A stretch of DNA of 64,000 bases, from the NCBI RefSeq assembly GCF_037078405.1, contig NZ_JAYMGZ010000002.1:558001-622000 (forward strand), in the 5' to 3' direction. The notes under the pieces are model-generated. The model was not told the DNA's origin. It searched no databases and was given only the letters and a program-made list of their open reading frames with translations. Source of the DNA: Haloarcula sp. DT43 (GTDB taxonomy: Archaea; Halobacteriota; Halobacteria; Halobacteriales; Haloarculaceae). Positions 1 to 64,000 of this stretch are shown one piece after another (position 1 is the first letter of the stretch; every line of letters begins with the position of its first letter). The position numbers and the translations under genes are program-made.

Positions 1-175
1 GGACCGCGAGACTGCCGCTGAGGTACAGCGCCGGGCACGGGCGGTTCTCGACGGTGAAGAGGACGCCACGGACCTGGCCGAGGAGTTCGTCGAGCGGGAC
101 ATCAACCCCGGAACGACCGCCGACATCGTCGCGGGCGCGCTGTTTGTCGCGCTGGAACGGGGGCTCGAAGTGTGA
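1..175 (+). CDS. Triphosphoribosyl-dephospho-CoA synthase (CitG/MdcB) family protein, 3' end
   Basis: Only the last 57 codons are present; the gene enters from the left edge with its first whole codon at base 2. The C-terminus carries a run reading INPGTTADIVAGALFVAL, which matches the conserved end of the CitG/MdcB family as I remember it. Those enzymes make the prosthetic-group precursor of citrate or malonate decarboxylase from dephospho-CoA and ATP; in archaea the role is unproven. The stop TGA (173-175) overlaps the GTG of the next gene by four bases (GTGA), so the two are translationally coupled. Assignment rests on this short stretch only. Confidence 0.72.
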   Translation, partial: DRETAAEVQRRARAVLDGEEDATDLAEEFVERDINPGTTADIVAGALFVALERGLEV

Positions 176-789
176 CTGGGGAGTCGTCGGCAGGTGACGG
201 GCTGGACTCCGAGACGGCGTGGCCCGTCGCGCTCGCCGGCGTCACCGAGACGGTCGTGACCACGCTGGGGCCGAACGAGCGCTGGAACGTCGCCGCGCTG
301 GGTGTCCACGCGCCCGACGGCGACGGGCCGGTCACGGCGACGACGTGGGGCCGGACCCGGACCTGGCGGAACTTCCGGGAGCGTGGCGGCGGCTACGTCC
401 AGTTCACCCGGGACCCGGTGGACTTCGCCGAGGCGGCGCTGTCGGTTCGGGAAGCGGACGACCCCGTCCTCGACAGCGCGGACGCGTGGGTCGAAGTGAA
501 CGTCGTCCGGCGAGACGCCGGCACGGAGGGCGACACCCAGTGGGTCGAGTGGGCGCTCGAACCCATCGACAGCGCCGTCGAGCGGCGGGTCGTGCCGGCG
601 ACGAACCGCGGCCACGCCGCCGTCGTCGAGGCGACCGTCGCGGCCTCACGGCTGGACGTGCCGAGCTACGACCGCGACCCGCTGCTGGACCGGCTCGCGT
701 ACTTCGAGTCAGTCGCCGAAACCGCCGGTAGCGAGCGCGAGCGGGCGGCATTCGAGCGCATCCGCGACCTGGTCGACGTCGAGTGGTAG
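172..789 (+). CDS. DUF447 family protein
   Basis: A 205-residue protein starting at a GTG inside the stop of the upstream CitG-like gene. It resembles the archaeal DUF447 family, which has a split-barrel fold expected to bind a flavin; no enzyme activity is established. Visible are an N-terminal stretch ALAGVTETVVTTLGP, a central TWGRTRTWRNFRERG segment that looks like a ligand-binding loop, and a C-terminal helical region. The CitG-like and DUF447 pairing recurs in archaea to my knowledge and suggests a shared cofactor-related job. The protein is acidic, has no signal peptide and no membrane segment, so it should be cytoplasmic. Confidence 0.7.
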   Translation: MTGESSAGDGLDSETAWPVALAGVTETVVTTLGPNERWNVAALGVHAPDGDGPVTATTWGRTRTWRNFRERGGGYVQFTRDPVDFAEAALSVREADDPVLDSADAWVEVNVVRRDAGTEGDTQWVEWALEPIDSAVERRVVPATNRGHAAVVEATVAASRLDVPSYDRDPLLDRLAYFESVAETAGSERERAAFERIRDLVDVEW

Positions 790-930
790 GTGGGGCAAAC
801 AGGCGACACACGCTGGGTCGTGACAGGCTGTGTCGCACTCCCGCGGGACCTGCCACGGCGACGGTCAGCGCACGGTCCCGGGTCGCCCCCTTCCTCCTGA
901 TAAACGTTCGCGTGCGTGGTCCGTTCCGAA

Positions 931-940
931 CCCTTTTTGA
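931..940 (+). promoter_or_regulatory. TATA-box region of rps17e
   Basis: The T-rich element CCCTTTTTGA is centred about 28 bases upstream of the rps17e ATG at 964. That spacing predicts transcription starting at or just before the ATG, giving a leaderless mRNA, which is the usual haloarchaeal pattern. No Shine-Dalgarno sequence is present. Confidence 0.5.
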
Positions 941-963
941 GTGCGACCAAGCAAGTAGCGCGC

Positions 964-1155
964 ATGGCAATCAAACCCGCCTACGTCAAGAAGACCGGGA
1001 CGCTCCTCATGGAGCGATACCCCGACGCCTTCGGTGCTGACTTCGAACACAACAAGGACGTCGTCGAGGAACTGACCAACATCGAGTCCAAGGGTGTCCG
1101 CAACCGCATCGCCGGCTACGTCACCCGGAAGATGAACAACCCCGTCGAAGCCTGA
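964..1155 (+). CDS. rps17e: 30S ribosomal protein eS17
   Basis: A 63-residue small-subunit ribosomal protein shared with eukaryotes and absent from bacteria. The start [11 protein letters not shown] and the segment [12 protein letters not shown] are diagnostic for archaeal S17e, and the length matches the short archaeal form. It stands alone as a single-gene unit behind its own promoter, with a pyrimidine-rich stretch (TTCTTTCTCT, about 1161-1170) after the stop that could end transcription. The facing Mrp/Nbp35 gene lies on the other strand. Confidence 0.95.
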
Positions 1156-1210
1156 GCCGGTTCTTTCTCTCTGTCTCCAGCGGTGAGCGAGCGGCCGCTC
1201 TCTCCAGCCG

Positions 1211-2272
1211 TTACTGCTCGGGCTGGGCGGGCTGGCTGTCGCTCCGGCGCTTCCGGTGGATGATGCCCTGCATGTTAGCGGTGCGGGCGGCGATGTCACG
1301 GAACGACTCGCCGACGTCGCTGTCCTCGTCGAGGACCAGCGGCTCCCCGGTCGCGCCCCCTTCTCTGACTTCGGGGTCGAGCGGAATCTCGCCGAGGAAC
1401 GGCATCTCCGTCTCGTCGGCGAACTCGCGGCCGCCGCCGCTGCCGAAGATGTCGTGCTCGCCGCCACAGTCCGGGCAGACGAACGACGACATGTTCTCGA
1501 CGATGCCCAGCACGGGTGTCTCGTGGCGGCCGAACATCCGGAGTCCCTTGCGGGCGTCGTCGAGCGCGACCTCTTCGGGCGTCGTGACGATGACGGCCCC
1601 GGAGACGGGGACCTGCTGGAGCATGGTCAGCTGCGTGTCGCCGGTCCCCGGCGGCAGGTCCACGACCATGTAGTCGAGTTCGCCCCAGAGCACGTCGTCC
1701 CACAGCTGGGTGAGGACGTTGTCGACCATCGGCCCGCGGAAGATGACGGGGTCGTCCTTGCCGACCAGGAAGTCCATGCTCATCAGTTTCATCCCGTGTT
1801 TCTCGACGGGGATTATTTCCTCGTCCTCGGTCGCGCGGGGCTGTTCGTCGGCGTCGAGCATCCGCGGGACGTTCGGTCCGTACACGTCGGCGTCGAACAG
1901 GCCGACGCGGGCACCGAGCCGCGAGAGCCCGGCGGCGAGGTTCACTGCGACGGTGGACTTGCCGACGCCGCCCTTGCCGGAGGCAACCGCGATGACGTTC
2001 TTGACTTTCGGCAGGGGGTCCTCGGCTTCCGGGACGCCGCGGTCGATGCTCGCCGAGAGGTCTATCTCCCGGTCCACGTCGGCCAGCGCCTCGCGGACCT
2101 CGTTCGCGATGCCGGTCTCCGTCGGCGAGTACGGCGCACCGAGCGCCAGGTCGATGCGGACCGCGTCGTCGGTCACGTCGATGCTGTTTACCAGCCCGAG
2201 GGACACGATGTCGGCTCCCAGGTCCGGGTCCTCGACCGTTCGCAGGCGCTCGCGTACGTCGTCTGTATTCAT
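1211..2272 (-). CDS. apbC: Mrp/Nbp35 (ApbC) family iron-sulfur cluster carrier P-loop ATPase
   Basis: A 353-residue cytosolic ATPase predicted to carry and transfer Fe-S clusters to apoproteins. Residues 1-85 form a MIP18/DUF59-like domain (VEDPDLGADIVSLGLV). A deviant Walker A motif, SGKGGVGKST, follows near residue 97, with the ParA/MinD-type second lysine. The C-terminal CPDC pair is the usual bridging cluster site at the dimer interface. I chose the ATG at 2272 over a longer reading because CTTAT lies about 29 bases upstream on this strand, fitting a leaderless start. The DUF59-Mrp fusion is the normal archaeal architecture. Confidence 0.9.
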   Translation of the reverse strand: MNTDDVRERLRTVEDPDLGADIVSLGLVNSIDVTDDAVRIDLALGAPYSPTETGIANEVREALADVDREIDLSASIDRGVPEAEDPLPKVKNVIAVASGKGGVGKSTVAVNLAAGLSRLGARVGLFDADVYGPNVPRMLDADEQPRATEDEEIIPVEKHGMKLMSMDFLVGKDDPVIFRGPMVDNVLTQLWDDVLWGELDYMVVDLPPGTGDTQLTMLQQVPVSGAVIVTTPEEVALDDARKGLRMFGRHETPVLGIVENMSSFVCPDCGGEHDIFGSGGGREFADETEMPFLGEIPLDPEVREGGATGEPLVLDEDSDVGESFRDIAARTANMQGIIHRKRRSDSQPAQPEQ

Positions 2273-2419
2273 GCACAGGGGTAGGTCCCGGAGGTGCGAT
2301 AAGGATTGTGACACCGCGAACACGACAGTCGCCGCCCGGTAGGGCCAGCGCGACCCGGAGACCGAGCGGGCGGTCGCGCACGTGAGCGCACGGAATCGAA
2401 AAATCCAGTTTGCCGAGAG

Positions 2420-2719
2420 TCAGGGACGCCTGAACACGTAGACGCTCTCGCCGTCCAGTTCGACGCGTAGCTCGCCGCTGTCGTGGTCGAACACGAGCCG
2501 TTCCGGCGTCCCGTCGAACGAGTGCAGCGGCATCCCGGTGTCTATCGCGCCGTCGGGGGTCACTGCAACGTGGGCTCGGCCGCCGAAGTCGGCCCGGAGC
2601 GTCCCGTCGGCCGCCTCGGTGACGGCGTCGGCCCCCGCAAACCGTTCGAGGTGGTCGCGGAGGGCCGTTCTGTCGGTCGGGTCGACGCCGCTGCCACCGT
2701 CGGTACCGCGTCGGTCCAT
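2420..2719 (-). CDS. Conserved haloarchaeal hypothetical protein
   Basis: A 99-residue acidic protein starting at MDRRGTDGG. The first half (ALRDHLERFAGADAV) looks helical; the second is a run of short beta strands (ADFGGRAHVAVTPDGAID, then LRVELDGESVYVFRRP). It has no cysteines, signal peptide or membrane segment. I do not recognise the family. It lies between the Mrp/Nbp35 gene, on the same strand with a gap of about 150 bases, and the divergent tRNA-Ser/rps13 operon. An upstream extension is possible but would reach into that operon's promoter area. Confidence 0.6.
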   Translation of the reverse strand: MDRRGTDGGSGVDPTDRTALRDHLERFAGADAVTEAADGTLRADFGGRAHVAVTPDGAIDTGMPLHSFDGTPERLVFDHDSGELRVELDGESVYVFRRP

Positions 2720-2836
2720 ATCACGACGTGGGCTCCCAACGACGAATGTGTTGTGCCGGCGGCCGACCCCTGATGCTTGGTAGTGCATGTCTCAGGTGGT
2801 ATGCCCCGGAGTCACGCGGCCGGACCCCTTCGTTGC

Positions 2837-2846
2837 GTTTAAATAC
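2837..2846 (+). promoter_or_regulatory. TATA box of the tRNA-Ser/rps13 operon
   Basis: GTTTAAATAC is a strong haloarchaeal TATA element, the most AT-rich patch in its neighbourhood. The predicted transcription start is about 2866-2869, exactly where a GC-rich inverted repeat begins. The first product on the transcript is tRNA-Ser, followed by ribosomal protein genes. Confidence 0.65.
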
Positions 2847-2868
2847 AACCCCGGAATAGAGTCGGATA

Positions 2869-2898
2869 GACTCGTGTAGGGGGACCGGCCCCCGAGTC
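2869..2898 (+). promoter_or_regulatory. Hairpin at the predicted 5' end of the tRNA-Ser/rps13 transcript
   Basis: GACTC (2869-2873) pairs with GAGTC (2894-2898), and GGGGG (2879-2883) pairs with CCCCC (2889-2893) around an ACCGG loop, leaving a five-base bulge on the 5' side. This gives ten GC-rich pairs starting at the predicted first nucleotide. It may protect the RNA, guide leader processing or bind a regulator; the function is unknown. Confidence 0.5.
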
Positions 2899-2933
2899 CG
2901 CGTGCCGCGGGCGCGAGTGTCACAAGAACGCGT

Positions 2934-3018
2934 GTCGTGGTAGCCAAGCCTGGCCCAAGGCGCAGGGTTGCTAACTCTGTGGCGTACAGCCTCCTGGGTT
3001 CGAATCCCAGCCACGACG
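2934..3018 (+). tRNA. tRNA-Ser (GCT anticodon)
   Basis: The acceptor arm GTCGTGG pairs with CCACGAC, the discriminator is G, and the T arm is CTGGG-TTCGAAT-CCCAG. The anticodon stem CAGGG/CTCTG encloses loop TTGCTAA, so the anticodon is GCT, reading AGC/AGU. A long variable arm (about 14 bases) confirms a class II serine tRNA. No intron is seen and CCA is not encoded. It is transcribed ahead of rps13, 22 bases upstream of its start, so release by RNase P and tRNase Z would set the 5' end of the ribosomal mRNA. Confidence 0.95.
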
Positions 3019-3039
3019 CTCACCCATCAGTACCTACAT

Positions 3040-3573
3040 ATGAGTGCAGAAGACCCCAACGCGGGCGAGGACGCGGATGCCGAGGACGAGGAGGACATCC
3101 GCTATTTCGTCCGTATCGGACAGACAGACCTCGACGGGACGAAATCCGTCGAGCGAGCACTGACAGAACTGAACGGCATCGGCCACCGGGCCGCCCGAAT
3201 CATCGCCCAGAAGGCGGACGTCGACCGGCGCGCGGTCTTCGGCAAGCTCGACGACGACGTCATCGAGCGCGTCGTCGACCACGTCGAGAACTTCGCCGAC
3301 GAGGTGCCCGAGTGGATGGCCAACCACCAGAAGGACTACTTCTCCGGTGAGACCACCCACGAGACCGGCAACGACCTCCAGCTGACCCGCCGGCAGGATA
3401 TCAACCGCATGAAGATGATAGACTCGTACCGCGGCGTCCGCCACAAGCGCGGACAGAAGGTCCGCGGCCAGCGCACCAAGTCCACCGGCCGTACCGAGGG
3501 GACCATCGGCGTCAACGTCGAGGCAATCAAGGAAGAACAGGCGGAAGACGCCGCCGCGGAGGATGACGAATAA
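3040..3573 (+). CDS. rps13: 30S ribosomal protein uS13
   Basis: A 177-residue head protein of the small subunit that contacts the large subunit and P-site tRNA. It begins with an acidic haloarchaeal tail (residues 1-18), then the S13 core (FVRIGQTDLDGTKSVERAL), the helix-turn motif GIGHRAARIIA, and the C-terminal RGVRHKRGQKVRGQRTKSTGR that contacts 16S rRNA. The ATG at 3040 was chosen because upstream extension would run into the tRNA. Its TAA shares a base with the rps4 ATG (TAATG), so translation is coupled. No Shine-Dalgarno is evident. Confidence 0.97.
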   Translation: MSAEDPNAGEDADAEDEEDIRYFVRIGQTDLDGTKSVERALTELNGIGHRAARIIAQKADVDRRAVFGKLDDDVIERVVDHVENFADEVPEWMANHQKDYFSGETTHETGNDLQLTRRQDINRMKMIDSYRGVRHKRGQKVRGQRTKSTGRTEGTIGVNVEAIKEEQAEDAAAEDDE

Positions 3574-4088
3574 TGGCGCTCGGTTCCAACACGAAGTTCT
3601 ACGAGACGCCGAACCACCCCTTCCAGGGCGAGCGAATCGCCGACGAGGCCAACCTCATCGGCCGCTACGGCCTGAAGAACAAGGAAGAGCTCTGGCGCGC
3701 ACAGTCCGAGCTCCGTGGCTACCGACGCGAGGCCCGGAAACTGCTGGGCAGCGCCGGCGAACACGAGACCGAGTCCGAGGAGTTCCTCGCTCGGCTCAAG
3801 CGCTACGGCATCCTCAACGAGCAGGACCAGCTCGACGACGTGCTGTCGCTCGACGTGACCGACGTCCTGGAGCGTCGCCTGCAGACGGTCGTCTACCGCA
3901 AGGGCTACGCGAACACGCCCGAGCAGGCCCGACAGTTCATCGTCCACGGCCACATCGTGCTGGACGACGCTCGCGTCACCCGACCTGGCATGACCGTCGA
4001 GACCGCCGTCGAGAGCTCGGTCGGCTTCGACGAACACAGCTCGCTGTCGGACGAACTCCACCCTGAGCGCGCGGAGGCTCAAGAATGA
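3573..4088 (+). CDS. rps4: 30S ribosomal protein uS4
   Basis: A 171-residue primary 16S rRNA-binding protein. The N-terminal part ([17 protein letters not shown]) is the archaeal form; an S4 RNA-binding domain occupies about residues 100-155, with [20 protein letters not shown] and the loop [11 protein letters not shown]. It lacks the zinc-binding cysteines found in some bacterial S4 proteins. It overlaps rps13 by one base upstream and rps11 by four bases downstream (ATGA), within the conserved order rps13-rps4-rps11-rpoD. Confidence 0.97.
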
Positions 4089-4474
4089 GCGAAGAAACCG
4101 AAGACATCTGGGGCATCGCCCACGTGCACGCATCGTTCAACAACACTATCATCACCATCACCGACCAGACCGGCGCGGAGACGCTCGCGAAGAGCTCCGG
4201 CGGGACGGTCGTCAAGCAGAACCGCGACGAGGCGTCGCCGTACGCGGCGATGCAGATGGCGGAGGTCGTCGCGGAGAAGGCCCTCGACCGCGGCGTCGAG
4301 GGCGTCGACGTTCGGGTCCGTGGCCCCGGTGGCAACCTCCAGACCTCGCCCGGTCCGGGTGCGCAGGCGACCATCCGCGCACTCGCCCGAGCGGGCCTGG
4401 AGATCGGTCGCATCGAGGACGTCACGCCGACCCCGCACGACGGCACTCGTGCACCCAAGAACTCCGGATTCTAA
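4085..4474 (+). CDS. rps11: 30S ribosomal protein uS11
   Basis: A 129-residue platform protein that contacts the 3' domain of 16S rRNA near the mRNA exit. Diagnostic parts are [19 protein letters not shown] near the N-terminus, the turn [19 protein letters not shown] in the middle, and the conserved C-terminal [11 protein letters not shown]. It overlaps rps4 by four bases and is followed after three bases by rpoD, so one polycistronic message is expected. Confidence 0.97.
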
Positions 4475-4477
4475 CCA

Positions 4478-5257
4478 ATGACACAGGACTACGAGGTTGA
4501 GTTCGTCGAACGCGGCGAGCGCGAGGCCCGCATCCTCGTGCGCGGCATCACGCCGGCGTTTGCCAACGGCATCCGGCGAGCGATGGTCGCGGACGTGCCG
4601 ACGTTCAGTATCGACACCGTCCGCGTCATCGAGAACACCAGCGTGATGTTCAACGAGCAGATCGGCCTCCGACTGGGGCTGGTCCCGCTGACGACCGACC
4701 TCGACGACTTCGAGATTGGCGACGAGGTGACGCTGTCGCTGTCCGTCGACGGGCCGGCCACGGCCTATTCCAGCGACCTCGTCTCCTCGGACCCGATGGT
4801 CGAGGCGGCCGACGACAACATCCCGATTATCGACCTCAAGGACGGCCAGCGCCTCGAAGTCGAGGCCGACGCCGTCCTCGACACCGGTCGGGAACACGCC
4901 AAACACCAGGGCGGCGTGGCCGTCGGCTACCGACACCTCCAGCGGGTGGAGGTCGTCGGCGACCTCGGCGAGTTCGAGGACGACGACCCGAACATCCTGC
5001 GTGGCGTCATCGAAGAGCAGGCGGCCGAACACGCCGCCGGCGACGCCACCGACGGCGAACTAGTCGCCACAGACGAGTTCGACAACGACCTCCGGAACCG
5101 CTACCCCGGCAAGGACGTCGAGGTCTCGGACGTGCCCAACGCGTTCGTGTTCCACGTCGAGACGGACGGGTCGTTCACCACCGAGGAACTGGTCCTGCGC
5201 GCGGTCGAGACGCTGCGTGACCGCGCGACCGAACTGAAAGACGCAGTCCAGCTGTAA
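4478..5257 (+). CDS. rpoD: DNA-directed RNA polymerase subunit D (Rpo3)
   Basis: A 259-residue homologue of bacterial alpha and eukaryotic Rpb3, which dimerises with subunit L to nucleate polymerase assembly. The assembly motif [19 protein letters not shown] is near residue 25. The region that binds a 4Fe-4S cluster in Sulfolobus-type subunits (about residues 160-220) is present but replaced by acidic sequence, and the whole protein contains no cysteine, so no cluster can form. The ribosomal-protein context is universal in archaea. The symbol rpoD here is the archaeal subunit, not the bacterial sigma factor. Confidence 0.96.
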
Positions 5258-5327
5258 CGATACGATGCCCCAACACACCCCACCACTACCGATGACCGCC
5301 CGCTCCCCGAGCGCGAGGACCGAAAGG

Positions 5328-5336
5328 GGTTTTACG
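5328..5336 (+). promoter_or_regulatory. Internal promoter of the tRNA-Leu/rpl18e segment
   Basis: GGTTTTACG lies about 30 bases upstream of the tRNA-Leu 5' end at 5362, in the 104-base gap after rpoD. The spacing suits a TATA box driving tRNA-Leu and the downstream ribosomal genes independently of the tRNA-Ser promoter. Confidence 0.45.
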
Positions 5337-5361
5337 GGGCACGCAAAACGAACAATCGCGC

Positions 5362-5446
5362 GCAGGGATAGCCAAGTCTGGCCAACGGCGCAGCGTTCAG
5401 GGCGCTGTCCCGTAGGGGTCCGCAGGTTCAAATCCTGCTCCCTGCA
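5362..5446 (+). tRNA. tRNA-Leu (CAG anticodon)
   Basis: Acceptor strands GCAGGGA and TCCCTGC pair, with discriminator A as expected for leucine. The anticodon stem CAGCG/CGCTG encloses TTCAGGG, giving anticodon CAG for CTG codons, the dominant leucine codon in this GC-rich genome. The T arm is GCAGG-TTCAAAT-CCTGC and a long variable arm is present. No intron is visible. It sits between rpoD and rpl18e, a placement known from Haloarcula. Confidence 0.95.
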
Positions 5447-5459
5447 CTTTTCCCACAAC

Positions 5460-5465
5460 GGAGGA
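5460..5465 (+). promoter_or_regulatory. Shine-Dalgarno sequence of rpl18e
   Basis: GGAGGA lies five bases before the ATG at 5471. Most genes in this window lack such a site. Here it makes sense because release of the upstream tRNA-Leu would leave rpl18e with a short 5' leader. Confidence 0.6.
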
Positions 5466-5470
5466 ATCAT

Positions 5471-5821
5471 ATGAGTAAGACGAACCCGAGACTCAGTAGT
5501 CTCATCGCCGACCTGAAGTCAGCCGCCCGCAGTTCGGGCGGTGCTGTCTGGGGCGACGTCGCCGAGCGCTTAGAGAAGCCACGGCGCACACACGCGGAAG
5601 TCAACCTCGGCCGTATCGAACGATACGCCCAGGAAGACGAGACCGTGGTCGTGCCCGGCAAGGTGCTCGGCTCCGGTGTCCTGCAGAAGGACGTCACCGT
5701 CGCCGCCGTCGACTTCTCCGGAACCGCCGAGACGAAGATCGACCAGGTTGGAGAGGCTGTATCACTCGAACAGGCAATCGAAAACAACCCAGAAGGCTCC
5801 CACGTCCGGGTGATCCGATGA
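5471..5821 (+). CDS. rpl18e: 50S ribosomal protein eL18
   Basis: A 116-residue large-subunit protein, archaeal and eukaryotic only (called HL29 in older Haloarcula work). It starts [19 protein letters not shown] and carries the conserved [22 protein letters not shown] core of the L18e/L15 fold, followed by [10 protein letters not shown]. It overlaps rpl13 by four bases (ATGA at 5818). It is the first protein gene after tRNA-Leu in the second half of the superoperon. Confidence 0.96.
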
Positions 5822-6255
5822 GCGTCGCAGAGTTCGACGCGGACGTCATCGTGGACGCCCGCGACTGTATCATGGGCCGCGTCGCATCACAGGTCGCCGA
5901 ACGGGCACTCGACGGCGAGACGGTCGCCGTCGTCAACGCCGAACGCGCCGTGATAACCGGCCGAGAGGAGCAGATAATGGAGAAGTACGAGAAACGCGTC
6001 GACATCGGGAACGACAACGGGTACTTCTACCCCAAGCGACCGGACGGCATCTTCAAGCGCACCATCCGTGGCATGCTGCCCCACAAGAAGCAGCGTGGCC
6101 GCGAGGCGTTCGAGAACGTCCGTGTCTACCTCGGCAACCCGTACGACGAGGACGGCGAGGTCCTCGACGGGACGTCGCTTGACCGACTGTCGAACATCAA
6201 GTTCGTCACGCTGGGCGAAATCAGCGAAACGCTTGGAGCGAACAAGACATGGTAA
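5818..6255 (+). CDS. rpl13: 50S ribosomal protein uL13
   Basis: A 145-residue large-subunit protein. Recognisable parts are [19 protein letters not shown] at the start, the [19 protein letters not shown] strand-helix, and [27 protein letters not shown] in the middle, all diagnostic of L13. It overlaps rpl18e by four bases and rps9 by seven, the usual L13-S9 pairing found in all domains. Confidence 0.97.
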
Positions 6256-6647
6256 CGAACACGTCTGGCAAGAAGAAGACCGCCGTCGCCCGCGCGACCG
6301 TACGCGAGGGCGAGGGCCGCGTGCGTATCGACTCGCAGCCGGTCGAACTCGTCGACCCCGAGCTGGCGCAGCTCAAGATGCTGGAACCGTTCCGCATCGC
6401 CGAGGACGACCTCCGCGGCGAGGTCGACGTCGAGGTGTCCGTCGAGGGAGGCGGCGTCATGGGGCAGGCAGACGCCGCCCGAACCGCCATCGCTCGCGGC
6501 CTCGTCGACCACACCAACGACGCCGAGCTCCGCGACGCGTTCATGGAGTTCGACCGCTCGCTGCTGGTCAACGACGTTCGCCAGTCCGAACCCAAGAAGT
6601 GGGGCGGCCCCGGTGCGCGGGCCCGCTACCAGAAATCGTACCGCTAA
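6249..6647 (+). CDS. rps9: 30S ribosomal protein uS9
   Basis: A 132-residue head protein whose C-terminal tail reaches the P-site tRNA. It begins [19 protein letters not shown] and ends with the conserved [17 protein letters not shown], complete to the last arginine that contacts the anticodon stem-loop. It overlaps rpl13 by seven bases and is followed by a short gap containing GGTGA, a weak ribosome binding site for rpoN. Confidence 0.97.
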
Positions 6648-6659
6648 GGTGATACAGGT

Positions 6660-6860
6660 ATGATGGTACCGGTCCGGTGTTTCACGTGCGGCAACGTCGT
6701 CGGCGAGCACTGGGAGGAGTTCAAGGCACGCACCCGCGAGGCCGAGGAACCCGAGGACCCGGAGAAGGTCCTCGACGAACTCGGCGTCGAGCGACACTGC
6801 TGTCGCCGGATGCTCGTCTCGCACAAGGACCTCGTCGACATCGTCTCCCCCTACCAATGA
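6660..6860 (+). CDS. rpoN: DNA-directed RNA polymerase subunit N (Rpo10)
   Basis: A 66-residue zinc-binding polymerase subunit, homologous to eukaryotic Rpb10, that joins the D-L-N-P assembly platform. The N-terminal [19 protein letters not shown] carries the first CxxC, and the CCRRML segment near residue 45 completes the four-cysteine zinc site. Tandem ATG codons at 6660 and 6663 leave a one-residue ambiguity. It overlaps rpoK by four bases. This is unrelated to the bacterial sigma-54 gene of the same symbol. Confidence 0.95.
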
Positions 6861-7030
6861 ACGCACAGGAAAGCCGCTACGAGAAGGCCCGCAAACTCGG
6901 CGCACGAGCGCTGCAGCTGGCCCACGGCGCTCCCGTGCTCATCGAGACGGAACACACCCAGCCGATACTCATCGCCGCCGAGGAGTACGACGCTGGCGTC
7001 CTACCGTTTACGGTCAACAGGAGTGACTAA
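6857..7030 (+). CDS. rpoK: DNA-directed RNA polymerase subunit K (Rpo6)
   Basis: A 57-residue homologue of bacterial omega and eukaryotic Rpb6, which clamps the largest subunit. The sequence [21 protein letters not shown] is the signature helix, followed by the strand LPFTVNR that packs against the polymerase body. The ATG overlaps the rpoN stop (ATGA), and eno begins two bases after the stop. The rpoN-rpoK-eno-rps2 order is conserved in haloarchaea. Confidence 0.95.
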
Positions 7031-7032
7031 CG

Positions 7033-8238
7033 ATGACGCTCATCACCGACGTACGACTCCGCCGCGTCCTCGACTCCCGCGGCAACGCGACCGTCGAGGC
7101 CGACGTCCTCACGGAGAGCGGGGGCTTCGGTCGTGGCAAGGCACCGAGCGGCGCAAGCACGGGCGAGTACGAGGCCATCGAACTCCCCGCCTCTGAGGCC
7201 ATCGCCAACGCCCGCGAGGACGCGATTCCCCGACTCGTCGGCGAGGTCCACGCCGGGAATCAGCGTGACGTCGACGCGGCGCTGCACGCCGCCGACGGCA
7301 CGGACGACTTCTCGGGCATCGGGGCCAACAGCGCCGTCGCCATCTCGATGGCGGCCGCGAAGGCCGGTGCCGACGTGCTGGGCGCACCGCTGTTCCAGCA
7401 CCTGGGCGGCACCTTCCGGGGCAACGAGTATCCGACGCCGCTGGGCAACATCATCGGCGGCGGCGAACACGCCGCAGATGCCACGAACATCCAGGAGTTC
7501 CTCGCGGCCCCCGTCGGCGCGCCGAGCGTCGAGGAGGCCGTCTTCGCCAACGCCGCGGTCCACCAGGAGGTCCACGACATCCTGGCCGACCGCGACCTGC
7601 CAGCGGGCAAGGGCGACGAAGGGGCCTGGGCCCCGTCGGTTTCCGACGACGAGGCGTTCGAGATTATGGACGAGGCCGTCGAGACCGTCGCCGACGACTT
7701 CGGCTTCGCCATCACCTTCGGCCTCGACGTGGCCGGCGCGGAGCTGTACGACGCCGACGAGGATGGCTACGTCTACGACGACGGCGTCAAGTCGACCGCA
7801 GAGCAAATCGACTACATCGCCGAGAAGGTCGAGGAGTACGACCTCGTCTACGTCGAGGACCCCCTCGACGAGAACGACTACGAGGCCTTCGCCGAGCTGA
7901 CCGACCGGGTCGGCGACCAGACGCTCGTCTGCGGTGACGACCTGTTTGTCACGAACGTCGAGCGCCTGCAGGCCGGCATCAACGCCGACGCCGGCAACTC
8001 CATCCTCATCAAGCCCAACCAGATCGGGACGCTCACCGACGCCGTCGACGCCATCGAACTGGCGACCGAGAACGGCTACGAGTCGGTCGTCTCCCACCGG
8101 AGCGGAGAGACCGAAGACACGACGATTGCACACCTCGCTGTCGCCACTGACGCACCGTTCATCAAGACCGGCGCGGTCGGCGGCGAGCGCACAGCCAAGC
8201 TGAACGAACTAATCCGTATCGAGGACAACGCAGTATGA
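7033..8238 (+). CDS. eno: Enolase (phosphopyruvate hydratase)
   Basis: A 401-residue glycolytic and gluconeogenic enzyme converting 2-phosphoglycerate to phosphoenolpyruvate. Visible features are the N-terminal [19 protein letters not shown], the substrate loop [14 protein letters not shown], magnesium ligands in LDVAGAELY (Asp), [10 protein letters not shown] (Glu) and [11 protein letters not shown] (Asp), and the catalytic lysine in [28 protein letters not shown] and [17 protein letters not shown] complete the active site. Length is slightly below the usual 410-430. It is embedded in the ribosomal operon and overlaps rps2 by four bases. Confidence 0.97.
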
Positions 8239-9041
8239 GCGGCAACGAAAAAGAAGGTCTCGACGCGTCCGACTCCGACTTCGACCCGTCCGAGGAGGAC
8301 GACGAAGCGGTCGACGCGGAGACCGAAACGGAAGCCGAACAGCCCGCCGACGACGCCGAAGAGGCGACGGAGGCAGAACCAACCGCCGAAGACGAAGAGG
8401 CCACGGACGAGGCCGCCGGCCCGCAGCTGGACGAGGACGTCATGCCCGACGAGCAGTCGGAGGCCGACCTCCTCATTCCCGTCGAGGACTACCTCGGCGC
8501 CGGCGTCCACATCGGGACCCAGCAGAAGACCCAGGACATGGAGCGGTTCATCCACCGCGTCCGGACCGACGGGCTCTACGTGCTGGACGTCTCGATGACC
8601 GACGAGCGCATCCGCACCGCCGCGGACTTCCTGGCCAACTACGAGCCGGAGCAGATTCTGGCCGCGTCGTCGCGCCAGTACGGCCGGTTCCCGGCCGAGA
8701 AGTTCGCCGAAGCCATCGGCGCACGCGTCCGCACCGGCCGGTTCATCCCCGGCACGCTGACCAACCCCGACTACGACGGCTACATCGAGCCCGACATCGT
8801 GGTCGTCACCGACCCCATCGGCGACGCCCAGGCCGTCAAGGAGGCCATCACGGTCGGCATCCCGGTCATCGCGATGTGTGACTCCAACAACACCACGTCG
8901 AACGTCGACCTGGTCGTCCCGACGAACAACAAGGGGCGCAAGGCGCTGTCGGTCGTCTACTGGCTGCTGGCCAACGAGACGCTCGACCGCCGCGGTGCCG
9001 AACCGACGTACGGACTCGACGACTTCGAGTCCGACATCTGA
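8235..9041 (+). CDS. rps2: 30S ribosomal protein uS2
   Basis: A 268-residue small-subunit protein. Residues 1-75 are an extremely acidic, probably disordered extension made almost wholly of Glu, Asp, Ala and Thr, longer than in non-halophilic archaea. The S2 core then begins ([20 protein letters not shown]) and contains the conserved [11 protein letters not shown] and [20 protein letters not shown]. It is the last gene of the superoperon; a short T tract (CGTTTTCC, about 9060-9067) in the 201-base gap after it may end transcription. Confidence 0.96.
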
Positions 9042-9242
9042 CGTCGCTGTCGATTCGCTTCGTTTTCCGGCCCGCTGACACACGAGTGGCGACGCCGGGC
9101 TCGCTGACAGGTGGCCCGCACACCGAGATAGACGGGGAGTACACGTCCTGAGCGCGCTCGGTGGCTAGGCTCAGCCGTCGGCGACTGACCGGCCCCGCTG
9201 TCGATAGCTACATCACTCGGGACGCCACTACGAGCAACGCAT

Positions 9243-9623
9243 ATGCGCGACTCGGTGCGAAACGCCGGTATCGGGGCGCTCGTCACGATAGCCCTGTCCG
9301 TCGTCCCCTTCTCGTCGATAGCCGGCGGTGCCGTCGCCGCGGCGAATCACGGCGGCGGCTACCGGGCGGGGCTCTGGCTGGGGACGCTGGCCGGCGTCTG
9401 CGCGATGGTCCCGCTGCTCGCGCTCTTTCTCCCGGCACTGTACATCGCCGGTCGCCTGGGGTTCGGCATCCCGCCTGGCGCGCCGGGCTACGACCTGTTC
9501 CTGGGGCTCGTGTTCGCGTTCTTCCTGCTGTACACCGTCGGCCTGAGCGCCCTCGGCGGCCTCGGCGGCGTCTGGGTTCGGGGCCACACCGACTGGGACC
9601 TGGACGCCGACCGCTGGCTCTGA
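9243..9623 (+). CDS. DUF5518-like membrane protein
   Basis: A 126-residue integral membrane protein with about three to four hydrophobic helices: GIGALVTIALSVVPFSSIAG (about 9-28), a second at LGTLAGVCAMVPLLALFLPAL (about 45-67), and LFLGLVFAFFLLYTVGLSAL (about 85-105). The glycine-rich GGAVAAANHGGGYRAGLWLGTLAG motif between the first two matches haloarchaeal DUF5518 proteins as I remember them. No function is known. It is a single gene after the superoperon, in the 200-base gap of which I see no other feature. Confidence 0.65.
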   Translation: MRDSVRNAGIGALVTIALSVVPFSSIAGGAVAAANHGGGYRAGLWLGTLAGVCAMVPLLALFLPALYIAGRLGFGIPPGAPGYDLFLGLVFAFFLLYTVGLSALGGLGGVWVRGHTDWDLDADRWL

Positions 9624-9683
9624 ACCGCCGCTGTCCCGACGTTTGGCATGCCATTCAAGCGTGTCCGACACTAACGTTAGCCG

Positions 9684-11021
9684 ATGTCAAAGACCCCGCC
9701 CGGACCGAAGGGCGAACCGCTGTTCGGCAGTAGTCGCACGTACGCCCGGGACCCGTTCCGGTTCATCTCGGCGCTGGAGCGGGCCTACGGCGACGTCGCT
9801 CGCTTCGACATGGGGCCGATGGACACGGTCATGCTGTGTGACCCGACCGCAATCGAGCGCGTGCTGGTCTCGGAGGCCGACCGGTTTCGCAAGCCCGATT
9901 TCCAGGGCGACGCCCTGGGAGACCTGCTGGGTGACGGGCTGTTGCTGAGCGAGGGCGAGACGTGGGAACAGCAGCGAAAGCTCGCCAACCCCGCGTTTTC
10001 GATGGCTCGGCTGTCGGGAATGGCCGACCGCATCACCGGCCACGCCGAGGACCGCATCGCCGACTGGTCCCACGGCGACGTCATCGACGCCGAGCAGTCG
10101 ATGACGCGGGTCACGCTGGACGTCATCCTGGACCTGATGATGGGCGTCGAACTCTCCGAACAGCGGGTCCGCACAATCGAGGAGCAACTGCTGCCGCTAG
10201 GCCAGCGGTTCGAGCCCGACCCCATCCGGTTCGCCATGCCAGAGTGGGTGCCGATGCCCGACGACGCCGAGTTCGACCGCGCCGTGCGGACGCTGGACGA
10301 GGTGTTGGACGACATCATCGCCGTCCGCGAGGACACGGTCGGGACGGCGGAGGACGGCCCCATGGACTTCCTGTCAGTGCTTCTGCGGGCACGCGACGAC
10401 GGGAACCAGTCGCCCGACCAGCTCCGCGACGAGATGATGACGATGCTGCTCGCGGGCCACGACACGACGGCGCTGACGCTGACCTACACCTGGTTCCTGC
10501 TGTCGGAACACCCCGAGGTCGAACGGCGGGTCCACGAGGAACTGGACGCCGTCGTCGGCGACGACCGGCCGGGGATGGAACACGTCCGCGAGTTGGACTA
10601 CCTCGAATGGGTGATTCAGGAGGCGATGCGGCTCTACCCGCCGGTGTACACCATCTTCCGGGAGCCGACCGAGGACGTGACGCTGTCGGGCTACGAGGTC
10701 GAGGCCGGGACGACGCTGATGGTCCCGCAGTGGGGCGTCCACCGCTCCGAGCGGTTCTACGACGACCCCGAGGCGTTCGACCCGGAGCGCTGGAAACCCG
10801 AGCGGGCCGGCGAGCGCCCGCGGTTCGCCTACTTCCCGTTCGGTGGCGGGCCGCGCCACTGCATCGGGAAGCACCTCGCGATGCTGGAAGCGCAGCTCAT
10901 CACCGCCACTACGGCCAGCCAGTACCGACTGGAGTTCCAGGGTGAGACGCCCCTGGAACTGCTTCCGTCGCTGACTGCCCACCCCCGACAGGAGATGTCG
11001 ATGCGCGTGCGTGACCGCTGA
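9684..11021 (+). CDS. Cytochrome P450
   Basis: A 445-residue soluble haem monooxygenase. The proline-rich start (PPGPKGEPLFGSSRTYARDP), the oxygen-binding I-helix AGHDTTALTLTYTW (about residues 256-269), the K-helix EAMRLYPP (ExxR), PERW, and the haem loop FGGGPRHCIGKHLA with Cys393 as the iron ligand are all complete, so the enzyme should be active. No membrane anchor is present. Substrate and redox partner cannot be read from sequence; no ferredoxin or reductase gene adjoins it. The similarity is to bacterial-type soluble P450s known in haloarchaea, and proximity to isoprenoid genes 3 kb downstream is only suggestive. Confidence 0.93.
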   Translation: MSKTPPGPKGEPLFGSSRTYARDPFRFISALERAYGDVARFDMGPMDTVMLCDPTAIERVLVSEADRFRKPDFQGDALGDLLGDGLLLSEGETWEQQRKLANPAFSMARLSGMADRITGHAEDRIADWSHGDVIDAEQSMTRVTLDVILDLMMGVELSEQRVRTIEEQLLPLGQRFEPDPIRFAMPEWVPMPDDAEFDRAVRTLDEVLDDIIAVREDTVGTAEDGPMDFLSVLLRARDDGNQSPDQLRDEMMTMLLAGHDTTALTLTYTWFLLSEHPEVERRVHEELDAVVGDDRPGMEHVRELDYLEWVIQEAMRLYPPVYTIFREPTEDVTLSGYEVEAGTTLMVPQWGVHRSERFYDDPEAFDPERWKPERAGERPRFAYFPFGGGPRHCIGKHLAMLEAQLITATTASQYRLEFQGETPLELLPSLTAHPRQEMSMRVRDR

Positions 11022-11282
11022 CGCGGGCCCGGAGCCGCTACCCCCAGGCCGCCCGCCACGGCGGCCAGACATGACAGGAACCCGGTCATCAGCTATTTAC
11101 TGCAGAGTCCCTACATGTAGCCAAGAACGGCGGTTCCCGGTGGCCGACTCCGGCAAGCGTGACTCCGCCCACGGCCGCCGACTCGATACCATGACACCAC
11201 CACAGACTCTCTCGGGGTGCCCCCAGAGACACACCGTTTCGCCATCTGTCGCCCGCCGGGGCGCGCTCTCCCGTGATTCCGA
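11022..11282 (+). other. 261-base gap before the LOV-kinase gene
   Basis: An AT-rich patch GCTATTTACTGC near 11090-11101 could be a TATA box, which would leave a leader of roughly 160 bases before the ATG at 11283. A 31-codon reading from 11191 that ends over the kinase start has no recognisable content. Nothing else is seen. Confidence 0.3.
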
Positions 11283-13481
11283 ATGACGACCGCTACCGGA
11301 ACCGGAGGGCGCGACCGGGTTCGAGTCCTGTGTGTCGGCACCGATACGGACGACGCCGGGCTGGCGACGGCGCTGGAACGGGAGTGCGACCGGCTCTCGG
11401 CCGACACGGTCCGAACCGCCGCCGAAGCCGTAGCGGAATTGGCCGACGACGCCGTGGACTGTCTGGTCACCGAGTACGACCTGCCCGACCGGGACGGCGT
11501 CGAACTGCTGGAGACGGTCCGCGAGGACCACCCCGACCTCCCGGTCATCCTCTACACCGCCCATGGGAGCGAGGTGGTCGCCAGCGAGGCGATTTCGGCG
11601 GGCGTCACGGACTACCTCCGGAGAGAACCGGGCACCGGACAGCACGCCGGGCTGGCGAACCGAATCACGGACGCCGTCGACAAGTACCGCTCGAAACGGG
11701 CGGCAAACGAGCGGACCCGGACGCTCCGGAGCTACGAGCGGATGGTCAACTCCATGCGGGAGACGGCCTGCATCTACGACGCCGAGGGGCGGTTCGAAAC
11801 CGTCAACGAGGCGCTGGCGGAGTGGTACGACACGACGCGTGCCGACCTCGAAGGCCGGGTCAGCGAACTCGTCCCACGTATCCGGGCCGAGGGCGAGACG
11901 GACCGCTATCAGGAACTGCTCGACGGCACGCGGGCGGAACTCAGCGGCGAAATCAGGGCGGAGTTCCCCGGCCACGGACACGCGGTGGTCGCGTACCGAC
12001 TGACGCCGCTGTTCGTCGATGGTGTCGTCGACGGTATCGTCGCCGTCGCACGCGACGTCACCGACCGGAAAGAGCGCGAACGGGAACTGTTGCGGAACCA
12101 GCGCGCGATGGACGAGGCCCCGGTCGGTGTCACCATCACCGACCCCAGCCAGGCGGACAATCCGATGATATACGCCAACAACCACTACTGCGACCTGACT
12201 GGCTACTCGCTGCCGGAGGTACTCGGCGAGAACTGCCGGATGCTCCAGGGGCCGGACACCGACCCGGACGCCGTCGCCGCGATGCGGGACGCCATCGACG
12301 CGGAGGAGCGCGTGACGGTCGAACTCCGGAACTACCGCCAAGACGGGACCGAGTTCTGGAACAAAGTGCGTATCGCGCCGGTCCGCGACGACGACGGGTC
12401 GGTCGTCAACTACGTCGGGTTCCAGCAGGACATCACGGCGCGGAAACGCCGCGAGCGACGGCTGGAAGAAACATCCTCGCGGCTCGAAGCCCTCTTCGAG
12501 AACTCGCCGGACATGATAGACGTGCTCGACGCCGACGGAACGATTCGGGACGTGAATCAGCGGTTCTACACGGAGCTCGGATACGACGAAAGCGAAGTGC
12601 TCGGGCGGTCTATCTGGGAGTTCGACCGTCACTTCGACGCCGAGGACGTCAGGGAACAGCTCTCGGGGTTCCGCGTCGACGAGCGCCGCAAGTTCGAGGG
12701 CCTGTACGAGCGCCGCGACGGGTCGACGATGCCGGTCGAAGTGCATCTGCTCCGGCTCAGCCTCGACGGCGAGGACCGGTTCCTGGCAATCAGCCGCGAC
12801 ATCTCGGAGCGAAAGGAGCGCGAACAGGAGCTCCAGCGGCAAAACGAGCAGCTCGAACAGTTCGCCAGCGTCGTCTCCCACGACCTGCGGAACCCCCTGC
12901 AGGTCGCGCGCGGGCGACTGAAGCTCCTCAGTGAGGAGGTCGAAAGCGAGCACGTCGACGCCATCGACAGCGCAAACCAGCGAATGGAGACGCTCATCGA
13001 CGACCTGCTGACGCTCGCACGCGACGGGGCCTCGCCCGCCTCGCTGGCCGCGGTCGACCTCGAACCGGTCGTCGCGTCGTGCTGGGAGACCGTCGAAACG
13101 AGAGACGCGACGCTCCGGGCCGACGCCGACCGCTCCATCCGCGCCGACGAGAGCCGGCTCCGACAGCTGTTCGAGAACCTCGTCCGCAACGCGGTCGAAC
13201 ACGGCGGCGACGACGTGACCGTGACCGTCGGCGACCTGGACGGGGGCTTCTACGTCGCCGACGACGGCCCCGGTATCCCTGGCCCCGACCGCGGTGACGT
13301 GTTCGAGGCCGGCTACACGACGGCGGCCGACGGGACCGGGTTCGGCCTGAGCATCGTCAAACAGGTCGCTGACGCCCACGGCTGGACGGTCCGCGTCGTC
13401 GATGGGCCCGACGGCGGCGCTCGCTTCGAGTTCACCGGCGTCGACACCGCGCCCCCGACCGTCGACTCCGAAAACACCTAA
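11283..13481 (+). CDS. Hybrid LOV/PAS sensor histidine kinase
   Basis: A 732-residue soluble sensor kinase. Residues 12-125 resemble a receiver, but the phosphoacceptor position holds Glu64 (in TEYDLPDRDG) where Asp is expected. A PAS domain (about 145-260), then a LOV-type PAS (about 268-388), a third PAS (about 400-512), HisKA with His533 (SHDLRNPL) and a HATPase domain (ENLVRNAVEHGG, DDGPGIPG, GTGFGLSIV) follow. The second PAS has the flavin adduct motif GENCRMLQG (Cys318), Asn350, Asn360 and Gln381, at the spacing of plant phototropin LOV2. There are no membrane segments. A blue-light or redox role is inferred; no partner regulator adjoins it. Confidence 0.9.
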   Translation: MTTATGTGGRDRVRVLCVGTDTDDAGLATALERECDRLSADTVRTAAEAVAELADDAVDCLVTEYDLPDRDGVELLETVREDHPDLPVILYTAHGSEVVASEAISAGVTDYLRREPGTGQHAGLANRITDAVDKYRSKRAANERTRTLRSYERMVNSMRETACIYDAEGRFETVNEALAEWYDTTRADLEGRVSELVPRIRAEGETDRYQELLDGTRAELSGEIRAEFPGHGHAVVAYRLTPLFVDGVVDGIVAVARDVTDRKERERELLRNQRAMDEAPVGVTITDPSQADNPMIYANNHYCDLTGYSLPEVLGENCRMLQGPDTDPDAVAAMRDAIDAEERVTVELRNYRQDGTEFWNKVRIAPVRDDDGSVVNYVGFQQDITARKRRERRLEETSSRLEALFENSPDMIDVLDADGTIRDVNQRFYTELGYDESEVLGRSIWEFDRHFDAEDVREQLSGFRVDERRKFEGLYERRDGSTMPVEVHLLRLSLDGEDRFLAISRDISERKEREQELQRQNEQLEQFASVVSHDLRNPLQVARGRLKLLSEEVESEHVDAIDSANQRMETLIDDLLTLARDGASPASLAAVDLEPVVASCWETVETRDATLRADADRSIRADESRLRQLFENLVRNAVEHGGDDVTVTVGDLDGGFYVADDGPGIPGPDRGDVFEAGYTTAADGTGFGLSIVKQVADAHGWTVRVVDGPDGGARFEFTGVDTAPPTVDSENT

Positions 13482-13505
13482 CGCCCTGGGCGCACACGGG
13501 CGGGT

Positions 13506-14489
13506 ATGGTCACGTCGAGCGCTCCCGGGAAGGTGTACCTGTTCGGGGAGCACGCGGTCGTCTACGGCGAGCCGGCGGTGCCCTGCGCCATCGAGCGGCG
13601 GGTGCACGTGACGGCAACCGAAATCGACGAGGGGTTGCGCATCCACGCGAACGACTTGCAACTGGACGGCTTTACCGTCGAGTACTCCGGCGACGGGGAG
13701 AGCCACCCGGACGTGGACGTCGCCGAATCGCTCGTCGAGGCGGGCATGGGATACGTCAACGAAGCGGTGGCACAGGCCCGCGACGCGGCCGACGCGCCGG
13801 ACGCAGGCTTCGAAATCTCCGTCGAGGGCGACATCCCGCTCGGGGCGGGACTGGGCTCGTCGGCCGCGCTCGTCGTCGCGGCGATAGACGCGGCGACGCG
13901 GGAACTCGGCGTCGAACTGTCCGCCGGGGAAATCGCCGACCGCGCCTACCGCGTCGAACACGCGGTCCAGGACGGGCAGGCCTCCCGTGCGGACACGTTC
14001 TGCTCGGCGATGGGCGGGGCGGTCCGCGTGGAGGGCGACGACTGCCGGCGGCTGGACGGCATCGACAATCTCCCCTTCGTCATCGGGTACGACGGCGGGG
14101 CCGGCGACACCGGGGCGCTGGTCGCCGGCGTCCGGGACCTCCGCGAGGAGTACGACTTCGCCGCCGACACGGTCGAAGCCATCGGCGATGTCGTCCGCGA
14201 GGGCGAGGCGGTGCTCGGGACGGGCGACTACGAGCGGCTGGGGGACCTGATGGACTTCAACCACGGCCTGCTCTCGGCGCTGGGCGTCTCCTCGCGGTCG
14301 CTGGACTCGATGGTGTGGGCGGCCCGCGACGCCGACGCTCACGGCGCGAAACTCACCGGGGCCGGCGGCGGCGGCTGTATCGTCGCGCTGGACGAGACGG
14401 ACGACGCGCTCACGGCACTGAAGTACACGCCGGGGTGTGAGAGCGTCTTCCGGGCCGAACTCGACACCGACGGGGTCCGGCGGGAATGA
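13506..14489 (+). CDS. mvk: Mevalonate kinase
   Basis: A 327-residue GHMP kinase phosphorylating mevalonate at O5 in archaeal isoprenoid synthesis. It starts SSAPGKVYLFGEHAVVYGEPAV (substrate motif 1), has the ATP loop IPLGAGLGSSAALVVA (about residues 112-127) and ends with the GHMP motif KLTGAGGGGCIVAL. It overlaps the isopentenyl phosphate kinase gene by four bases (ATGA at 14486). Co-location fits the haloarchaeal route through isopentenyl phosphate, which bypasses phosphomevalonate kinase. Confidence 0.95.
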   Translation: MVTSSAPGKVYLFGEHAVVYGEPAVPCAIERRVHVTATEIDEGLRIHANDLQLDGFTVEYSGDGESHPDVDVAESLVEAGMGYVNEAVAQARDAADAPDAGFEISVEGDIPLGAGLGSSAALVVAAIDAATRELGVELSAGEIADRAYRVEHAVQDGQASRADTFCSAMGGAVRVEGDDCRRLDGIDNLPFVIGYDGGAGDTGALVAGVRDLREEYDFAADTVEAIGDVVREGEAVLGTGDYERLGDLMDFNHGLLSALGVSSRSLDSMVWAARDADAHGAKLTGAGGGGCIVALDETDDALTALKYTPGCESVFRAELDTDGVRRE

Positions 14490-15238
14490 CGGTCGTCCTC
14501 AAACTCGGCGGGAGCGTCATCACCGAGAAGGACGAACCCGAGACGGTCGACCGGGCCGCCCTGTCGGCGGCGGCGGCGGCCATCGCCGACTCGGCGGTCG
14601 GTGACGACGTCGTCGTCGTCCACGGCGGCGGGAGCTTCGGCCACCACCACGCCGCCGAACACGGCGTCAGTACGACCGAGGGGACCCACGACGCAGGCGG
14701 GGTCCGGGCCATCCACGGCGCGATGTGCCGGCTCAACGCCGCCGTCGTGGACGTGCTCGCCGACGCAGGCGTTCCGGCGGTGCCCGTCCACCCGTTCTCG
14801 GCGGCCGCGCGCGACGCCAGCGGCGACCTCTCCCTGCCGACGGCCCAGGTCAGGACGCTGCTCGACGAGGGGTTCGTCCCGGTGTTACACGGCGACCTCG
14901 TCGCACACGCCGACGCGGGCGCGACGGTCCTGAGCGGCGACGAACTGGTGGTCGAACTCGCCCCCGCCGTCGCCGCCGACCGCGTGGGCGTCTGCTCGAC
15001 CGTCCCCGGCGTCCTCGACGAGGGCGGCGACGTCATCGACCGCATCGAGACGTTCGAGGCCGTCGCATCGGCGCTGGGCGGGAGCGACGCGACGGACGTC
15101 TCCGGCGGGATGGCCGGCAAGGTACGCGCCCTGCTCGCGCTCCCGGCCCCCGCAGTCGTCTTCGGTCCCGACGCGCTCCCCGCGTTTCTCGCCGGTGAGA
15201 GCCCGGGAACGACCATCGCCGGTGACGACACGAACTGA
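14486..15238 (+). CDS. ipk: Isopentenyl phosphate kinase
   Basis: A 250-residue amino-acid-kinase-fold enzyme that phosphorylates isopentenyl phosphate to isopentenyl diphosphate, the last step of the archaeal mevalonate variant. The start VVLKLGGSVITEKDEPETVD is the ATP-binding glycine motif, and VVHGGGSFGHHHAAEHG carries the glycine loop and the histidine that marks IPKs among relatives. Later DVSGGMAGKVRALLAL supplies the C-terminal nucleotide contacts. It overlaps mvk by four bases, so the two kinases are made together. Confidence 0.94.
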   Translation: MTVVLKLGGSVITEKDEPETVDRAALSAAAAAIADSAVGDDVVVVHGGGSFGHHHAAEHGVSTTEGTHDAGGVRAIHGAMCRLNAAVVDVLADAGVPAVPVHPFSAAARDASGDLSLPTAQVRTLLDEGFVPVLHGDLVAHADAGATVLSGDELVVELAPAVAADRVGVCSTVPGVLDEGGDVIDRIETFEAVASALGGSDATDVSGGMAGKVRALLALPAPAVVFGPDALPAFLAGESPGTTIAGDDTN

Positions 15239-15367
15239 CAGGACCGTCGTCTGCGGGCATCGCTCGGAACGTGAGTCCCACCTTGTGGGCCGGAACGAGC
15301 CGAGACGGCGGCGCGCCCGGTCCTTGCCGAGTGACTGGTTACCTAAATATCACTTCTTCCCTCGTCG

Positions 15368-15380
15368 TAACATATTTGTC
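15368..15380 (+). promoter_or_regulatory. TATA region of the disordered-tail membrane protein gene
   Basis: The AT-rich run AACATATTTGTCC is centred about 28 bases before the ATG at 15403, predicting a leaderless mRNA. An additional AT patch (CTAAATATCAC) lies about 25 bases further upstream. Confidence 0.45.
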
Positions 15381-15402
15381 CTCTGTTATCAATTATGCGA
15401 CT

Positions 15403-16677
15403 ATGTCTGCAGTAGGTCTGACCGACGTCTATCGATACGGAACGAGGCTTCTCGGGACATTGCTCGTCGTCGCCGGCGTCGGTGGCGGCCTCATCGCTGC
15501 AGGGTACGTGCTGATACAGAACGGCTCGCTCGGCTCGCTCTCGGGGACCGCAGGCTACCGCGCGGCGCTCGGTATCGTCGTCGGCGCGCTCGGCGGTCTC
15601 CTGTTGCTCTCGGGCTTGCTCGGCCTGACCCACAAGCTCATCGCCGACGCGACGATGGCGGGCACGCTCGCAGCGCGGACGACACAGCGTGACGCGAGCG
15701 ACGCGCCCGCCGACAGCTCCGCGGCGAGTGACCAGACCGCGACGGCCGGTAGCGCTTCGGCCGCCGCCGGGTCGGCCGCCGACGAACCGACGACGGGGCC
15801 GGACGAGCCGGCGGAACCGCAGGAGACGGAGCCGTCGGCTCCCGAACCAGCGACCGTCGACGCCGGCGCGCCGGAACCCGCTGCCGACCCCGAGACGGCG
15901 GTGCCGGCCGCCGACTCCGATACCGCCGGTGAATCGCCAGTCGCAGCGACCACGGAACAGCCCGAACCGACCGCCGCGTCCGACACGGCCGACGCTCCGG
16001 TGGCCGACGACACCTCGGCGACAGCGGCGGACGAGGGACCGGCGGCCCCCGAACCGACGACGGCCGACGACCCACAGGAGGTCGAGGACACGCCGGAGAC
16101 GGCGTCGGTCGACGATGCGCCGGTCCAGTCGGGCGACGACGCCACAGCGCCGGGCTCGGCGGGACAGGACGAAGCGACAACCGGTCACCAGTCGGTCGAG
16201 AGCGTCACCGAACCGGAGCCCGAGGTGGGACCTGAGACGACAGAGGGGACGCCCATGGCGGACGAGTCCGGCGAGGACCCGGAGCCGAGTCCCCAGGAGT
16301 GGACCCCGCCGGACCCCGCGGAGTTCGACACCCAGAGCGGGGCCCCGACAGCGGCCGACGAGGAGCCCGCACCGGCGGAGGAGTGGGCGAGTGACACAGA
16401 GTCCGCCGGCGTCACGGGGGCCGACGAGGCGGACGCCGTCACCGAGGACACGCGACTGCTCGACGACGGCGGCGGGCAGGACGACGGGCCGCGGACGGCG
16501 GAGGACCTGTTCGGCGGTGCCGACGGCCAGTCGGACGCCGGGGCCGACGAGGGCGCGGCGGAGTCTCGGGACGCGGACGCGACCGCAGAGGACTCGACGC
16601 TCGCGGACGAGGGCGTCACCGGCTTCGACGTCTCCAGCGACGACGACCCGCTCTCGGACCCACTCGACGACGAGTAG
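15403..16677 (+). CDS. Membrane protein with a long acidic disordered C-terminal tail
   Basis: A 424-residue protein. The first 80 residues hold two transmembrane helices (LLGTLLVVAGVGGGLIAAGY, about 15-34; and AALGIVVGALGGLLLLSGLL, about 49-68). The remaining 340 residues are low-complexity, dominated by Ala, Glu, Asp, Pro and Thr with almost no hydrophobic core, so they should be disordered. A few short conserved-looking patches occur (PQEWTPPDPAEFDTQ; RTAEDLFGGADG; VTGFDVSSDDDPLSDPLDDE at the end). I recognise no family. It lies between the isoprenoid kinases and RNase J/prenyl synthase on the same strand. The start gives a leaderless promoter fit. Confidence 0.75.
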   Translation: MSAVGLTDVYRYGTRLLGTLLVVAGVGGGLIAAGYVLIQNGSLGSLSGTAGYRAALGIVVGALGGLLLLSGLLGLTHKLIADATMAGTLAARTTQRDASDAPADSSAASDQTATAGSASAAAGSAADEPTTGPDEPAEPQETEPSAPEPATVDAGAPEPAADPETAVPAADSDTAGESPVAATTEQPEPTAASDTADAPVADDTSATAADEGPAAPEPTTADDPQEVEDTPETASVDDAPVQSGDDATAPGSAGQDEATTGHQSVESVTEPEPEVGPETTEGTPMADESGEDPEPSPQEWTPPDPAEFDTQSGAPTAADEEPAPAEEWASDTESAGVTGADEADAVTEDTRLLDDGGGQDDGPRTAEDLFGGADGQSDAGADEGAAESRDADATAEDSTLADEGVTGFDVSSDDDPLSDPLDDE

Positions 16678-16941
16678 CGACGAACCCACACCGTTTTAAG
16701 AACCGCCGTTGTAATCCGGAGTAACCGAGCGCACGGCCGCCCGCGGACTGCGGTTCGGCGGCCGGCAGACGGCGGATGTAAGTTGCGGGACGGGAGTCCC
16801 TCCCACTGCGGTTGCACAGGCTACGGGCGTACCCGACTGGCCTGGAGCGCCGACGCGGACGAGGTCGCCTACATTGCAGATACCGTCGTTGCCGTGCCCC
16901 ACCGGATGCCCGCGGCCGGCTTTCCACTCGGAGCTACAACC
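16678..16941 (+). promoter_or_regulatory. 264-base leader region upstream of RNase J
   Basis: A TATA-like GTTTTAAGAA at about 16692-16701 predicts a transcript start near 16722, leaving a leader of about 220 bases before the ATG at 16942, long for a haloarchaeon. The leader contains a small inverted repeat (GGGAC/GTCCC, about 16787-16800). The reading frame of RNase J stays open back to a TTG near 16783, but that extension has no resemblance to the family. Confidence 0.4.
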
Positions 16942-18282
16942 ATGGAAGTCGAAATTGCGACAATTGGCGGTTACGAGGCTGTAGGCCGACAGATGACGGC
17001 CGTCCGTGCAGGGGACGACGTCGTCATCTTCGACATGGGCCTGAACCTCTCGAAGGTACTGATTCACGACAACGTCGAGACGGAACGGATGCACTCGCTG
17101 GACCTCATCGACATGGGTGCCATCCCGGACGACCGGGTCATGTCCGACCTGGAGGGCGACGTGAAGGCCATCGTGCCGACGCACGGTCACCTCGACCACA
17201 TCGGCGCGATATCCAAGCTCGCCCACCGGTACGACGCACCCATCGTCGCGACGCCGTTTACTATCGAACTCGTCAAACAGCAGATTAAGAGCGAGGAGAA
17301 GTTCGGCGTCCAGAACGACCTCGTCAAGATGGAGGCCGGCGAGACGATGTCCATCGGCGAGCGCAACGAACTGGAGTTCGTCAACGTCACTCACTCCATC
17401 ATCGACGCCATCAACCCCGTCCTCCACACGCCGGAGGGCGCGGTCGTCTACGGGCTGGACAAGCGGATGGACCACACGCCGGTCATCGGCGACCCCATCG
17501 ACATGAAGCGGTTCCGCGAAATCGGCCGCGAGGGCGTCCTCTGTTACATCGAGGACTGTACGAACGCGGGCAAGAAGGGCCGCACGCCCTCCGAGTCCGT
17601 CGCGCGTCGCCACCTCAAGGACGTGATGGACAGCGTCGCTGACTACGACGGCGGCATCGTCGCGACGACGTTCTCCTCACACATCGCTCGTGTGAAGAGC
17701 CTCGTCGAGTTCGCCGACGACATCGGCCGCCAGCCGGTGCTGCTGGGTCGCTCGATGGAGAAGTACTCCGGCACCGCGGAGCGACTCGACTTCGTCGACT
17801 TCCCGGAGGACCTGGGCATGTATGGGCACCGCAAGTCCGTCGACCGCACGTTCAAGCGAATCATGAACGAGGGCAAGGAGAACTTCCTCCCCATCGTCAC
17901 CGGCCACCAGGGCGAACCGCGCGCGATGCTCACACGCATGGGCCGGGGCGAGACGCCCTACGAGCTAGACGACGGCGACAAGGTGCTGTTCTCGGCCCGG
18001 GTCATCCCGGAACCGACCAACGAGGGTCAGCGCTACCAGTCCGAGAAGCTCCTGGGCATGCAGGGCGCACGCATCTACGACGACATCCACGTGTCGGGCC
18101 ACCTCCGCGAGGAGGGCCACTACGAGATGCTCGAAGCGCTCCAGCCCAAGAACGTCATCCCGGCCCACCAGAGCCTCGAAGGGTTCGCACCGTACGTCGA
18201 CCTCGCGGAAAACATGGGCTACAAAGCCGGGCGGGACCTCCACATCACCCGCAACGGCAACATGATAAAGCTCACCGAGTAA
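16942..18282 (+). CDS. rnj: Ribonuclease J (archaeal aRNase J, beta-CASP metallo-beta-lactamase)
   Basis: A 446-residue RNase predicted to degrade RNA 5' to 3'. The zinc-binding motif [10 protein letters not shown] (about residue 80) and the second-motif aspartate in [12 protein letters not shown] belong to the metallo-beta-lactamase core. The beta-CASP insert spans about residues 190-340, and the C-terminal [25 protein letters not shown] carries the remaining metal and RNA-binding histidines. The ATG at 16942 begins the conserved [15 protein letters not shown]. It ends four bases before the prenyl synthase gene, a frequent archaeal neighbour. Confidence 0.92.
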
Positions 18283-18286
18283 ATCG

Positions 18287-19327
18287 ATGTCCGAACGCCA
18301 TCAGCAGGTCGAAGACGCGATTGTCGCCCGACGAGACCGGGTCAACGACGCCCTCCACGAGGACCTCCCGGTGCAGAAACCGGACCACCTCTACGAGGCG
18401 TCGCGCTACCTGTTGGACGCGGGCGGGAAACGACTCCGCCCGACGGTCCTGCTGCTGGTCGCGGAGTCGCTGCTCGACGTCGACCCGCTGACGGCGGCCT
18501 ACCGTGACTTCCCGACGCTCGACGGCGGGCGGGCCGACGTGATGTCGGCCGCGCTGGCCATCGAGGTCATCCAGACGTTCACGCTCATCCACGACGACAT
18601 CATGGACGACGACGCGCTCCGGCGCGGGGTGCCCGCCGTCCACAAGGAGTACGACCTCTCGACGGCGATTCTCGCCGGCGACACGCTGTACTCGAAGGCG
18701 TTCGAGTTCCTGCTCGACACGGGCGCGGCCCCAGAGCGGACCGTCGCCGCGAACAAGCGACTCGCGACGACGTGTACCCGCATCTGCGAGGGCCAGTCCC
18801 TGGACATCGAGTTCGAGCAACGCGACGTAGTCACGCCCGAGGAGTATCTGGAGATGGTCGAACTCAAGACGGCCGTGCTGTACGGCGCGGCCGCCTCGAT
18901 TCCGGCCACGCTGCTGGGGGCCGACGAGGCGACCGTCGACGCCCTGTACAACTACGGGCTCGACGTGGGTCGTGCGTTCCAGATTCAGGACGACCTGCTG
19001 GACCTGACGACCCCCTCGGAGAAGCTCGGTAAGCAGCGGGGCTCTGACCTCGTGGAGAACAAGCAGACGCTCGTGACGCTGCACGCCCGCCAGCAGGGCG
19101 TCGACGTCGGCGAACTCATCGACACGAACTCCGTCGAGGCGGTCTCGGAGGCCGAAATCGACGCCGCCGTCGAGCGCCTGCGGGAGGTGGGCTCTATCGA
19201 GTACGCCCGCCAGACCGGCCAGGACCTCATCGCGAGCGGCAAGCAGAACCTCGAAGTCCTGCCGGACAACGAGACCCGCTACCTGCTCGAAGGCATCGCC
19301 AACTACCTCGTCGAGCGCGACTACTGA
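18287..19327 (+). CDS. idsA: Geranylgeranyl/farnesyl diphosphate synthase (polyprenyl synthetase)
   Basis: A 346-residue all-helical trans-prenyltransferase that condenses isopentenyl diphosphate with allylic diphosphates to make the C15 and C20 precursors of archaeal lipids. The first aspartate-rich motif is HDDIMDD (Asp103, Asp104, Asp107), the second is FQIQDDLLDLT, and GGKRLRPTVLLL near residue 45 binds diphosphate. Product length cannot be decided by eye. It lies four bases after RNase J and ends with a GC-rich hairpin plus T tract. Confidence 0.94.
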   Translation: MSERHQQVEDAIVARRDRVNDALHEDLPVQKPDHLYEASRYLLDAGGKRLRPTVLLLVAESLLDVDPLTAAYRDFPTLDGGRADVMSAALAIEVIQTFTLIHDDIMDDDALRRGVPAVHKEYDLSTAILAGDTLYSKAFEFLLDTGAAPERTVAANKRLATTCTRICEGQSLDIEFEQRDVVTPEEYLEMVELKTAVLYGAAASIPATLLGADEATVDALYNYGLDVGRAFQIQDDLLDLTTPSEKLGKQRGSDLVENKQTLVTLHARQQGVDVGELIDTNSVEAVSEAEIDAAVERLREVGSIEYARQTGQDLIASGKQNLEVLPDNETRYLLEGIANYLVERDY

Positions 19328-19348
19328 GGGCCCCCGAGGCCCCCTTTT
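19328..19348 (+). terminator. Hairpin and T tract after idsA
   Basis: GGGCC (19328-19332) pairs with GGCCC (19338-19342) around CCCGA, then CC and TTTT (19345-19348). It starts right after the idsA stop and ends the RNase J/idsA transcript before ArsA. Confidence 0.55.
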
Positions 19349-19416
19349 GCAGTCGTCCACCCGATCCCGACAGCCACTGGTCAGCAACTAAGACGCGTCG
19401 CGCCCTAGCGACGCTC

Positions 19417-20352
19417 GTGACTCGATTCGTCCTCTACGGCGGCAAGGGCGGCGTCGGCAAGACGACGGTGGCGGCGGCATCGGGCCACCGCCTGGCAGCG
19501 GCGGGCCACGAGACGCTCGTCGTTTCGACGGACCCCGCACACTCGCTGGGCGACGCCGTCGAAGCCGAGGTCGGCGGCGACCCGACGGAAATCCGGTCGG
19601 GGTTGTGGGGCGTCGAGGTGGACCCACAGACCGGCATCGACCGCTACCGCTCGCTGTTCGAGGCGCTGGCGGCGGAGTTCTCCGACGCCGGCATCAGGCT
19701 GGACGAAGACGAGGTCGCGGCGCTGTTCACGTCGGGCGTGATGCCCGGCAGCGACGAGCTGGCGGCTATCGAGGGCATGGCGACGTACGTCGAAAGCGAC
19801 CGCTGGGACCGCGTGGTGTTCGACACCGCCCCGACCGGCCACACGCTCCGCCTGCTCGACCTCCCGTCGGTGATGGACCGCGGCGTGGCGACGGCGATGG
19901 ACCTGCGCGACCAGGTCCGCCGGAAGGCCAACACCGCGCGGACCATGTTCTTCGGCCCGATGGCCGGCCGGCGAGACGACGGCCCCGACGACTTCACCGC
20001 GATGCGCAAGCGGATGGACCGCGTCGGGAGGGTGTTGCGGGACCCGGAACAGACCGAATTCCGCGTCGTCACCGTCCCCGAGACGATGGCCGTCCGTGAG
20101 TCCGAGCGGCTGGTCGGGCGGCTCCGCGAGTTCGAGGTCCCCGTGACGACGCTCGTCGTGAACAAGGTCATCGAGGACGCCGGCGACTGCGACCGCTGTC
20201 GCGCGAAGCGGGCCGATCAGGAGGCAGCCATCGGGACCCTGCGTGACGCGCTGCCCGACCTCGACGTGTGGACGATTCCCGACCAGTCCGGCGAGGTGAC
20301 TGGGCTGGCGGCGCTGGAACGGGTCGCGGAATCGCTGGCTGCCGTGGACTGA
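19417..20352 (+). CDS. ArsA/Get3 family ATPase
   Basis: A 311-residue P-loop ATPase related to arsenite pump ATPase ArsA and tail-anchored protein targeting factor Get3. The deviant Walker A GGKGGVGKTTVAAASG is at residues 6-21, STDPAHSLGDA is the switch I/A-loop signature, and DTAPTGHTLRLLDLP is switch II. A CDRCRAKRADQ segment near residue 266 carries a CxxC that could bind metal or zinc at a dimer interface as in Get3. It has one ATPase domain. GTG at 19417 is chosen because AACTAAGAC about 26 bases upstream fits a leaderless start. Cargo is unknown; no arsenic genes are nearby. Confidence 0.88.
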   Translation: MTRFVLYGGKGGVGKTTVAAASGHRLAAAGHETLVVSTDPAHSLGDAVEAEVGGDPTEIRSGLWGVEVDPQTGIDRYRSLFEALAAEFSDAGIRLDEDEVAALFTSGVMPGSDELAAIEGMATYVESDRWDRVVFDTAPTGHTLRLLDLPSVMDRGVATAMDLRDQVRRKANTARTMFFGPMAGRRDDGPDDFTAMRKRMDRVGRVLRDPEQTEFRVVTVPETMAVRESERLVGRLREFEVPVTTLVVNKVIEDAGDCDRCRAKRADQEAAIGTLRDALPDLDVWTIPDQSGEVTGLAALERVAESLAAVD

Positions 20353-20428
20353 CCGCTCCCCGGTGCGAGTGAATCAGTCTGCGTTGAATACGCGGCCGGT
20401 GTGTGACTCGATACTCCGGTCAGCACCG

Positions 20429-21418
20429 TCACTCGGTCGTGTCGACGTCGGTGATTTCGAACTGCGCTCCGCCGGTTTCACTCTCGGTGACACTGATGTC
20501 CCACCCCTGGGCAACGACGTTTCTTCGGACGAGATGGAGGCCGAGGCCCGTCCCGTCACCGAGAGTGTACTTGCGTTCGAATACCCGCCCACGCTCGCTT
20601 TCGGGTATGCCGGTCCCGTTGTCGGCGACGTAGAAGCCGTCCTCCAGGTCGCCAACCGTGACGGTCACTCCCCTGCCCCCGTGTTCGACGGCGTTCCCCA
20701 GGAGATTATCGAAGATAGGCTTCAACCGGGACGGGATAGCCGTAACCGTCCGGTCTGTTTCGAGGACGAGCGTCTCGTTGGTCGTATCAATCGTCTGCCA
20801 GCACCACTTCGCCATCTCCGCGAGGGCAATATCCTCGACCGTCCCCGCGTTCTCCCCGTCCCGTGCGAGCGCTAACTGGTCGTCGACTGTCTCGGACGCC
20901 CGCTCGACGGCGTTGCTCACGACATCGAGGTAGCTACTGTCGCACTCCTCGCGCGCGAGTTTCAAGTTCGCACGGGCGACGCCCAGTGGGTTCCTGAGGT
21001 CGTGGCTCACCTGCTCGGCGAACTCCTCCAACTGCTCCGTCTGCTGCTCGAATAGTCGTTCGTACTGGCGCTGTGCTGTCGCATCCCGGACGACTTTCGC
21101 AAACCCACTGAGTGCGCCGGACTCATCGAACAGCGCGGTGAGGGAGAACTCCGCCCAGAACCGCTCCCCGTCTTTCCGGACGCGCCAGCCCTGTCCTTTT
21201 ATCGCACCCTCGTTTTCGGCACGAGCCAGTAACTGTTCTGGTGCCCCCGTAGATATCGCGTCGTCGACAAAAAACGTCCGGTAGTGCGTTCCGAGTATCT
21301 CGCTTCGGGAATACCCCTTGATACGTTCGGCCCCCGCATTCCACGTAGCGACGCGGCCGTCCGGCCCCATCTCGAAAATCGCGTAGTGTTCGATATCCGC
21401 TACAAAATCAAAACTCAT
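20429..21418 (-). CDS. PAS domain sensor histidine kinase
   Basis: A compact 329-residue soluble kinase. One PAS domain (about 5-118; YAIFEMGPDGRVATWNAGAERIKGY) is followed by HisKA with His139 (EQVSHDLRNPLG) and a HATPase domain (FDNLLGNAVEHGG, ADNGTGIPE, GDGTGLGLHLV). The PAS lacks the LOV cysteine motif. Its kinase core closely resembles the C-terminus of the LOV-kinase at 11283-13481 (both contain VTVTVGDL then GFYVAD), so the two look like paralogues. TTTTTATC about 28 bases upstream on this strand supports the ATG at 21418. No response regulator is adjacent. Confidence 0.9.
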   Translation of the reverse strand: MSFDFVADIEHYAIFEMGPDGRVATWNAGAERIKGYSRSEILGTHYRTFFVDDAISTGAPEQLLARAENEGAIKGQGWRVRKDGERFWAEFSLTALFDESGALSGFAKVVRDATAQRQYERLFEQQTEQLEEFAEQVSHDLRNPLGVARANLKLAREECDSSYLDVVSNAVERASETVDDQLALARDGENAGTVEDIALAEMAKWCWQTIDTTNETLVLETDRTVTAIPSRLKPIFDNLLGNAVEHGGRGVTVTVGDLEDGFYVADNGTGIPESERGRVFERKYTLGDGTGLGLHLVRRNVVAQGWDISVTESETGGAQFEITDVDTTE

Positions 21419-21676
21419 GTCGGGTATTTAAACTCTACACGCAGATAAAAACTCTCGCATGCTGGATACCAAACGTACGATAATGGGGACCGACCGCCGG
21501 TGAACGAACGGAGAGACGAGGTGTGGGACCCGCCGTCCGCCCCTTTCAGTACGGTGGTGGACTGAATTGCCCGAACCGGTGCCGACGGGCGGACGGACAC
21601 TGTCTCCTGACGCCCTGTCCTCAGTCGCTAGCCGAACCCGACGGCGTTTTGACCCTCCCAGTCGCAGGTCCCGGTA
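21419..21676. other. 258-base gap between divergent PAS kinase and gltX
   Basis: It contains the kinase promoter on the minus strand (TATA-like at about 21442-21450) and, near its right end, GCGTTTTGAC about 25 bases before the gltX ATG. The middle shows no gene or repeat I can support. Confidence 0.4.
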
Positions 21677-23416
21677 ATGGACGACGAGTTGCGAGACCGA
21701 ATCAGGGAGGCGGCGGAGACGAGCGCCCTCCTCAACGCGGTCAAACACGACAGCGAGGCACAGGTCGGCGCGATAATGGGACCGCTCATGGGCGAGAACC
21801 CCGAGTTCCGCGAGCACGGCGACGAGATTCCGGGCGTCATCGCGCCGGTCGTCGAGCGGGTCAACGGCATGGACGCCGACGAGCGACGCGAACGGCTGGC
21901 CGAACTCGCCCCCGAGAAGCTCGAAGAACTGGAGGCCGAGGACGAGGGCGAGGACCACCCGCTGCCGGACCTGCCCAACGCCGACGACTACGACACCGTT
22001 CGGATGCGCGTCGCCCCCAACCCCAACGGCCCGTGGCACATCGGCCACGCGCGGATGGCGGCTGTCGTCGGCACGTACAAGGACCGCTACGACGGTGAGT
22101 TCATCTGCCGCTTCGACGACACCGACCCCGAGACGAAGCGTCCCGACTTGGACGCCTACGACGCCATCCTCGACGCCATCGGCTATCTGGGCTTCGAACC
22201 GGACGACGTGGTGAACGCCAGCGACCGCGTCGAGACGTACTACGAGTACGCCCGCGACCTCATCGAGAAGGGCGGGGCCTACACCTGCTCGTGCCCGCAG
22301 GGCGAGTTCTCCGACCTGAAGAACAGCGGCGAGGCCTGTCCCCACCGCGAGAAGGACGCCGAGACCACCCGCGAGGAGTTTGAGGCGATGGTCGACGGCG
22401 AGTACGACAGCGGCGAGATGGTCCTGCGGGTCCGGACCGACATCACCCACAAGAACCCCGCCCTGCGGGACTTCGTGGCCTTCCGCATCGTCGACACGCC
22501 ACACCCGCGCGAGGAGGCGGCGGAGTACCGCTGCTGGCCCATGCTCGACTTCCAGAGCGGACTGGACGACCACCTGCTCGGCGTGACACACATCATCCGC
22601 GGCATCGACCTCCAGGACTCCGCGAAGCGCCAGCAGTTCGTCTACGACTACTTCGGCTGGGAGTACCCCGAGGTCATCCACTGGGGCCACGTCCAGGTCG
22701 ACGAGTACGACGTGCCGCTGTCCACGTCGAGCATCGCTGAGCTCATCGAGACCGGCGAGCTAGCGGGCTGGGACGACCCGCGCGCGCCGACCGTCGCTAG
22801 CCTCGAACGGCGCGGCATCCGCGGCGAAGCCGTCGTCGACGCGATGATTCAACTGGGCACGTCCACCTCGAACGTCGACCTCGCGATGTCCGCTATCTAC
22901 TCGAACAACCGCGACCTCGTCGACGACGCCTCGGACCGGGCGTTCTTCGTCCGCGACGACGACGCCCACGGCGGTCTCGTCGAGCGCCAGGTCGTCGGCG
23001 GTCCCGACGCCGGCGAGCCGCCGCTGCACCCCGACTTCGAGGAGCGGGGCCGCCGCGAGATTCCGGTCGTGGGGGGCGTGGCCGTCGAGGGTGACGACCT
23101 GCCGCCCCACGGCGAGCGCGTCTGGCTCAAGGGCTACGGCTGCGTGCGCCACACCCGCGACGCCTTCGAGTACACCGGCGACGACATCGACGCCGTCCGG
23201 GAGGAGGGCGTCGACGTGATTCACTGGGCCCCCGCCGACGGTCCCGCCGTCCGCCTGCGGACCATGGACGGCGACGTGACCGGCGTGGCCGAACCCGGAC
23301 TGCTCGGCTACGACGCCGACGCGGTCGTCCAGTTCGAACGCATCGGGTTCGCCCGCCTCGACGACGTGGCCGAGGCTCCCGACACGGAGTCCGTCGCGTA
23401 CTTCACTCACCCCTGA
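21677..23416 (+). CDS. gltX: Glutamyl-tRNA synthetase (archaeal, non-discriminating type expected)
   Basis: A 579-residue class I aminoacyl-tRNA synthetase. An N-terminal helical region (residues 1-100) typical of archaeal GluRS precedes the HIGH motif (RVAPNPNGPWHIGHARM). The catalytic core has FICRFDDTDPETKRPDLDAY, and the KMSKS-like loop reads DVPLSTSSIAEL. A GlnRS-type beta-barrel anticodon-binding region forms the C-terminus (HGERVWLKGYGCVR). Archaea of this group usually charge both tRNA-Glu and tRNA-Gln with glutamate and amidate the latter with GatDE; no amidotransferase lies here. A T-rich element about 25 bases upstream fits a leaderless start. Confidence 0.95.
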   Translation: MDDELRDRIREAAETSALLNAVKHDSEAQVGAIMGPLMGENPEFREHGDEIPGVIAPVVERVNGMDADERRERLAELAPEKLEELEAEDEGEDHPLPDLPNADDYDTVRMRVAPNPNGPWHIGHARMAAVVGTYKDRYDGEFICRFDDTDPETKRPDLDAYDAILDAIGYLGFEPDDVVNASDRVETYYEYARDLIEKGGAYTCSCPQGEFSDLKNSGEACPHREKDAETTREEFEAMVDGEYDSGEMVLRVRTDITHKNPALRDFVAFRIVDTPHPREEAAEYRCWPMLDFQSGLDDHLLGVTHIIRGIDLQDSAKRQQFVYDYFGWEYPEVIHWGHVQVDEYDVPLSTSSIAELIETGELAGWDDPRAPTVASLERRGIRGEAVVDAMIQLGTSTSNVDLAMSAIYSNNRDLVDDASDRAFFVRDDDAHGGLVERQVVGGPDAGEPPLHPDFEERGRREIPVVGGVAVEGDDLPPHGERVWLKGYGCVRHTRDAFEYTGDDIDAVREEGVDVIHWAPADGPAVRLRTMDGDVTGVAEPGLLGYDADAVVQFERIGFARLDDVAEAPDTESVAYFTHP

Positions 23417-23422
23417 CTGCCG

Positions 23423-23869
23423 TCACGGCCGCCCGGCAGCCGGTTCCCTGGCCCGGCTCGCGGCTTCGATGCCGCTGAACTCGAAGCGAGCGCCGCCGTC
23501 TTCGCCCTCGGTAATCGTCAGCTCCCAGCCGTGGGCCTCGGCCCCAGCGAGGAGTGACTCGGCCGCCGGGTTCGCGTGGCTGATACGGCCGTCGGTATCG
23601 ACGACGAGCGCTCCGTCGCCCATCTGTTCCACGATAGTCTCCTGTGCGGCCGGAACCGGGTCGAGCGTCTCGAACGTGTACAGCCCCGTCGTCATCGCCA
23701 GCCCGGAGATGCCCCAGGCGAAAATCGTGGCGTCCTCGGGGACCTGGAGAAAGTACTGCTGGCTCAGCGCGACCGTCCAGGGGGCCAGCGCCGCGACGAG
23801 GACGGCCGCGGCCTGTGTCCGGTACAGGTGCCGAGAGCGGACGAACAGCTGGACCAGCACGAGCCGCAC
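23423..23869 (-). pseudogene. Remnant of a 7TM-PAS histidine kinase, truncated and internally deleted
   Basis: The 148-codon reading joins three pieces of a longer kinase. First come the last transmembrane helices of an N-terminal seven-helix sensor (AAAVLVAALAPWTVALSQQY; ATIFAWGISGLAMTTGLYTF). Next is the opening of a PAS domain (DGALVVDTDGRISHANPAAESLLAGA). Then it passes straight into the last strand of a HATPase domain (HGWELTITEGEDGGARFEFSGIE). The rest of PAS, all of HisKA and nearly all of HATPase are missing, as are the first helices. It lies head-on to the end of gltX with a 6-base gap. I read it as decayed, although the frame is still open. Confidence 0.7.
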
Positions 23870-23939
23870 AAACGCACAGCGACGGAGTGTCGGGTAGTGA
23901 GACGGCGACGCGTCCGTTGCGTCGGAGTGCCGATAGCGT

Positions 23940-23950
23940 CGGGCTTAAGC
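23940..23950 (+). promoter_or_regulatory. TATA region of the esterase gene
   Basis: The palindrome GGGCTTAAGCCC is centred about 28 bases before the GTG at 23974 and is the only AT-rich site in the gap. It supports the GTG start and a leaderless mRNA. Confidence 0.45.
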
Positions 23951-23973
23951 CCGTGACGGCCCGACCGTCGCCC

Positions 23974-24924
23974 GTGACAGACCCTGCTCCCGAGTCGGTG
24001 ACCGTCCAGCGCGACATCCCGTTCCAGGAGGCGGACGGCGAGACGCTGACGCTCGACCTGTACGACTCGCCGGCGGCCAGCGGCCCGAAGCCGGTCGCCG
24101 TGCTCGTCCGCGGCGGCGCGTTCGCGTTCGGCGACAAGGGCGAGTTCGCCCGGCACGCGCTCGACCTCGCGGCGGACGGCTTCCTCGTCGTCGAGCCCCA
24201 GTACCGCCTCGCGCCGGAGTGGACCTTCCCGGCGGCGCTGGTGGACGTGAAGGCCGCTATCGAGTGGGCCCGGTCGGAGGGCGAGGGCTACGGCGCTGAC
24301 ACCGACCGCATCGTCGGCGTCGGCCACTCGGCAGGGGCGAATCTCGTCGTTCTGGCCGCGCTGACGGCCGACGAGCCCGGGTTCGAACCCGAACTGTACC
24401 CCGGCGCGTCCTCCCACCTGTCGGCCGCCGTCGGCTACGCCGGGGTGTACGACTTCCGCTCGCTCGACGCCGCGACGGGCGAGGGCGAGCGGTTCCACCG
24501 CCAGTACCTCGGCGGCGGACCCGACGACGAGCCCGCGGCCTACGACCTGGCCTCGCCGGTCGCACAGGCCGACACCGACGCGCCGCCGATACTGTTGCTC
24601 CACGGCACCGAGGACGAGACCGTCCCGCCGTCCCAGTCCGAACTGCTGGCCGACGCCCTCGGGCCGATGACCGACGTGGTTCACGAGCCGGTGCCGGCGG
24701 ACCACGGGTTCCCGTTCCACGGCGCTCACTACGACGACGTGTACGAGCGGACCGTCGAGTTCCTCCGGGGGGTCGCTGCCGGGCCGGACGCCGCCGACGC
24801 GACCGACTCGGTCGGCGATACCGGCGGTCCCGGCGGCGACCTACCGGACCCGACAGACCGCATCGACGACTCCGGGCCGGCGGGCGGCAGGGACCCGGAC
24901 CGCCGCGACGGCCCCGGGTTCTGA
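23974..24924 (+). CDS. Alpha/beta hydrolase (HSL/BD-FAE-like esterase)
   Basis: A 316-residue predicted carboxylesterase. The oxyanion-hole region reads VRGGAFAFGDKGEF where relatives have HGGG, so a position normally His is Arg. The nucleophile elbow is GVGHSAGANLVVLA, the acid is likely in LLHGTEDETVP, and the histidine in VPADHGFPFHG. After about residue 270 the protein ends in a Gly/Asp/Pro-rich low-complexity tail. No signal peptide is present. An alternative in-frame GTG lies seven codons upstream, but the TATA position favours 23974. Substrate unknown. Confidence 0.85.
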   Translation: MTDPAPESVTVQRDIPFQEADGETLTLDLYDSPAASGPKPVAVLVRGGAFAFGDKGEFARHALDLAADGFLVVEPQYRLAPEWTFPAALVDVKAAIEWARSEGEGYGADTDRIVGVGHSAGANLVVLAALTADEPGFEPELYPGASSHLSAAVGYAGVYDFRSLDAATGEGERFHRQYLGGGPDDEPAAYDLASPVAQADTDAPPILLLHGTEDETVPPSQSELLADALGPMTDVVHEPVPADHGFPFHGAHYDDVYERTVEFLRGVAAGPDAADATDSVGDTGGPGGDLPDPTDRIDDSGPAGGRDPDRRDGPGF

Positions 24925-24961
24925 CGGCGAGGTCGAAAAGTTAAGTAGCTCCCAAAGATGA

Positions 24962-25303
<342 letters not shown>

Positions 25304-25456
25304 GACCCTCTAACCGTTCCTTCTGCGAGAGTACAGCCTCTGACGCCGCGTACGGACTCGTTTGCTAGCTGTCAGTCGCCGACGGATTCCACGTCGCTCG
25401 CTTCTCGTCGCCACTGGGACGGGTGCGCTTACCTGTCACTCGGAATTGTAAACATA

Positions 25457-25466
25457 CATTTATTAT
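25457..25466 (+). promoter_or_regulatory. Promoter of the fixABC operon
   Basis: CATTTATTATAG is a strong TATA element in a locally AT-rich stretch. Transcription should begin near 25488, leaving a leader of about 19 bases that contains GAGGG (25492-25496), a possible Shine-Dalgarno ten bases before the ATG. Confidence 0.55.
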
Positions 25467-25506
25467 AGAATCATGTGTGAGATACACTCACGAGGGTCGT
25501 GATACC

Positions 25507-26361
25507 ATGCATACTGTCGTCATGACGAAAGGCGTCCCGGACTTCCGGGAGGGACAGGTATCGTTCGACGAGGAGGGTCATCTCGAACGGGGGAAGACAC
25601 CGACGGTGATGAACCCCAACGACAAGCACGCGCTGCGGGCCGCGTTCCAGACGAAAGTCCGCAACGGCGGGCACGTCTCGCTGATGAGCATGGGCCCGCC
25701 GGGCTACGAGGAGGTCCTCCAGGAGGGAATGGCGGACGTGTACGCCGACGACCTCTATCTCCTCTCGGACCGCGAGATGGGCGCGGCCGACACGTGGGCG
25801 ACGGCGATGACGGTCGCCAGCGGCCTCCAGAAACTGGAGACGGAGCCCGACCTCGTGTTCGCGGGCTTCAAGACGGCCGACGGTGAGACCGGTCACACCG
25901 GGCCACAGACCTGCTGGTGTCTCGACTGGCCGATAATCACGCACGTCCTCTCGCTGGATATCGACGAGGACGCGCGGACCGTGCGGGCCAAACGCCTGGT
26001 CGACGGCGACATCTCCGAAATCGAGACGGTCGAGGCGCCGATGCCGTGTTTCATCGTCGCCGACCCGGAGTTCGAACCCACTTACCGGCGGGCCAGTCAC
26101 CGGCTGAAACACAAGGACCTCCGCGAGGAGACGACTGAGCGAGCCGAAGACTACGAGGATCACCTGACGGTCTGGGACCACACCGATCTCAATCTGGACC
26201 CGGACTACATCGGGCTGGACGGCTCGCCGACCATCGTCGCCGGCGTCGACCCGATCCCGAAGGCCCCCTCTGAGCGAGAGGCGACGGTTATCGACGCCGG
26301 CGCGGACGAGGCCATGGAACAGGTCGTGGACGAACTCGCGCCGTACGCGGCGGGTGACTGA
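25507..26361 (+). CDS. fixA: Electron transfer flavoprotein beta subunit (FixA/EtfB)
   Basis: A 284-residue small subunit of the ETF heterodimer. It starts HTVVMTKGVPDFREGQVSFD, has the conserved N-P-N-D-K-H helix, DRE...DTWATAMTVASGL, and the nucleotide-binding segment LVFAGFKTADGETGHTGPQ. The signature VEAPMPCFIVADPEFEPTYR lies in the usual place. The ATG at 25507 begins the family's first strand; an upstream extension adds nothing recognisable. fixB begins two bases after its stop. With FixB and FixC it should move electrons to quinone. Confidence 0.92.
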   Translation: MHTVVMTKGVPDFREGQVSFDEEGHLERGKTPTVMNPNDKHALRAAFQTKVRNGGHVSLMSMGPPGYEEVLQEGMADVYADDLYLLSDREMGAADTWATAMTVASGLQKLETEPDLVFAGFKTADGETGHTGPQTCWCLDWPIITHVLSLDIDEDARTVRAKRLVDGDISEIETVEAPMPCFIVADPEFEPTYRRASHRLKHKDLREETTERAEDYEDHLTVWDHTDLNLDPDYIGLDGSPTIVAGVDPIPKAPSEREATVIDAGADEAMEQVVDELAPYAAGD

Positions 26362-26363
26362 CG

Positions 26364-28022
26364 ATGGCCGAAATCGACCCCACGGAGTACGAGATCGCCG
26401 AGCTCGGACCGAAGATCAAGGACGTCGACGACGCCGACGAACTGCGGGCGATGCTGGAACTCGAAGAGGGCGGCGAGGACCGCGTGCCGGTCAAGACGCT
26501 CATCGAGGACCGAATCGAGAAGGTCGAGGACGAGGGCGACGGGGAACTCGACCCCGAGACCGTCGACCTCGCCGCGCTGACTGTCGCCGACGTGGCGAAC
26601 ATGGTCCGGGACATCGACGACGCCGAGGTGCTCCGGGACCTCTTAGAGCGCGAGCAGGCCGGCGAGGACCGCAAGACGGCGAAGTCTCAGATAGAGAGCC
26701 GCATCGAGTCTGTCGAGGGAACCGAGGAGTCAGAGGTCGCAGAGGCCGAGTACGTGCCGCCCGAAGAGAAGTACCCCGAACTCGACCACCCGACCAACGA
26801 CAAGCAGTGGGTCGAGGGCACCGTCGGCGCGGAGTACCGCGACATGTGGGTCTACTGCGAGACGCAGGCGGGCGACCTCGTGGACGTGTCCAAAGAGATG
26901 CTCGGGAAGGCCCGCGACCTGATGGACACCTACAACGCCGAGTACGATGCTGACGAGCGCGTCGTCGCAGTGCTCATCGGTGCCGACGCCAGCGACCACG
27001 TCGACGACGTCATCGCCTACGGGGCCGACCTCGTCCTCTATCACGAGGACGACCGCCTCGAACGCTTCCGTCACCAGCCCTACACCGAGATCTTCTGTGA
27101 CATGGCTCGGGCGGGCGGCGACCTGGCCGCCGAGGGCCGCGAGGAGGTGGACTGGAAGGACTACCACGAACCGCGGTACACGGTCTTCCCGGCCACGAAC
27201 AACGGGCGGGACCTCTCGGCGCTCGTTCAGGGCGAACTCGACTCGGGGCTGGCCTCGGACTGTTCGGGGCTGTACATCGAGAACGCGATGATATCCAATC
27301 CCGCGAAGGTCGGCACGGCCGGCGACAAGAAGGAATTCGAGCGCGTCCTGCACATGAAGCGTCCGGACTTCTCCGGCTTCGAGTACTCGACCATCCTCTG
27401 TATCGACAAGCCAAACCGGGACTTCCACCCGCAAGGGGCGTCCGTCATTCCGGGGAGTTTCGAGATTCCGGACCCCGACTTCGAGCGTGAAGCCGAGGTC
27501 GTCGATTACGAGATGGAACTCGACGCGGACTGGTTCCAGGTCGAGGTCGAGGAGTTCGACCGTCTCTCGGGTGGCGTCGACCTCACCGGGAACGACGTGG
27601 TCGTCGCCGTCGGTCGCGGCATCGGCGACGATCCGACGACGGGCATCGAACTGGCACTCGACCTCGTGGACGCCTTCGACGAGGCCGACCTCGGGCTCTC
27701 TCGGGGCGTCATCACCTCGTCGTACTCCTTCGACGGCCATGTCGAACAGTACGTCACCGAGGAGCGCCAGATCGGCGAGTCCGGACAGGAGGTCGAACCG
27801 GACGTGTACATCGCGGCGGGTATCTCCGGCGCGATACAGCACAAGGTCGGCTGCGACGAGTCGGACACGATAATCGCCGTCAACACCGACCCGGACGCCG
27901 ACATCCGCGACTTCTCTGATTACCTCATCGAGGGCGACCTGTTCGAGGTCTTACCGCGCCTGACGGAGGCGGTCGAAGCGGGCGACCTCGGCGCGGTCGT
28001 GGGGGAGGTCAGCGATGACTGA
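26364..28022 (+). CDS. fixB: Electron transfer flavoprotein alpha subunit (FixB/EtfA) with an N-terminal repeat extension
   Basis: A 552-residue subunit, about 200 longer than ordinary EtfA. Residues 150-552 form the ETF alpha module, with the FAD site in VVAVGRGIGDD, RGVITSSYSFDG, QIGESGQEVEPDVYIAAGIS and the end DYLIEGDLFEVLPRLTEAV. Residues 14-55 and 75-117 are two copies of one helical unit, both fitting the pattern DxDDAxxLRxxLExExxGEDR followed by K-x2-IE-x-RIE-x-VE. The unit recalls small SAP/HEH-like helical domains, but I cannot assign it. The gene overlaps fixC by eight bases. Confidence 0.9.
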   Translation: MAEIDPTEYEIAELGPKIKDVDDADELRAMLELEEGGEDRVPVKTLIEDRIEKVEDEGDGELDPETVDLAALTVADVANMVRDIDDAEVLRDLLEREQAGEDRKTAKSQIESRIESVEGTEESEVAEAEYVPPEEKYPELDHPTNDKQWVEGTVGAEYRDMWVYCETQAGDLVDVSKEMLGKARDLMDTYNAEYDADERVVAVLIGADASDHVDDVIAYGADLVLYHEDDRLERFRHQPYTEIFCDMARAGGDLAAEGREEVDWKDYHEPRYTVFPATNNGRDLSALVQGELDSGLASDCSGLYIENAMISNPAKVGTAGDKKEFERVLHMKRPDFSGFEYSTILCIDKPNRDFHPQGASVIPGSFEIPDPDFEREAEVVDYEMELDADWFQVEVEEFDRLSGGVDLTGNDVVVAVGRGIGDDPTTGIELALDLVDAFDEADLGLSRGVITSSYSFDGHVEQYVTEERQIGESGQEVEPDVYIAAGISGAIQHKVGCDESDTIIAVNTDPDADIRDFSDYLIEGDLFEVLPRLTEAVEAGDLGAVVGEVSDD

Positions 28023-29676
28023 CTCCTACGAGGAGTACGAGGCGGTCGTCGTCGGCTGTGGCCCCGGCGGGGCCGCGGCGGCGGCGAACCTCGCGCGAAA
28101 CGGCGTCGAGACGCTCGTCCTCGAACGCGGCGTCGACGCCGGATCCAAGAACGTCTCTGGCGGCCTCATCTACGCCGAGGAGTCGGCCCCCTACACCATT
28201 GACGGGCTGTTCCCCGGGTTCCGGGAGGAGGCGACCGAGCGGCCGGTCACCGAGAACTACATCCACAACGTCGCCGGCGAGAAGGTCAAGACCTTCGACA
28301 TCGGCGACCTCCACCACCACGACACGGCGTGGGCCGACTCGGTGCTCCGCCGGAAGATGGACTCCTGGCTCGCCCAGCAGGTCCACGAGCGCACCCGCGA
28401 GACCGGCGGCGGCCTGCTGACCGAGGTCCACGTCACCGGCCTGCTGCGCGAGCGCGGCGAGATCGTCGGCGTGACGACGGAGGAACTCGACCCAATCAAG
28501 GCCGATCTGATCGTGGCGGCCGACGGTGTCAACTCCGAACTGGCCCGTGACGCGGGCTTGATGGACTGGGAGGAGCCGGAAGAGTGGTTCCAGGGCGTCA
28601 AGGCCGTCGTCGACGTGGAGCCGGACCTCATCAACGAGCGCTTCGGCGTGGACGCGGACGACGGCGCGGCCCACCTGTTCTCGGGCGACCTGTTCGACGG
28701 CGTCCGGGGCGGCGGCTTCCTCTACACCAACGAGTCGTCGCTCTCCATCGGGACCGTGTTCCACCTCGACTCAATCGCTGAAGAGGAGGCCGAGCCACAC
28801 GAACTGCTGGACGGCCTGCTCACCCACCCGCTCATGGCCCAGTGGCTCGGCGACGAGTACGACGAGCGCGAGTACAGCGCCAAGCTGGTCCCCGACTCGA
28901 AGAAGGCGGCTCACCCATCGCCCCACGAGGACCGCCTCGTCCTGGTCGGCGACGCCGCGGGGCAGATGCAGGCCCAAGGCCCGATAATCAAGGGGATGAA
29001 CCACGCCGTGACCGCGGGGGCGCTGGCCGCCGAGGCCTTCGCCGACGCGCGCTCGCGCAACGACCCCCACCGCGCCGGCGAACTGTACGAGAAGAAGCTC
29101 CACGACGAGGGCGTGATGGACAAGCTCCGACCCACCCGCTACGAGGTGTTCGGACGGCTCGGTGAACTCGGGCCGGTCGACGACGTCTCGAACAGCATCG
29201 CGGAGTCCGCCGTCGGTCGCTTCGGCGTCCGGGCCGCGTCGGGACTGCTCGAACGGGCCTACTCCTCGCCGACGCTGGTGTCGATGATTCCGGACACCAA
29301 GCTGCCCTACGTGACGCTGCCAACGATCATCGCGGAGGAACTCGGCGAGCGCGTCGAGGACGAGAACACCGTCTCGCCACCGGACCTGGCCGACCGCATC
29401 GGCGACCTGACCTACGATGTCGGCGATCCACACATCGAGCTCCTCGACAAGTCCTTCGAGGCGTCGGGGACCGCGGTCACTGCCTGTCCGGTCAGTGCGA
29501 AGGGCTTCGGGGGCGGCTGTTACCGCGACGAGCGGGTGCAGACGAACGGCAGCGAGGAACACCTCGTGAGCCTCGACACCCAGCCCTGCGTGGAGTGTGG
29601 GACCTGCGCGGTCGTCGCCGACACCGAGTGGGAGCATCCAGCGGGGGGCAAGGGAGTCGAGTTCGAGCAGGGCTGA
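28015..29676 (+). CDS. fixC: Flavoprotein dehydrogenase FixC fused to ferredoxin-like FixX
   Basis: A 553-residue flavoprotein of the geranylgeranyl-reductase/ETF-quinone-oxidoreductase class, expected to pass ETF electrons to menaquinone. Residues 8-25 hold the FAD dinucleotide fold (VVVGCGPGGAAAAANLARNG). RLVLVGDAAGQMQAQGPIIKGM binds the FAD ribityl and the quinone site follows. From about residue 470 the sequence matches FixX: PHIELLDKSF, Cys491 in ACPVSAKG, Cys525/528/531 in CVECGTC, and the ending EHPAGGKGVEFEQG. An additional Cys502 is present. FixX is normally a separate gene of about 95 codons. Confidence 0.9.
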   Translation: MTDSYEEYEAVVVGCGPGGAAAAANLARNGVETLVLERGVDAGSKNVSGGLIYAEESAPYTIDGLFPGFREEATERPVTENYIHNVAGEKVKTFDIGDLHHHDTAWADSVLRRKMDSWLAQQVHERTRETGGGLLTEVHVTGLLRERGEIVGVTTEELDPIKADLIVAADGVNSELARDAGLMDWEEPEEWFQGVKAVVDVEPDLINERFGVDADDGAAHLFSGDLFDGVRGGGFLYTNESSLSIGTVFHLDSIAEEEAEPHELLDGLLTHPLMAQWLGDEYDEREYSAKLVPDSKKAAHPSPHEDRLVLVGDAAGQMQAQGPIIKGMNHAVTAGALAAEAFADARSRNDPHRAGELYEKKLHDEGVMDKLRPTRYEVFGRLGELGPVDDVSNSIAESAVGRFGVRAASGLLERAYSSPTLVSMIPDTKLPYVTLPTIIAEELGERVEDENTVSPPDLADRIGDLTYDVGDPHIELLDKSFEASGTAVTACPVSAKGFGGGCYRDERVQTNGSEEHLVSLDTQPCVECGTCAVVADTEWEHPAGGKGVEFEQG

Positions 29677-29681
29677 CCGCC

Positions 29682-30041
29682 GTGACCCACCAGTATCACG
29701 ACCGGATTCGGGCGCTTTCCCGGCGCGCCGAGGCGGCCCGCGAGTCGCTGGACCCGGACCCGCCGGACGACAAGCGTGCGATGACTCTGCTCCGGGAGGG
29801 CTTCGGTCCCACCGTCGCGCTGTACTGCGAAGCCCGCACCGGCGGCACCTGGGTGCGGTTCTCCGAGGCCGAGTTCGAGCGCCTGGAGGCGACGATGAAC
29901 GACTGGCTGGACTGCTACGCCGCCTGCTACGGTGTGGAGTTAGCCGGCTCCTACGCCATCAGAGAGGCCGCGGAACTGCTCGTCGACACCCACAACGCCC
30001 GGGACGTGGCACAGGTGCTGACCGGTGTTCCGGAGCGGTAG
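29682..30041 (+). CDS. Haloarchaeal hypothetical protein downstream of fixC
   Basis: A 119-residue acidic, mainly helical protein starting at a GTG five bases after the fixC stop, so co-transcribed with the ETF operon. It has THQYHDRIRALSRRAEAARESLD at the start, TVALYCEARTGGTWVRFS in the middle and LDCYAACYGVELAGSYAIREAAELL near the end. Three cysteines are visible but not in a metal-binding spacing I recognise. No membrane segment. Its fixed place behind fixC suggests an accessory role in this pathway; function unknown. Confidence 0.72.
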   Translation: MTHQYHDRIRALSRRAEAARESLDPDPPDDKRAMTLLREGFGPTVALYCEARTGGTWVRFSEAEFERLEATMNDWLDCYAACYGVELAGSYAIREAAELLVDTHNARDVAQVLTGVPER

Positions 30042-30079
30042 CGACCGTTTACCGAGAAATACATGGTTTATGATAAAGG

Positions 30080-30088
30080 ATTAAGTAC
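30080..30088 (+). promoter_or_regulatory. TATA box of the HTH-GNAT gene
   Basis: GGATTAAGTA is centred about 26 bases upstream of the ATG at 30110. It supports that start against an in-frame start five codons upstream and predicts a leaderless mRNA. Confidence 0.5.
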
Positions 30089-30109
30089 TGTCTCGTGGTA
30101 CTAGTTACC

Positions 30110-30841
30110 ATGGAGCTGACAGAGCCACTGCAGTTCGACCACGAGGACCGCAGGGACATCTACGAGTACGTCGAATCGCACGGGTCCGTCGAGCCGAGAG
30201 CCGCCCGGACGGCGCTGCAGATGGACCCGCGACCGTTCGGTCATCACGTCGCGATACTCAAACGCGACGGCGTACTGGAGGACATCGACGGGGAACTCCG
30301 CGTCGCCTACAACGACACCGTCGAGGAGGAGTTCGAGGCCGACGACATCGAGTTCACCATCCGGCAGGCCCGCCAGGAGGACCTCACCGGGCTCGTCGGG
30401 GCCATCCGGGCCGCCATCGGCGGCGGCGAGTACGTCGACGCCGAGACTGTCGCCGACGTGGTCGACAGCGAGGGCGTGTTGCTCCGGCACAACGAACTGG
30501 AGTCGCGCATCTTCTTCGTCGCCTGCATCGACGACGACGTGGTCGGCTGGGTCCACCTCAAGCACCCGGAGGTCGAGAAGCTGAGCCACACGGCCGAGCT
30601 CACGCTGGGCGTTCTCGAACAGTACCGCGGCCACGGCATCGGCTCGCAACTGCTCGCCCGCGGGACCGAGTGGGCGGCCACGCACGGGTACGAGAAACTG
30701 TACAACTCCGTGCCCTCGACGAACGAGGATGCCATCGAGTTCCTGGAGAGCCACGGCTGGGGGACCGCGGCCGTCCGCGAGGACCACTACAAGTTCGGCG
30801 ACGAGTACGCCGACGAGGTGATGATGGAAGCCGACCTCTAG
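30110..30841 (+). CDS. GNAT N-acetyltransferase with N-terminal winged-helix domain
   Basis: A 243-residue two-domain protein. Residues 1-75 look like a winged helix (DIYEYVESHGSVEPRAARTAL, GHHVAILKRDGVLEDIDGELRVA). Residues 85-235 are a GNAT domain with the acetyl-CoA-binding motif EQYRGHGIGSQLLARG and the C-terminal NEDAIEFLESHGW. Similar fusions in archaea and bacteria acetylate proteins such as acetyl-CoA synthetase, but that substrate is a guess here. It converges on the LLM flavoenzyme gene, overlapping its end by four bases. Confidence 0.87.
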   Translation: MELTEPLQFDHEDRRDIYEYVESHGSVEPRAARTALQMDPRPFGHHVAILKRDGVLEDIDGELRVAYNDTVEEEFEADDIEFTIRQARQEDLTGLVGAIRAAIGGGEYVDAETVADVVDSEGVLLRHNELESRIFFVACIDDDVVGWVHLKHPEVEKLSHTAELTLGVLEQYRGHGIGSQLLARGTEWAATHGYEKLYNSVPSTNEDAIEFLESHGWGTAAVREDHYKFGDEYADEVMMEADL

Positions 30842-31812
30842 CTCGGTCCCAGCGCCCGAATCGTCTCCCGAGCCAGCTCCCCGTCGACCTGCTGTGGCAC
30901 CGTTAGCAGAAGCCGGTCGAGGACGTCCCTGTCCGCTACCGCATCCCGTTTTTCCCGCGCCTGTTCCGGCGTCCCGGCGATTCCGAGGTCCGCCGCCATC
31001 TCGTCGGTGACCAGCTCCGTCGCCTCGCCGCGGTCGCCCGCTCCCCAGGCGTCGGCGATGCGTTCCGCCCGGTCCGGATACGCTTCCGCGACGGCCCGAC
31101 GGTAGCCCTCGCCGCTGCCGACGTAGTAGGCGACGTGCTGGCGGAGTTCCTCGGTCGCCCGGTCGGCGTCCTCGTGGACCACCGCCGGCACGTACGGTGC
31201 GACCGTAATCTCGCTCGGGTCGCGGTCGGCCTCGCGGGCGGTTTCAGCGATGTACTCGAACGCCGAGTCGAGCTCGGAGAACGGAATCATATGCGGGAGC
31301 CAGCCGTCGGCGAGGCGCGCGACGACCCGCCTGTTGGCCGGCCCGAGCGCCGCGTGGTACACCGGCACCTCGCGCCCCAGCGGCGGGACCCCCTCGACCG
31401 ACACCACCTCGCCGTCGTAGCTCACCCGCTCCTCACCAGTCGTGAGCCGCTTGACGACGTCGATGGTCTCGTGGGCGCGACGGACCGGACGCTCGAAGGC
31501 CATGCCGTGCATGTTCTCGACCGACCGGGCCGTGCTCGTTCCCAGCCCCAGCACCGCCCGGCCGTCCGACACCCTGTCGAGTGTCGCCGCAGTCATCGCC
31601 AGCACGGCCGGCGACCGCGAGAAGACGTTGAGTATGGCCGTCCCGAGTTCGACCTCGTCGGTCCGGGTGGCGACGTCCGTGAGTTCGACGACGGAGCTTG
31701 CCCCCCACAGCTCGTTGAGCCAGACCGAGTCGTAGCCCCACTCCTCGGCCTCGACCGCGAGGTCGACTGTGCTGTGGTCCTCGACACGTGGCACGACGAC
31801 GCCCAGATGCAT
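30838..31812 (-). CDS. LLM class (luciferase-like) F420-dependent oxidoreductase
   Basis: A 324-residue TIM-barrel enzyme of the bacterial luciferase/F420 family, related to methylenetetrahydromethanopterin reductase. The start HLGVVVPRVEDHSTVDLAVEAEEWGYDSVWLNE and the segment DRVSDGRAVLGLGTSTARSVENMHGMAFERP are typical, as is GPANRRVVARLADGWLPHM. Haloarchaea use F420, so F420 rather than FMN is the likely cofactor, but this is not readable from sequence. It is single on this strand, after the acyl-CoA ligase with a gap of about 60 bases. Confidence 0.87.
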   Translation of the reverse strand: MHLGVVVPRVEDHSTVDLAVEAEEWGYDSVWLNELWGASSVVELTDVATRTDEVELGTAILNVFSRSPAVLAMTAATLDRVSDGRAVLGLGTSTARSVENMHGMAFERPVRRAHETIDVVKRLTTGEERVSYDGEVVSVEGVPPLGREVPVYHAALGPANRRVVARLADGWLPHMIPFSELDSAFEYIAETAREADRDPSEITVAPYVPAVVHEDADRATEELRQHVAYYVGSGEGYRRAVAEAYPDRAERIADAWGAGDRGEATELVTDEMAADLGIAGTPEQAREKRDAVADRDVLDRLLLTVPQQVDGELARETIRALGPS

Positions 31813-31875
31813 GGTCCGACCGACCGCCGGAATCCTAATAAAGAATCGTGTTGATGGTTCGCTGACGTTCCGGCC

Positions 31876-33477
31876 TCACTCCTGGCCTATCATCCGTTCC
31901 TGCTCCTTCCAGTACTCCTTCCGGAGTTCGTACTTCTGGATTTTCCCGGTCGCCGTCTCGGGTAGCGAGTCCCGGAAGTCGACGCCTGAGGGGCGTTTGT
32001 AGCTGGCGACCCGTTCCCTGAGGAAGTCGAGGATGTCCTGTTCGGTCACGTCGCTGTCGGCCGTCGGGACCACGATGGCCATCGGCGTCTCGCCCCAGTC
32101 CTCGCTCGGAACGGGGATGACCGCGGCTTTCAGCACGTCGGGGTGGTCGTACAGTTCGTCCTCCAGTTCGATGGAAGAGATGTTCTCGCCGCCGGAGATG
32201 ATGATGTCCTTCCGCCGGTCCATTATCTGTATCATCCCGTCCGCGTCCCACGTGGCGAGGTCGCCGGTGTGGAAATAGCCATCGACGCGGTCTGAGAAGG
32301 CCTCCTCGGTGATGTCCGGCTTGTTGAGATAGCGGTCCATCACCTGATTGCCCCGCACCACCACCTCGCCGATAGTCGCCCCGTCGCGTGGTACGTCGTC
32401 GCCGCCCTCGTCGACGATTCTGATGTCGGTACACATGGCCTCCGAGCCCTGCTTGACCTTGATATATCGGCCCCGTCCGGCGATGCGCCGTGGGGAGTTG
32501 CTGGTCGTGATGATGGGGGCCGTCTCGGTCAGGCCGTAGATGTGGATGATGCGCCAGCCGAATTCGTCCTCGACGCGCTCGATGGTCGCCGTCGCCGGGG
32601 CGCTGCCGGCCGTGGCGATGCGCACGTCACGGTCGCCCCGCGTCTCGATGTCGCCGTCCGCGGCCCGGTAGTGCTGGACGAGCTTGTTCAACACCGTCGG
32701 CGCGCCACACATGAAAGACACGTCGTACTCCCGGACCCGGCGGAAGGTGTCCGCGGCGTCGAAGGTCCGCTGGCAGACGTGGGTCCCGCCGGTCCCCGTT
32801 ATCGCGTAGGTGTGACCCCAGCCGTTGCAGTGGAACATCGGCAGCGTCCAGAGGTACGTGTCGTCGTCGCGGACCTCCATGTGTTGGTTGAGAATCAGCG
32901 CGTGCCAGCTCTCGGTGCGGTGGGTCCTGACGACCCCTTTCGGGTCCCCGGTCGTCCCCGAAGTATAGTTGATGCTGGCGTCGTCGTCTTCCGAGATGTC
33001 GGGCCGGTCCGGTTCGGCCGTCGGCTGGTCGTCGAGCAGGGCCGCGTACTCCTCCCACTCGCCCTCGATGCGGTCGGCCTCGTAGCCGACGAACGTCTCC
33101 GCGGGGACGGCATCGCGTACCGGCTGGACCTTCTCTGCGAAGTCGTAGTCGGCGATTACCGTCGACGCCTCGCAGTCGTTCAAAATGTACTCGATTTTCG
33201 CGGGGTCGAGCCGGTAGTTCAGCGGGACGAACACCGCACCGAGCTTGTTCGCCGCGTACAACGTCTCGATGAAGTAGTGTGTGTTCGGCGCGAGGACGGC
33301 CACCCGGCTGCCCTTCGAGACGCCCCGTTCCGAGAGCGCGTGTGCCAGCTGATTGACCCGCTCGTTCACCTCGGCGTACGTGTACTCGGTGCCGTCGTGG
33401 GCAACGATGCCGGTCACGTCGTCGTAGATGTCCGCCGCACGGTCGATGAAGTCGGTTGTGAGCATCTCGCGTTTCAT
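31876..33477 (-). CDS. AMP-dependent acyl-CoA synthetase (fatty acid or aryl acid CoA ligase)
   Basis: A 533-residue adenylate-forming enzyme activating a carboxylic acid as its CoA thioester. The P-loop-like INYTSGTTGDPKGVVRTH is near residue 175, the acyl pocket motif IIHIYGLTETAPI near 325, YFHTGDLATWDADGMIQIMDRRKDIIISGGENI near 400, and the C-terminal lysine motif in PETATGKIQKYELR. All catalytic parts are intact. The acid cannot be inferred, though medium or long fatty acids are usual for this type. The AT-rich upstream region (33495-33530) supplies the promoter. Confidence 0.9.
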   Translation of the reverse strand: MKREMLTTDFIDRAADIYDDVTGIVAHDGTEYTYAEVNERVNQLAHALSERGVSKGSRVAVLAPNTHYFIETLYAANKLGAVFVPLNYRLDPAKIEYILNDCEASTVIADYDFAEKVQPVRDAVPAETFVGYEADRIEGEWEEYAALLDDQPTAEPDRPDISEDDDASINYTSGTTGDPKGVVRTHRTESWHALILNQHMEVRDDDTYLWTLPMFHCNGWGHTYAITGTGGTHVCQRTFDAADTFRRVREYDVSFMCGAPTVLNKLVQHYRAADGDIETRGDRDVRIATAGSAPATATIERVEDEFGWRIIHIYGLTETAPIITTSNSPRRIAGRGRYIKVKQGSEAMCTDIRIVDEGGDDVPRDGATIGEVVVRGNQVMDRYLNKPDITEEAFSDRVDGYFHTGDLATWDADGMIQIMDRRKDIIISGGENISSIELEDELYDHPDVLKAAVIPVPSEDWGETPMAIVVPTADSDVTEQDILDFLRERVASYKRPSGVDFRDSLPETATGKIQKYELRKEYWKEQERMIGQE

Positions 33478-33600
33478 GGTAACACGCCTTACTAGTCGAT
33501 TTCTATTCCAATTATTATTATATTTTCTTCGCTGATTGTCGGCACGCGTCCCGTTAGTTCCCTCGTGAGAATCAAACCAGTTACCGGGAGAACGGCGGTC

Positions 33601-33765
33601 CTACGGCCACTCGTCCTCGTGGCCCTCTATCGGTGCGGGGACGACGCCGTCCTTCTGTGCCCAGCCGCGGGCGTGGGCCGGGCAGACCCGGCGGTTCGCG
33701 GCCCAGGGGATGTGGAGTTCGACCGCGGCCTCGCTCTCACAGCCGTCCTCGGCACACCTGGTCAT
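33601..33765 (-). CDS. Small zinc-finger-like protein
   Basis: A 54-residue protein starting TRCAEDGCESEAAVELH and continuing NRRVCPAHARGW. Cys4, Cys9, Cys28 and His31 have the spacing expected of a small treble-clef or zinc-binding knuckle. Its ATG lies within the stop of the upstream DUF456 gene (ATGA at 33762-33765), so the two are translationally coupled. Function unknown; similar tiny zinc proteins are abundant in haloarchaea and some affect stress or biofilm traits. Confidence 0.75.
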   Translation of the reverse strand: MTRCAEDGCESEAAVELHIPWAANRRVCPAHARGWAQKDGVVPAPIEGHEDEWP

Positions 33766-34259
33766 AGCAGCGCGACGGCGACCATCGTGACCAGTATCGA
33801 CGCCGTCAGCAGGGCCTGGACGACACCGGAGGCCAGCATCCCGGCGGTCGTCACCAGCGCCGCCTTCGCGCTCCCGCGGGCGTCCTCCTGGCGGTAGAAC
33901 TCGACGGCGAACACCGTGCCGGCGACCCCGAGCAGGATACCCAGCGGGCCGGTCACGAAAAAGAGGACGAGGCCGACGACGCCGGCGAGTAGGGCTGTCC
34001 AGTTCGATGCTCCGCCGACGCGCGCCGCGACGGCCCCGCCCGTGATGTCGACGGCCCACGTCAGCAGGCCGACCAGCGTCAACAGGGCCAGCAGCACCGT
34101 CCCCGGGTCGGTCATGCCGCTGGCGAACCAGTACAGGTACACGCCGGCGAGCGAGACGAGCGCGCCCGGGACCTGGGGCGTGAGGCTGCCGACGACGCCG
34201 CCGACGAGCAGGGCGAACGCGAGCACGAACAGCAGCGATTCGAGGCCGAGGGGGCTCAT
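33762..34259 (-). CDS. DUF456 family membrane protein
   Basis: A 165-residue integral membrane protein with about five hydrophobic helices. The family signature is visible in GVVGSLTPQVPGALVSLAGVYLYWFA (about 22-47) and the glycine-rich VFFVTGPLGILLGVAGTVFAVEF (about 96-118). DUF456 proteins have no settled function; their glycine-zipper-like helices suggest a small channel or membrane-remodelling role. It overlaps tmcA upstream by four bases and the zinc-finger gene downstream by four, forming a tight three-gene unit led by tmcA. Confidence 0.85.
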   Translation of the reverse strand: MSPLGLESLLFVLAFALLVGGVVGSLTPQVPGALVSLAGVYLYWFASGMTDPGTVLLALLTLVGLLTWAVDITGGAVAARVGGASNWTALLAGVVGLVLFFVTGPLGILLGVAGTVFAVEFYRQEDARGSAKAALVTTAGMLASGVVQALLTASILVTMVAVALL

Positions 34260-36493
34260 TGGTGGCTATCGAGTTCCTCCCGTACCCAAGGGTCGCCGTA
34301 CAGACGCGTCAACCTTTCGACGACTCCGCCGAGCGTGCGCATACACTGCCGCTCGGAGACGAACCCCAGTTCGTCGGTGACGGCGGCCCAGGGCCGGGCC
34401 TGCAGGACCTTCCGGACGAGCAGGCGCTCCTCCCGCGCTGAGAGCGCGTCCGGGTCGGCCGGGGCCGAGAGGTGCCGACAGGCGAGCTCTCTGAACGGCC
34501 GCGGGTCCGTGTCGAGAATCGACGCGCCGCCGGGGACGCCCGCGACCAGCCGCCACTCCCAGTCCGAGAGCGCCAATGGCGGCTCCGCGTCGGTCGCCCG
34601 GAGCACCGCCCGGACCACGTCGGGGTCACAGTCCGAGAGGGGGTCCGACAGCACCGCGGCGACACGGTCCTGGAACCACTCGCCGTGACGCGCCGCGAGC
34701 GCCGCCCCGTCGTCGGAGCAGGGGTCGAGCATCACGACGGAGTACTCGCCGCTGGTCGGGTTCCGCGAGGTGGCGAGGTGCAGGGTCTCGTAGCCGTTCT
34801 CCGCCCAGAACCCGACGAGCTCCGGCGTCGCGCCGTAGCCGACCCCCAGCCAGTCCACCCGCTCGGCGAACTCCGCCCGGACTTCCGAGAGGAGGCGGGA
34901 GCCGAGTCCGCGGGACCGGGCCGCGGCGTGGGTGGCGATGCGGAGGACCCGCTGGCCGACCGGGACCCCGGCGGCCTCGTCACGGAGCTGGGTCGTCAGC
35001 ACGTCCGGAATCATGTTCCCGCGGACGCGCCCGCCGTCGTACATCGTGACCCGCGTCGCCGCCGAGAGAGCCCCCTCCCGCGCCAGCAGCGCCACCGCGA
35101 CGACGTGGCCCCCGTGGGTCAGTGCCCGAACGGTGAGGTTCGGCGCGTCGAGCAGGCGGGCGAGGTCCGACGGCTCCGTCCGGTAGTGGGCCAGTACGAG
35201 CAGGCCGAAGACCTCCCGAAGGCGGTGCTCGTCGGCGAGCAGGTCCGCGGTCGACAGCCGGCAGTAGTCGACGGTCTCCGGCGTCGCCTCGTCGACGAGC
35301 GGGTCGACCGGCGGGCGGGCGTCCAGCAACAGCGCCCGGAACGCCCACACCTCCACGGGGTCCGCGTCGCCGTACCGAATCGGTGTCGTCATCGACGCCT
35401 CGGTGACGGCGTGGTCGCTCTCGGACAGGCGGTCCCGGAACCGCACCGAGAAGCCACGGCCCGCCCCCTCGTAGCCGTGGACGGTCGTGGTAAAGGCGAC
35501 CGCCGGGGCGTCGAGGAACTGCTCTAACCGCCGGACCGGGAGCGCGGCGGCCTCGTCGACGACGACCACGTCGGGGTCGTCCGGGAGCCCCGCGGCCTCG
35601 GCCGGCGGCGCGTACCGCACACGGCCCGCACCCGCGACGTCGAGGTGCTGCGGCTCCGACGCCCGGTCGCGCGTGACATCGGCCCCGAGCGCCTCCAGCA
35701 GGTGCCGCGCCCGCGTGAACACCTCGCCGGCGCTGCGGTACTGCGGCGCGGTCACCAGCACGTCCCGCCCCGCGACGGCGAGCGCCCCCGCGGCCAGCCC
35801 GGCAGCGCTTGATTTCCCCCGGCCCCGGTCGGCCTCGACGACGACTGCCGACCCGTCGCTCCGCAGGGACTCGAAGGCCCGGACGGCGTCCCGCTGGTCG
35901 TCGGTGAGACACTGGGCGTAGGTCTCGGGACGGAACGCCGCGTCGGCGGGCGGAGTCGGCCCCGGAACCGGGCGGCTCGGCGGCGGGTCGGTCAGCCCGT
36001 CCCGCTCGACGGTGCCCGTATCGGCGTCGACGACGGCGATGCCACGGTGGGCTCGCAGCGTCTCGACGAACCGGCGGCGGAAGTGGCCGGTCACGTCCCC
36101 GACGCCGAACGGCGGGACCGCGAGCGAGTCGTCGAACCCGTCCCGTTCCTCGGGCCACCGCTCCAGCGGCGGCGCGAGGAGGACGTAGAGGCCGCCGCCG
36201 TCGACGGCCCCGACGGTCCGCCCGACAGCGTCCGGCCGCAGTTCCTCGTGGGCGTCGAGGACGACGGCCGTCCGGGTCCGGCCCAGTAGCTCCCCGGCGC
36301 GGGACTGCTCGTGGTGTTCGCAGTCGAGAAACGGCTCCGGGCCGACGAGGGTCGTCTCCGACAGCGGAACGTCTGCCGCGTCGAGCGCCGCTTTCGCGCG
36401 CGCTCGCGTCCGGTCGGGGTCGCCCGCGAGCACGAGCAGTCGCCGCTCGTTCGCACGACGGGCCTCCTCGCGGAGCGACCGCGCGATGTCCAT
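34256..36493 (-). CDS. tmcA: tRNA(Met)/rRNA cytidine acetyltransferase
   Basis: A 745-residue ATP-dependent enzyme making N4-acetylcytidine in tRNA and, in archaea, rRNA (homologue of NAT10/Kre33). The order is an N-terminal DUF1726-like domain (1-170), a RecD-like helicase with Walker A ADRGRGKSSAAGLAAG near residue 210 and Walker B VVVDEAAALPV, a GNAT domain with RIATHAAARSRGLGSRLL near 510, and a tRNA-binding C-terminus. The ATG at 36493 starts MDIARSLREEARRANERR, the expected N-terminus. It is divergent from the L7Ae operon with 277 bases between. Confidence 0.93.
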   Translation of the reverse strand: MDIARSLREEARRANERRLLVLAGDPDRTRARAKAALDAADVPLSETTLVGPEPFLDCEHHEQSRAGELLGRTRTAVVLDAHEELRPDAVGRTVGAVDGGGLYVLLAPPLERWPEERDGFDDSLAVPPFGVGDVTGHFRRRFVETLRAHRGIAVVDADTGTVERDGLTDPPPSRPVPGPTPPADAAFRPETYAQCLTDDQRDAVRAFESLRSDGSAVVVEADRGRGKSSAAGLAAGALAVAGRDVLVTAPQYRSAGEVFTRARHLLEALGADVTRDRASEPQHLDVAGAGRVRYAPPAEAAGLPDDPDVVVVDEAAALPVRRLEQFLDAPAVAFTTTVHGYEGAGRGFSVRFRDRLSESDHAVTEASMTTPIRYGDADPVEVWAFRALLLDARPPVDPLVDEATPETVDYCRLSTADLLADEHRLREVFGLLVLAHYRTEPSDLARLLDAPNLTVRALTHGGHVVAVALLAREGALSAATRVTMYDGGRVRGNMIPDVLTTQLRDEAAGVPVGQRVLRIATHAAARSRGLGSRLLSEVRAEFAERVDWLGVGYGATPELVGFWAENGYETLHLATSRNPTSGEYSVVMLDPCSDDGAALAARHGEWFQDRVAAVLSDPLSDCDPDVVRAVLRATDAEPPLALSDWEWRLVAGVPGGASILDTDPRPFRELACRHLSAPADPDALSAREERLLVRKVLQARPWAAVTDELGFVSERQCMRTLGGVVERLTRLYGDPWVREELDSHQ

Positions 36494-36614
36494 ACCGGAG
36501 GTGGACGGTGCGCCGACATGGGCCTGACGGTCGGACGCGGCCGACCTGACGCGATAGACAGACCACCCGCCAGCACCCGTGTGCCGGCCTGGCACGGGAT
36601 TTCGGCTTCGAAAG

Positions 36615-36623
36615 CGCTTTTAG
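36615..36623 (+). promoter_or_regulatory. TATA region of the rpl7ae operon
   Basis: CGCTTTTAGG is the best TATA match in the divergent region and would start transcription at about 36645, giving a leader near 125 bases. Such a long leader is unusual here and contains the fold described next. Confidence 0.45.
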
Positions 36624-36652
36624 GGCCGGTGGCACAGAATGGGGTACAGCCT

Positions 36653-36753
36653 GCGCCGAGTTGATGATGCTCCCAGCCTTTTCAGGACACACACCACCAC
36701 GGTGTGACGGGCCTCGCGGCCCGGACACGGCGGGGGAGCCTGAGCTCGCGCGC
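36653..36753 (+). promoter_or_regulatory. Candidate box C/D kink-turn in the rpl7ae leader (L7Ae binding site)
   Basis: The 5' strand reads CGAG (36657-36660), TTGATGAT (36661-36668), GCTCCC (36669-36674). The 3' strand reads GGGAGC (36734-36739), CTGA (36740-36743), G, CTCG (36745-36748). GCTCCC/GGGAGC and CGAG/CTCG pair fully and enclose a box C (TGATGA) opposite a box D (CTGA), the kink-turn bound by L7Ae. Outer GCGC strands (36653-36656, 36750-36753) can extend the stem. The structure ends one base before the Shine-Dalgarno site. The pairing in the internal loop is not a perfect textbook register. Confidence 0.65.
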
Positions 36754-36754
36754 A

Positions 36755-36762
36755 GGAGGTGA
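36755..36762 (+). promoter_or_regulatory. Strong Shine-Dalgarno sequence of rpl7ae
   Basis: GGAGGTGA lies eight bases before the ATG at 36771 and decides that start. It is among the strongest ribosome-binding sites in the window and adjoins the candidate kink-turn. Confidence 0.75.
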
Positions 36763-36770
36763 ACATACAA

Positions 36771-37133
36771 ATGCCAGTATACGTAGATTTCGACGTTCCC
36801 GCGGACCTCGAAGACGACGCCCTCGAGGCGCTCGAGGTCGCCCGGGACACAGGTTCGGTAAAGAAGGGTACAAACGAGACGACCAAAGCCATCGAGCGCG
36901 GCTCCGCCGAGCTCGTCTTCGTCGCCGAAGACGTCCAGCCCGAGGAAATCGTCATGCACATCCCGGAGCTCGCCGACGAGAAGGGCGTCCCCTTCATCTT
37001 CGTCGAGCAGCAGGACGACCTCGGACACGCCGCCGGGCTCGAAGTCGGCTCGGCCGCCGCGGCCGTCACCGACGCGGGTGAGGCCGAGGCCGACGTCGAG
37101 GACATCGCCGACAAGGTCGAGGAGCTTCGGTGA
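36771..37133 (+). CDS. rpl7ae: 50S ribosomal protein L7Ae (eL8), kink-turn binding protein
   Basis: A 120-residue RNA-binding protein that serves the ribosome, box C/D and H/ACA ribonucleoproteins and RNase P by recognising kink-turns. Diagnostic are [20 protein letters not shown], which contacts the tandem G-A pairs, [20 protein letters not shown], and [28 protein letters not shown]. It is first in an operon with rps28e, rpl24e and ndk. The leader suggests that the protein may repress its own translation. Confidence 0.96.
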
Positions 37134-37144
37134 GGTGACCTCGG

Positions 37145-37372
37145 ATGAGCGCTGAGGAATCCGAAAGCAGCGGTTCCACGCCCGCCGAGGTCATCGAAGT
37201 CGTGGGCCGGACGGGGATGCACGGCGAGGCCATGCAGGTCAAGTGCCGCATCCGCGAAGGCGAGAACCAGGGGCGCATCATCACGCGCAACGTTCTCGGC
37301 CCGGTCCGCGAAGGTGACGTACTCCAACTCCGCGAGACGGCCCGCGAGGCCGACACCATCGGAGGGCAGTAA
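37145..37372 (+). CDS. rps28e: 30S ribosomal protein eS28
   Basis: A 75-residue small-subunit protein with an OB fold, archaeal and eukaryotic only. [20 protein letters not shown] starts the core, [25 protein letters not shown] follows, and the family ending is extended by [13 protein letters not shown]. The N-terminus has a short acidic serine-rich extension. It lies 11 bases after rpl7ae and two bases before rpl24e, the standard archaeal order. Confidence 0.96.
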
Positions 37373-37374
37373 CC

Positions 37375-37674
37375 ATGCCCCGGACACGCGAATGTGACTA
37401 CTGCGGCGCGGACATCGAGCCCGGCACGGGCACGATGTTCGTCCACAAGGACGGCGCGACGACGCACTTCTGTTCCTCGAAGTGCGAGAACAACGCCGAC
37501 CTGGGCCGCGAGGCCCGCAACCTCGAATGGACCGACACCGCCCGCGGCGAGGCCGGCGAGGTCGAGGAAACGGTCGAAGCAGCGGACGACGAAGTCGACG
37601 AGACTGAAGCAGACGCCGACGAAGCGGCCGACGAGGCCGAAGACGAGGAAGAAGCCGAGGAGGCTGAAGCCTAA
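37375..37674 (+). CDS. rpl24e: 50S ribosomal protein eL24
   Basis: A 99-residue large-subunit protein. The zinc ribbon uses CDYCG near residue 6 and [10 protein letters not shown] near residue 32, and the basic-aromatic segment [10 protein letters not shown] ends the usual domain near residue 58. The last 40 residues are a nearly pure Glu/Asp/Ala tail, longer than in the typical 65-70-residue archaeal protein. Its TAA shares a base with the ndk ATG. Confidence 0.95.
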
Positions 37675-38138
37675 TGGCCGACCACGAGCGCACTTTCGTG
37701 ATGGTCAAGCCCGACGGCGTCCAGCGCGGGCTCATCGGCGACATCGTCTCCCGCTTCGAGGACCGCGGCCTAAAGATGGTCGGCGGCAAGTTCATGCAGA
37801 TAGACCAGGACCTCGCCGAGGAGCACTACGGCGAGCACGAGGACAAGCCGTTCTTCGACGGCCTCGTGGACTTCATCACGTCCGGTCCGGTCTTCGCCAT
37901 GGTCTGGGAGGGCCAGGACGCGACCCGGCAGGTCCGGAACATGATGGGCGAGACCGACCCCGCCGAGTCCGCGCCCGGCACCATCCGCGGCGACTACGGG
38001 CTCGACCTCGGTCGGAACGTCATCCACGGCTCCGACCACGAGGACGAGGGCGCGAACGAGCGCGAGATCGCGCTGTTCTTCGACGAGGACGAACTCGTCG
38101 ACTGGGACCAGATCGACGCGCCCTGGCTGTACGAGTAA
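37674..38138 (+). CDS. ndk: Nucleoside diphosphate kinase
   Basis: A 154-residue enzyme moving the gamma phosphate of ATP to other nucleoside diphosphates through a phosphohistidine. [27 protein letters not shown] starts the fold, and the active histidine is in [24 protein letters not shown]. It overlaps rpl24e by one base, the conserved archaeal order. A run of six T residues 20 bases after the stop marks the operon end. Confidence 0.97.
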
Positions 38139-38154
38139 CGCCAGGTCGACTGCT

Positions 38155-38165
38155 GCGTTTTTTCG
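38155..38165 (+). terminator. T tract terminating the rpl7ae-ndk operon
   Basis: GCGTTTTTTCG includes six T residues (38158-38163) about 20 bases after the ndk stop, the form of an archaeal intrinsic terminator. No stable hairpin precedes it. Confidence 0.5.
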
Positions 38166-38204
38166 GGCATAACCGCCTTGAGGACGGCGTCCGTACTGCC
38201 GGAT

Positions 38205-38462
38205 ATGAGCTTGACGCTCTACCAACTCGACGGCTGTCCGTACTGCGAGAAGGTCGCCGACCGACTGGACGACCTCGGCATCGACTACGACAGCGTCTGG
38301 GTCGAGGCGCTGCATTCCAAACGCGACGCGGTGAAGCGGGTCTCCGGCCAGCGCGGCGTCCCGGTGCTGGTCGACGACGACCGCGGCGTCACGATGGCCG
38401 AGTCCGAGCGCATCCTCGAATTCGTCGAGACGACCTACGCGCCCGAGGCCAAGTCGGCGTAG
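38205..38462 (+). CDS. Glutaredoxin/GST-N-terminal-like thioredoxin-fold protein
   Basis: An 85-residue thioredoxin-fold protein with the redox motif CPYC in LYQLDGCPYCEKVADRLDDLGIDY, the cis-proline in GQRGVPVLVDDD and the ending MAESERILEFVETTYA. All parts of a glutaredoxin are there. Haloarchaea lack glutathione and use gamma-glutamylcysteine, so the thiol partner is probably different. The ATG at 38205 is preferred because it starts the first strand. It lies after the ndk terminator. Confidence 0.9.
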   Translation: MSLTLYQLDGCPYCEKVADRLDDLGIDYDSVWVEALHSKRDAVKRVSGQRGVPVLVDDDRGVTMAESERILEFVETTYAPEAKSA

Positions 38463-38581
38463 CGAGCGGCCGCGCCGGGGCTCCCGAACCTGGGCGGGCA
38501 GACCACAGCGGGGCCACTGGCAGGTCCGGTACAATCAAAGACGACAACGCCGTCCGGACGCCGCTGCGAAGGGGGCGGTCG

Positions 38582-38986
38582 CTACTCGGAGTCGAAGTCG
38601 AGCGCCGCGCCGTTGATGCAGTAGCGCTTCCCGGTCGGCTCCGGGCCGTCGTCGAACACGTGACCCAGGTGGCCGCCACACTCGGCACAGACGACCTCGG
38701 TTCGCTGCATCCCGTGGCTGTTGTCCGGCCGGGTCTCGACGTTGCCCTCCTGGTACACGTCCCAGAAGCTCGGCCAGCCGGTGCCGGACTCGAACTTCTC
38801 GTCGCTGTCGAACAGCTCCGCCCCGCAGCCGGCGCAGGTGAACACGCCCTCGTCTTTCACGTCGATGAGGTCGCTGCTGAACCGCGGCTCGGTCCCGGCC
38901 TCCCGGAGGATTCGGTACTCCTCGTCCGAGAGTATCTCGCGCCACTCCTCGTCGTTCTCGGGGAGTTCGCCCCTGGATTCGCTCAT
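38582..38986 (-). CDS. msrB: Peptide-methionine (R)-S-oxide reductase
   Basis: A 134-residue repair enzyme that reduces methionine-R-sulfoxide in proteins. Two CxxC pairs bind zinc: FTCAGCGAELF and VVCAECGGHLGHVF. The substrate pocket reads SGTGWPSFWDVY, and the catalytic cysteine is in GKRYCINGAALDF. Length and motifs are complete. It ends 119 bases from the glutaredoxin-like gene, which faces it, and could receive electrons from a similar thiol system. Confidence 0.95.
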   Translation of the reverse strand: MSESRGELPENDEEWREILSDEEYRILREAGTEPRFSSDLIDVKDEGVFTCAGCGAELFDSDEKFESGTGWPSFWDVYQEGNVETRPDNSHGMQRTEVVCAECGGHLGHVFDDGPEPTGKRYCINGAALDFDSE

Positions 38987-39101
38987 GGACTCACGTACGC
39001 GTCCCAGCGGTAAAAGCGTAGACCTCGCCGCTCGCGTCCCTCACTCCCCGGCTGTCGAAATCGCGGACAACGCCCGTCCGACGCGTTTCCCCGGGGGTGT
39101 G

Positions 39102-40784
39102 TCACAGCTTGTCGTCGATGTGGTCCGCCGTCTTCAGCGCGAGCGCAGCGATAGTGAGCGTCGGGTTGTTCGCGCCGGCACTGGGGAACACGCTCGACGA
39201 CGCGACCCAGAGGTTCGCGAGGTCGTGTGTCCGACACTCCTCGTTCACCACGCTCTCTGCCGGGTCGGTCCCCATCCGCGTCGTCCCCATGTGGTGTGTG
39301 CTCATACTTCTGTCGTCCAGCGTTTTCACTCCGGTGATTTCGGCACCGAGCTCCGTCAGAATCGACTTCTGGACCTCGAGACAGTGTTCCATCGTCTCCT
39401 GGGCGTGGGGCCCGTCAGCGAGGTCGATGGAGGGGACCGGCCGGCCGTGGTTGTCCGTCGTCGATTCGTCCAGCGTGACCCGGTTGTCCGGTCGAGGGAG
39501 CATCTCCCCGGCACCGCGTATCGAGAGTGGATACGGCGGTCCCGCGGTCGACGGGAGGTCGAGCCCGTCACCCAGTTCCGTCTCGTTGAGCGGGTCCGCG
39601 ACGAGGTCGGCCAGCGCGTCGGGAGTCGGATTGCCAACGATGTCGAGGAGCCGCGACGGAGACGTCGGCGGATTCCTGGTTTGGGCACCGCCAGACGTCG
39701 ACTTCGCGGTGTTGCTGAACGTGAGGTGGTAGCTCCCGGGCCCCGTCTCCTCGTGAGCGTAGAACTGGTCGCTCCGACTGGAGACCCAGCCGATGTTGCT
39801 CTGTCGCGTCGGCTCTTCGAGCACCCCCGTCGTTCTGACGCTGGGATGGTCCATGAGATATCGCCCGACTGCCCCGCTTGAGTTGGCCAAGCCGTCGGGG
39901 TACTCCTCCGAGTCCGACAGCAACAGCAGCCGCGGCGTCTCGATGCCGCCACACGCGATGACGAAGTGGTCGGCCTCCTGGCGATACTGCCGCCCGCTGG
40001 GGGTCGCGTAGACGACCGATTCGACGTACTCCCCCGTCCGGTCGTGTTCGACGGAGAGCGCCTGCACCTGGTCGACGACTCGCGCACCCGCTGACTCGGC
40101 CTTCCGGACGTGGACTTCGGCGCTGTACTTCGCGCCCGACGGACAGGCGTTGCAGACGCCGTATCCGACGCATTCGGACCGGTCGTCGTACGCCTCGGAG
40201 TTGATGGCCTTCGGCTGGGACGCCATCGTGATTCCGAGTTCCTCGCAGGCCTCGGCGAACAGCGAATCCGAGTAGCTCGGCTCGAACGCCGTCAGCGGAT
40301 AGGGCTCTTCCCGCGGGGGGCCGTGTGGGTTGTCGTCGGCTCCCGAAACGCCCATCTCCCGCTCGGCACGCACGTAGTACGGCTGGAGGTCGTCGTAGCT
40401 AATCGGCCAGTCCCGTGCTACCCCGTACCGTGTGTTCATCTCGAAGTCTTCCTCGTGAAGCCGCGGCGTGTTCGCGTCCCAGTGGAGGGACGTGCCACCG
40501 ACCGCCTTCACGCGTGTCTCGTTGAGGCGCGCGTCGATGTCGCCGGTCGACGTGTACGCGTCCCGCGCGCCGTCCCGCCAGAACGCGCCCCGCTCGAAGT
40601 TCGGACGCAGCCACATCTCCATGCGCCGGTGGTGGTCTTCCGGGGTCAGCCGTTCGCCTGCTTCCAGCACCACGACATCGTGACCGCGCCGCGCCAGCGA
40701 GTAGGCAGTGATGGCTCCGGCCGGCCCCGCTCCGACGATACAGACGTCGGCGTCGGTAGGGGTTCGGTCGTCAGCGCCCGTCAT
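39102..40784 (-). CDS. GMC family oxidoreductase (membrane-linked sugar/polyol dehydrogenase large subunit)
   Basis: A 560-residue FAD protein. Residues 12-35 hold the dinucleotide fold (CIVGAGPAGAITAYSLARRGHDVVVLEAGE), GGTSLHWDANTPRL is the GMC loop, a cysteine-rich CVGYGVCNACPSGAKYSAEVHV segment lies near residue 205, and the C-terminal STHHMGTTRMGTDPAESVVNEECRTHDLANLWVASSSVFPSAGANNPTLT carries the active histidine region. It has no signal peptide; export as a complex with its Tat-bearing partner is likely. It overlaps the subunit-3 gene by four bases. Confidence 0.9.
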   Translation of the reverse strand: MTGADDRTPTDADVCIVGAGPAGAITAYSLARRGHDVVVLEAGERLTPEDHHRRMEMWLRPNFERGAFWRDGARDAYTSTGDIDARLNETRVKAVGGTSLHWDANTPRLHEEDFEMNTRYGVARDWPISYDDLQPYYVRAEREMGVSGADDNPHGPPREEPYPLTAFEPSYSDSLFAEACEELGITMASQPKAINSEAYDDRSECVGYGVCNACPSGAKYSAEVHVRKAESAGARVVDQVQALSVEHDRTGEYVESVVYATPSGRQYRQEADHFVIACGGIETPRLLLLSDSEEYPDGLANSSGAVGRYLMDHPSVRTTGVLEEPTRQSNIGWVSSRSDQFYAHEETGPGSYHLTFSNTAKSTSGGAQTRNPPTSPSRLLDIVGNPTPDALADLVADPLNETELGDGLDLPSTAGPPYPLSIRGAGEMLPRPDNRVTLDESTTDNHGRPVPSIDLADGPHAQETMEHCLEVQKSILTELGAEITGVKTLDDRSMSTHHMGTTRMGTDPAESVVNEECRTHDLANLWVASSSVFPSAGANNPTLTIAALALKTADHIDDKL

Positions 40785-41374
40785 CGGTCATCACCGCCCG
40801 GCCCTCGCTGGTACGCCTCCCGCCCGCCGGGATGACCCGGGGGGTTGTCGATTCCGAGCAGTTCGCCGCCGACCGGAGCGGTAAACAGCGCGTACAACAG
40901 GTCGTTGACGACGTAAAACCGCACCTGCTCCGCAGTCGTCCCGTCGGCGGTGGGATGGACCGTCGTCACGCCCATCGACTGCAAGACCTGTCGCCGCCGG
41001 CCCGCCGAAAGTTCAGTGACGCCGTCACCGAACCGCGCTCTGGCGTGGTCGTCGACCGCTTCGATAGCGGCGACGAGACGCTCGAAGTGGCCGGGTTCCG
41101 GTTCGACCCGTCCGAACACGTGGCGCTCGATGAACGAACTGTCCACGGAGACGGTCGACGGATACACCGCGCTGGCGAGAGCCGTCAGCGTGGCGACGTG
41201 GTCTTCCGACGCCGGATGGCTGTCGGAACTCGCTGCCGAATCGGTGGTCACCGACCCCCCGGAACCGGTACCGTAGCCATAACCCGCAGCCGCGAGTGCC
41301 GTGCCGCCGAGTGCTGTGAGGAATCGGCGTCTGCTCGGGACATCCCCGTCCGACGCGACCTGCTGGTCAGTCAT
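40781..41374 (-). CDS. Gluconate 2-dehydrogenase subunit 3 family protein, Tat-exported
   Basis: A 197-residue small subunit of GMC-type membrane dehydrogenases. The N-terminus has a twin-arginine signal SRRRFLTALGGTALAAAGYG (residues 14-33), then the family domain with ALASAVYPSTVSVDSSFIERHVFG and a C-terminal VRFYVVNDLLYALFTAPVGGELLGI. In bacterial relatives this subunit helps export the flavin subunit through Tat. It overlaps its neighbours on both sides, so the three genes form one operon. No cytochrome c subunit is present. Confidence 0.88.
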   Translation of the reverse strand: MTDQQVASDGDVPSRRRFLTALGGTALAAAGYGYGTGSGGSVTTDSAASSDSHPASEDHVATLTALASAVYPSTVSVDSSFIERHVFGRVEPEPGHFERLVAAIEAVDDHARARFGDGVTELSAGRRRQVLQSMGVTTVHPTADGTTAEQVRFYVVNDLLYALFTAPVGGELLGIDNPPGHPGGREAYQRGPGGDDR

Positions 41375-42290
41375 CGGACGGCCCTCCGTGGGTCATCTCG
41401 ACGTCGTAAGCGGTCGGCGAAGGTATCTGCCCGTGGTAGAGACACCAGCCCATCACAGCGAGTATCGAGACTGGAGCCGAGAGGACAACCGCCAGTTCAC
41501 CGTACTCGTACACCCCGAGGAGTACGGTCGTCCCGACGGTCGCTACCGGCGAACCACTGCCGAGGAATCCCGTGACGAACGCTCTGAACTCGGTCGCCGT
41601 CGGGTACAGCCACAGGTCGCGGACGAACACGTCAAGCGCCGAAACACCGACCAGCCACCCGGTACCGGCGAGGAATACACCGAGGGTCGGCCCTGTCGAA
41701 CTGTTTCGTCCGGGTGCATTCGATTCTGACAAGGAATGGCCGCGCGCGCCCGCTCGGCCGGGCAACCATCCGACTCGCTCGGCCGCCCCCACAGCGACCA
41801 GCCCGAACACACCGAGGCCCACGGCCACGGCGACGCCCGGAAGGTAGCCCATAACGGCCGTGTAGAACGGCTGGACGCCCAGCACCAGCGCCAGCCACGC
41901 CGCGAACGCTGTCGCGTTGACACCGCCGACGACGAGCCACCCGGCATAGGCCGGAGCCGTCCGATGCATCGATTCCAGGCCTCGTCCGTCCGGCTCGGTA
42001 GAGAGCCACGCGACGACCCCGGTAAAGGTCAGTATCCAGACCGCTGTGGCGACTGTCCAGTACCCGATGACCCCGTGGAAGGCGTCGTGGATGACGAGCC
42101 CGGCGACCCCACCGAGCGGCGCTGCGGGCCCGACGAGGACGACCGCGGCGACGAACGCCCCGCCGACCCACGCCATCGAAGTGCCCGTCCGCGTCGCCAT
42201 CTCGACTGCGAGGAATCCGACGACGGCCGCCAGCGCCAACTGTACTTGCGTCCCCCTAACCACTCTGAACTGATTGACTGTCCCCCACAT
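41367..42290 (-). CDS. Multi-pass membrane protein of the GMC dehydrogenase operon
   Basis: A protein of 307 residues (320 with a GTG start at 42329) having about eight transmembrane helices, for example LALAAVVGFLAVEMATR, MAWVGGAFVAAVVLVGP and VLSAPVSILAVMGWCLYHG. Loops contain HDAFHGVIGYW and LESMHRTAPAYAGW; these histidines could bind haem or quinone, which is speculation. I recognise no family. It is first in the operon and overlaps the subunit-3 gene by eight bases. The TATA-like ATTAAAA (about 42331-42338) sits too near 42329, so I prefer ATG 42290. A string of small polar residues lies at about 200-213. Confidence 0.65.
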   Translation of the reverse strand: MWGTVNQFRVVRGTQVQLALAAVVGFLAVEMATRTGTSMAWVGGAFVAAVVLVGPAAPLGGVAGLVIHDAFHGVIGYWTVATAVWILTFTGVVAWLSTEPDGRGLESMHRTAPAYAGWLVVGGVNATAFAAWLALVLGVQPFYTAVMGYLPGVAVAVGLGVFGLVAVGAAERVGWLPGRAGARGHSLSESNAPGRNSSTGPTLGVFLAGTGWLVGVSALDVFVRDLWLYPTATEFRAFVTGFLGSGSPVATVGTTVLLGVYEYGELAVVLSAPVSILAVMGWCLYHGQIPSPTAYDVEMTHGGPSDD

Positions 42291-42505
42291 ACAAACCCAA
42301 AACAGTACCGATACTGCATTGTTAGTCACATTTTAATCCAAAAACACCCACGTTTGGAGACCGTCTCGAAGGTGGTGTCGTGTCACAGTGGCCGGCGACC
42401 GAGCCGCGCCGCAGAAACACGCTGGAGCTGCTCACTTCAGGACCGAATCGAAAACCGATGGGTTCGGCCCCGGGTTCCGTGTCCGGTTCCGAACAGAACT
42501 GGCGA

Positions 42506-42579
42506 AGCCAGGGGTGGGATTTGAACCCACGAACTCTCGATTACAAGTCGAGTGCTTGGACCACCCAAGCTCCCCTGGC
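42506..42579 (-). tRNA. tRNA-Thr (TGT anticodon)
   Basis: Read on the minus strand, GCCAGGG pairs with CCCTGGC and the discriminator is T. The anticodon stem CTCGA/TCGAG encloses CTTGTAA, so the anticodon is TGT (threonine ACN). The T arm is GTGGG-TTCAAAT-CCCAC and the variable loop is short (class I). No intron is seen and CCA is not encoded. It lies between the GMC cluster and a GNAT gene; I found no copy of its 3' end nearby, so there is no sign of an integrated element. Confidence 0.95.
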
Positions 42580-42611
42580 GCGGTTGCATCCCTGCGTTGT
42601 GTGGGGACCGT

Positions 42612-43079
42612 TTAGAGAGTATCGTTTTCCGTCGGCTTTTCGAGTTCGACCCGGTGGGGCGCGTAGCCGTGCGCCCGGTAGAACTGTCGGGCCGACTCGT
42701 TGTCTGCCATCGCCTCCAGTGCGAGCCGGTCCACTCCGGCCTGGCGGAGTACCTCCTCCGCCGCGTCGAGCAGTTCGCTTCCGACGCCCTGGCCCCGGTG
42801 GGTCGGCTCGACGAAGATGTTCTCGACGATGCCCCGCGTCTCGTCTTGCTCGTAGCGACCGCTGTCGATGGTCACCATGACGAACCCGACGGCTCGCCCG
42901 TCGATACGGGCGATGCGGACGTTCTCGGCGACGACGCGCTGGACGATGGACTCCCGGACCGCGGTCCGGTTCCGGTCCCCGAACAGGTGTGACCCGTGGG
43001 CGCGCTGGCTCTCCGCCAGTCGGACCCACAGGTCGACGACAGTGTCCACGTCGTCCATCGAAGCGGTGGCGATTTCCAC
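42612..43079 (-). CDS. GNAT family N-acetyltransferase
   Basis: A 155-residue single-domain acetyltransferase. The core strand GRAVGFVMVTIDSGRYEQDETRGIVENIFVEPTHRGQGVGSELLDAAEE contains the acetyl-CoA pyrophosphate loop RGQGVG, and RLALEAMADNESARQFYRAHGYAPHRVELEK completes the fold. The substrate is unknown. It is a single gene just upstream of tRNA-Thr on the same strand, with the CBS gene behind it. Confidence 0.9.
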   Translation of the reverse strand: MEIATASMDDVDTVVDLWVRLAESQRAHGSHLFGDRNRTAVRESIVQRVVAENVRIARIDGRAVGFVMVTIDSGRYEQDETRGIVENIFVEPTHRGQGVGSELLDAAEEVLRQAGVDRLALEAMADNESARQFYRAHGYAPHRVELEKPTENDTL

Positions 43080-43163
43080 AGTGACAGTCGGTCTCGAACG
43101 GTCAAAACAGTTCGGCTACCCGGTGAATCCGTCCGCTGGGGGGAACAGCGACCGGACGAGGGC

Positions 43164-43739
43164 TCACACGTCCCGGCAGTCCGCACAGAGGAGCTGTCCG
43201 TTGAACGACGCTAGGTCCCGCGTGAACGTCCCACAGGCGGAACAGATGCCCTGGTCGTCGAAGGAGTCCTCGGCGGCGGACTGCATCCCGTCCGTCGTCG
43301 CCTCCTTCCCGGTCGTCGCTACCTGTGGAGCCTGCTCGGCGACCTCGGTCGACTCGCTTTCTAACCGCGCAGTCGAGAGGATGTCGTGTTCGGTCAGCGT
43401 CCCAAGCGGTTCACCGTCGGCCGTGACCAGCAGGAACTCCGCGGACCGCGCCGCCATTTGGTCCCGCGCCTCCGGTAGCCTGGCGTCGGGGTCGACGGTC
43501 GGGACCGACTCGCGCATCACGTCCCCGACGGTCGCGGTCTCCGGGTCGCCGCCGTCGACGATATACGCCAGCACGTCCCTGTCCGTCGCGACGCCGACCG
43601 GTTCGTTCCCCCGCAACACGAGAATCGGATGCTGCTCCTCGTGTATCAACAACTCCGTCGTCTCGAGGAGGTCGTCGGACTCGCTCGCCCCGACGTACTC
43701 TCTGTTCATGACCTCCCGGACGGTGACCTCGCCGTTCAT
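43164..43739 (-). CDS. Tandem CBS domain protein with C-terminal zinc ribbon
   Basis: A 191-residue protein with two CBS motifs: VTVREVMNREYVGASESDDLLETTELL to PVGVATDRDVLAYIV (about 3-62), and VGDVMRESVPTVDPDARLPEARDQM to PLGTLTEHDILSTARL (about 71-125). Such pairs bind adenine nucleotides and act as energy sensors. After a Thr/Glu linker, a small zinc ribbon (ICSACGTFTRDLASFNGQLLCADC) closes the protein. The ATG at 43739 follows directly on the AT-rich upstream region. Target unknown. Confidence 0.88.
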   Translation of the reverse strand: MNGEVTVREVMNREYVGASESDDLLETTELLIHEEQHPILVLRGNEPVGVATDRDVLAYIVDGGDPETATVGDVMRESVPTVDPDARLPEARDQMAARSAEFLLVTADGEPLGTLTEHDILSTARLESESTEVAEQAPQVATTGKEATTDGMQSAAEDSFDDQGICSACGTFTRDLASFNGQLLCADCRDV

Positions 43740-43806
43740 GTGTGACGTTACCACACGACCGGTCTAAAAGATACCTCCACTACGTTTATATCGCGCGATT
43801 CACAAG

Positions 43807-44574
43807 TTACTCGGTTGTCTCGATAGTGACGGCTTCGCCGGTCGCCCGACACGTCTCCAGGGCGTGCTTCGCGTCCATCCCGGCCGTCGCTGCTGTCCGT
43901 CCACGCCCGACGCCGACCTTCAGTTCCACGTCGACCGCCTCGCGGACGTGGCTGATGGCATCGTGGTAGTCCGCTTCGTCCAGGTCCGGACAGACCGCGA
44001 TGACGTTGTCGCCGCCGACGAAAAACGACAGCGAGTCGTGGGCCTCGCGCATGTACTTCATCAGCGCCGCGTACCCCTGCTCTATCTGAATGAAGGTGTC
44101 GAACTCGTTGAGTTGGTCGGTGTACTTCTCCGTGGCGTCGTCGACGTCGAAGTGGGCGAGTTGCACGTCCGTCGGTGTCCGGAACTCCTCGTCGATTGTC
44201 TGGCCGCGGAGCACCTCACGCCGACCTTTGTCCTGTGCGCTCCCGGCCTCCTGGAGCTGCTCGGTCGCCGTCCCGAGCGCCGAAACCGGCGTCGTGCCCG
44301 TCGCGACCGAGAGGCTCATGGTGACCGGGTAGCGGTTGCCGACCGACTCCTGGATGAGCGCGTGGGCCTCCTCGCCGAGCCCGTTCGTGACGGCTATCAT
44401 GTTGTCGAACCGCGAGAAGAAGATGTAGCCGTCGCGGTTCCCGAACAGCTGGGCGAGGTCGGCGTACAGACGGGACTGGAGCGTCTGGAGGTCGACTTCA
44501 CGGCGGGGTTCGGGCGTCACAGTCCACGGGCCGTAGTTGTCGATCTGAATATGCGTGATCTGGGTGTTCGTCAC
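43807..44574 (-). CDS. gch3: GTP cyclohydrolase III (IIa)
   Basis: A 255-residue archaeal enzyme that hydrolyses GTP to the formamidopyrimidine FAPy and two phosphates, the first step to riboflavin and F420 precursors. It starts THIQIDNYGPWTVTPEPRREVDLQTLQ; two cyclase-like metal loops appear as YIFFSRFDNMIAV (near residue 50) and LSFFVGGDNVIAV (near 183), and the end carries VGVGRGRTAATAGMDAKHALE. The match to the family is full-length. It is a single gene, consistent with the scattered riboflavin genes of haloarchaea. Confidence 0.92.
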   Translation of the reverse strand: MTNTQITHIQIDNYGPWTVTPEPRREVDLQTLQSRLYADLAQLFGNRDGYIFFSRFDNMIAVTNGLGEEAHALIQESVGNRYPVTMSLSVATGTTPVSALGTATEQLQEAGSAQDKGRREVLRGQTIDEEFRTPTDVQLAHFDVDDATEKYTDQLNEFDTFIQIEQGYAALMKYMREAHDSLSFFVGGDNVIAVCPDLDEADYHDAISHVREAVDVELKVGVGRGRTAATAGMDAKHALETCRATGEAVTIETTE

Positions 44575-44674
44575 TGTCCGTTGTTGGGAAGCGACGGGTA
44601 TTGCTCTGTCGGAACTCGCCGACAGAGCGGTCCGTAGGCCGGCGCGAACCGGCGGCGGGACCAGGTACGGACCG

Positions 44675-45013
44675 TTACGGGCGGTCGGTCGGCACGGCGT
44701 CGCGCCGCCGTAGCTCGACGGTCCCGACCATCGAGTCGTACGCGACGACGTCCGTGGCTGTCAGTTTCGGGAGGTGTTCGGTGAACAGTTCTTCGGTGAG
44801 GCTCTCTCGCTCGCTGCGGGGCACTGCTGCCGGCTCGGTGCCGCGCTCGGCCGCCAGCACCGCCGCCGCGAGGTCCGCCACGACCATCGGCTCGTCGCGG
44901 GCCGCCAGTATCGAGAGCGCGCGACGGCGGCTGTCGTTCGCCAGGAGGTCCTCGACGACCTCCTCGGGGAGCCCCGCTCCGGTCCGGTCACCGCCTGAGC
45001 GTGTCGTCGCCAT
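44675..45013 (-). CDS. DUF7344 domain protein (winged-helix-like)
   Basis: A 112-residue protein. LPEEVVEDLLANDSRRRALSILAARDEPMVVADLAAAVLAAE is the haloarchaeal DUF7344 type, a winged-helix fold that may bind DNA; LTEELFTEHLPKLTATDVVAYDSMVGTVEL forms the wing. The ATG at 45013 starts MATTRSGGD. It is a single gene between GTP cyclohydrolase III and a DUF5785 gene. A second DUF7344-like gene lies at 62336. Regulatory targets unknown. Confidence 0.78.
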   Translation of the reverse strand: MATTRSGGDRTGAGLPEEVVEDLLANDSRRRALSILAARDEPMVVADLAAAVLAAERGTEPAAVPRSERESLTEELFTEHLPKLTATDVVAYDSMVGTVELRRRDAVPTDRP

Positions 45014-45068
45014 ACGCGGGACTACACCGGCTACCCACAAGTATGTGTCGTGACCTCACATCACACGT

Positions 45069-45368
45069 TCAGGCGTGTTCGAGTCTGTACGGCCACCAGT
45101 CCGCCTCCCGCAGCGCACGCCCGAGGGCCTTGTGGAAGTCCGGGAAGTCCTCGAACTCCTCTTGGTCGACGTACTCGAAGATGTCCGCCACGCTGACGAC
45201 CGTCTCGTAGTCGATCCGAACCGGATGGTCCCCGTACTGTTCGACGTACTCCTCGGCGGTCAACGGGAAGTCCTCGTCCTCGTCGACTTTCTTCGCCAGC
45301 ACAGCGTGGCCGTACTTGCGCCGGCCCTCGCTACCTTCCTCGCCGTCCGGATCGTGTGGCCAATCCAT
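45069..45368 (-). CDS. DUF5785-like haloarchaeal protein
   Basis: A 99-residue strongly acidic protein starting DWPHDPDGEEGSEGRRKYGHAVLAKKVDED and ending FHKALGRALREADWWPYRLEHA. This pattern fits the small haloarchaeal DUF5785 family as I remember it. No cysteine, signal or membrane segment is present. The central YVEQYGDHPVRIDYETVVSVADIFEYV looks alpha/beta. Function unknown. It ends close to the secreted CARDB-like gene on the same strand. Confidence 0.72.
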   Translation of the reverse strand: MDWPHDPDGEEGSEGRRKYGHAVLAKKVDEDEDFPLTAEEYVEQYGDHPVRIDYETVVSVADIFEYVDQEEFEDFPDFHKALGRALREADWWPYRLEHA

Positions 45369-45413
45369 ACGCGGTTCTCTGGACACTGGCACAAAAAGGG
45401 TTTCTCTCCCCGC

Positions 45414-46799
45414 CTACAGTTCGAAGCCGCTGTCGTTCCGGCCGCCGGCCCGACGGAGGACGGCGATGACGACGCCGAAGAGGAACAGCGCACCCAGGAG
45501 GCCGCCGACGACCAGGACCGTACTGATACCCATGACCGTCGCCGGTAACGGGCCGAGGCCGACGCCGTCACCGTCGGCCGCAGGGTCGGTCTGGACCGCT
45601 GGCTCCGTTTCCGGCGGTTCCGTTTCCGGTTCGGTCCCGCCGTTCTCGTCGGTCCCGACCTGGCTCTCGGTTATCTGTACTTCGCCCGCGTCGACCTCGT
45701 TGAACCCGATTCGGAACTGCCCCGGCGTCGTCACGACCGTCGACAGCGTCACCGTCCGGTCGGCGTTGGCCGGCACGGTCACCGACGTTCGGTTGACGAC
45801 CTCGCCGTCGACCAGCATCCGCGCGTCGTACGTGCCCGGGGCGCTGCCGGCGTTCTCGACCGTGCCCCTGACGCTGACCCGGTGCCCGTCGGCGGCCCCC
45901 TCGCTGATGACCGAGGTCCGCACGACGGTAAAGGACGGCCGGATTCGCCCGACGGCGTAGGCCGACGCACCGGACGTGTCGGCCTCGTAGACGACGCGGT
46001 CCGGTTGCTCGGAGACGACGGTTGTCTCCGTGGCACGCCAGGACCCGTTCACGCGGTGGTACAGGCTGACGTCCGACGCGCTGATTCCGGCCGACTGGAG
46101 GGTTTCACGGGTCAGCGCGAACTGCATCGACGACGGTGCGACGCCGTCCGACGACCCCACGGTCACCACGCCGAACACCGACGCGTCGTCGCCGGTCGGG
46201 ACCGGAACGTCCGCCGCGCCGGGTTCGGTGTACTCGGTGATGTCCTGCGTGAACGCCTGCTGTGACGCGTTGACCGTCCACGAGTGGACGCCGAACGAGC
46301 GGTTCGCCGGCCCCGACACGTTCAGTTCGTAGGGTTCGTCCGTCGGGACCGTCCCGCCGCGTATCCTGAGCTGCCGCGTCGTCGCGTCCGTCCGCAGGGT
46401 CTCGACGAGTGCCGGTTTGACCGTGACCCGTCCGGCGGAGTTCCCGGGGCTCTGGACCTTTATCCTGTACGTTCCGGGACTGTCGAAGGTCAGCGCCCGC
46501 GTCCGCTCGACCGCCGAGTCGGCGTCGACGACCACCCGCTCGGTCGCTCTGGTCGTCCCATTTACCACGTACTCGATAGTCATCGCGCCGCCCGAGTCGC
46601 CGGTGTTCTGGACCGTCGCCGTGACGTTCACCGATTCGCCAGCCAGTATCGTGTTCGCGTCTTTCGACGCGCCGGACACGAACAGGCTCGGTTCGGCAAC
46701 AGCGGGACCTGCCGCCGTCGCCGCGAGGAGGAGGGCAACGACACAGACGACCAGGAGACCCGGGAGTTGCTGTCTTGGGGACCTATCTTCACGTACCAT
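45414..46799 (-). CDS. Secreted, membrane-anchored CARDB-like surface protein
   Basis: A 461-residue protein with an N-terminal signal sequence (LPGLLVVCVVALLLAATAAGPAVA, ending about residue 35) and a C-terminal helix (VMGISTVLVVGGLLGALFLFGVVIAVLRR) before a short basic tail, so it is a type I surface protein. Two Ig-like CARDB repeats occur: ESVNVTATVQNTGDSGG at about 55-110 and SVRGTVENAGSAPGTYDARMLVDGEVV near 330. An acidic Glu/Thr/Pro linker precedes the anchor. Several N-x-T/S sites allow glycosylation. It probably has a cell-surface role; no partner genes are nearby. Confidence 0.82.
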   Translation of the reverse strand: MVREDRSPRQQLPGLLVVCVVALLLAATAAGPAVAEPSLFVSGASKDANTILAGESVNVTATVQNTGDSGGAMTIEYVVNGTTRATERVVVDADSAVERTRALTFDSPGTYRIKVQSPGNSAGRVTVKPALVETLRTDATTRQLRIRGGTVPTDEPYELNVSGPANRSFGVHSWTVNASQQAFTQDITEYTEPGAADVPVPTGDDASVFGVVTVGSSDGVAPSSMQFALTRETLQSAGISASDVSLYHRVNGSWRATETTVVSEQPDRVVYEADTSGASAYAVGRIRPSFTVVRTSVISEGAADGHRVSVRGTVENAGSAPGTYDARMLVDGEVVNRTSVTVPANADRTVTLSTVVTTPGQFRIGFNEVDAGEVQITESQVGTDENGGTEPETEPPETEPAVQTDPAADGDGVGLGPLPATVMGISTVLVVGGLLGALFLFGVVIAVLRRAGGRNDSGFEL

Positions 46800-47033
46800 C
46801 ACAGGGATATAATCCGGACCACCGACATAAAACCGCCCGATTACTTCGGGTCGGTAAACCCCTCCTAATTCGGACGACGGCGAATCCCTTCCCTCCTTTC
46901 TGTGGTGTTTCGGCCGCTGTGGCCGACGCCGGTTGCGACTGGGCCCGGGCCGTCCGCTCACCACGCTGTACCAGCTCCCGGCGGTCACGGCTCCGACCGC
47001 GCGGGTCACTACTCGCTGTCGTTCGCAGAGAAG
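46800..47033. other. Gap between the CARDB-like gene and tRNA-Ser
   Basis: These 234 bases contain the promoter area of the surface-protein gene (TATA-like CATAAAAC, about 46827-46834). No gene, hairpin or repeat could be supported in the rest. Confidence 0.35.
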
Positions 47034-47117
47034 CGGTGGGACTGGGATTTGAACCCAGGAATCCGTGAGGATACCTGCTTTCAAGGCAGGCGCAATAGGC
47101 CGCTCTGCCATCCCACC
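47034..47117 (-). tRNA. tRNA-Ser (TGA anticodon)
   Basis: Read on the minus strand, the acceptor GGTGGGA pairs with TCCCACC, discriminator G. The anticodon stem CCTGC/GCAGG encloses CTTGAAA, anticodon TGA, reading TCN codons. A variable arm of about 15 bases makes it class II, and the T arm is CTGGG-TTCAAAT-CCCAG. No intron is visible and CCA is not encoded. It follows the DUF2064-like gene on the same strand. Confidence 0.93.
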
Positions 47118-47143
47118 GCAGGCGAGCCTATTCGGTGGCCCTT

Positions 47144-47896
47144 CTAAGACCTGTCGGTCTCTCGGACCACGGCCGGCTGGCCGTCGTCGTCGACGACGCG
47201 GATGCCGAGGTCGTCGAGGAACGCCGTCGTCCGCGGTGGGACGACCCGGTCGGCCCGGTTCCGGGCGCGCAGCAGCGGCACCACCGTCTCCAGGTCCGCT
47301 CCCGTTTCGAGAACGGGGGCCGACGGGAGGAAATCCACGGCGAGGCCGGCGTCCGTGGCGCGCTCACAGAGCGTTTCGACGGTCGGGGTGGCGTAGCTGG
47401 CCTCGAAATCTATCGGTTCGCCGAACCCGGCGTAGTAGACGCGCCCGCCCGCTGCGGGGCCGAGCACGACGCCGCTGGACCGGAGTTTCATCGCCGCGCT
47501 GTCGATGAGCTGTCGGTTCAACAGCGCCGCGGTCGGCTCGACGGCGGCGACGGTGGCGACGTCCTCCCGTTCGAGGAGGTGAGTGACGGTGTTTCCGACC
47601 CGGCCGGCGAACGTCGACCCGACCTGGACTTCGAACCGGGCCTCGCCCGGTGATTCGAGGGCCTCTGTCACCGGCTCCCGCACCGCGGCCTCGGGGTCGA
47701 CGCCGTCCGGGACCTGGTCCGGGGGGCGGTAGTTCACCAGCAACTCGCCGCCGCTGATTTCCACCGCGCGACAGACGTCGAGCAACATCGCCTCGTACAG
47801 CCCGGCAGCCTCGGCGTCGTCCAGGTGGCCCCCCGCCAGGTCCTGTAACACGAACCCCTCGACGGGCGGGTCAGCCAGCACAGTTACCGTGGTCAT
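47144..47896 (-). CDS. DUF2064-like (glycosyltransferase-fold) protein
   Basis: A 250-residue protein resembling DUF2064, a nucleotidyl/glycosyltransferase-like fold related to cofactor guanylyltransferases. It starts TTVTVLADPPVEGFVLQDLA; ELLVNYRPPDQVPDGVDPEAAV, a central DVATVAAVEPTAALLNRQLIDSAAMKLRSSGVVLGPAAGGRVYYAGF and the end DLETVVPLLRARNRADRVVPPRTTAFLDDLGIRVV have the family's layout, including the late FLDDLG element. A clear metal-binding DxD is not seen, so catalysis is uncertain. Starts at 47902 or 47896 differ by two codons. Confidence 0.66.
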   Translation of the reverse strand: MTTVTVLADPPVEGFVLQDLAGGHLDDAEAAGLYEAMLLDVCRAVEISGGELLVNYRPPDQVPDGVDPEAAVREPVTEALESPGEARFEVQVGSTFAGRVGNTVTHLLEREDVATVAAVEPTAALLNRQLIDSAAMKLRSSGVVLGPAAGGRVYYAGFGEPIDFEASYATPTVETLCERATDAGLAVDFLPSAPVLETGADLETVVPLLRARNRADRVVPPRTTAFLDDLGIRVVDDDGQPAVVRETDRS

Positions 47897-47997
47897 ACTC
47901 ACCCCTCGGCCCGACGGCGGTTAGTCGCTTGTGTTCCGACCGGGCTACCGAACAATTATAAGATGTGAGTTGTATTTGATAATCAAGTAAAACGTAT

Positions 47998-48540
47998 ATG
48001 GAGAAAGCCCAGACGTACAGATGTGACGGATGTGGGTCGGAGTATCGGGTGGTCGGGAAGTCACAGCCGAAAGTCGTGTGCCGGAACTGCGACCGGGAAG
48101 CCACGCTGTGTGGGGCTGCGGCGGCACAGCGCGCGTACCACATCGGCTACACGCGGTATCGTGAGGCGCGCCGCCAGCTCTCGGACGCGCTGGCGACCGT
48201 CGAGGACGGGGAGATGGCGCTCGCCCGCGGCGGGTTCGACAGCGCCGCGTCGGATTTCGAGGCGAGCGTCGACCAGTTCACGACGGCGCTGCGCGAGGCG
48301 GACGACGAGGCGCTCGGCGAGTTCGCGGAACGGGGCCGCAAGAAGGCGACCTGCCTGTGGCAGGCCGCCGAGTGGCTCAGCGGGATGACCTACGCCAGGG
48401 AACAGGGGGAGACGGCGCAGGCGAGCACGTACCGCAAGGACGCCGAGAACCGGCTGCAGGCCGCACGGGAGTACGGGACGGTGTCGAGTCCGGAAGAGTT
48501 GCGCCAGGCCACCGGGCTCGAAGTCCAGTCCGAGGCCTGA
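47998..48540 (+). CDS. Zinc-ribbon protein with helical C-terminal domain
   Basis: A 180-residue protein. The N-terminus has a zinc ribbon (TYRCDGCGSEYRVVGKSQPKVVCRNCDREATLCGA, about 6-40), followed by about 130 residues of amphipathic helix (RYREARRQLSDALATVEDGEMALARGGFDSAASDFEASVDQF) that looks TPR-like. No family recognised. It lies alone on the plus strand between two minus-strand genes. AT-rich elements upstream (ATTATAAGAT, near 47955; GTATTTGATAATC, near 47975) supply the promoter, the second nearest to the required distance. Confidence 0.72.
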   Translation: MEKAQTYRCDGCGSEYRVVGKSQPKVVCRNCDREATLCGAAAAQRAYHIGYTRYREARRQLSDALATVEDGEMALARGGFDSAASDFEASVDQFTTALREADDEALGEFAERGRKKATCLWQAAEWLSGMTYAREQGETAQASTYRKDAENRLQAAREYGTVSSPEELRQATGLEVQSEA

Positions 48541-49167
48541 CTACCGCCCGCGCCGGCCCTTCGTCTGGCGGTAGTCCTGTCCGAGCGTCTCGCTGAAGTG
48601 GTCTAGAAACGCCGTCCGCTCTGCGTCGGTCTGTTCGGCGGGCGGGAGCATCGGGAGGATTTCGAACCCGCGGCCGCGAATCGTGGTCGCGTGTCGCTCC
48701 GCGATGTCGAGTTCGTCCTCGCTCATCGTGGTGTACTCGAAGGCCAGTTCCTCGAGGGGGCGCTGGCCCACCGGGAGCAGAATCTCTGGGTTTATCATCC
48801 GTACCTCGCTGTTGAGATACGGCTCGCAGTTGCCGACCTCCTCGTCGGTCGCGGCCCGGTCGGGGTGGCGACAGCGGGTCACGTAGGTGAGGAAGGTGTT
48901 CCGTAACTGCGGCCTGTCGGCGTCCGGGTCGGAGCACATGTCGACCGCAGCCAGGATGTCGAGCAGTTCGCGCTCGCGCTCGCCGGTGAAGGGGATGCCC
49001 GACGCGTCCGCGCCGGCCGCTGGCGCGTCGCCGAGAACGATGAACTCGGCACCTACGTCGCCGTAGCCGTGGACGACGTTCTCGCGCGTCTCACACAGCG
49101 CGGGGCAGTTCTGGCACTCCTCGTCCATCCCGAACGGGTTCGACTTGGACTCCTGGTGTGCGTCCAT
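48541..49167 (-). CDS. Uracil-DNA glycosylase superfamily protein (family 4-like, Fe-S)
   Basis: A 208-residue protein. CQNCPALCETR (two close Cys) and TRCRHPDRAATDEEVGNCEPYL (two Cys about 16 apart) would bind the 4Fe-4S cluster of family 4 enzymes, and GDAPAAGADASGIPFTGERERELLD aligns with the catalytic GEAPGxxEDxxGxPFVG loop. The second motif, normally HPS or HPA, reads LPPAEQTD here, so the key histidine is missing. PEILLPVGQRPLEEL is also present. It lies two bases after aroC in the same operon. DNA-repair activity is therefore doubtful. Confidence 0.78.
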   Translation of the reverse strand: MDAHQESKSNPFGMDEECQNCPALCETRENVVHGYGDVGAEFIVLGDAPAAGADASGIPFTGERERELLDILAAVDMCSDPDADRPQLRNTFLTYVTRCRHPDRAATDEEVGNCEPYLNSEVRMINPEILLPVGQRPLEELAFEYTTMSEDELDIAERHATTIRGRGFEILPMLPPAEQTDAERTAFLDHFSETLGQDYRQTKGRRGR

Positions 49168-49168
49168 T

Positions 49169-50368
49169 TTAGTCGTCGTCGATGGTTTTCGCGTGGGTGT
49201 CCGCGTCCTCGGGGTCGTTCTGCGGGCTGGAGGGGTGGTAGTCGGTGTCGTACTCGCCCGGCCGGCCGTCGAGCCGGTCGGGGTTGATGCGGCCGGACAG
49301 CAGCATGAAGTCCAGTATCGTACAGGCGAGCATGGCCTCGACGACCGGGACCGCTCGCGGCGGCAGGACCGGGTCGTGGCGGCCCGTGACCGTTATCTCC
49401 TTCTCCTCGCCGGTCTCCCAGTCGACCGTCTTCTGGGTCTTGGGAATCGAGACCGGCGCGTGCCAGGACACCTCGCCGTAGATGGGCTGGCCGGTCGTGA
49501 TGCCACCCTGGATGCCGCCGTGGTCGTTGCCGACCGGCGTCGGACGGCCGTCCTCGTCGAACTCCCAGTCTTCGGTGTACTCGCTGCCTCGGGTCGTCCG
49601 GGCCTCGCGGCCGATGCCGTACTCGAAGTCGTTGACGGCCGGGATGGAGTACATCGCCTGGCCGAGCCGGGACGGGAAGCTATCGAACCGTGGCGCGCCG
49701 AGCCCGGACGGGACGCCGCGACACTCGAAGTAAATCGCGCCGCCGATGGAGTCGCCCTCCGTCTGGTGCTGGTCGGCCACGTCGCGCATCTCCTCGGCGG
49801 CCTCCGGGTCGGCACAGCGGACCTCGTTTTCCTCACTGTGTTCGAGCATGTCCTCGAAGGTGACCGGACCGGCCTCCACGTCGCCGATTTGAGAGACGTG
49901 AGCCTTTATCTGCACGTCGTAGTCGGACTGGTCGAGCACCTGCTTGGCGACGCCGCCGGCGGCGACCCAGTTGACCGTCTCGCGGGCCGACGAGCGGCCG
50001 CCGCCGCCCCAGTTCCGGGTCCCGAACTTCGCGGAGTAGGTGTAGTCGCCGTGCGATGGGCGCGGAGCCGTGATGAACGGCTCGTACTTGCCCGAGCGGG
50101 CGTCCTTGTTCTGGATGACCATCCCGATGGGGGTGCCGGTGGTGTAGCCGTCCTGAATCCCGGACTGGATGCTCACCTTGTCGGGTTCCCCCCGCGAGGT
50201 GGTAATCATCGACTGCCCGGGCTTGCGCCGGTCGAGGTCCGTCTGTATCTCCTCTTCCGAGAGTTCGACGCCCGCCGGAACGCCGGAGACGGTACAGCCC
50301 ATCGCCTCCCCGTGGGACTCGCCGTAGGTCGTCATGCGGAACAGACGACCGAACTCGTTGCCGTTCAT
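49169..50368 (-). CDS. aroC: Chorismate synthase
   Basis: A 399-residue enzyme converting 5-enolpyruvylshikimate 3-phosphate to chorismate with reduced FMN. Signatures are GNEFGRLFRMTTYGESHGEAMGC at the start, the FMN and substrate loops RRKPGQSMITTSRGEPDKV and GIQDGYTTGTPIGM, HGDYTYSAKFGTRNWGGGGRSSARET near residue 105, and GRHDPVLPPRAVPVVEAM near the end. All are complete. It lies downstream of aroA, from which it is separated by a receiver-like gene. Confidence 0.96.
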   Translation of the reverse strand: MNGNEFGRLFRMTTYGESHGEAMGCTVSGVPAGVELSEEEIQTDLDRRKPGQSMITTSRGEPDKVSIQSGIQDGYTTGTPIGMVIQNKDARSGKYEPFITAPRPSHGDYTYSAKFGTRNWGGGGRSSARETVNWVAAGGVAKQVLDQSDYDVQIKAHVSQIGDVEAGPVTFEDMLEHSEENEVRCADPEAAEEMRDVADQHQTEGDSIGGAIYFECRGVPSGLGAPRFDSFPSRLGQAMYSIPAVNDFEYGIGREARTTRGSEYTEDWEFDEDGRPTPVGNDHGGIQGGITTGQPIYGEVSWHAPVSIPKTQKTVDWETGEEKEITVTGRHDPVLPPRAVPVVEAMLACTILDFMLLSGRINPDRLDGRPGEYDTDYHPSSPQNDPEDADTHAKTIDDD

Positions 50369-50416
50369 TACACTCGTTTCGGGGACGGGGGCATTTGAAC
50401 CTTGTAGATGTGGCCG

Positions 50417-50812
50417 TCAGTCGTCGAGCCACCTGACGCGGTCGAGGAGCTGTATCGTCCCCGCTGCCTCGACCTGTTTTGCCAGAACCCGGTCGAACAC
50501 CCTGTCCGCGTCGTCTTCCGCCGGCTCCCAGGCGTACCGTACCAGCGCCGTGTCGGGATGCGCCGCGTGGACGGCACGGGCGAACCTGTGCGCTGCCGCG
50601 CCGGGGCGCTCGATACCGACGACCACGTAGTCGAACTCCCGGTCATCCAGCAGCTCCATCGCTCGGTCGGTGTCCGGCGTCGTCACCAGCTCGATTGCCT
50701 CCCGTTCGGCGGCGATGTCTGCCTGTAGGTCGAGCATCAACGGGTCGTCGTCGACGTAGAGGACTCTCGTGACGCCCGCGGGAGACTGTGTGGTGTCGTC
50801 TGGCTGGTTCAC
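50417..50812 (-). CDS. Stand-alone receiver-like protein lacking the phosphoacceptor aspartate
   Basis: A 131-residue single receiver fold. The N-terminal acidic pair is present (RVLYVDDDPLMLDLQADIA), but at the position of the phosphorylated Asp the sequence reads YVVVGIERPGAAAHRF, with Gly where Asp is expected, and the conserved late Lys is not evident. It therefore probably is not phosphorylated. It lies between aroA and aroC, on the same strand, with gaps of 102 and 48 bases. It may have its own promoter in the AT-rich stretch at about 50835-50870. Confidence 0.8.
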   Translation of the reverse strand: MNQPDDTTQSPAGVTRVLYVDDDPLMLDLQADIAAEREAIELVTTPDTDRAMELLDDREFDYVVVGIERPGAAAHRFARAVHAAHPDTALVRYAWEPAEDDADRVFDRVLAKQVEAAGTIQLLDRVRWLDD

Positions 50813-50914
50813 AACGTGTGCTGTAACTATTCTTCACTCGGTTTAAGCGCGTTTATCTATCAGATACGTAACCTTCTTTCGTTGCAAAACTGCCGCTTCA
50901 ACGACTGTCGTGCC

Positions 50915-52204
50915 CTATCGCTGGACGGCCGCGCCGAGCGATTCGAGCACGTCGAAGAAGTCCGGGAAGGACACGTCGACGTGTTCCGCGCCGGTCACCG
51001 TCGTCTCGCCCTCGGCGACGAGGCCGGCGACGGCGAGCGACATGATGATGCGGTGGTCCGCGCGGCCCGCGACGGTCGTGCCGACGAGGTCGCTGTCCTC
51101 GCCGGAGACGATTAGTTCGTCCCGTTTCTCCTCGACCTCGGCGCCCATCTTCGTCAGCGCCTCGGCCATCGCGCTCACGCGGTCGGTCTCCTTGTACCGG
51201 ACGTGCTCGGCGTCGGTAATCCGGGTGACGCCGTCGGCGGCGGCCCCAAGCGTCGCGATGGTCGGCAGGAGGTCCGGCGTGTCCTCGACGCCGACCTCGA
51301 TACCGGTCAGCGCGGACTTCGAGACGGTGATTTCGCCGCTGTCCTCGTCCCAGTCGAGGTCAGCCCCCATCCGGTCGAGGATGTCGACGATGGCGGCGTC
51401 GCCCTGGGCGCTGGGGAACGCCGACGTGACGCGCAGGCCGTCCTCGGCGGCGAGCGCGCCGGCCGCGAGCAGGTAGCTCATCGACGAGAAGTCGCCGGGG
51501 ACGCTGTACTCGCCGCCGGTCGGCGCGTAGGACTGGCCGCCGGCGACGGTGAACCCGCCGTCGGTCCGCTCGGCGTCGACGCCGAAGTCGGCGAGCACCT
51601 CTAGCGTGATGTCGACGTACGGTGACGACTTGAGGTCGGTCGTCAGGTCGATGTCGATGCCGTCCGGCGAGACGGCCCCGGCCATCAGCAGGGCGGTGAT
51701 GTACTGCGAGGAGACGTCGCCGGGGATTTCGACCGCGCCGCCGTCGACGCCGCCTCCGACCACGAGCGGAGCCTGCCCGTTCCGGCGGGTCGACTCGGCG
51801 TCGCCGTCCAGCTGTCCGATGGCGTCGAGCAGCGGCCCCTGTGGTCGCGAGCGCAGCGAGTCGTCGCCGGTCAGCACCGCGAGCTTGTCCTGCAGGGCGG
51901 CCGTGGCGGTGACCAGTCGCATCGTCGTCCCGCTGTTGGCACAGTCGATGACGTCGGCCGGCGTCTCCGGCCGGCCGTCGAAGCCGGTCACCTCGACCGT
52001 CGACCCGCCCTCGGAGAGCGAGACGCTGCCGCCGTAGGCCTCGACCGCCCGCATCGTCGCCCTCGTGTCCGCGCTCACGAGCGGGTCGCGGACGACCGCG
52101 CCGTCGGCGTAGCCCGCGGCCAGCACCGCCCGGTGCGTGTAGCTCTTCGACGGTGGGGCCTGTGCCGTCCCTGCGACCGTTGATTCGGCAATCGTGATGT
52201 CCAT
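50915..52204 (-). CDS. aroA: 3-phosphoshikimate 1-carboxyvinyltransferase (EPSP synthase)
   Basis: A 429-residue enzyme adding enolpyruvate from PEP to shikimate 3-phosphate. Key parts are [20 protein letters not shown] (phosphate-binding Lys/Ser), [64 protein letters not shown] and the late [42 protein letters not shown]. All PEP and shikimate phosphate sites are present. The ATG at 52204 begins [10 protein letters not shown]; the longer reading lacks homologous sequence. It precedes the receiver and aroC on this strand. Confidence 0.96.
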
Positions 52205-52303
52205 GCCCGGTCGGTAGCGGGCGTCCGACAAGAGGCTACCGCTCTCTCACCCGCGGGAAACGGCCTTGTGGCTGGCAGCGGTACCACCCCTATGGTCCCA
52301 GGG

Positions 52304-52999
52304 ATGGACGGCGCGACCGCTGTCGTCACGGGCGCGAGCAGAGGCATCGGCGAACGGACGGCCCACGCGGTGGCGGACGCGGGCGCACACACGGTCATCT
52401 GCGCCCGCGACGCGGCGGCGCTCGACGCGGTCGCGGCCGACATCCGGGACGCGGGGGGTTCCGTGACCGCGGTGCGGGCCGACGTCCGCGACGAGTTCGA
52501 CGTGGAACGGCTGGTCGAGACAGCCACGCGGGAGGGGGCGGGAGCGATACGGTACGTCGTCGCCAACGCCGGCGTCTACCACGGCACCGCCGGCCAGACG
52601 CCGCTCACCGAGGAGTCCTACGCCGCCTTCGACGACCACCTCCGGACGAATGCCCGCGGCGTGTTCGCGACGATACGCGAGGCAATCCCCCATCTCGAAC
52701 CAGACGCCCGCGTCGTCGTCCCGACCGGCGCGGTCGCCCGCCAGGGGATGCCTGGCTACGGCTCGTACGCCGTCTCGAAGGCCGCCGCGGAGGCCGTCAC
52801 CCGCGGGTTCGCCGCCGACCTCGAAATCCCGGTCGGGGCGGTCGACCCCGGACAGGTGGCGACGGACCTCTCCGGTGACGGTGGGCGCGACCCCGAGACG
52901 GTCGCCGAGATGGTGCTGTGGGCGCTCCGCGATGCGGCCCCGTCGGCGCTGGACGGCGGCGTCCTCGACTGGGGCGACTTCCGGTCGGCGACCCGCTGA
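52304..52999 (+). CDS. Short-chain dehydrogenase/reductase
   Basis: A 231-residue SDR (235 from an ATG at 52292). TAVVTGASRGIGERTAHAVADAGA is the cofactor-binding glycine motif, YVVANAGVYHG carries the NAG element, and YAVSKAAAEAVTRGF the Tyr/Lys pair. The catalytic serine, expected 13 residues before the Tyr, falls in VVPTGAVARQGMPGYGSY, where that position is Gly and a Thr precedes it, so activity may be altered. GAVDPGQVATDLSGDGG is the usual post-catalytic loop. The substrate is unknown. Confidence 0.85.
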   Translation: MDGATAVVTGASRGIGERTAHAVADAGAHTVICARDAAALDAVAADIRDAGGSVTAVRADVRDEFDVERLVETATREGAGAIRYVVANAGVYHGTAGQTPLTEESYAAFDDHLRTNARGVFATIREAIPHLEPDARVVVPTGAVARQGMPGYGSYAVSKAAAEAVTRGFAADLEIPVGAVDPGQVATDLSGDGGRDPETVAEMVLWALRDAAPSALDGGVLDWGDFRSATR

Positions 53000-53044
53000 C
53001 CGCCACCGATGGGTTTATTAGTAACAGACCAGTGATTGTGGATA

Positions 53045-53911
53045 ATGACTATTAACTCAAACTCGACTTTTAATAACGCCGGCCGGACATCCGCCGTCGG
53101 CATCGCGAGCGTCGTCGGCCTGGCGGTCCTGTCCGGCGTCGCGGTCGCCGGCGGGGCGCGGAAGGTCCTGGTCATCTCGTGGGTCGCGTTCGCGGCGATG
53201 GGACTGGGCGCGTGGCTCGGTGCGCGGGCCGACAAGACGAACCCCTATCGGCTGGTCTGGGGCTACGGCCTCGCCAGCGGCGCGATGGTCACGTCGGCGG
53301 CCATGTTCCTCGTCCCGCAGGCGATGGGGCTTGGCGGGCAAGCCGGTGCCGCGCGAATCGGCGGCGTCGGCATCGCCGCCGGGCTGGTCGTCGGCTACGG
53401 CACCCACACCATCGGCCATCGGCTGACCCACGTCGACACTTCCTTCGACATGACGACGCTCGCCATCGCCGCCCACGCGCTCTCGGCCGGGCTGGTCATC
53501 GGGCTGGTGTACGCGTCGATGCCCGACCTCGGCATCCTGCTCGGCCTCGCCATCGTCTCGCACAAGGGGCCGGCCGGCTACGCCGCCGCCCGTCGGCTCG
53601 GTCGCAACGGCAAGTCCGCCACCGCGCTGTTGCTCCCCGCGGCCGGCGTCGGCCTGACGGCCATTCCGTCCGCGCTCCTCCCGGTCCCGGAGTCCGCGGT
53701 GCTCAACGCGATCATCTTCGGGTTCGCCGCCGGCATCTTCCTCCACGTGGCGATGGACTTCCTGCCGAACTGCGAGGCCGGCAGCGAGATAGACGAGGTC
53801 TGTGAGCTGCACGACCACTCCCACGACCTGCTCGACGAGCTCCGGACCCACGCCGTCGGCTCCACGGTCGTCGGCGCGGCCGTCATCGTGCTGGCCTGGG
53901 TCGCCATCTGA
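53045..53911 (+). CDS. ZIP-like metal transporter family protein
   Basis: A 288-residue membrane protein with about eight helices. VVGYGTHTIGHRLTHVDTSFD, then TTLAIAAHALSAGLVIGLVYA and IFGFAAGIFLHVAMDFLPNCEAGSEIDEVCELHDHSHDLLDEL include histidine- and acid-rich elements at the places where ZIP proteins bind zinc or iron, notably H-A-x-x-x-G and G-x-F-L-H-V-A-M-D. A CELHDHSHD loop would bind metal. The fold match is by pattern only. TTTATTA about 29 bases upstream fits the leaderless ATG at 53045. Confidence 0.7.
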   Translation: MTINSNSTFNNAGRTSAVGIASVVGLAVLSGVAVAGGARKVLVISWVAFAAMGLGAWLGARADKTNPYRLVWGYGLASGAMVTSAAMFLVPQAMGLGGQAGAARIGGVGIAAGLVVGYGTHTIGHRLTHVDTSFDMTTLAIAAHALSAGLVIGLVYASMPDLGILLGLAIVSHKGPAGYAAARRLGRNGKSATALLLPAAGVGLTAIPSALLPVPESAVLNAIIFGFAAGIFLHVAMDFLPNCEAGSEIDEVCELHDHSHDLLDELRTHAVGSTVVGAAVIVLAWVAI

Positions 53912-53915
53912 CGCC

Positions 53916-55316
53916 CTACCGCACGGGCATCGTCACGGAGACGCGGGTCCCCTCGGCGTCGGTCCGGATGTCGATGTCGCCGCCCACGTAGCTGATGAGC
54001 CAGTACGCGAACCACAGCCCCAGCCCGGACCCGTGTTCGAGCGGTTTCTCGTCGGCCACCTCGATGACGCGGCGCTCGCGGTCCGGGACGCCCGGCCCGT
54101 TGTCCGAAATCGTCACCGTCGCCGTCGTGCCGTGGCGCTCCGTCCGGATGACGACCCGCGGCGCTGCCGCCTCGGAGTGTTTGATGCCGTTCTCTATGAG
54201 TTCCTGTAGCGCCGGGACGACCTTCGCGTCTATCGTCGACGAGGCGACCGGGTCGCTCTCGACGACGAACTCGGCGTCGGGGTAGGCCGCGGCCAGCCCG
54301 TCCGTGATGTCTCCGAGAACGCCGTCGAGGTCGCGCTCGACGTCGTCGCCGACCGAGTCCGCGAGCAGTTCCTGGACGTGGTGGGCCTTCTCGCTGATGT
54401 CGAGCAGCGACTGGACGTTCGCCTTGATGGTCTCTAAGTGGTCGACGGCGTCGTCGTCGTCGACGAGTTCAGTCAGGATGTCCGCACGGCCGCTTATCGT
54501 CGTGCCATTGTTCCGGAGGTTGTGGCGGAGAATCCGGTGGAAGACGGTGAGCTGTTGCTCGCGCAGCCGCCGGCCGGTGATTTCGTCCTGCATCCCGACA
54601 AAGCCCTGTATCTCCCCGTCTGCGTCCTGAATCGGGGCGATGGTCTGGTTGCTGATGAACCGCTCACCGGACTTGCGCTCGTTTACGATTTCGCTCGTCC
54701 AGACCTCGCCGCGACAGATGGTGTCCCAGAGCCGCTCGTAGAACTGTTGGTCCTGTTCGCCGGACTTGAGTATCCGCGGCGTCCGACCGAGCGCCTCCTC
54801 GGCGCTGAAGCCGGTCAGCTCCTCGAACGCCGGGTTCACGTACTCGATGACGCCGTTCGTGTCCGTTATGAGAATCGCGTGGCCCGCGTGCTCGACGGCG
54901 TTTCTGAACCGCCGGAGCTCGCTGTTTTGCTCCCGGAGGTCCGCGACGAGTTCCTCGGTGTGGCTGCGCCGCGCGAGGAGGTTCGCGATAGTCCGAAAGA
55001 GCGCCTGCGTGTCCACCGGCGCGGTCACGACGTCGTTGACGACGAGTGGCCCCTCGGCGTCGTCGATGTCGGGCAGGTCGACTCTGGCCGACCGCCCCTC
55101 GTGACGGACCAGAATCACGGGGCAAAACACCGGGTCCGACCGGTCCTTGTACCGCTCTATCGCCGCCCTGTACTTCGGAAACGACGGCTCGTCGACGATG
55201 TGGAGGTCCGCCGCCCGGAACTCCTCGTCCGTGACCGGCGTGTGGTGCTCGGCCACGACCGACGCAAGCGCCTCCCGGTTGCCGTCGCCCGCCAGCAGTA
55301 GTTGGATGTCGCCCAT
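53916..55316 (-). CDS. PAS sensor histidine kinase paired with KaiC-like ATPase
   Basis: A 466-residue soluble kinase. Residues 1-118 form a receiver-like domain (IQLLLAGDGNREALASVVAEHHT) with DLHIVDEPSF at the phosphoacceptor region. A PAS domain covers about 136-250 (AILITDTNGVIEYVNPAFEELTGF). The phosphoacceptor is His265 in FHRILRHNLRNNG, the haloarchaeal RHNLRN type, and HATPase follows (ELIENGIKHSE, SDNGPGVPDRE, GSGLGLWFAYWL). It begins two bases after the KaiC-like gene's stop, so the pair is made from one mRNA. No response regulator is near. Confidence 0.9.
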   Translation of the reverse strand: MGDIQLLLAGDGNREALASVVAEHHTPVTDEEFRAADLHIVDEPSFPKYRAAIERYKDRSDPVFCPVILVRHEGRSARVDLPDIDDAEGPLVVNDVVTAPVDTQALFRTIANLLARRSHTEELVADLREQNSELRRFRNAVEHAGHAILITDTNGVIEYVNPAFEELTGFSAEEALGRTPRILKSGEQDQQFYERLWDTICRGEVWTSEIVNERKSGERFISNQTIAPIQDADGEIQGFVGMQDEITGRRLREQQLTVFHRILRHNLRNNGTTISGRADILTELVDDDDAVDHLETIKANVQSLLDISEKAHHVQELLADSVGDDVERDLDGVLGDITDGLAAAYPDAEFVVESDPVASSTIDAKVVPALQELIENGIKHSEAAAPRVVIRTERHGTTATVTISDNGPGVPDRERRVIEVADEKPLEHGSGLGLWFAYWLISYVGGDIDIRTDAEGTRVSVTMPVR

Positions 55317-55318
55317 CG

Positions 55319-56809
55319 TTAGCGGGTGGCCGACCGGCCGTCGCTGTCGCCCTGTTGCTCGGGAACGCCATCGAACACCCCGTGCATCCCCGAGACGGGG
55401 TCCCCGACTTGGAGTCCGTCGGCGGATATCTCGAAGCGGCGGGGCACCGCCTCGAACCCGCCGACGCGCTTCTTCAGCGCGCCGACGACCCGCTGGAGTT
55501 CCCCCTCGACCTCGATGTAGTTCTCGAAGACGATGTTGTCGGCGAGATAGCTGACGTTCTCGCTCGTGGGTTCGTGCAGGCCCGTCACGTCCCGGCGCTG
55601 GTCTATCAGGATGACGGCGGCGTTCTCTCGCGTGAGCTGCTGTGTCAGGGCGTGGAGTCGCCGGCGCAGTTCCACGCCGTCCTGTCCGTGCTTGATGGCG
55701 TTCTTGTAGCCCGCGATGCCGTCGACGACGACGAGTTCGGCCCCTCTCTCCGCGGCCTGTGACGTCACGCGGTTGGCGAACTCCTCGGGCGACAGCGCCA
55801 GCGACTCGATTTCCTCGACGTGGAGCGCCCCCGTCCCGCGCAACTCCGAGACCGGTGTCCCGAACGTCTCACAGCGGTGCGTGAACGTGTCGATGGACTC
55901 GTCGAACAGGTACGCCAGCGCCGGGGAGCCGTCCGCCGCCGCCGTGGCCAGAAACGCCGTCGCCGTCGTCGACTTGCCGACGCCGGAGGGGCCGCTGAGA
56001 ATCGTCACCGTCCCGCGTTCGAGCCCGCCGTCGAGAAGCGAGTCCAGTTCCGGTATCCCGGCGGCGAACTGCTCGGGGTCGAACGACCGCGTCCGCTGGC
56101 GCGGTTCCAGCGCCGGATAGACCTCGACGCCGGACTCGCGGATTTCCATCCCGTGTGAGCCGTCCTGCTGACCGATGCCGCGATGCTTGCGCAGCCGAAC
56201 CCGCCGCCCCGCCTTCTCGTCGCCGTAGCTGAGCGAGATGATGCCGTCGCTGAGGGACCTGAGCTGCGTGTCCATCTCGTTGCTCGGCGTCTTGGTCGCC
56301 AGCACGGTCGTCTCCCTGTCCTGCAGGAACCGCGCGAAGGCGATGACGCGCTTGCGGAACTGGTACTCGGTCGGTTCGAGGTACTGGAAGTGCGTTATCG
56401 GGTCGAGGAGGACGCGGTCCGGGTCGACCGTCTCGATGGCCTCGCGGATGTCGGAAATCAGGTGGCCGTCCTCGACGTCGCGCGGTTTGACCACGTCGTA
56501 GGACTCCGCTTCCTCGAAGAACTCCGAGTCGGGGCCCACGTCGAGAAACGTCGCTTCGCCGATGTCGATGCCGAGTTCGGCGGTGTTGGCGAGCAGGTCC
56601 GCGGCCGACTCCTCGGCGTGGATGAACAGCACGTCGTCGCCGGCCTCCAGCCCCGCTTCGAGGAACTGCGCGCCGAGCAGTGTCTTGCCGGTGCCCGGCG
56701 GTCCGATGACGAGATAGAGCCGCCCTTCCACCAGCCCGCCTCTGAGAAGGGAATCGAGTCCGGAGATACCGCTGGAAAGCCGCGTGAACTGCTGCGAGGG
56801 AGAGGACAT
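55319..56809 (-). CDS. KaiC/RadA-like double-domain ATPase
   Basis: A 496-residue protein with two RecA-like domains. The first has FTRLSSGISGLDSLLRGGL, Walker A GPPGTGKT (36-43), the paired glutamates in HAEES (66-67) and Walker B VLLDPITHF. The second has FAAGIPELDSLLDGGL, Walker A GPSGVGKST (273-281) and LFDES. It matches circadian-type KaiC homologues of archaea rather than RadA. The autophosphorylation Ser/Thr pair of cyanobacterial KaiC could not be placed. The next gene is a histidine kinase two bases downstream, an arrangement recalling KaiC with SasA. No kaiB-like gene is nearby. Confidence 0.9.
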   Translation of the reverse strand: MSSPSQQFTRLSSGISGLDSLLRGGLVEGRLYLVIGPPGTGKTLLGAQFLEAGLEAGDDVLFIHAEESAADLLANTAELGIDIGEATFLDVGPDSEFFEEAESYDVVKPRDVEDGHLISDIREAIETVDPDRVLLDPITHFQYLEPTEYQFRKRVIAFARFLQDRETTVLATKTPSNEMDTQLRSLSDGIISLSYGDEKAGRRVRLRKHRGIGQQDGSHGMEIRESGVEVYPALEPRQRTRSFDPEQFAAGIPELDSLLDGGLERGTVTILSGPSGVGKSTTATAFLATAAADGSPALAYLFDESIDTFTHRCETFGTPVSELRGTGALHVEEIESLALSPEEFANRVTSQAAERGAELVVVDGIAGYKNAIKHGQDGVELRRRLHALTQQLTRENAAVILIDQRRDVTGLHEPTSENVSYLADNIVFENYIEVEGELQRVVGALKKRVGGFEAVPRRFEISADGLQVGDPVSGMHGVFDGVPEQQGDSDGRSATR

Positions 56810-56889
56810 AGAGCGGAGTACCGGACGGTGATTAATAAGTATCTCGCGAGCTACCGACGCGTGATAACGGTGGACGCCGTGCCCGGCCG

Positions 56890-56943
56890 CGCCTCGCTCG
56901 CGTCCTACTCCTCCAGCAACTGCTCGGCCAGAATCGGGACGAA
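56890..56943. repeat. 54-base direct repeat, copy 1 (outside the gene)
   Basis: The sequence from CGCCTCGCTCGCG to CGGGACGAA matches copy 2 at 57032-57085 with two differences in 54 bases. It reproduces the last codons and stop (reading LAEQLLEE on the minus strand) of the ornithine cyclodeaminase gene, lying 142 bases beyond the true end. It is a duplicated 3' end. Confidence 0.9.
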
Positions 56944-57020
56944 CCTGCGCGATCCACCTTTTTTTCGTCTCCTCCTCCGTTCGCGTCGCTCACTCCGGAG
57001 ACATCCTCGAAAACCTGGAC

Positions 57021-57027
57021 GAAAAAG
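57021..57027 (-). terminator. T tract after the ornithine cyclodeaminase gene
   Basis: On the minus strand CGCTTTTTC follows about 20 bases beyond the stop at 57047, after a GC-rich stretch. It is the likely end of the transcript. Further on, GTCTCC/GGAGAC (56967-56972 and 56997-57002) could pair and a seven-T run lies on the plus strand at 56959-56965. Confidence 0.45.
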
Positions 57028-57031
57028 CGCT

Positions 57032-57085
57032 CGCTTCGCTCGCGTCCTACTCCTCCAGCAACTGCTCCGCCAGAATCGGGACGAA
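57032..57085. repeat. 54-base direct repeat, copy 2 (3' end of the gene)
   Basis: This copy is the genuine end of the minus-strand gene ending at 57047 and overlaps its stop codon. It matches copy 1 at 56890-56943 in 52 of 54 positions. Confidence 0.9.
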
Positions 57086-58276
57086 AGTACCGATATCTGT
57101 GACCATCCCGACCGCCTGGGCGGAGCCCCGGTCGAGCAACTGGGTGACCGTCGCGGGGTTGATGTCGACGCAGACGACTCGCGTCGTCGACGGGAGGCAG
57201 TTCCCGACGGCGACCGAGTGCAGCAGCGTCGAGAGCATCAGCACCATGTCGGCCTCGTGGGCCTGCTCGCGGATGGCGTTCTGAGCCTCGACGGCGTCGG
57301 TGATGGTGTCGGGCAGCGGGCCGTCGTCCCGGATGGACCCGGCCAGCACGAACGGGCGGTCGTTGTCGACGCACTCGTACATGACGCCGGACTCGATGGT
57401 CCCCGATTCGACGGCCTCTGCGATGCCGCCCTCGCGGATGACCTCGCTGATGGTGTAGATGTGGTGCTTGTGACCGTGGCGGGGGTGGTCCAGGCTCTCG
57501 GTGTCCATCCCGAGCGACGTGCCGTAGATGTCGCGCTCGATGTCGTGGACGGCGAAGCCGTTGCCCGCCGAGAGCATGTCGACGTAGCCCTCGCGGACGA
57601 GCCGCGCGAGGTCTTCGCGCGCGCCGGAGTGGATGAGCGCCGGGCCACAGACGGCCAGCACCTTGCCGCCCTCCTTTTTCGTCTCGCGGATGGCGTTCGC
57701 TATCTTGCGGATGGTCGACTCCGAAGGGCGCTCCGAGGAGACGCCGCCCTGCATGAAGCCGAACGCGCCGCCGGAGTCGCGCGGGCGCTCCGGGGGCTGG
57801 ACCTTGATGCCGGTCTCGTCGGTGACGACCATGTCACCTTCTTCGATGGCGTTCAGGACCTTGGTGAAGGCGCGCGGGCCGTCTTCACTGTCCTCTACCA
57901 CGACGGCGCAGTCCATCTCCATGTCCTCGACCTCGACCCACTCGCCCTCGTAACGGATGTACGTGGGGTGGTTCGTCGTCGAGTAGAAGCCGTGCGGGAC
58001 GACCTGGTCGTCGGGCGCGGGGACGAGCGTGGCGTCTTTCGGGTCCGAGGGATTGACGCCGTGCTGGTGGAGTTCGTGGACGATGGACTGGAGCTGGTCT
58101 TCGTCGTCGGCCTCGACGAGCATCCGGGCGTAGGACTCCTCGTCCTTGTGACGGCCGATATCGAACTCCTCGACGGAGAAGGACCCGCCCAGGTCCATGA
58201 TGATGCCGAAACAGGACTGCATCATCCCGGAGTCGATGATGTGGCCTTCGAGCTCGACTTCGCGAGAGACGGTCAT
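57047..58276 (-). CDS. Ornithine cyclodeaminase-like protein, nickel-pincer type (TIGR00300, LOR/SDH domain)
   Basis: A 409-residue protein of the archaeal TIGR00300 family, earlier described by similarity to the LOR/SDH enzyme and in some members assigned as an ornithine cyclodeaminase making proline from ornithine. It starts TVSREVELEGHIIDSGMMQSCFGIIMDLGG, then FSVEEFDIGRHKDEESYARMLVEADDED. The Rossmann region GKVLAVCGPALIHSGAREDLARLVREG lies near residue 205, and AVGNCLPSTTRVVCVDINPATVTQLLDRGSAQAVG near the end. The 3' end is duplicated just outside the gene. Assignment to an activity is from recollection of the family. Confidence 0.82.
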   Translation of the reverse strand: MTVSREVELEGHIIDSGMMQSCFGIIMDLGGSFSVEEFDIGRHKDEESYARMLVEADDEDQLQSIVHELHQHGVNPSDPKDATLVPAPDDQVVPHGFYSTTNHPTYIRYEGEWVEVEDMEMDCAVVVEDSEDGPRAFTKVLNAIEEGDMVVTDETGIKVQPPERPRDSGGAFGFMQGGVSSERPSESTIRKIANAIRETKKEGGKVLAVCGPALIHSGAREDLARLVREGYVDMLSAGNGFAVHDIERDIYGTSLGMDTESLDHPRHGHKHHIYTISEVIREGGIAEAVESGTIESGVMYECVDNDRPFVLAGSIRDDGPLPDTITDAVEAQNAIREQAHEADMVLMLSTLLHSVAVGNCLPSTTRVVCVDINPATVTQLLDRGSAQAVGMVTDIGTFVPILAEQLLEE

Positions 58277-58321
58277 GGCGGAGACATGGAGGCAGGTGTG
58301 TAAGACGGTTTTGGGTCCCGG

Positions 58322-58708
58322 CTACTGCCCGTCGACGTGTCGCTGGACCGTCCAGGACTGCGCCTCGCCGGTCCCCCGAAGGCGCTCGAAGAACCGCCGC
58401 AGGCCGTCGGACTCCGTGGTCGGCAGGACGTGCAACCGGACCGTCCCGTCGCGGACGGCGACGCGGAACACGTCGGCCGTCTCCTCGTCGCGGACCAGCC
58501 ACAGCGGCATCGGCAGGTCGTGGAAATCCCCGTAGCGATACGGCCCGTCGGCGAGGATGTCGGCGACTGTCTCAGCCAGGTCCGGCATCGCCCGCTCGGT
58601 GTCGGGGGTGAGCCTGAACTCCGTGCCGCCCTCGTACTCCACCCCGCTCCCGTGGGGGAAGCGCCGCTGTGGGTGGGCGGGGATGGTGAACGAGGGGTCC
58701 GTCGTCAT
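58322..58708 (-). CDS. Haloarchaeal hypothetical protein
   Basis: A 128-residue protein starting TTDPSFTIPAHPQRRFPHGSGVEYEGGTEFRLTPDTERAMPDL. Next is ETVADILADGPYRYGDFHDLPMPLWLVRDEETADVFRVAV, then VRLHVLPTTESDGLRRFFERLRG. No cysteine, signal or membrane segment. It looks like a small alpha/beta domain. I do not recognise it. It sits 45 bases beyond the start of the ornithine cyclodeaminase gene on the same strand and is probably its upstream operon partner. Confidence 0.68.
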   Translation of the reverse strand: MTTDPSFTIPAHPQRRFPHGSGVEYEGGTEFRLTPDTERAMPDLAETVADILADGPYRYGDFHDLPMPLWLVRDEETADVFRVAVRDGTVRLHVLPTTESDGLRRFFERLRGTGEAQSWTVQRHVDGQ

Positions 58709-58753
58709 CTACGAAGTGGTTGGACGCGATACAAGTTAAATTCGCGGGCGCGG

Positions 58754-59122
58754 TCAGCCGCCCAGAAAGAGGTCGACGACCACGTCGCCGTCCGGGCCGC
58801 GGTAGAACTCCGTGTAGCCACAGTTCGTACAGGAGACGGTTTTGAACCGCCGGTTCTGTACGTCGAAGAACTTCGTGAGCCCCGCGCCGGTCGTCGCTAT
58901 CTCGTCGACTTCGGCCGTCTCGTGGCCACACTTCGGACAGCCGGCGTCGTCCATGTCCGACGCGTCGCCCGCTCCGAGCCGTTCCAGGCCGTCTTCGGGC
59001 GGGCGCGCATCGTCGAGCGACGACTGGCAGGAGCGACAGTACGACCAGGAACCGGCCGCCTTCGACCCGCAGGTCCGGCAGTAGACGAAATCGTAGTCCG
59101 TCGCCTCGTCGTTCGAGGGCAT
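58754..59122 (-). CDS. Zinc-ribbon protein with RPA12/TFS-like C-terminal ribbon
   Basis: A 122-residue protein with two ribbons. FVYCRTCGSKAAGSWSYCRSC is an N-terminal four-cysteine ribbon (about 13-33). GCPKCGHETAEVDEIATTGAGLTKFFDVQNRRFKTVSCTNCGYTEFYRG (about 62-110) is the widespread nucleic-acid-binding ribbon class, related to RPA12-like polymerase factors in shape but lacking the catalytic acidic hairpin of TFS. The function is unknown. It lies 45 bases upstream of the hypothetical gene on the same strand. Confidence 0.82.
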   Translation of the reverse strand: MPSNDEATDYDFVYCRTCGSKAAGSWSYCRSCQSSLDDARPPEDGLERLGAGDASDMDDAGCPKCGHETAEVDEIATTGAGLTKFFDVQNRRFKTVSCTNCGYTEFYRGPDGDVVVDLFLGG

Positions 59123-59243
59123 ATCTCCGTGTTCGCGTGGCCGTGTCAAATATCCACGGCCGGCGCTGTGCGTTCGAGACGGCGGGGCCACCCTCCGGGC
59201 CGGTACTGCTGGATTTATCCGCCACCGGCCCCTGTCTTCGGCT

Positions 59244-59945
59244 ATGTGCGGCCGCTACAGCCTGTTTGCGCCCCGCGAGGACGTCGAGGCGCGGTTCGAC
59301 GCCGCGTTCGACTTCGAGTACGAGCCGCGGTACAACGCCGCCCCGAGCCAGGACCTGCCGGTCGTCACCGACGACTCGCCCGGGACGATTCAGCGGATGG
59401 AGTGGGGGTTGATTCCGTCCTGGGCCGACAGCCGGTCGGACCACGGCCACATCAACGCCCGCGCCGAGACGCTGGCGGAGACGCGCTCGTTCGCCGAGGC
59501 CTACGAGTCACGGCGCTGTCTGGTCCCCGCGGACGGGTTCTACGAGTGGGTCGAGACGAGCGACGGCAAACAGCCCTACCGCGTGGCGCTGCCGGACGAC
59601 GACCTGTTCGCGATGGCGGGGCTGTACGAGCGGTGGGAGCCGCCACAGCGCCAGACCGGGCTCGGGGAGTTCGGCGCGAGCGGGGGTGAGTCGGGCGGCG
59701 AGGACGACGTCGTCGAGTCGTTCACGATTGTGACGACCGAGCCGAACGACGCCGTCGCTGACCTTCACCACCGGATGGCCGTCGTCCTCGACCCGTCGGA
59801 GGAGTCGACGTGGCTGCGGGGCGATGTCGGCGACGCGGCGGCACTGCTGGACCCCTACGACGGGCCGATGCGGAGCTACCCGGTTTCCTCGGCGGTCAAC
59901 AGTCCGGCCAACGACTCGCCGGAACTCATCGAACCGGTCGGGTAG
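59244..59945 (+). CDS. SRAP domain protein (YedK/HMCES-like)
   Basis: A 233-residue protein that forms a thiazolidine DNA-protein crosslink with abasic sites in single-stranded DNA. Cys2 (after initiator Met removal the N-terminus) is in CGRYSLFAPREDV; other active residues are in YEPRYNAAPSQDLPV, MEWGLIPSWA, INARAETLAE, RRCLVPADGFYEWVE and the histidine of NDAVADLHHRMAVVLD. All conserved elements are complete. It is a single gene divergent from the zinc-ribbon gene. Confidence 0.94.
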   Translation: MCGRYSLFAPREDVEARFDAAFDFEYEPRYNAAPSQDLPVVTDDSPGTIQRMEWGLIPSWADSRSDHGHINARAETLAETRSFAEAYESRRCLVPADGFYEWVETSDGKQPYRVALPDDDLFAMAGLYERWEPPQRQTGLGEFGASGGESGGEDDVVESFTIVTTEPNDAVADLHHRMAVVLDPSEESTWLRGDVGDAAALLDPYDGPMRSYPVSSAVNSPANDSPELIEPVG

Positions 59946-59960
59946 GTCGACCGGGCGCAG

Positions 59961-60086
59961 TCACTCGCTGGCCGCGTGCTGTCGCTTGAACTGGTGGAGC
60001 ATCTTCCAGAGCGTGTCCTCGTCGACCTTGTTCTCGGTGGCGGCGAGCTGGCGGTACAGGCCCTCTGAGACGGTAATCTCGGGCAT
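59961..60086 (-). CDS. Small 41-residue protein
   Basis: A short reading frame that begins MPEITVSEGLYRQLAATENK and continues VDEDTLWKMLHQFKRQHAASE. The N-terminus resembles the beta-strand-plus-helix opening of small DNA-binding or antitoxin-like proteins, and similar short proteins are common in haloarchaea as I recall. Codon usage is typical and no in-frame stop interrupts. It lies 15 bases from the SRAP gene and faces it; the AT-rich sequence near 60090-60110 may be its promoter. No toxin gene adjoins. Confidence 0.6.
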   Translation of the reverse strand: MPEITVSEGLYRQLAATENKVDEDTLWKMLHQFKRQHAASE

Positions 60087-60205
60087 CACTGGTGGAATAG
60101 TAGCGAGGTGACATAAGCTTCCGGAGACTCGGAACCGAGTGAACCTATTCAGCCCGCAGTATTATGGGTGCAGAGTTAGGCCGACCAACCGTCTTCCACC
60201 GACGT

Positions 60206-61141
60206 ATGCAGTCGTACGCCCAGCGAGACGACGGGACCGTCGCAGCCAGCGTGACCGAACTCATCGGCGACACGCCGCTGGTCTGTCTCGATAGCTTCGC
60301 GGACAATCTGTTCGGCAAGGTCGAGGCGGCGAATCCCTACTCGGTCAAGGACCGCATCGCGCTGTACATGGTCGAGGCGGCCGCCGACTCCGGCGACCTC
60401 CCCGACGACGGGACGGTCGTCGAGGCGACCAGCGGCAACACCGGCATCGGACTGGCCGCGGTCTGTGCCGCCCGGGGCTACGACTGCGTGTTGACGATGC
60501 CCGAGTCCATGAGCGAGGAGCGCCGGCAGTTGCTGTCGGGGCTGGGCGCGGACCTCGAACTCACGCCGGCCGACGGCGGGATGAGCGCGGCCATCGAGCG
60601 CGCGAACGAACTCGCGGACGCGCCGGGAACCGTCCGCGCCCGGCAGTTCGAGAACGAGGCGAACCCGCGGGCCCACCGCGAGACGACGGGCCCGGAAATC
60701 TGGTCGGACACGGGCGGCGACGTGGACGCCGTCGTCGCCGGCGTCGGGACCGGCGGGACGATTACCGGCATCTCGGAGTACATCGAGGAGGAGGTCGGCG
60801 CGGACCTCACCTCGGTCGCCGTCGAACCGAACCAGTCGCAACTGCTCTCGGCGGCCGACCCGGACAGCCACGACATCCAGGGTATCGGTCCCGGGTTCGT
60901 CCCGGACATCCTCCGCCGGGACCTCGTCGACGAGGTGCGGACCGCGAGCAAGGCGGACTCCACCGAGGCGGCCCGCCGACTCGCCAGCGAAGCGGGCATC
61001 ATGGTCGGCATCTCATCGGGGGCGGCGCTGCACGCGGCCACGGCGTACGCGAGCGAACACCCCGACGAGACGGTGGTCGTCGTCCTGCCGGACACCGGCG
61101 AACGCTACCTCTCGACGGACCTGTGGGACGGCGGCGACTGA
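60206..61141 (+). CDS. cysK: Cysteine synthase (O-acetylserine sulfhydrylase family)
   Basis: A 311-residue PLP enzyme of the beta family. The PLP lysine is in EAANPYSVKDRIALYMVEAA, followed by VVEATSGNTGIGLAAVCAARGYDCVLTMPESMSEERR (substrate loop), the phosphate cup GVGTGGTITGISEYIEE, and AGIMVGISSGAALHAA at the cofactor nitrogen. All residues needed for activity are present. Whether it uses O-acetylserine or O-phosphoserine cannot be decided. The ATG at 60206 begins MQSYAQRDDG. It is a single gene. Confidence 0.94.
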   Translation: MQSYAQRDDGTVAASVTELIGDTPLVCLDSFADNLFGKVEAANPYSVKDRIALYMVEAAADSGDLPDDGTVVEATSGNTGIGLAAVCAARGYDCVLTMPESMSEERRQLLSGLGADLELTPADGGMSAAIERANELADAPGTVRARQFENEANPRAHRETTGPEIWSDTGGDVDAVVAGVGTGGTITGISEYIEEEVGADLTSVAVEPNQSQLLSAADPDSHDIQGIGPGFVPDILRRDLVDEVRTASKADSTEAARRLASEAGIMVGISSGAALHAATAYASEHPDETVVVVLPDTGERYLSTDLWDGGD

Positions 61142-61148
61142 GCGGGCC

Positions 61149-61565
61149 TCACCGGACGAACTCGTGGGGGTCCGTGTCCTCGGTCAGTACGCGCCCGTCG
61201 TCCGCCGTCTCGAACGCCTCGCCGGCCAGCAGAAGGTACAGCGAGCACCCGGTGGCGAGGAGGATACCCGCGAGCGGGACCGCGAACGTCGAGCCCGCCA
61301 CGAGGGGGAGAAGTTGGACGACGGCGATACCGCCGAACGCGACGACGCCGACCCAGCGGCTCCACGGTTTCCGGAGCGCGAGCGCGATGCCGGTGGGAAC
61401 GAGGAGCAGTCCCAGCACGGCCTGACTGCCCGCACGGATGAGTGCGCCTGCCGACCCGAGCGAGGAGACGAGTGTCAGTCCCCCCGAGAGGGCGTTGACG
61501 CCACCGAGGCCAAGCGCTAGCACTGCGACGGCGTACAGGCCCGCCTCGCCGTGGTTGTCGAGCAT
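61149..61565 (-). CDS. Small four-helix membrane protein
   Basis: A 138-residue integral membrane protein with four hydrophobic helices: YAVAVLALGLGGVNALSGGL (about 10-30), AVLGLLLVPTGIALALR (about 48-65), WVGVVAFGGIAVVQLLPLVAG (about 71-91), and FAVPLAGILLATGCSLYLLL (about 94-113). A short acidic cytoplasmic tail ends the protein. No family recognised. It faces cysK (gap 7 bases) and is followed upstream on the same strand by the aIF2-beta gene, 61 bases away. Confidence 0.7.
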   Translation of the reverse strand: MLDNHGEAGLYAVAVLALGLGGVNALSGGLTLVSSLGSAGALIRAGSQAVLGLLLVPTGIALALRKPWSRWVGVVAFGGIAVVQLLPLVAGSTFAVPLAGILLATGCSLYLLLAGEAFETADDGRVLTEDTDPHEFVR

Positions 61566-61626
61566 ATTACGACACTGAGCAGGCGTGATAAATGCTTTCT
61601 GTGGTGTCGCCCGTCCGATGAGCGGT

Positions 61627-62238
61627 TTACTGGACGCGGCCGAACGCCAGCGTGCCGCTGATGCTCTCGATGTACGCGTCGACGACCTGGCCCTCGCGCG
61701 CGCCGGAGACGAAGATGGTGTACTTACCCTTCTCGGCGACGCCGTCGCCCTCGCGGCCCGTGCCGGTTATCTTGACCTCGTAGGTCTCGCCCTCTTCGAG
61801 CGTGGGGCGGTCCTGCTGTGCGGTCGAACTCGCGCCCTTGGCGACCGGGCGGAACGCACCGCAGGCCTGACAGCGCAGCATGTCGACGCCGTCCTCGTTC
61901 TTGAGGACGGTGTCGGGCAGGCCACACTCGGAACAGGTGACGTACTCTGCGACGTACGCGTCAACGGCGGCGTCGAAGTCAGCCGTGTCGAACGAGCCGT
62001 TGTAGCGGGCCTCGCCGCCGTCGAACTGGCCGTTGGTCCCGAACTCGCGCTGGATGGCCCGGTGGAGATGCTGGGGGTCCCGCGAGACGGCGTCGGCGAT
62101 GGCTTCGAGGTTCGTCAGGCGTGTGAACGCCCCGTCGGTCTGGCCCTCGGGGTCCGGAATCGAGAGCCGCTCGCCGGCTTCTCGGGGCTGGTCTGGTAAC
62201 ACGTCGTACGCACGCTGCAGAGCGGACTCGTAGTTCAT
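61627..62238 (-). CDS. eif2b: Translation initiation factor aIF2 subunit beta with C-terminal TRAM domain
   Basis: A 203-residue protein. The aIF2-beta part covers residues 1-135: YESALQRAYDVLPDQPRE, the core TRLTNLEAIADAVSRDPQHLHRAIQREFG, and a zinc ribbon in TCSECGLPDTVLKNEDGVDMLRCQACGAFRPV. Residues 145-203 form a TRAM domain, an RNA-binding beta barrel (LEEGETYEVKITGTGREGDGVAEKGKYTIFVSGAREGQVVDAYI). aIF2 carries initiator tRNA to the small subunit. The start at 62238 is preferred over 62244. TRAM fusion is, to my knowledge, usual in haloarchaea. Confidence 0.93.
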   Translation of the reverse strand: MNYESALQRAYDVLPDQPREAGERLSIPDPEGQTDGAFTRLTNLEAIADAVSRDPQHLHRAIQREFGTNGQFDGGEARYNGSFDTADFDAAVDAYVAEYVTCSECGLPDTVLKNEDGVDMLRCQACGAFRPVAKGASSTAQQDRPTLEEGETYEVKITGTGREGDGVAEKGKYTIFVSGAREGQVVDAYIESISGTLAFGRVQ

Positions 62239-62302
62239 ACGCATCAGACGGTGCTGGCACGTAAATGGATTCCGTCACATCTGTGGTTATGTATCGGCCG
62301 AT

Positions 62303-62314
62303 GATATTAATATC
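62303..62314 (+). promoter_or_regulatory. TATA region of the DUF7344-like gene
   Basis: GATATTAATATC is an AT-rich palindrome centred about 27 bases before the ATG at 62336, giving an mRNA without leader. A palindrome over the TATA box could also be an operator. Confidence 0.5.
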
Positions 62315-62335
62315 AAGAGTGGACGAATCACTGAC

Positions 62336-62716
62336 ATGGACCAGTACGAACGGCCGGGGGAGACGGTACGACTGTCTCCCGAGCGACTCGATACGCTGCT
62401 TCGGGCGCTGGCAGCCGAACCGAGGCGGCTGACGTATATCTATCTCGACGAACACGAGTCGGCTGCAATCGAGCCCCTCGCTGACGCGGTCGTGGAGTGG
62501 TCGCGGGCGCGCAGTCGGACCACCGACCCTCCCGACCGCGCCCACATGCCCACCGCGCTCCACCACCGCCATCTCCCGGCCCTCGACGAGGCCGGCATCG
62601 TCTCCTACGACGCCGACGAGCAGACCGCGGCGCTGGCGTCGCTGTCGCCCGCCACGACCGAGGTTCTCTCGAAGATACTCGACCTCGACGCCGTTGGACC
62701 GAGCCGCGAGGACTGA
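62336..62716 (+). CDS. DUF7344-like winged-helix protein
   Basis: A 126-residue protein. LSPERLDTLLRALAAEPRRLTYIYLDEHESAAIEPLADAVVEW is a winged-helix opening like that at 44675-45013, with ALHHRHLPALDEAGIVSYDADEQTAAL forming the recognition part and wing. No cysteine, membrane segment or signal. It may be a transcription regulator; no target is known. It faces the CapA-like gene with a 9-base gap. Palindromic TATA sequence upstream may allow self-regulation. Confidence 0.75.
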   Translation: MDQYERPGETVRLSPERLDTLLRALAAEPRRLTYIYLDEHESAAIEPLADAVVEWSRARSRTTDPPDRAHMPTALHHRHLPALDEAGIVSYDADEQTAALASLSPATTEVLSKILDLDAVGPSRED

Positions 62717-62725
62717 ACGCGGTCG

Positions 62726-63853
62726 CTACTCCGGACACGCCAGCGGCACCCGAAGCCCGAGTCCGTCGCGCTCTATCGGCGTCCCGAAGGGCCGAGAGCG
62801 CGCTCTGAGCGTCTCACGGAGCCACTCCGCCACTGCGTCGTCGGCGCGCCGGACCTGCGCGTACGCGTTCTCGACCGGCGTGAGTTCGAGCGCGGCCAGC
62901 CGCCCGCCTTCGACGCGGAGTTCGAACAGGAAACTCCGGTCGTTGCGGTATCCCTCCTTGACAGCGTAGTCGTCGACGAAGTTGCCGGTGTCGTACATGA
63001 TGGGACGGCCGCGGTACACTTCGACGCCCTGGAGGACGTGGGCGCTGTGGCCGTGGACCACATCGGCCCCGCGGTCGACGAGCCAGCGGGCGAACGCCCG
63101 CTGTGTCTCGCCCGGTTCGGTCACCCAGTTCGGCCCCCAGTGGGCGGTGACGACGAGCAGGTCCGGGTCGGCGTCGCGGGCCGCCGCCAGTGCTCCGCCG
63201 ACACGCCGCCGAGTCAGCGGGTGGCTCGGGTCCAGCGGCGCGTAGGCCGTCCCGGGACGGTTCCGACTGGCGGCGTAGCCCGGCGACTGGTCGGTGACGG
63301 CGACGACGGCGAGAGTGAGCTCGCCGACTTCGACCACCGCAGGCTCGAACGCGGCCTCCCTGTCCGACCCGGCCCCGGCCGCGGCGACGCCGCCGTCCGC
63401 GAGGTGCGCCGTGGTGTCCGTCAGCGCCGCCGGTCCGAAATCGAGCAGGTGGTTGTTCGCCAGCCCCGCGCAGGTCACCTCGGCACGCTCTAGCGCCGGC
63501 ACGGCCCAGTCGGGGGTCGCTCGGAAGTGGAACGTTCGGCCCGGTCGCGGGTCGCCCCGCGTCGAGACGCAGCACTCGAGGTTCGCCACGAGGCCGTCGA
63601 GCGACCGGAGCCGGTCGAGCATCGACCCCCAGACAGCGGTCGGCCCCTCGGGGTCGTCGCGCCAGCGCTCGTCGACGCTCCGGCCCAGCATCACGTCGCC
63701 GACGAAGCCGAGCCGGAGCGCCTCGTCGGTGGGGACCGACGGCGGACACGTCACGGCCACCTCGCTCGCGCCGCCGAGACAGCCGGCGAGACCACCGACG
63801 CCGGCGAGGGCGAGGCCGGCCCGCGAGGCGTCCGCGAGAACGCGCCGTCGCAT
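62726..63853 (-). CDS. CapA family poly-gamma-glutamate synthesis-like metallophosphatase, Tat lipoprotein
   Basis: A 375-residue protein with a Tat signal (RRRVLADASRAGLALAGVGGLAGC) that ends in a lipobox Cys, so it is a lipid-anchored surface protein. The CapA fold follows: LRLGFVGDVMLGRSVDERW, LVANLECCVSTRGDPRPG, ERAEVTCAGLANNHLLDFGPAAL, VTAHWGPNWVTEPGETQRAFARWLVDRGADVVHGHSAHVLQGVEVYRGRPIMYDTGNFVDDY. Metal-binding residues match the family. Capsule polyglutamate synthesis is only one use of this fold. A GTG start at 63862 is possible. Confidence 0.88.
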   Translation of the reverse strand: MRRRVLADASRAGLALAGVGGLAGCLGGASEVAVTCPPSVPTDEALRLGFVGDVMLGRSVDERWRDDPEGPTAVWGSMLDRLRSLDGLVANLECCVSTRGDPRPGRTFHFRATPDWAVPALERAEVTCAGLANNHLLDFGPAALTDTTAHLADGGVAAAGAGSDREAAFEPAVVEVGELTLAVVAVTDQSPGYAASRNRPGTAYAPLDPSHPLTRRRVGGALAAARDADPDLLVVTAHWGPNWVTEPGETQRAFARWLVDRGADVVHGHSAHVLQGVEVYRGRPIMYDTGNFVDDYAVKEGYRNDRSFLFELRVEGGRLAALELTPVENAYAQVRRADDAVAEWLRETLRARSRPFGTPIERDGLGLRVPLACPE

Positions 63854-63904
63854 CGGAGACACGTGGAGAACTGAGGGCGGGACCGACCTTGAATCTCGGC
63901 CCCG

Positions 63905-64000
63905 CTACGCCCCGTCGACGACGTGGGCGTCGGCGGGGTCGAAGCCGACGGTCACCGTCCCCTCGGGCGGGTCCTCGGCCCGGAGCAGGACCTCGCGGCC
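63905..64000 (-). CDS. ABC transporter ATP-binding protein, C-terminal end
   Basis: Only the last 31 codons are present; the gene leaves by the right edge. The sequence GREVLLRAEDPPEGTVTVGF followed by DPADAHVVDGA is the typical TOBE-domain ending of MalK/PotA/UgpC-type importers, which sense regulatory or substrate signals. The transported compound cannot be identified from this. It stops 52 bases before the CapA-like start on the same strand. Confidence 0.65.
   Translation of the reverse strand, partial: GREVLLRAEDPPEGTVTVGFDPADAHVVDGA

Follow-up and report, generated by a model that had tools for sequence, protein, structure and literature searches.

A predicted blue-light-sensing LOV histidine kinase of the ordinary haloarchaeal class upstream of mvk in Haloarcula sp. 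DT43

The open reading frame at positions 11283 to 13481 (forward strand) of the window, the 64,000-nucleotide stretch of Haloarcula sp. DT43 DNA analysed here, encodes a 732-residue protein that, judged from its sequence and a predicted domain fold, is very probably a cytosolic histidine kinase that senses blue light and belongs to the ordinary class of haloarchaeal LOV kinases. The ORF list, translation, Pfam matches and orthologues give the domain order REC-PAS-LOV-PAS-HisKA-HATPase, with Pfam assigning Response_reg to residues 27-113, three PAS stretches, HisKA to 524-581 and HATPase_c to 622-718. The histidine kinase output proposed in an earlier note is borne out by these matches and by a complete set of kinase motifs. 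The HisKA dimerisation and phosphoacceptor domain (positions 12840 to 13052, +; PF00512, E=3.1e-15) places the phosphoacceptor at His533 (12879-12881) in the alignment, and the aligned HATPase_c catalytic domain (13080 to 13442, +; PF02518, E=2.7e-21) carries the N (N636), G1 (DDGPGIP) and G2 (GTGFGL) boxes. PAS1 (residues 150-262; 11730 to 12068, +), delimited by the Pfam PAS stretches and the translation, is not a LOV domain, and PAS3 (residues 398-512; 12474 to 12818, +), matched by PF08448 at 405-512, occupies the interval between the LOV domain and the kinase. A second, shorter PAS-HisKA-HATPase kinase of 329 residues is encoded at positions 20429-21418 (-) of the window.

The LOV domain comprises residues 273-388 (12099 to 12446, +). 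The earlier numbering of Cys318 (12234-12236), Asn350 (12330-12332), Asn360 (12360-12362) and Gln381 (12423-12425), all on the forward strand, is exact when counted from the ATG of the frame, and in the translation and alignment the remaining conserved flavin-site arginines, Arg319 and Arg335 (12285-12287, +), are also in place. The reactive-cysteine motif NCRxLQ is present as ENCRMLQG with C318, and none of the six flavin-site residues varies across the ten aligned orthologues. The best match among PDB sequences is the YtvA LOV domain (E=7e-34, whole domain covered), followed by aureochromes (about 3e-33) and AsLOV2 (about 4e-29), and the top NCBIfam matches include the YtvA and blue-light-activated histidine kinase models, which score under their whole-protein cut-offs. 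Prediction with AF2 from 24 aligned haloarchaeal LOV sequences gave a best model of the domain with a mean pLDDT of 93.3; since the remaining four models of the run reached only 72-79, confidence is drawn jointly from the best model and from the homologous structures. Foldseek with the AF2 model put a Meiothermus LOV domain on top (TM 0.95-0.97, rmsd 0.6-1.0) and, below it, 4gcz, aureochromes, Brucella LOV-HK and YtvA. Brucella LOV-HK and the YtvA LOV domain share the LOV fold and flavin site with the window protein, as Brucella LOV-HK does the LOV-PAS-kinase order, whereas both are bacterial, have no receiver or PAS1 ahead of the LOV domain and are unlike it in the kinase region. A dN/dS of about 0.16 indicates that the domain is under purifying selection. 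Sequence matches, predicted fold and orthologue conservation thus agree on a LOV domain, and the flavin binding and cysteinyl adduct that had been claimed for it are, with ALovD-1 as precedent, very likely properties of residues 273-388.

ALovD-1 comes from a Halonotius-type haloarchaeal histidine kinase with three PAS domains, of which it is the second. It binds FMN, has a 446-nm dark state and a 390-nm adduct, and is functional to 3 M salt (Valle et al. 2025; PMC12202551). The window protein resembles the parent kinase of ALovD-1 in that LOV is the middle one of its three PAS domains, in its length of about 730 residues and in coming from a halophile; going by the published description, the DXEE loop, the Arg in the NYR turn and the Tyr at the position equivalent to 302 are also shared, while Tyr48 of ALovD-1 is replaced by M320. 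The single Halonotius locus that we compared reached just 37% in the best-aligned segment. Set against the group A marks of Valle et al. 2025 (DXEE, an Arg-Asp turn, and FWN plus Arg), the window protein has DAEE and RQDG, with FWNK where its orthologues have FWNR.

The proposed course of signalling would begin with FMN bound by the LOV domain, to which Cys318 would become bonded at flavin C4a under blue light. Protonation of N5 would then rotate Gln381, and the last LOV strand and the following helix may relay the change via PAS3 to the HisKA dimer, where autophosphorylation of His533 would be altered. Because acid pair, phosphoacceptor Asp and Lys are all missing from the protein's own receiver, the phosphate would presumably be passed to a response regulator that is unlinked; none of the immediate neighbours inspected was recognised as a response-regulator gene. 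Light control of the kinase, like the direction of the light effect, the phosphotransfer partner and the physiological output, is something that we infer.

It is improbable that the domain binds flavin and yet serves mainly in redox or oxygen sensing via a flavin semiquinone, with the cysteine adduct secondary. LOV receptors that lack the cysteine can signal through flavin photoreduction (PMC4682037), and some LOV-like sequences of haloarchaea (L127, L136) carry Pro or His instead of the Cys. However, the cysteine is kept in 10/10 orthologues and in 103 of the 105 haloarchaeal LOV sequences gathered by the motif N-x-R-x-[LIVM]-Q plus two Asn, which does not require it.

Within the LOV site, the photochemical triad is formed by Y302, Y308 and M320, mapped onto Y30, Y36 and Y48 of ALovD-1 by their offset from the cysteine (C46). 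Tyr-Tyr-Met/Ile/Val is found in 10/10 Haloarcula orthologues, and Phe-Tyr-Phe, said to be invariable in characterised LOV domains (PMC12202551), in 76 of the 105 haloarchaeal domains. On this alignment, the Tyr-Tyr-aliphatic triad of the Haloarcula clade is a small novelty against the Phe-Tyr-Phe of most LOV domains. We have softened the stronger claim that it is unique to the clade, as Tyr-Tyr-Ile recurs in another haloarchaeon (L176) and Tyr-Tyr-Phe is found in ten sequences. The Y48F exchange in ALovD-1 lowers the adduct yield from 0.49 to 0.13 and unmasks quenching by Y30 (PMC12202551); given the aliphatic residue at that position here, a low yield is conceivable despite the complete LOV site. 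By this analogy the Haloarcula LOV domains could be photochemically retuned, possibly with a lower adduct yield and a kinase that reports strong light only, which we consider a tentative and rather unlikely proposal. Fast cycling from Thr284, which aligns with the V416T site of AsLOV2 (time constant of the variant 2.6 s; PMC3867380), was rejected, as Thr is found in 70/105 haloarchaeal LOV domains and ALovD-1, the sole measured haloarchaeal LOV domain, cycles slowly.

The receiver (residues 14-120; 11322 to 11642, +) is recognised by Pfam (PF00072, E=3.6e-15) and is degenerate in the alignment, where G19/T20, E64 and R114 replace the acid pair, phosphoacceptor Asp and conserved Lys of a phosphorylatable receiver. 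Alignment confirms the previously noted Glu at the phosphoacceptor position and shows that it is not family-wide: E64 with R114 occurs only in the window protein and one orthologue (L020), and the remaining eight of the ten orthologues have D64 and K114. The acid-pair site reads G19/T20 (I20 in one) in the ten orthologues, all of which are therefore without the pair, and among the domains compared dN/dS is highest in the receiver, at 0.30, with LOV at 0.16 and PAS3 and HisKA at 0.11. We conclude that the receiver is decaying or has turned into a docking domain, and the kinase ought not to be labelled a phosphorelay hybrid. Glu64 as a phosphomimetic switch was likewise rejected, in view of the Asp in 8/10 orthologues and the absence of the acid pair from all ten.

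The kinase gene lies between ORFs at 9684 to 11021 (+), a conserved neighbour which we take from a recognised family motif to encode a cytochrome P450, and at 13506 to 14489 (+), presumably, from its recognised family, mevalonate kinase (mvk). Across the other 31 congeners the mvk product shows 80-96% identity, and nine of these congeners have an orthologue of the kinase (77-81% identity) flanked alike by P450 and mvk; the closest named loci, at 79-80%, are those of H. vallismortis, H. amylolytica, H. sebkhae, H. argentinensis and H. japonica, which places the window in Haloarcula. Among the remaining congeners, most have mvk after the P450 gene without the kinase, directly or up to about 1 kb apart, and in a few the sequence compared stopped short of the P450 gene. 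The gap in G019, G021 and G027 retains a stretch that aligns with the C-terminal codons of the kinase (RFEFSD in two, RLDFAD in one), which suggests that the kinase was probably deleted there. Its seeming deletion in these three close relatives implies that the kinase is dispensable.

A promoter-like element 5' of mvk, TCCGAAAACACCTAAC (13467 to 13482, +), doubles as the final codons and stop of the kinase. Relative to its orthologues, the window kinase has a deletion of about 22 nt, found only in the host genome among those compared, by which the orthologues' stop is lost; the frame consequently runs into the mvk element and stops at the TAA of that element. Irrespective of the kinase, TCCGAAAACRCCTAAC or a near variant stands ahead of mvk in the Haloarcula genomes compared, and from this conservation and the distance to the ATG we infer that TCCGAAAACRCCTAAC is the mvk promoter. 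Such an element argues against a reading in which the kinase is an operon partner of mvk and directly couples the synthesis of isoprenoids (lipids, carotenoids, retinal) to light. The 24 nt between the end of the kinase and mvk would suit that arrangement, as would the order of kinase, mvk and then an isopentenyl phosphate kinase gene in ten species. Since the upstream element is conserved in the absence of the kinase, and mvk itself is kept without the kinase in many congeners, we regard direct isoprenoid control as very improbable and reject it.

LOV domains are common to most haloarchaea. LOV-grade domains, counted at a cut-off of E<=1e-28 in which the cysteine itself is not part of the criterion, occur in 260 of the 292 haloarchaeal species sampled as class-level genomes and in 72/77 genera, as against 202/292 genomes and 59/77 genera for rhodopsin (PF01036). 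Thirteen of the 20 listed rhodopsin-negative genomes are LOV-positive; the host genome has three rhodopsins. A 2014 survey had already counted 167 LOV proteins, with numerous kinases, across some 85 archaeal species, and found that 30% of halobacterial LOV proteins have HTH outputs and the rest are kinases (PMC4844311). The LOV kinases described there by Losi and colleagues (2014) likewise belong to two-component systems, and those of Halobacteria have RR, GAF and PAS as extra units; the window kinase differs from them only in species and in details around the flavin. A literature search for Haloarcula LOV proteins returned nothing pertinent. The suggestion that a flavin-based kinase is notable in a lineage dominated by rhodopsins thus does not hold, and apart from a few curiosities of its locus the kinase is a regular member of a family already known, with nothing unusual for its lineage.

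With E<=0.001 as the limit, the LOV query matches 38 stretches of the host genome, just three of which are LOV-grade (E<=1.6e-38), with a wide gap to the best non-LOV PAS domain (E=5e-15). That residues 273-388 are merely a LOV-like PAS domain without flavin, as the many PAS domains of this genome might suggest, is so improbable in the face of this gap, the full flavin-site signature, its invariance among orthologues and the predicted LOV fold that we set it aside. The other two LOV-grade proteins of the host, a pair (L002/L003) with complete flavin-site residues, lie in open frames of 1144 residues (C3:621192, E=2.2e-55) and 1445 residues (C4:111899, E=1.6e-38). The top non-LOV match genome-wide belongs to the window itself, where positions 53916-56809 (-) encode a KaiC-type ATPase (PF06745, E=1.4e-61) and, 2 bp on, the PAS histidine kinase in question; the two are possibly a signalling pair.

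Comparison of the Haloarcula locus kinases and their homologues indicates that sensor modules have been shuffled among them. The kinase at the same site in G023 (L026) is similar to the window protein in REC (56% identity), PAS1 (64%), HisKA (66%) and HATPase (74%), while its segments at the LOV and PAS3 positions are only 28-30% identical, lack the LOV residues and are ordinary PAS domains. Conversely, the homologues L027 and L028 are alike in LOV and PAS3 (54-60%) and not in PAS1 (19-21%). The window protein thus adds one more haloarchaeal blue-light kinase, and its interest lies mainly in the census and in the variants of its locus. Presence, loss and sensor-swap variants of the kinase are available within a single genus, and L026, as a natural sensor swap, would make the modularity of the input testable.
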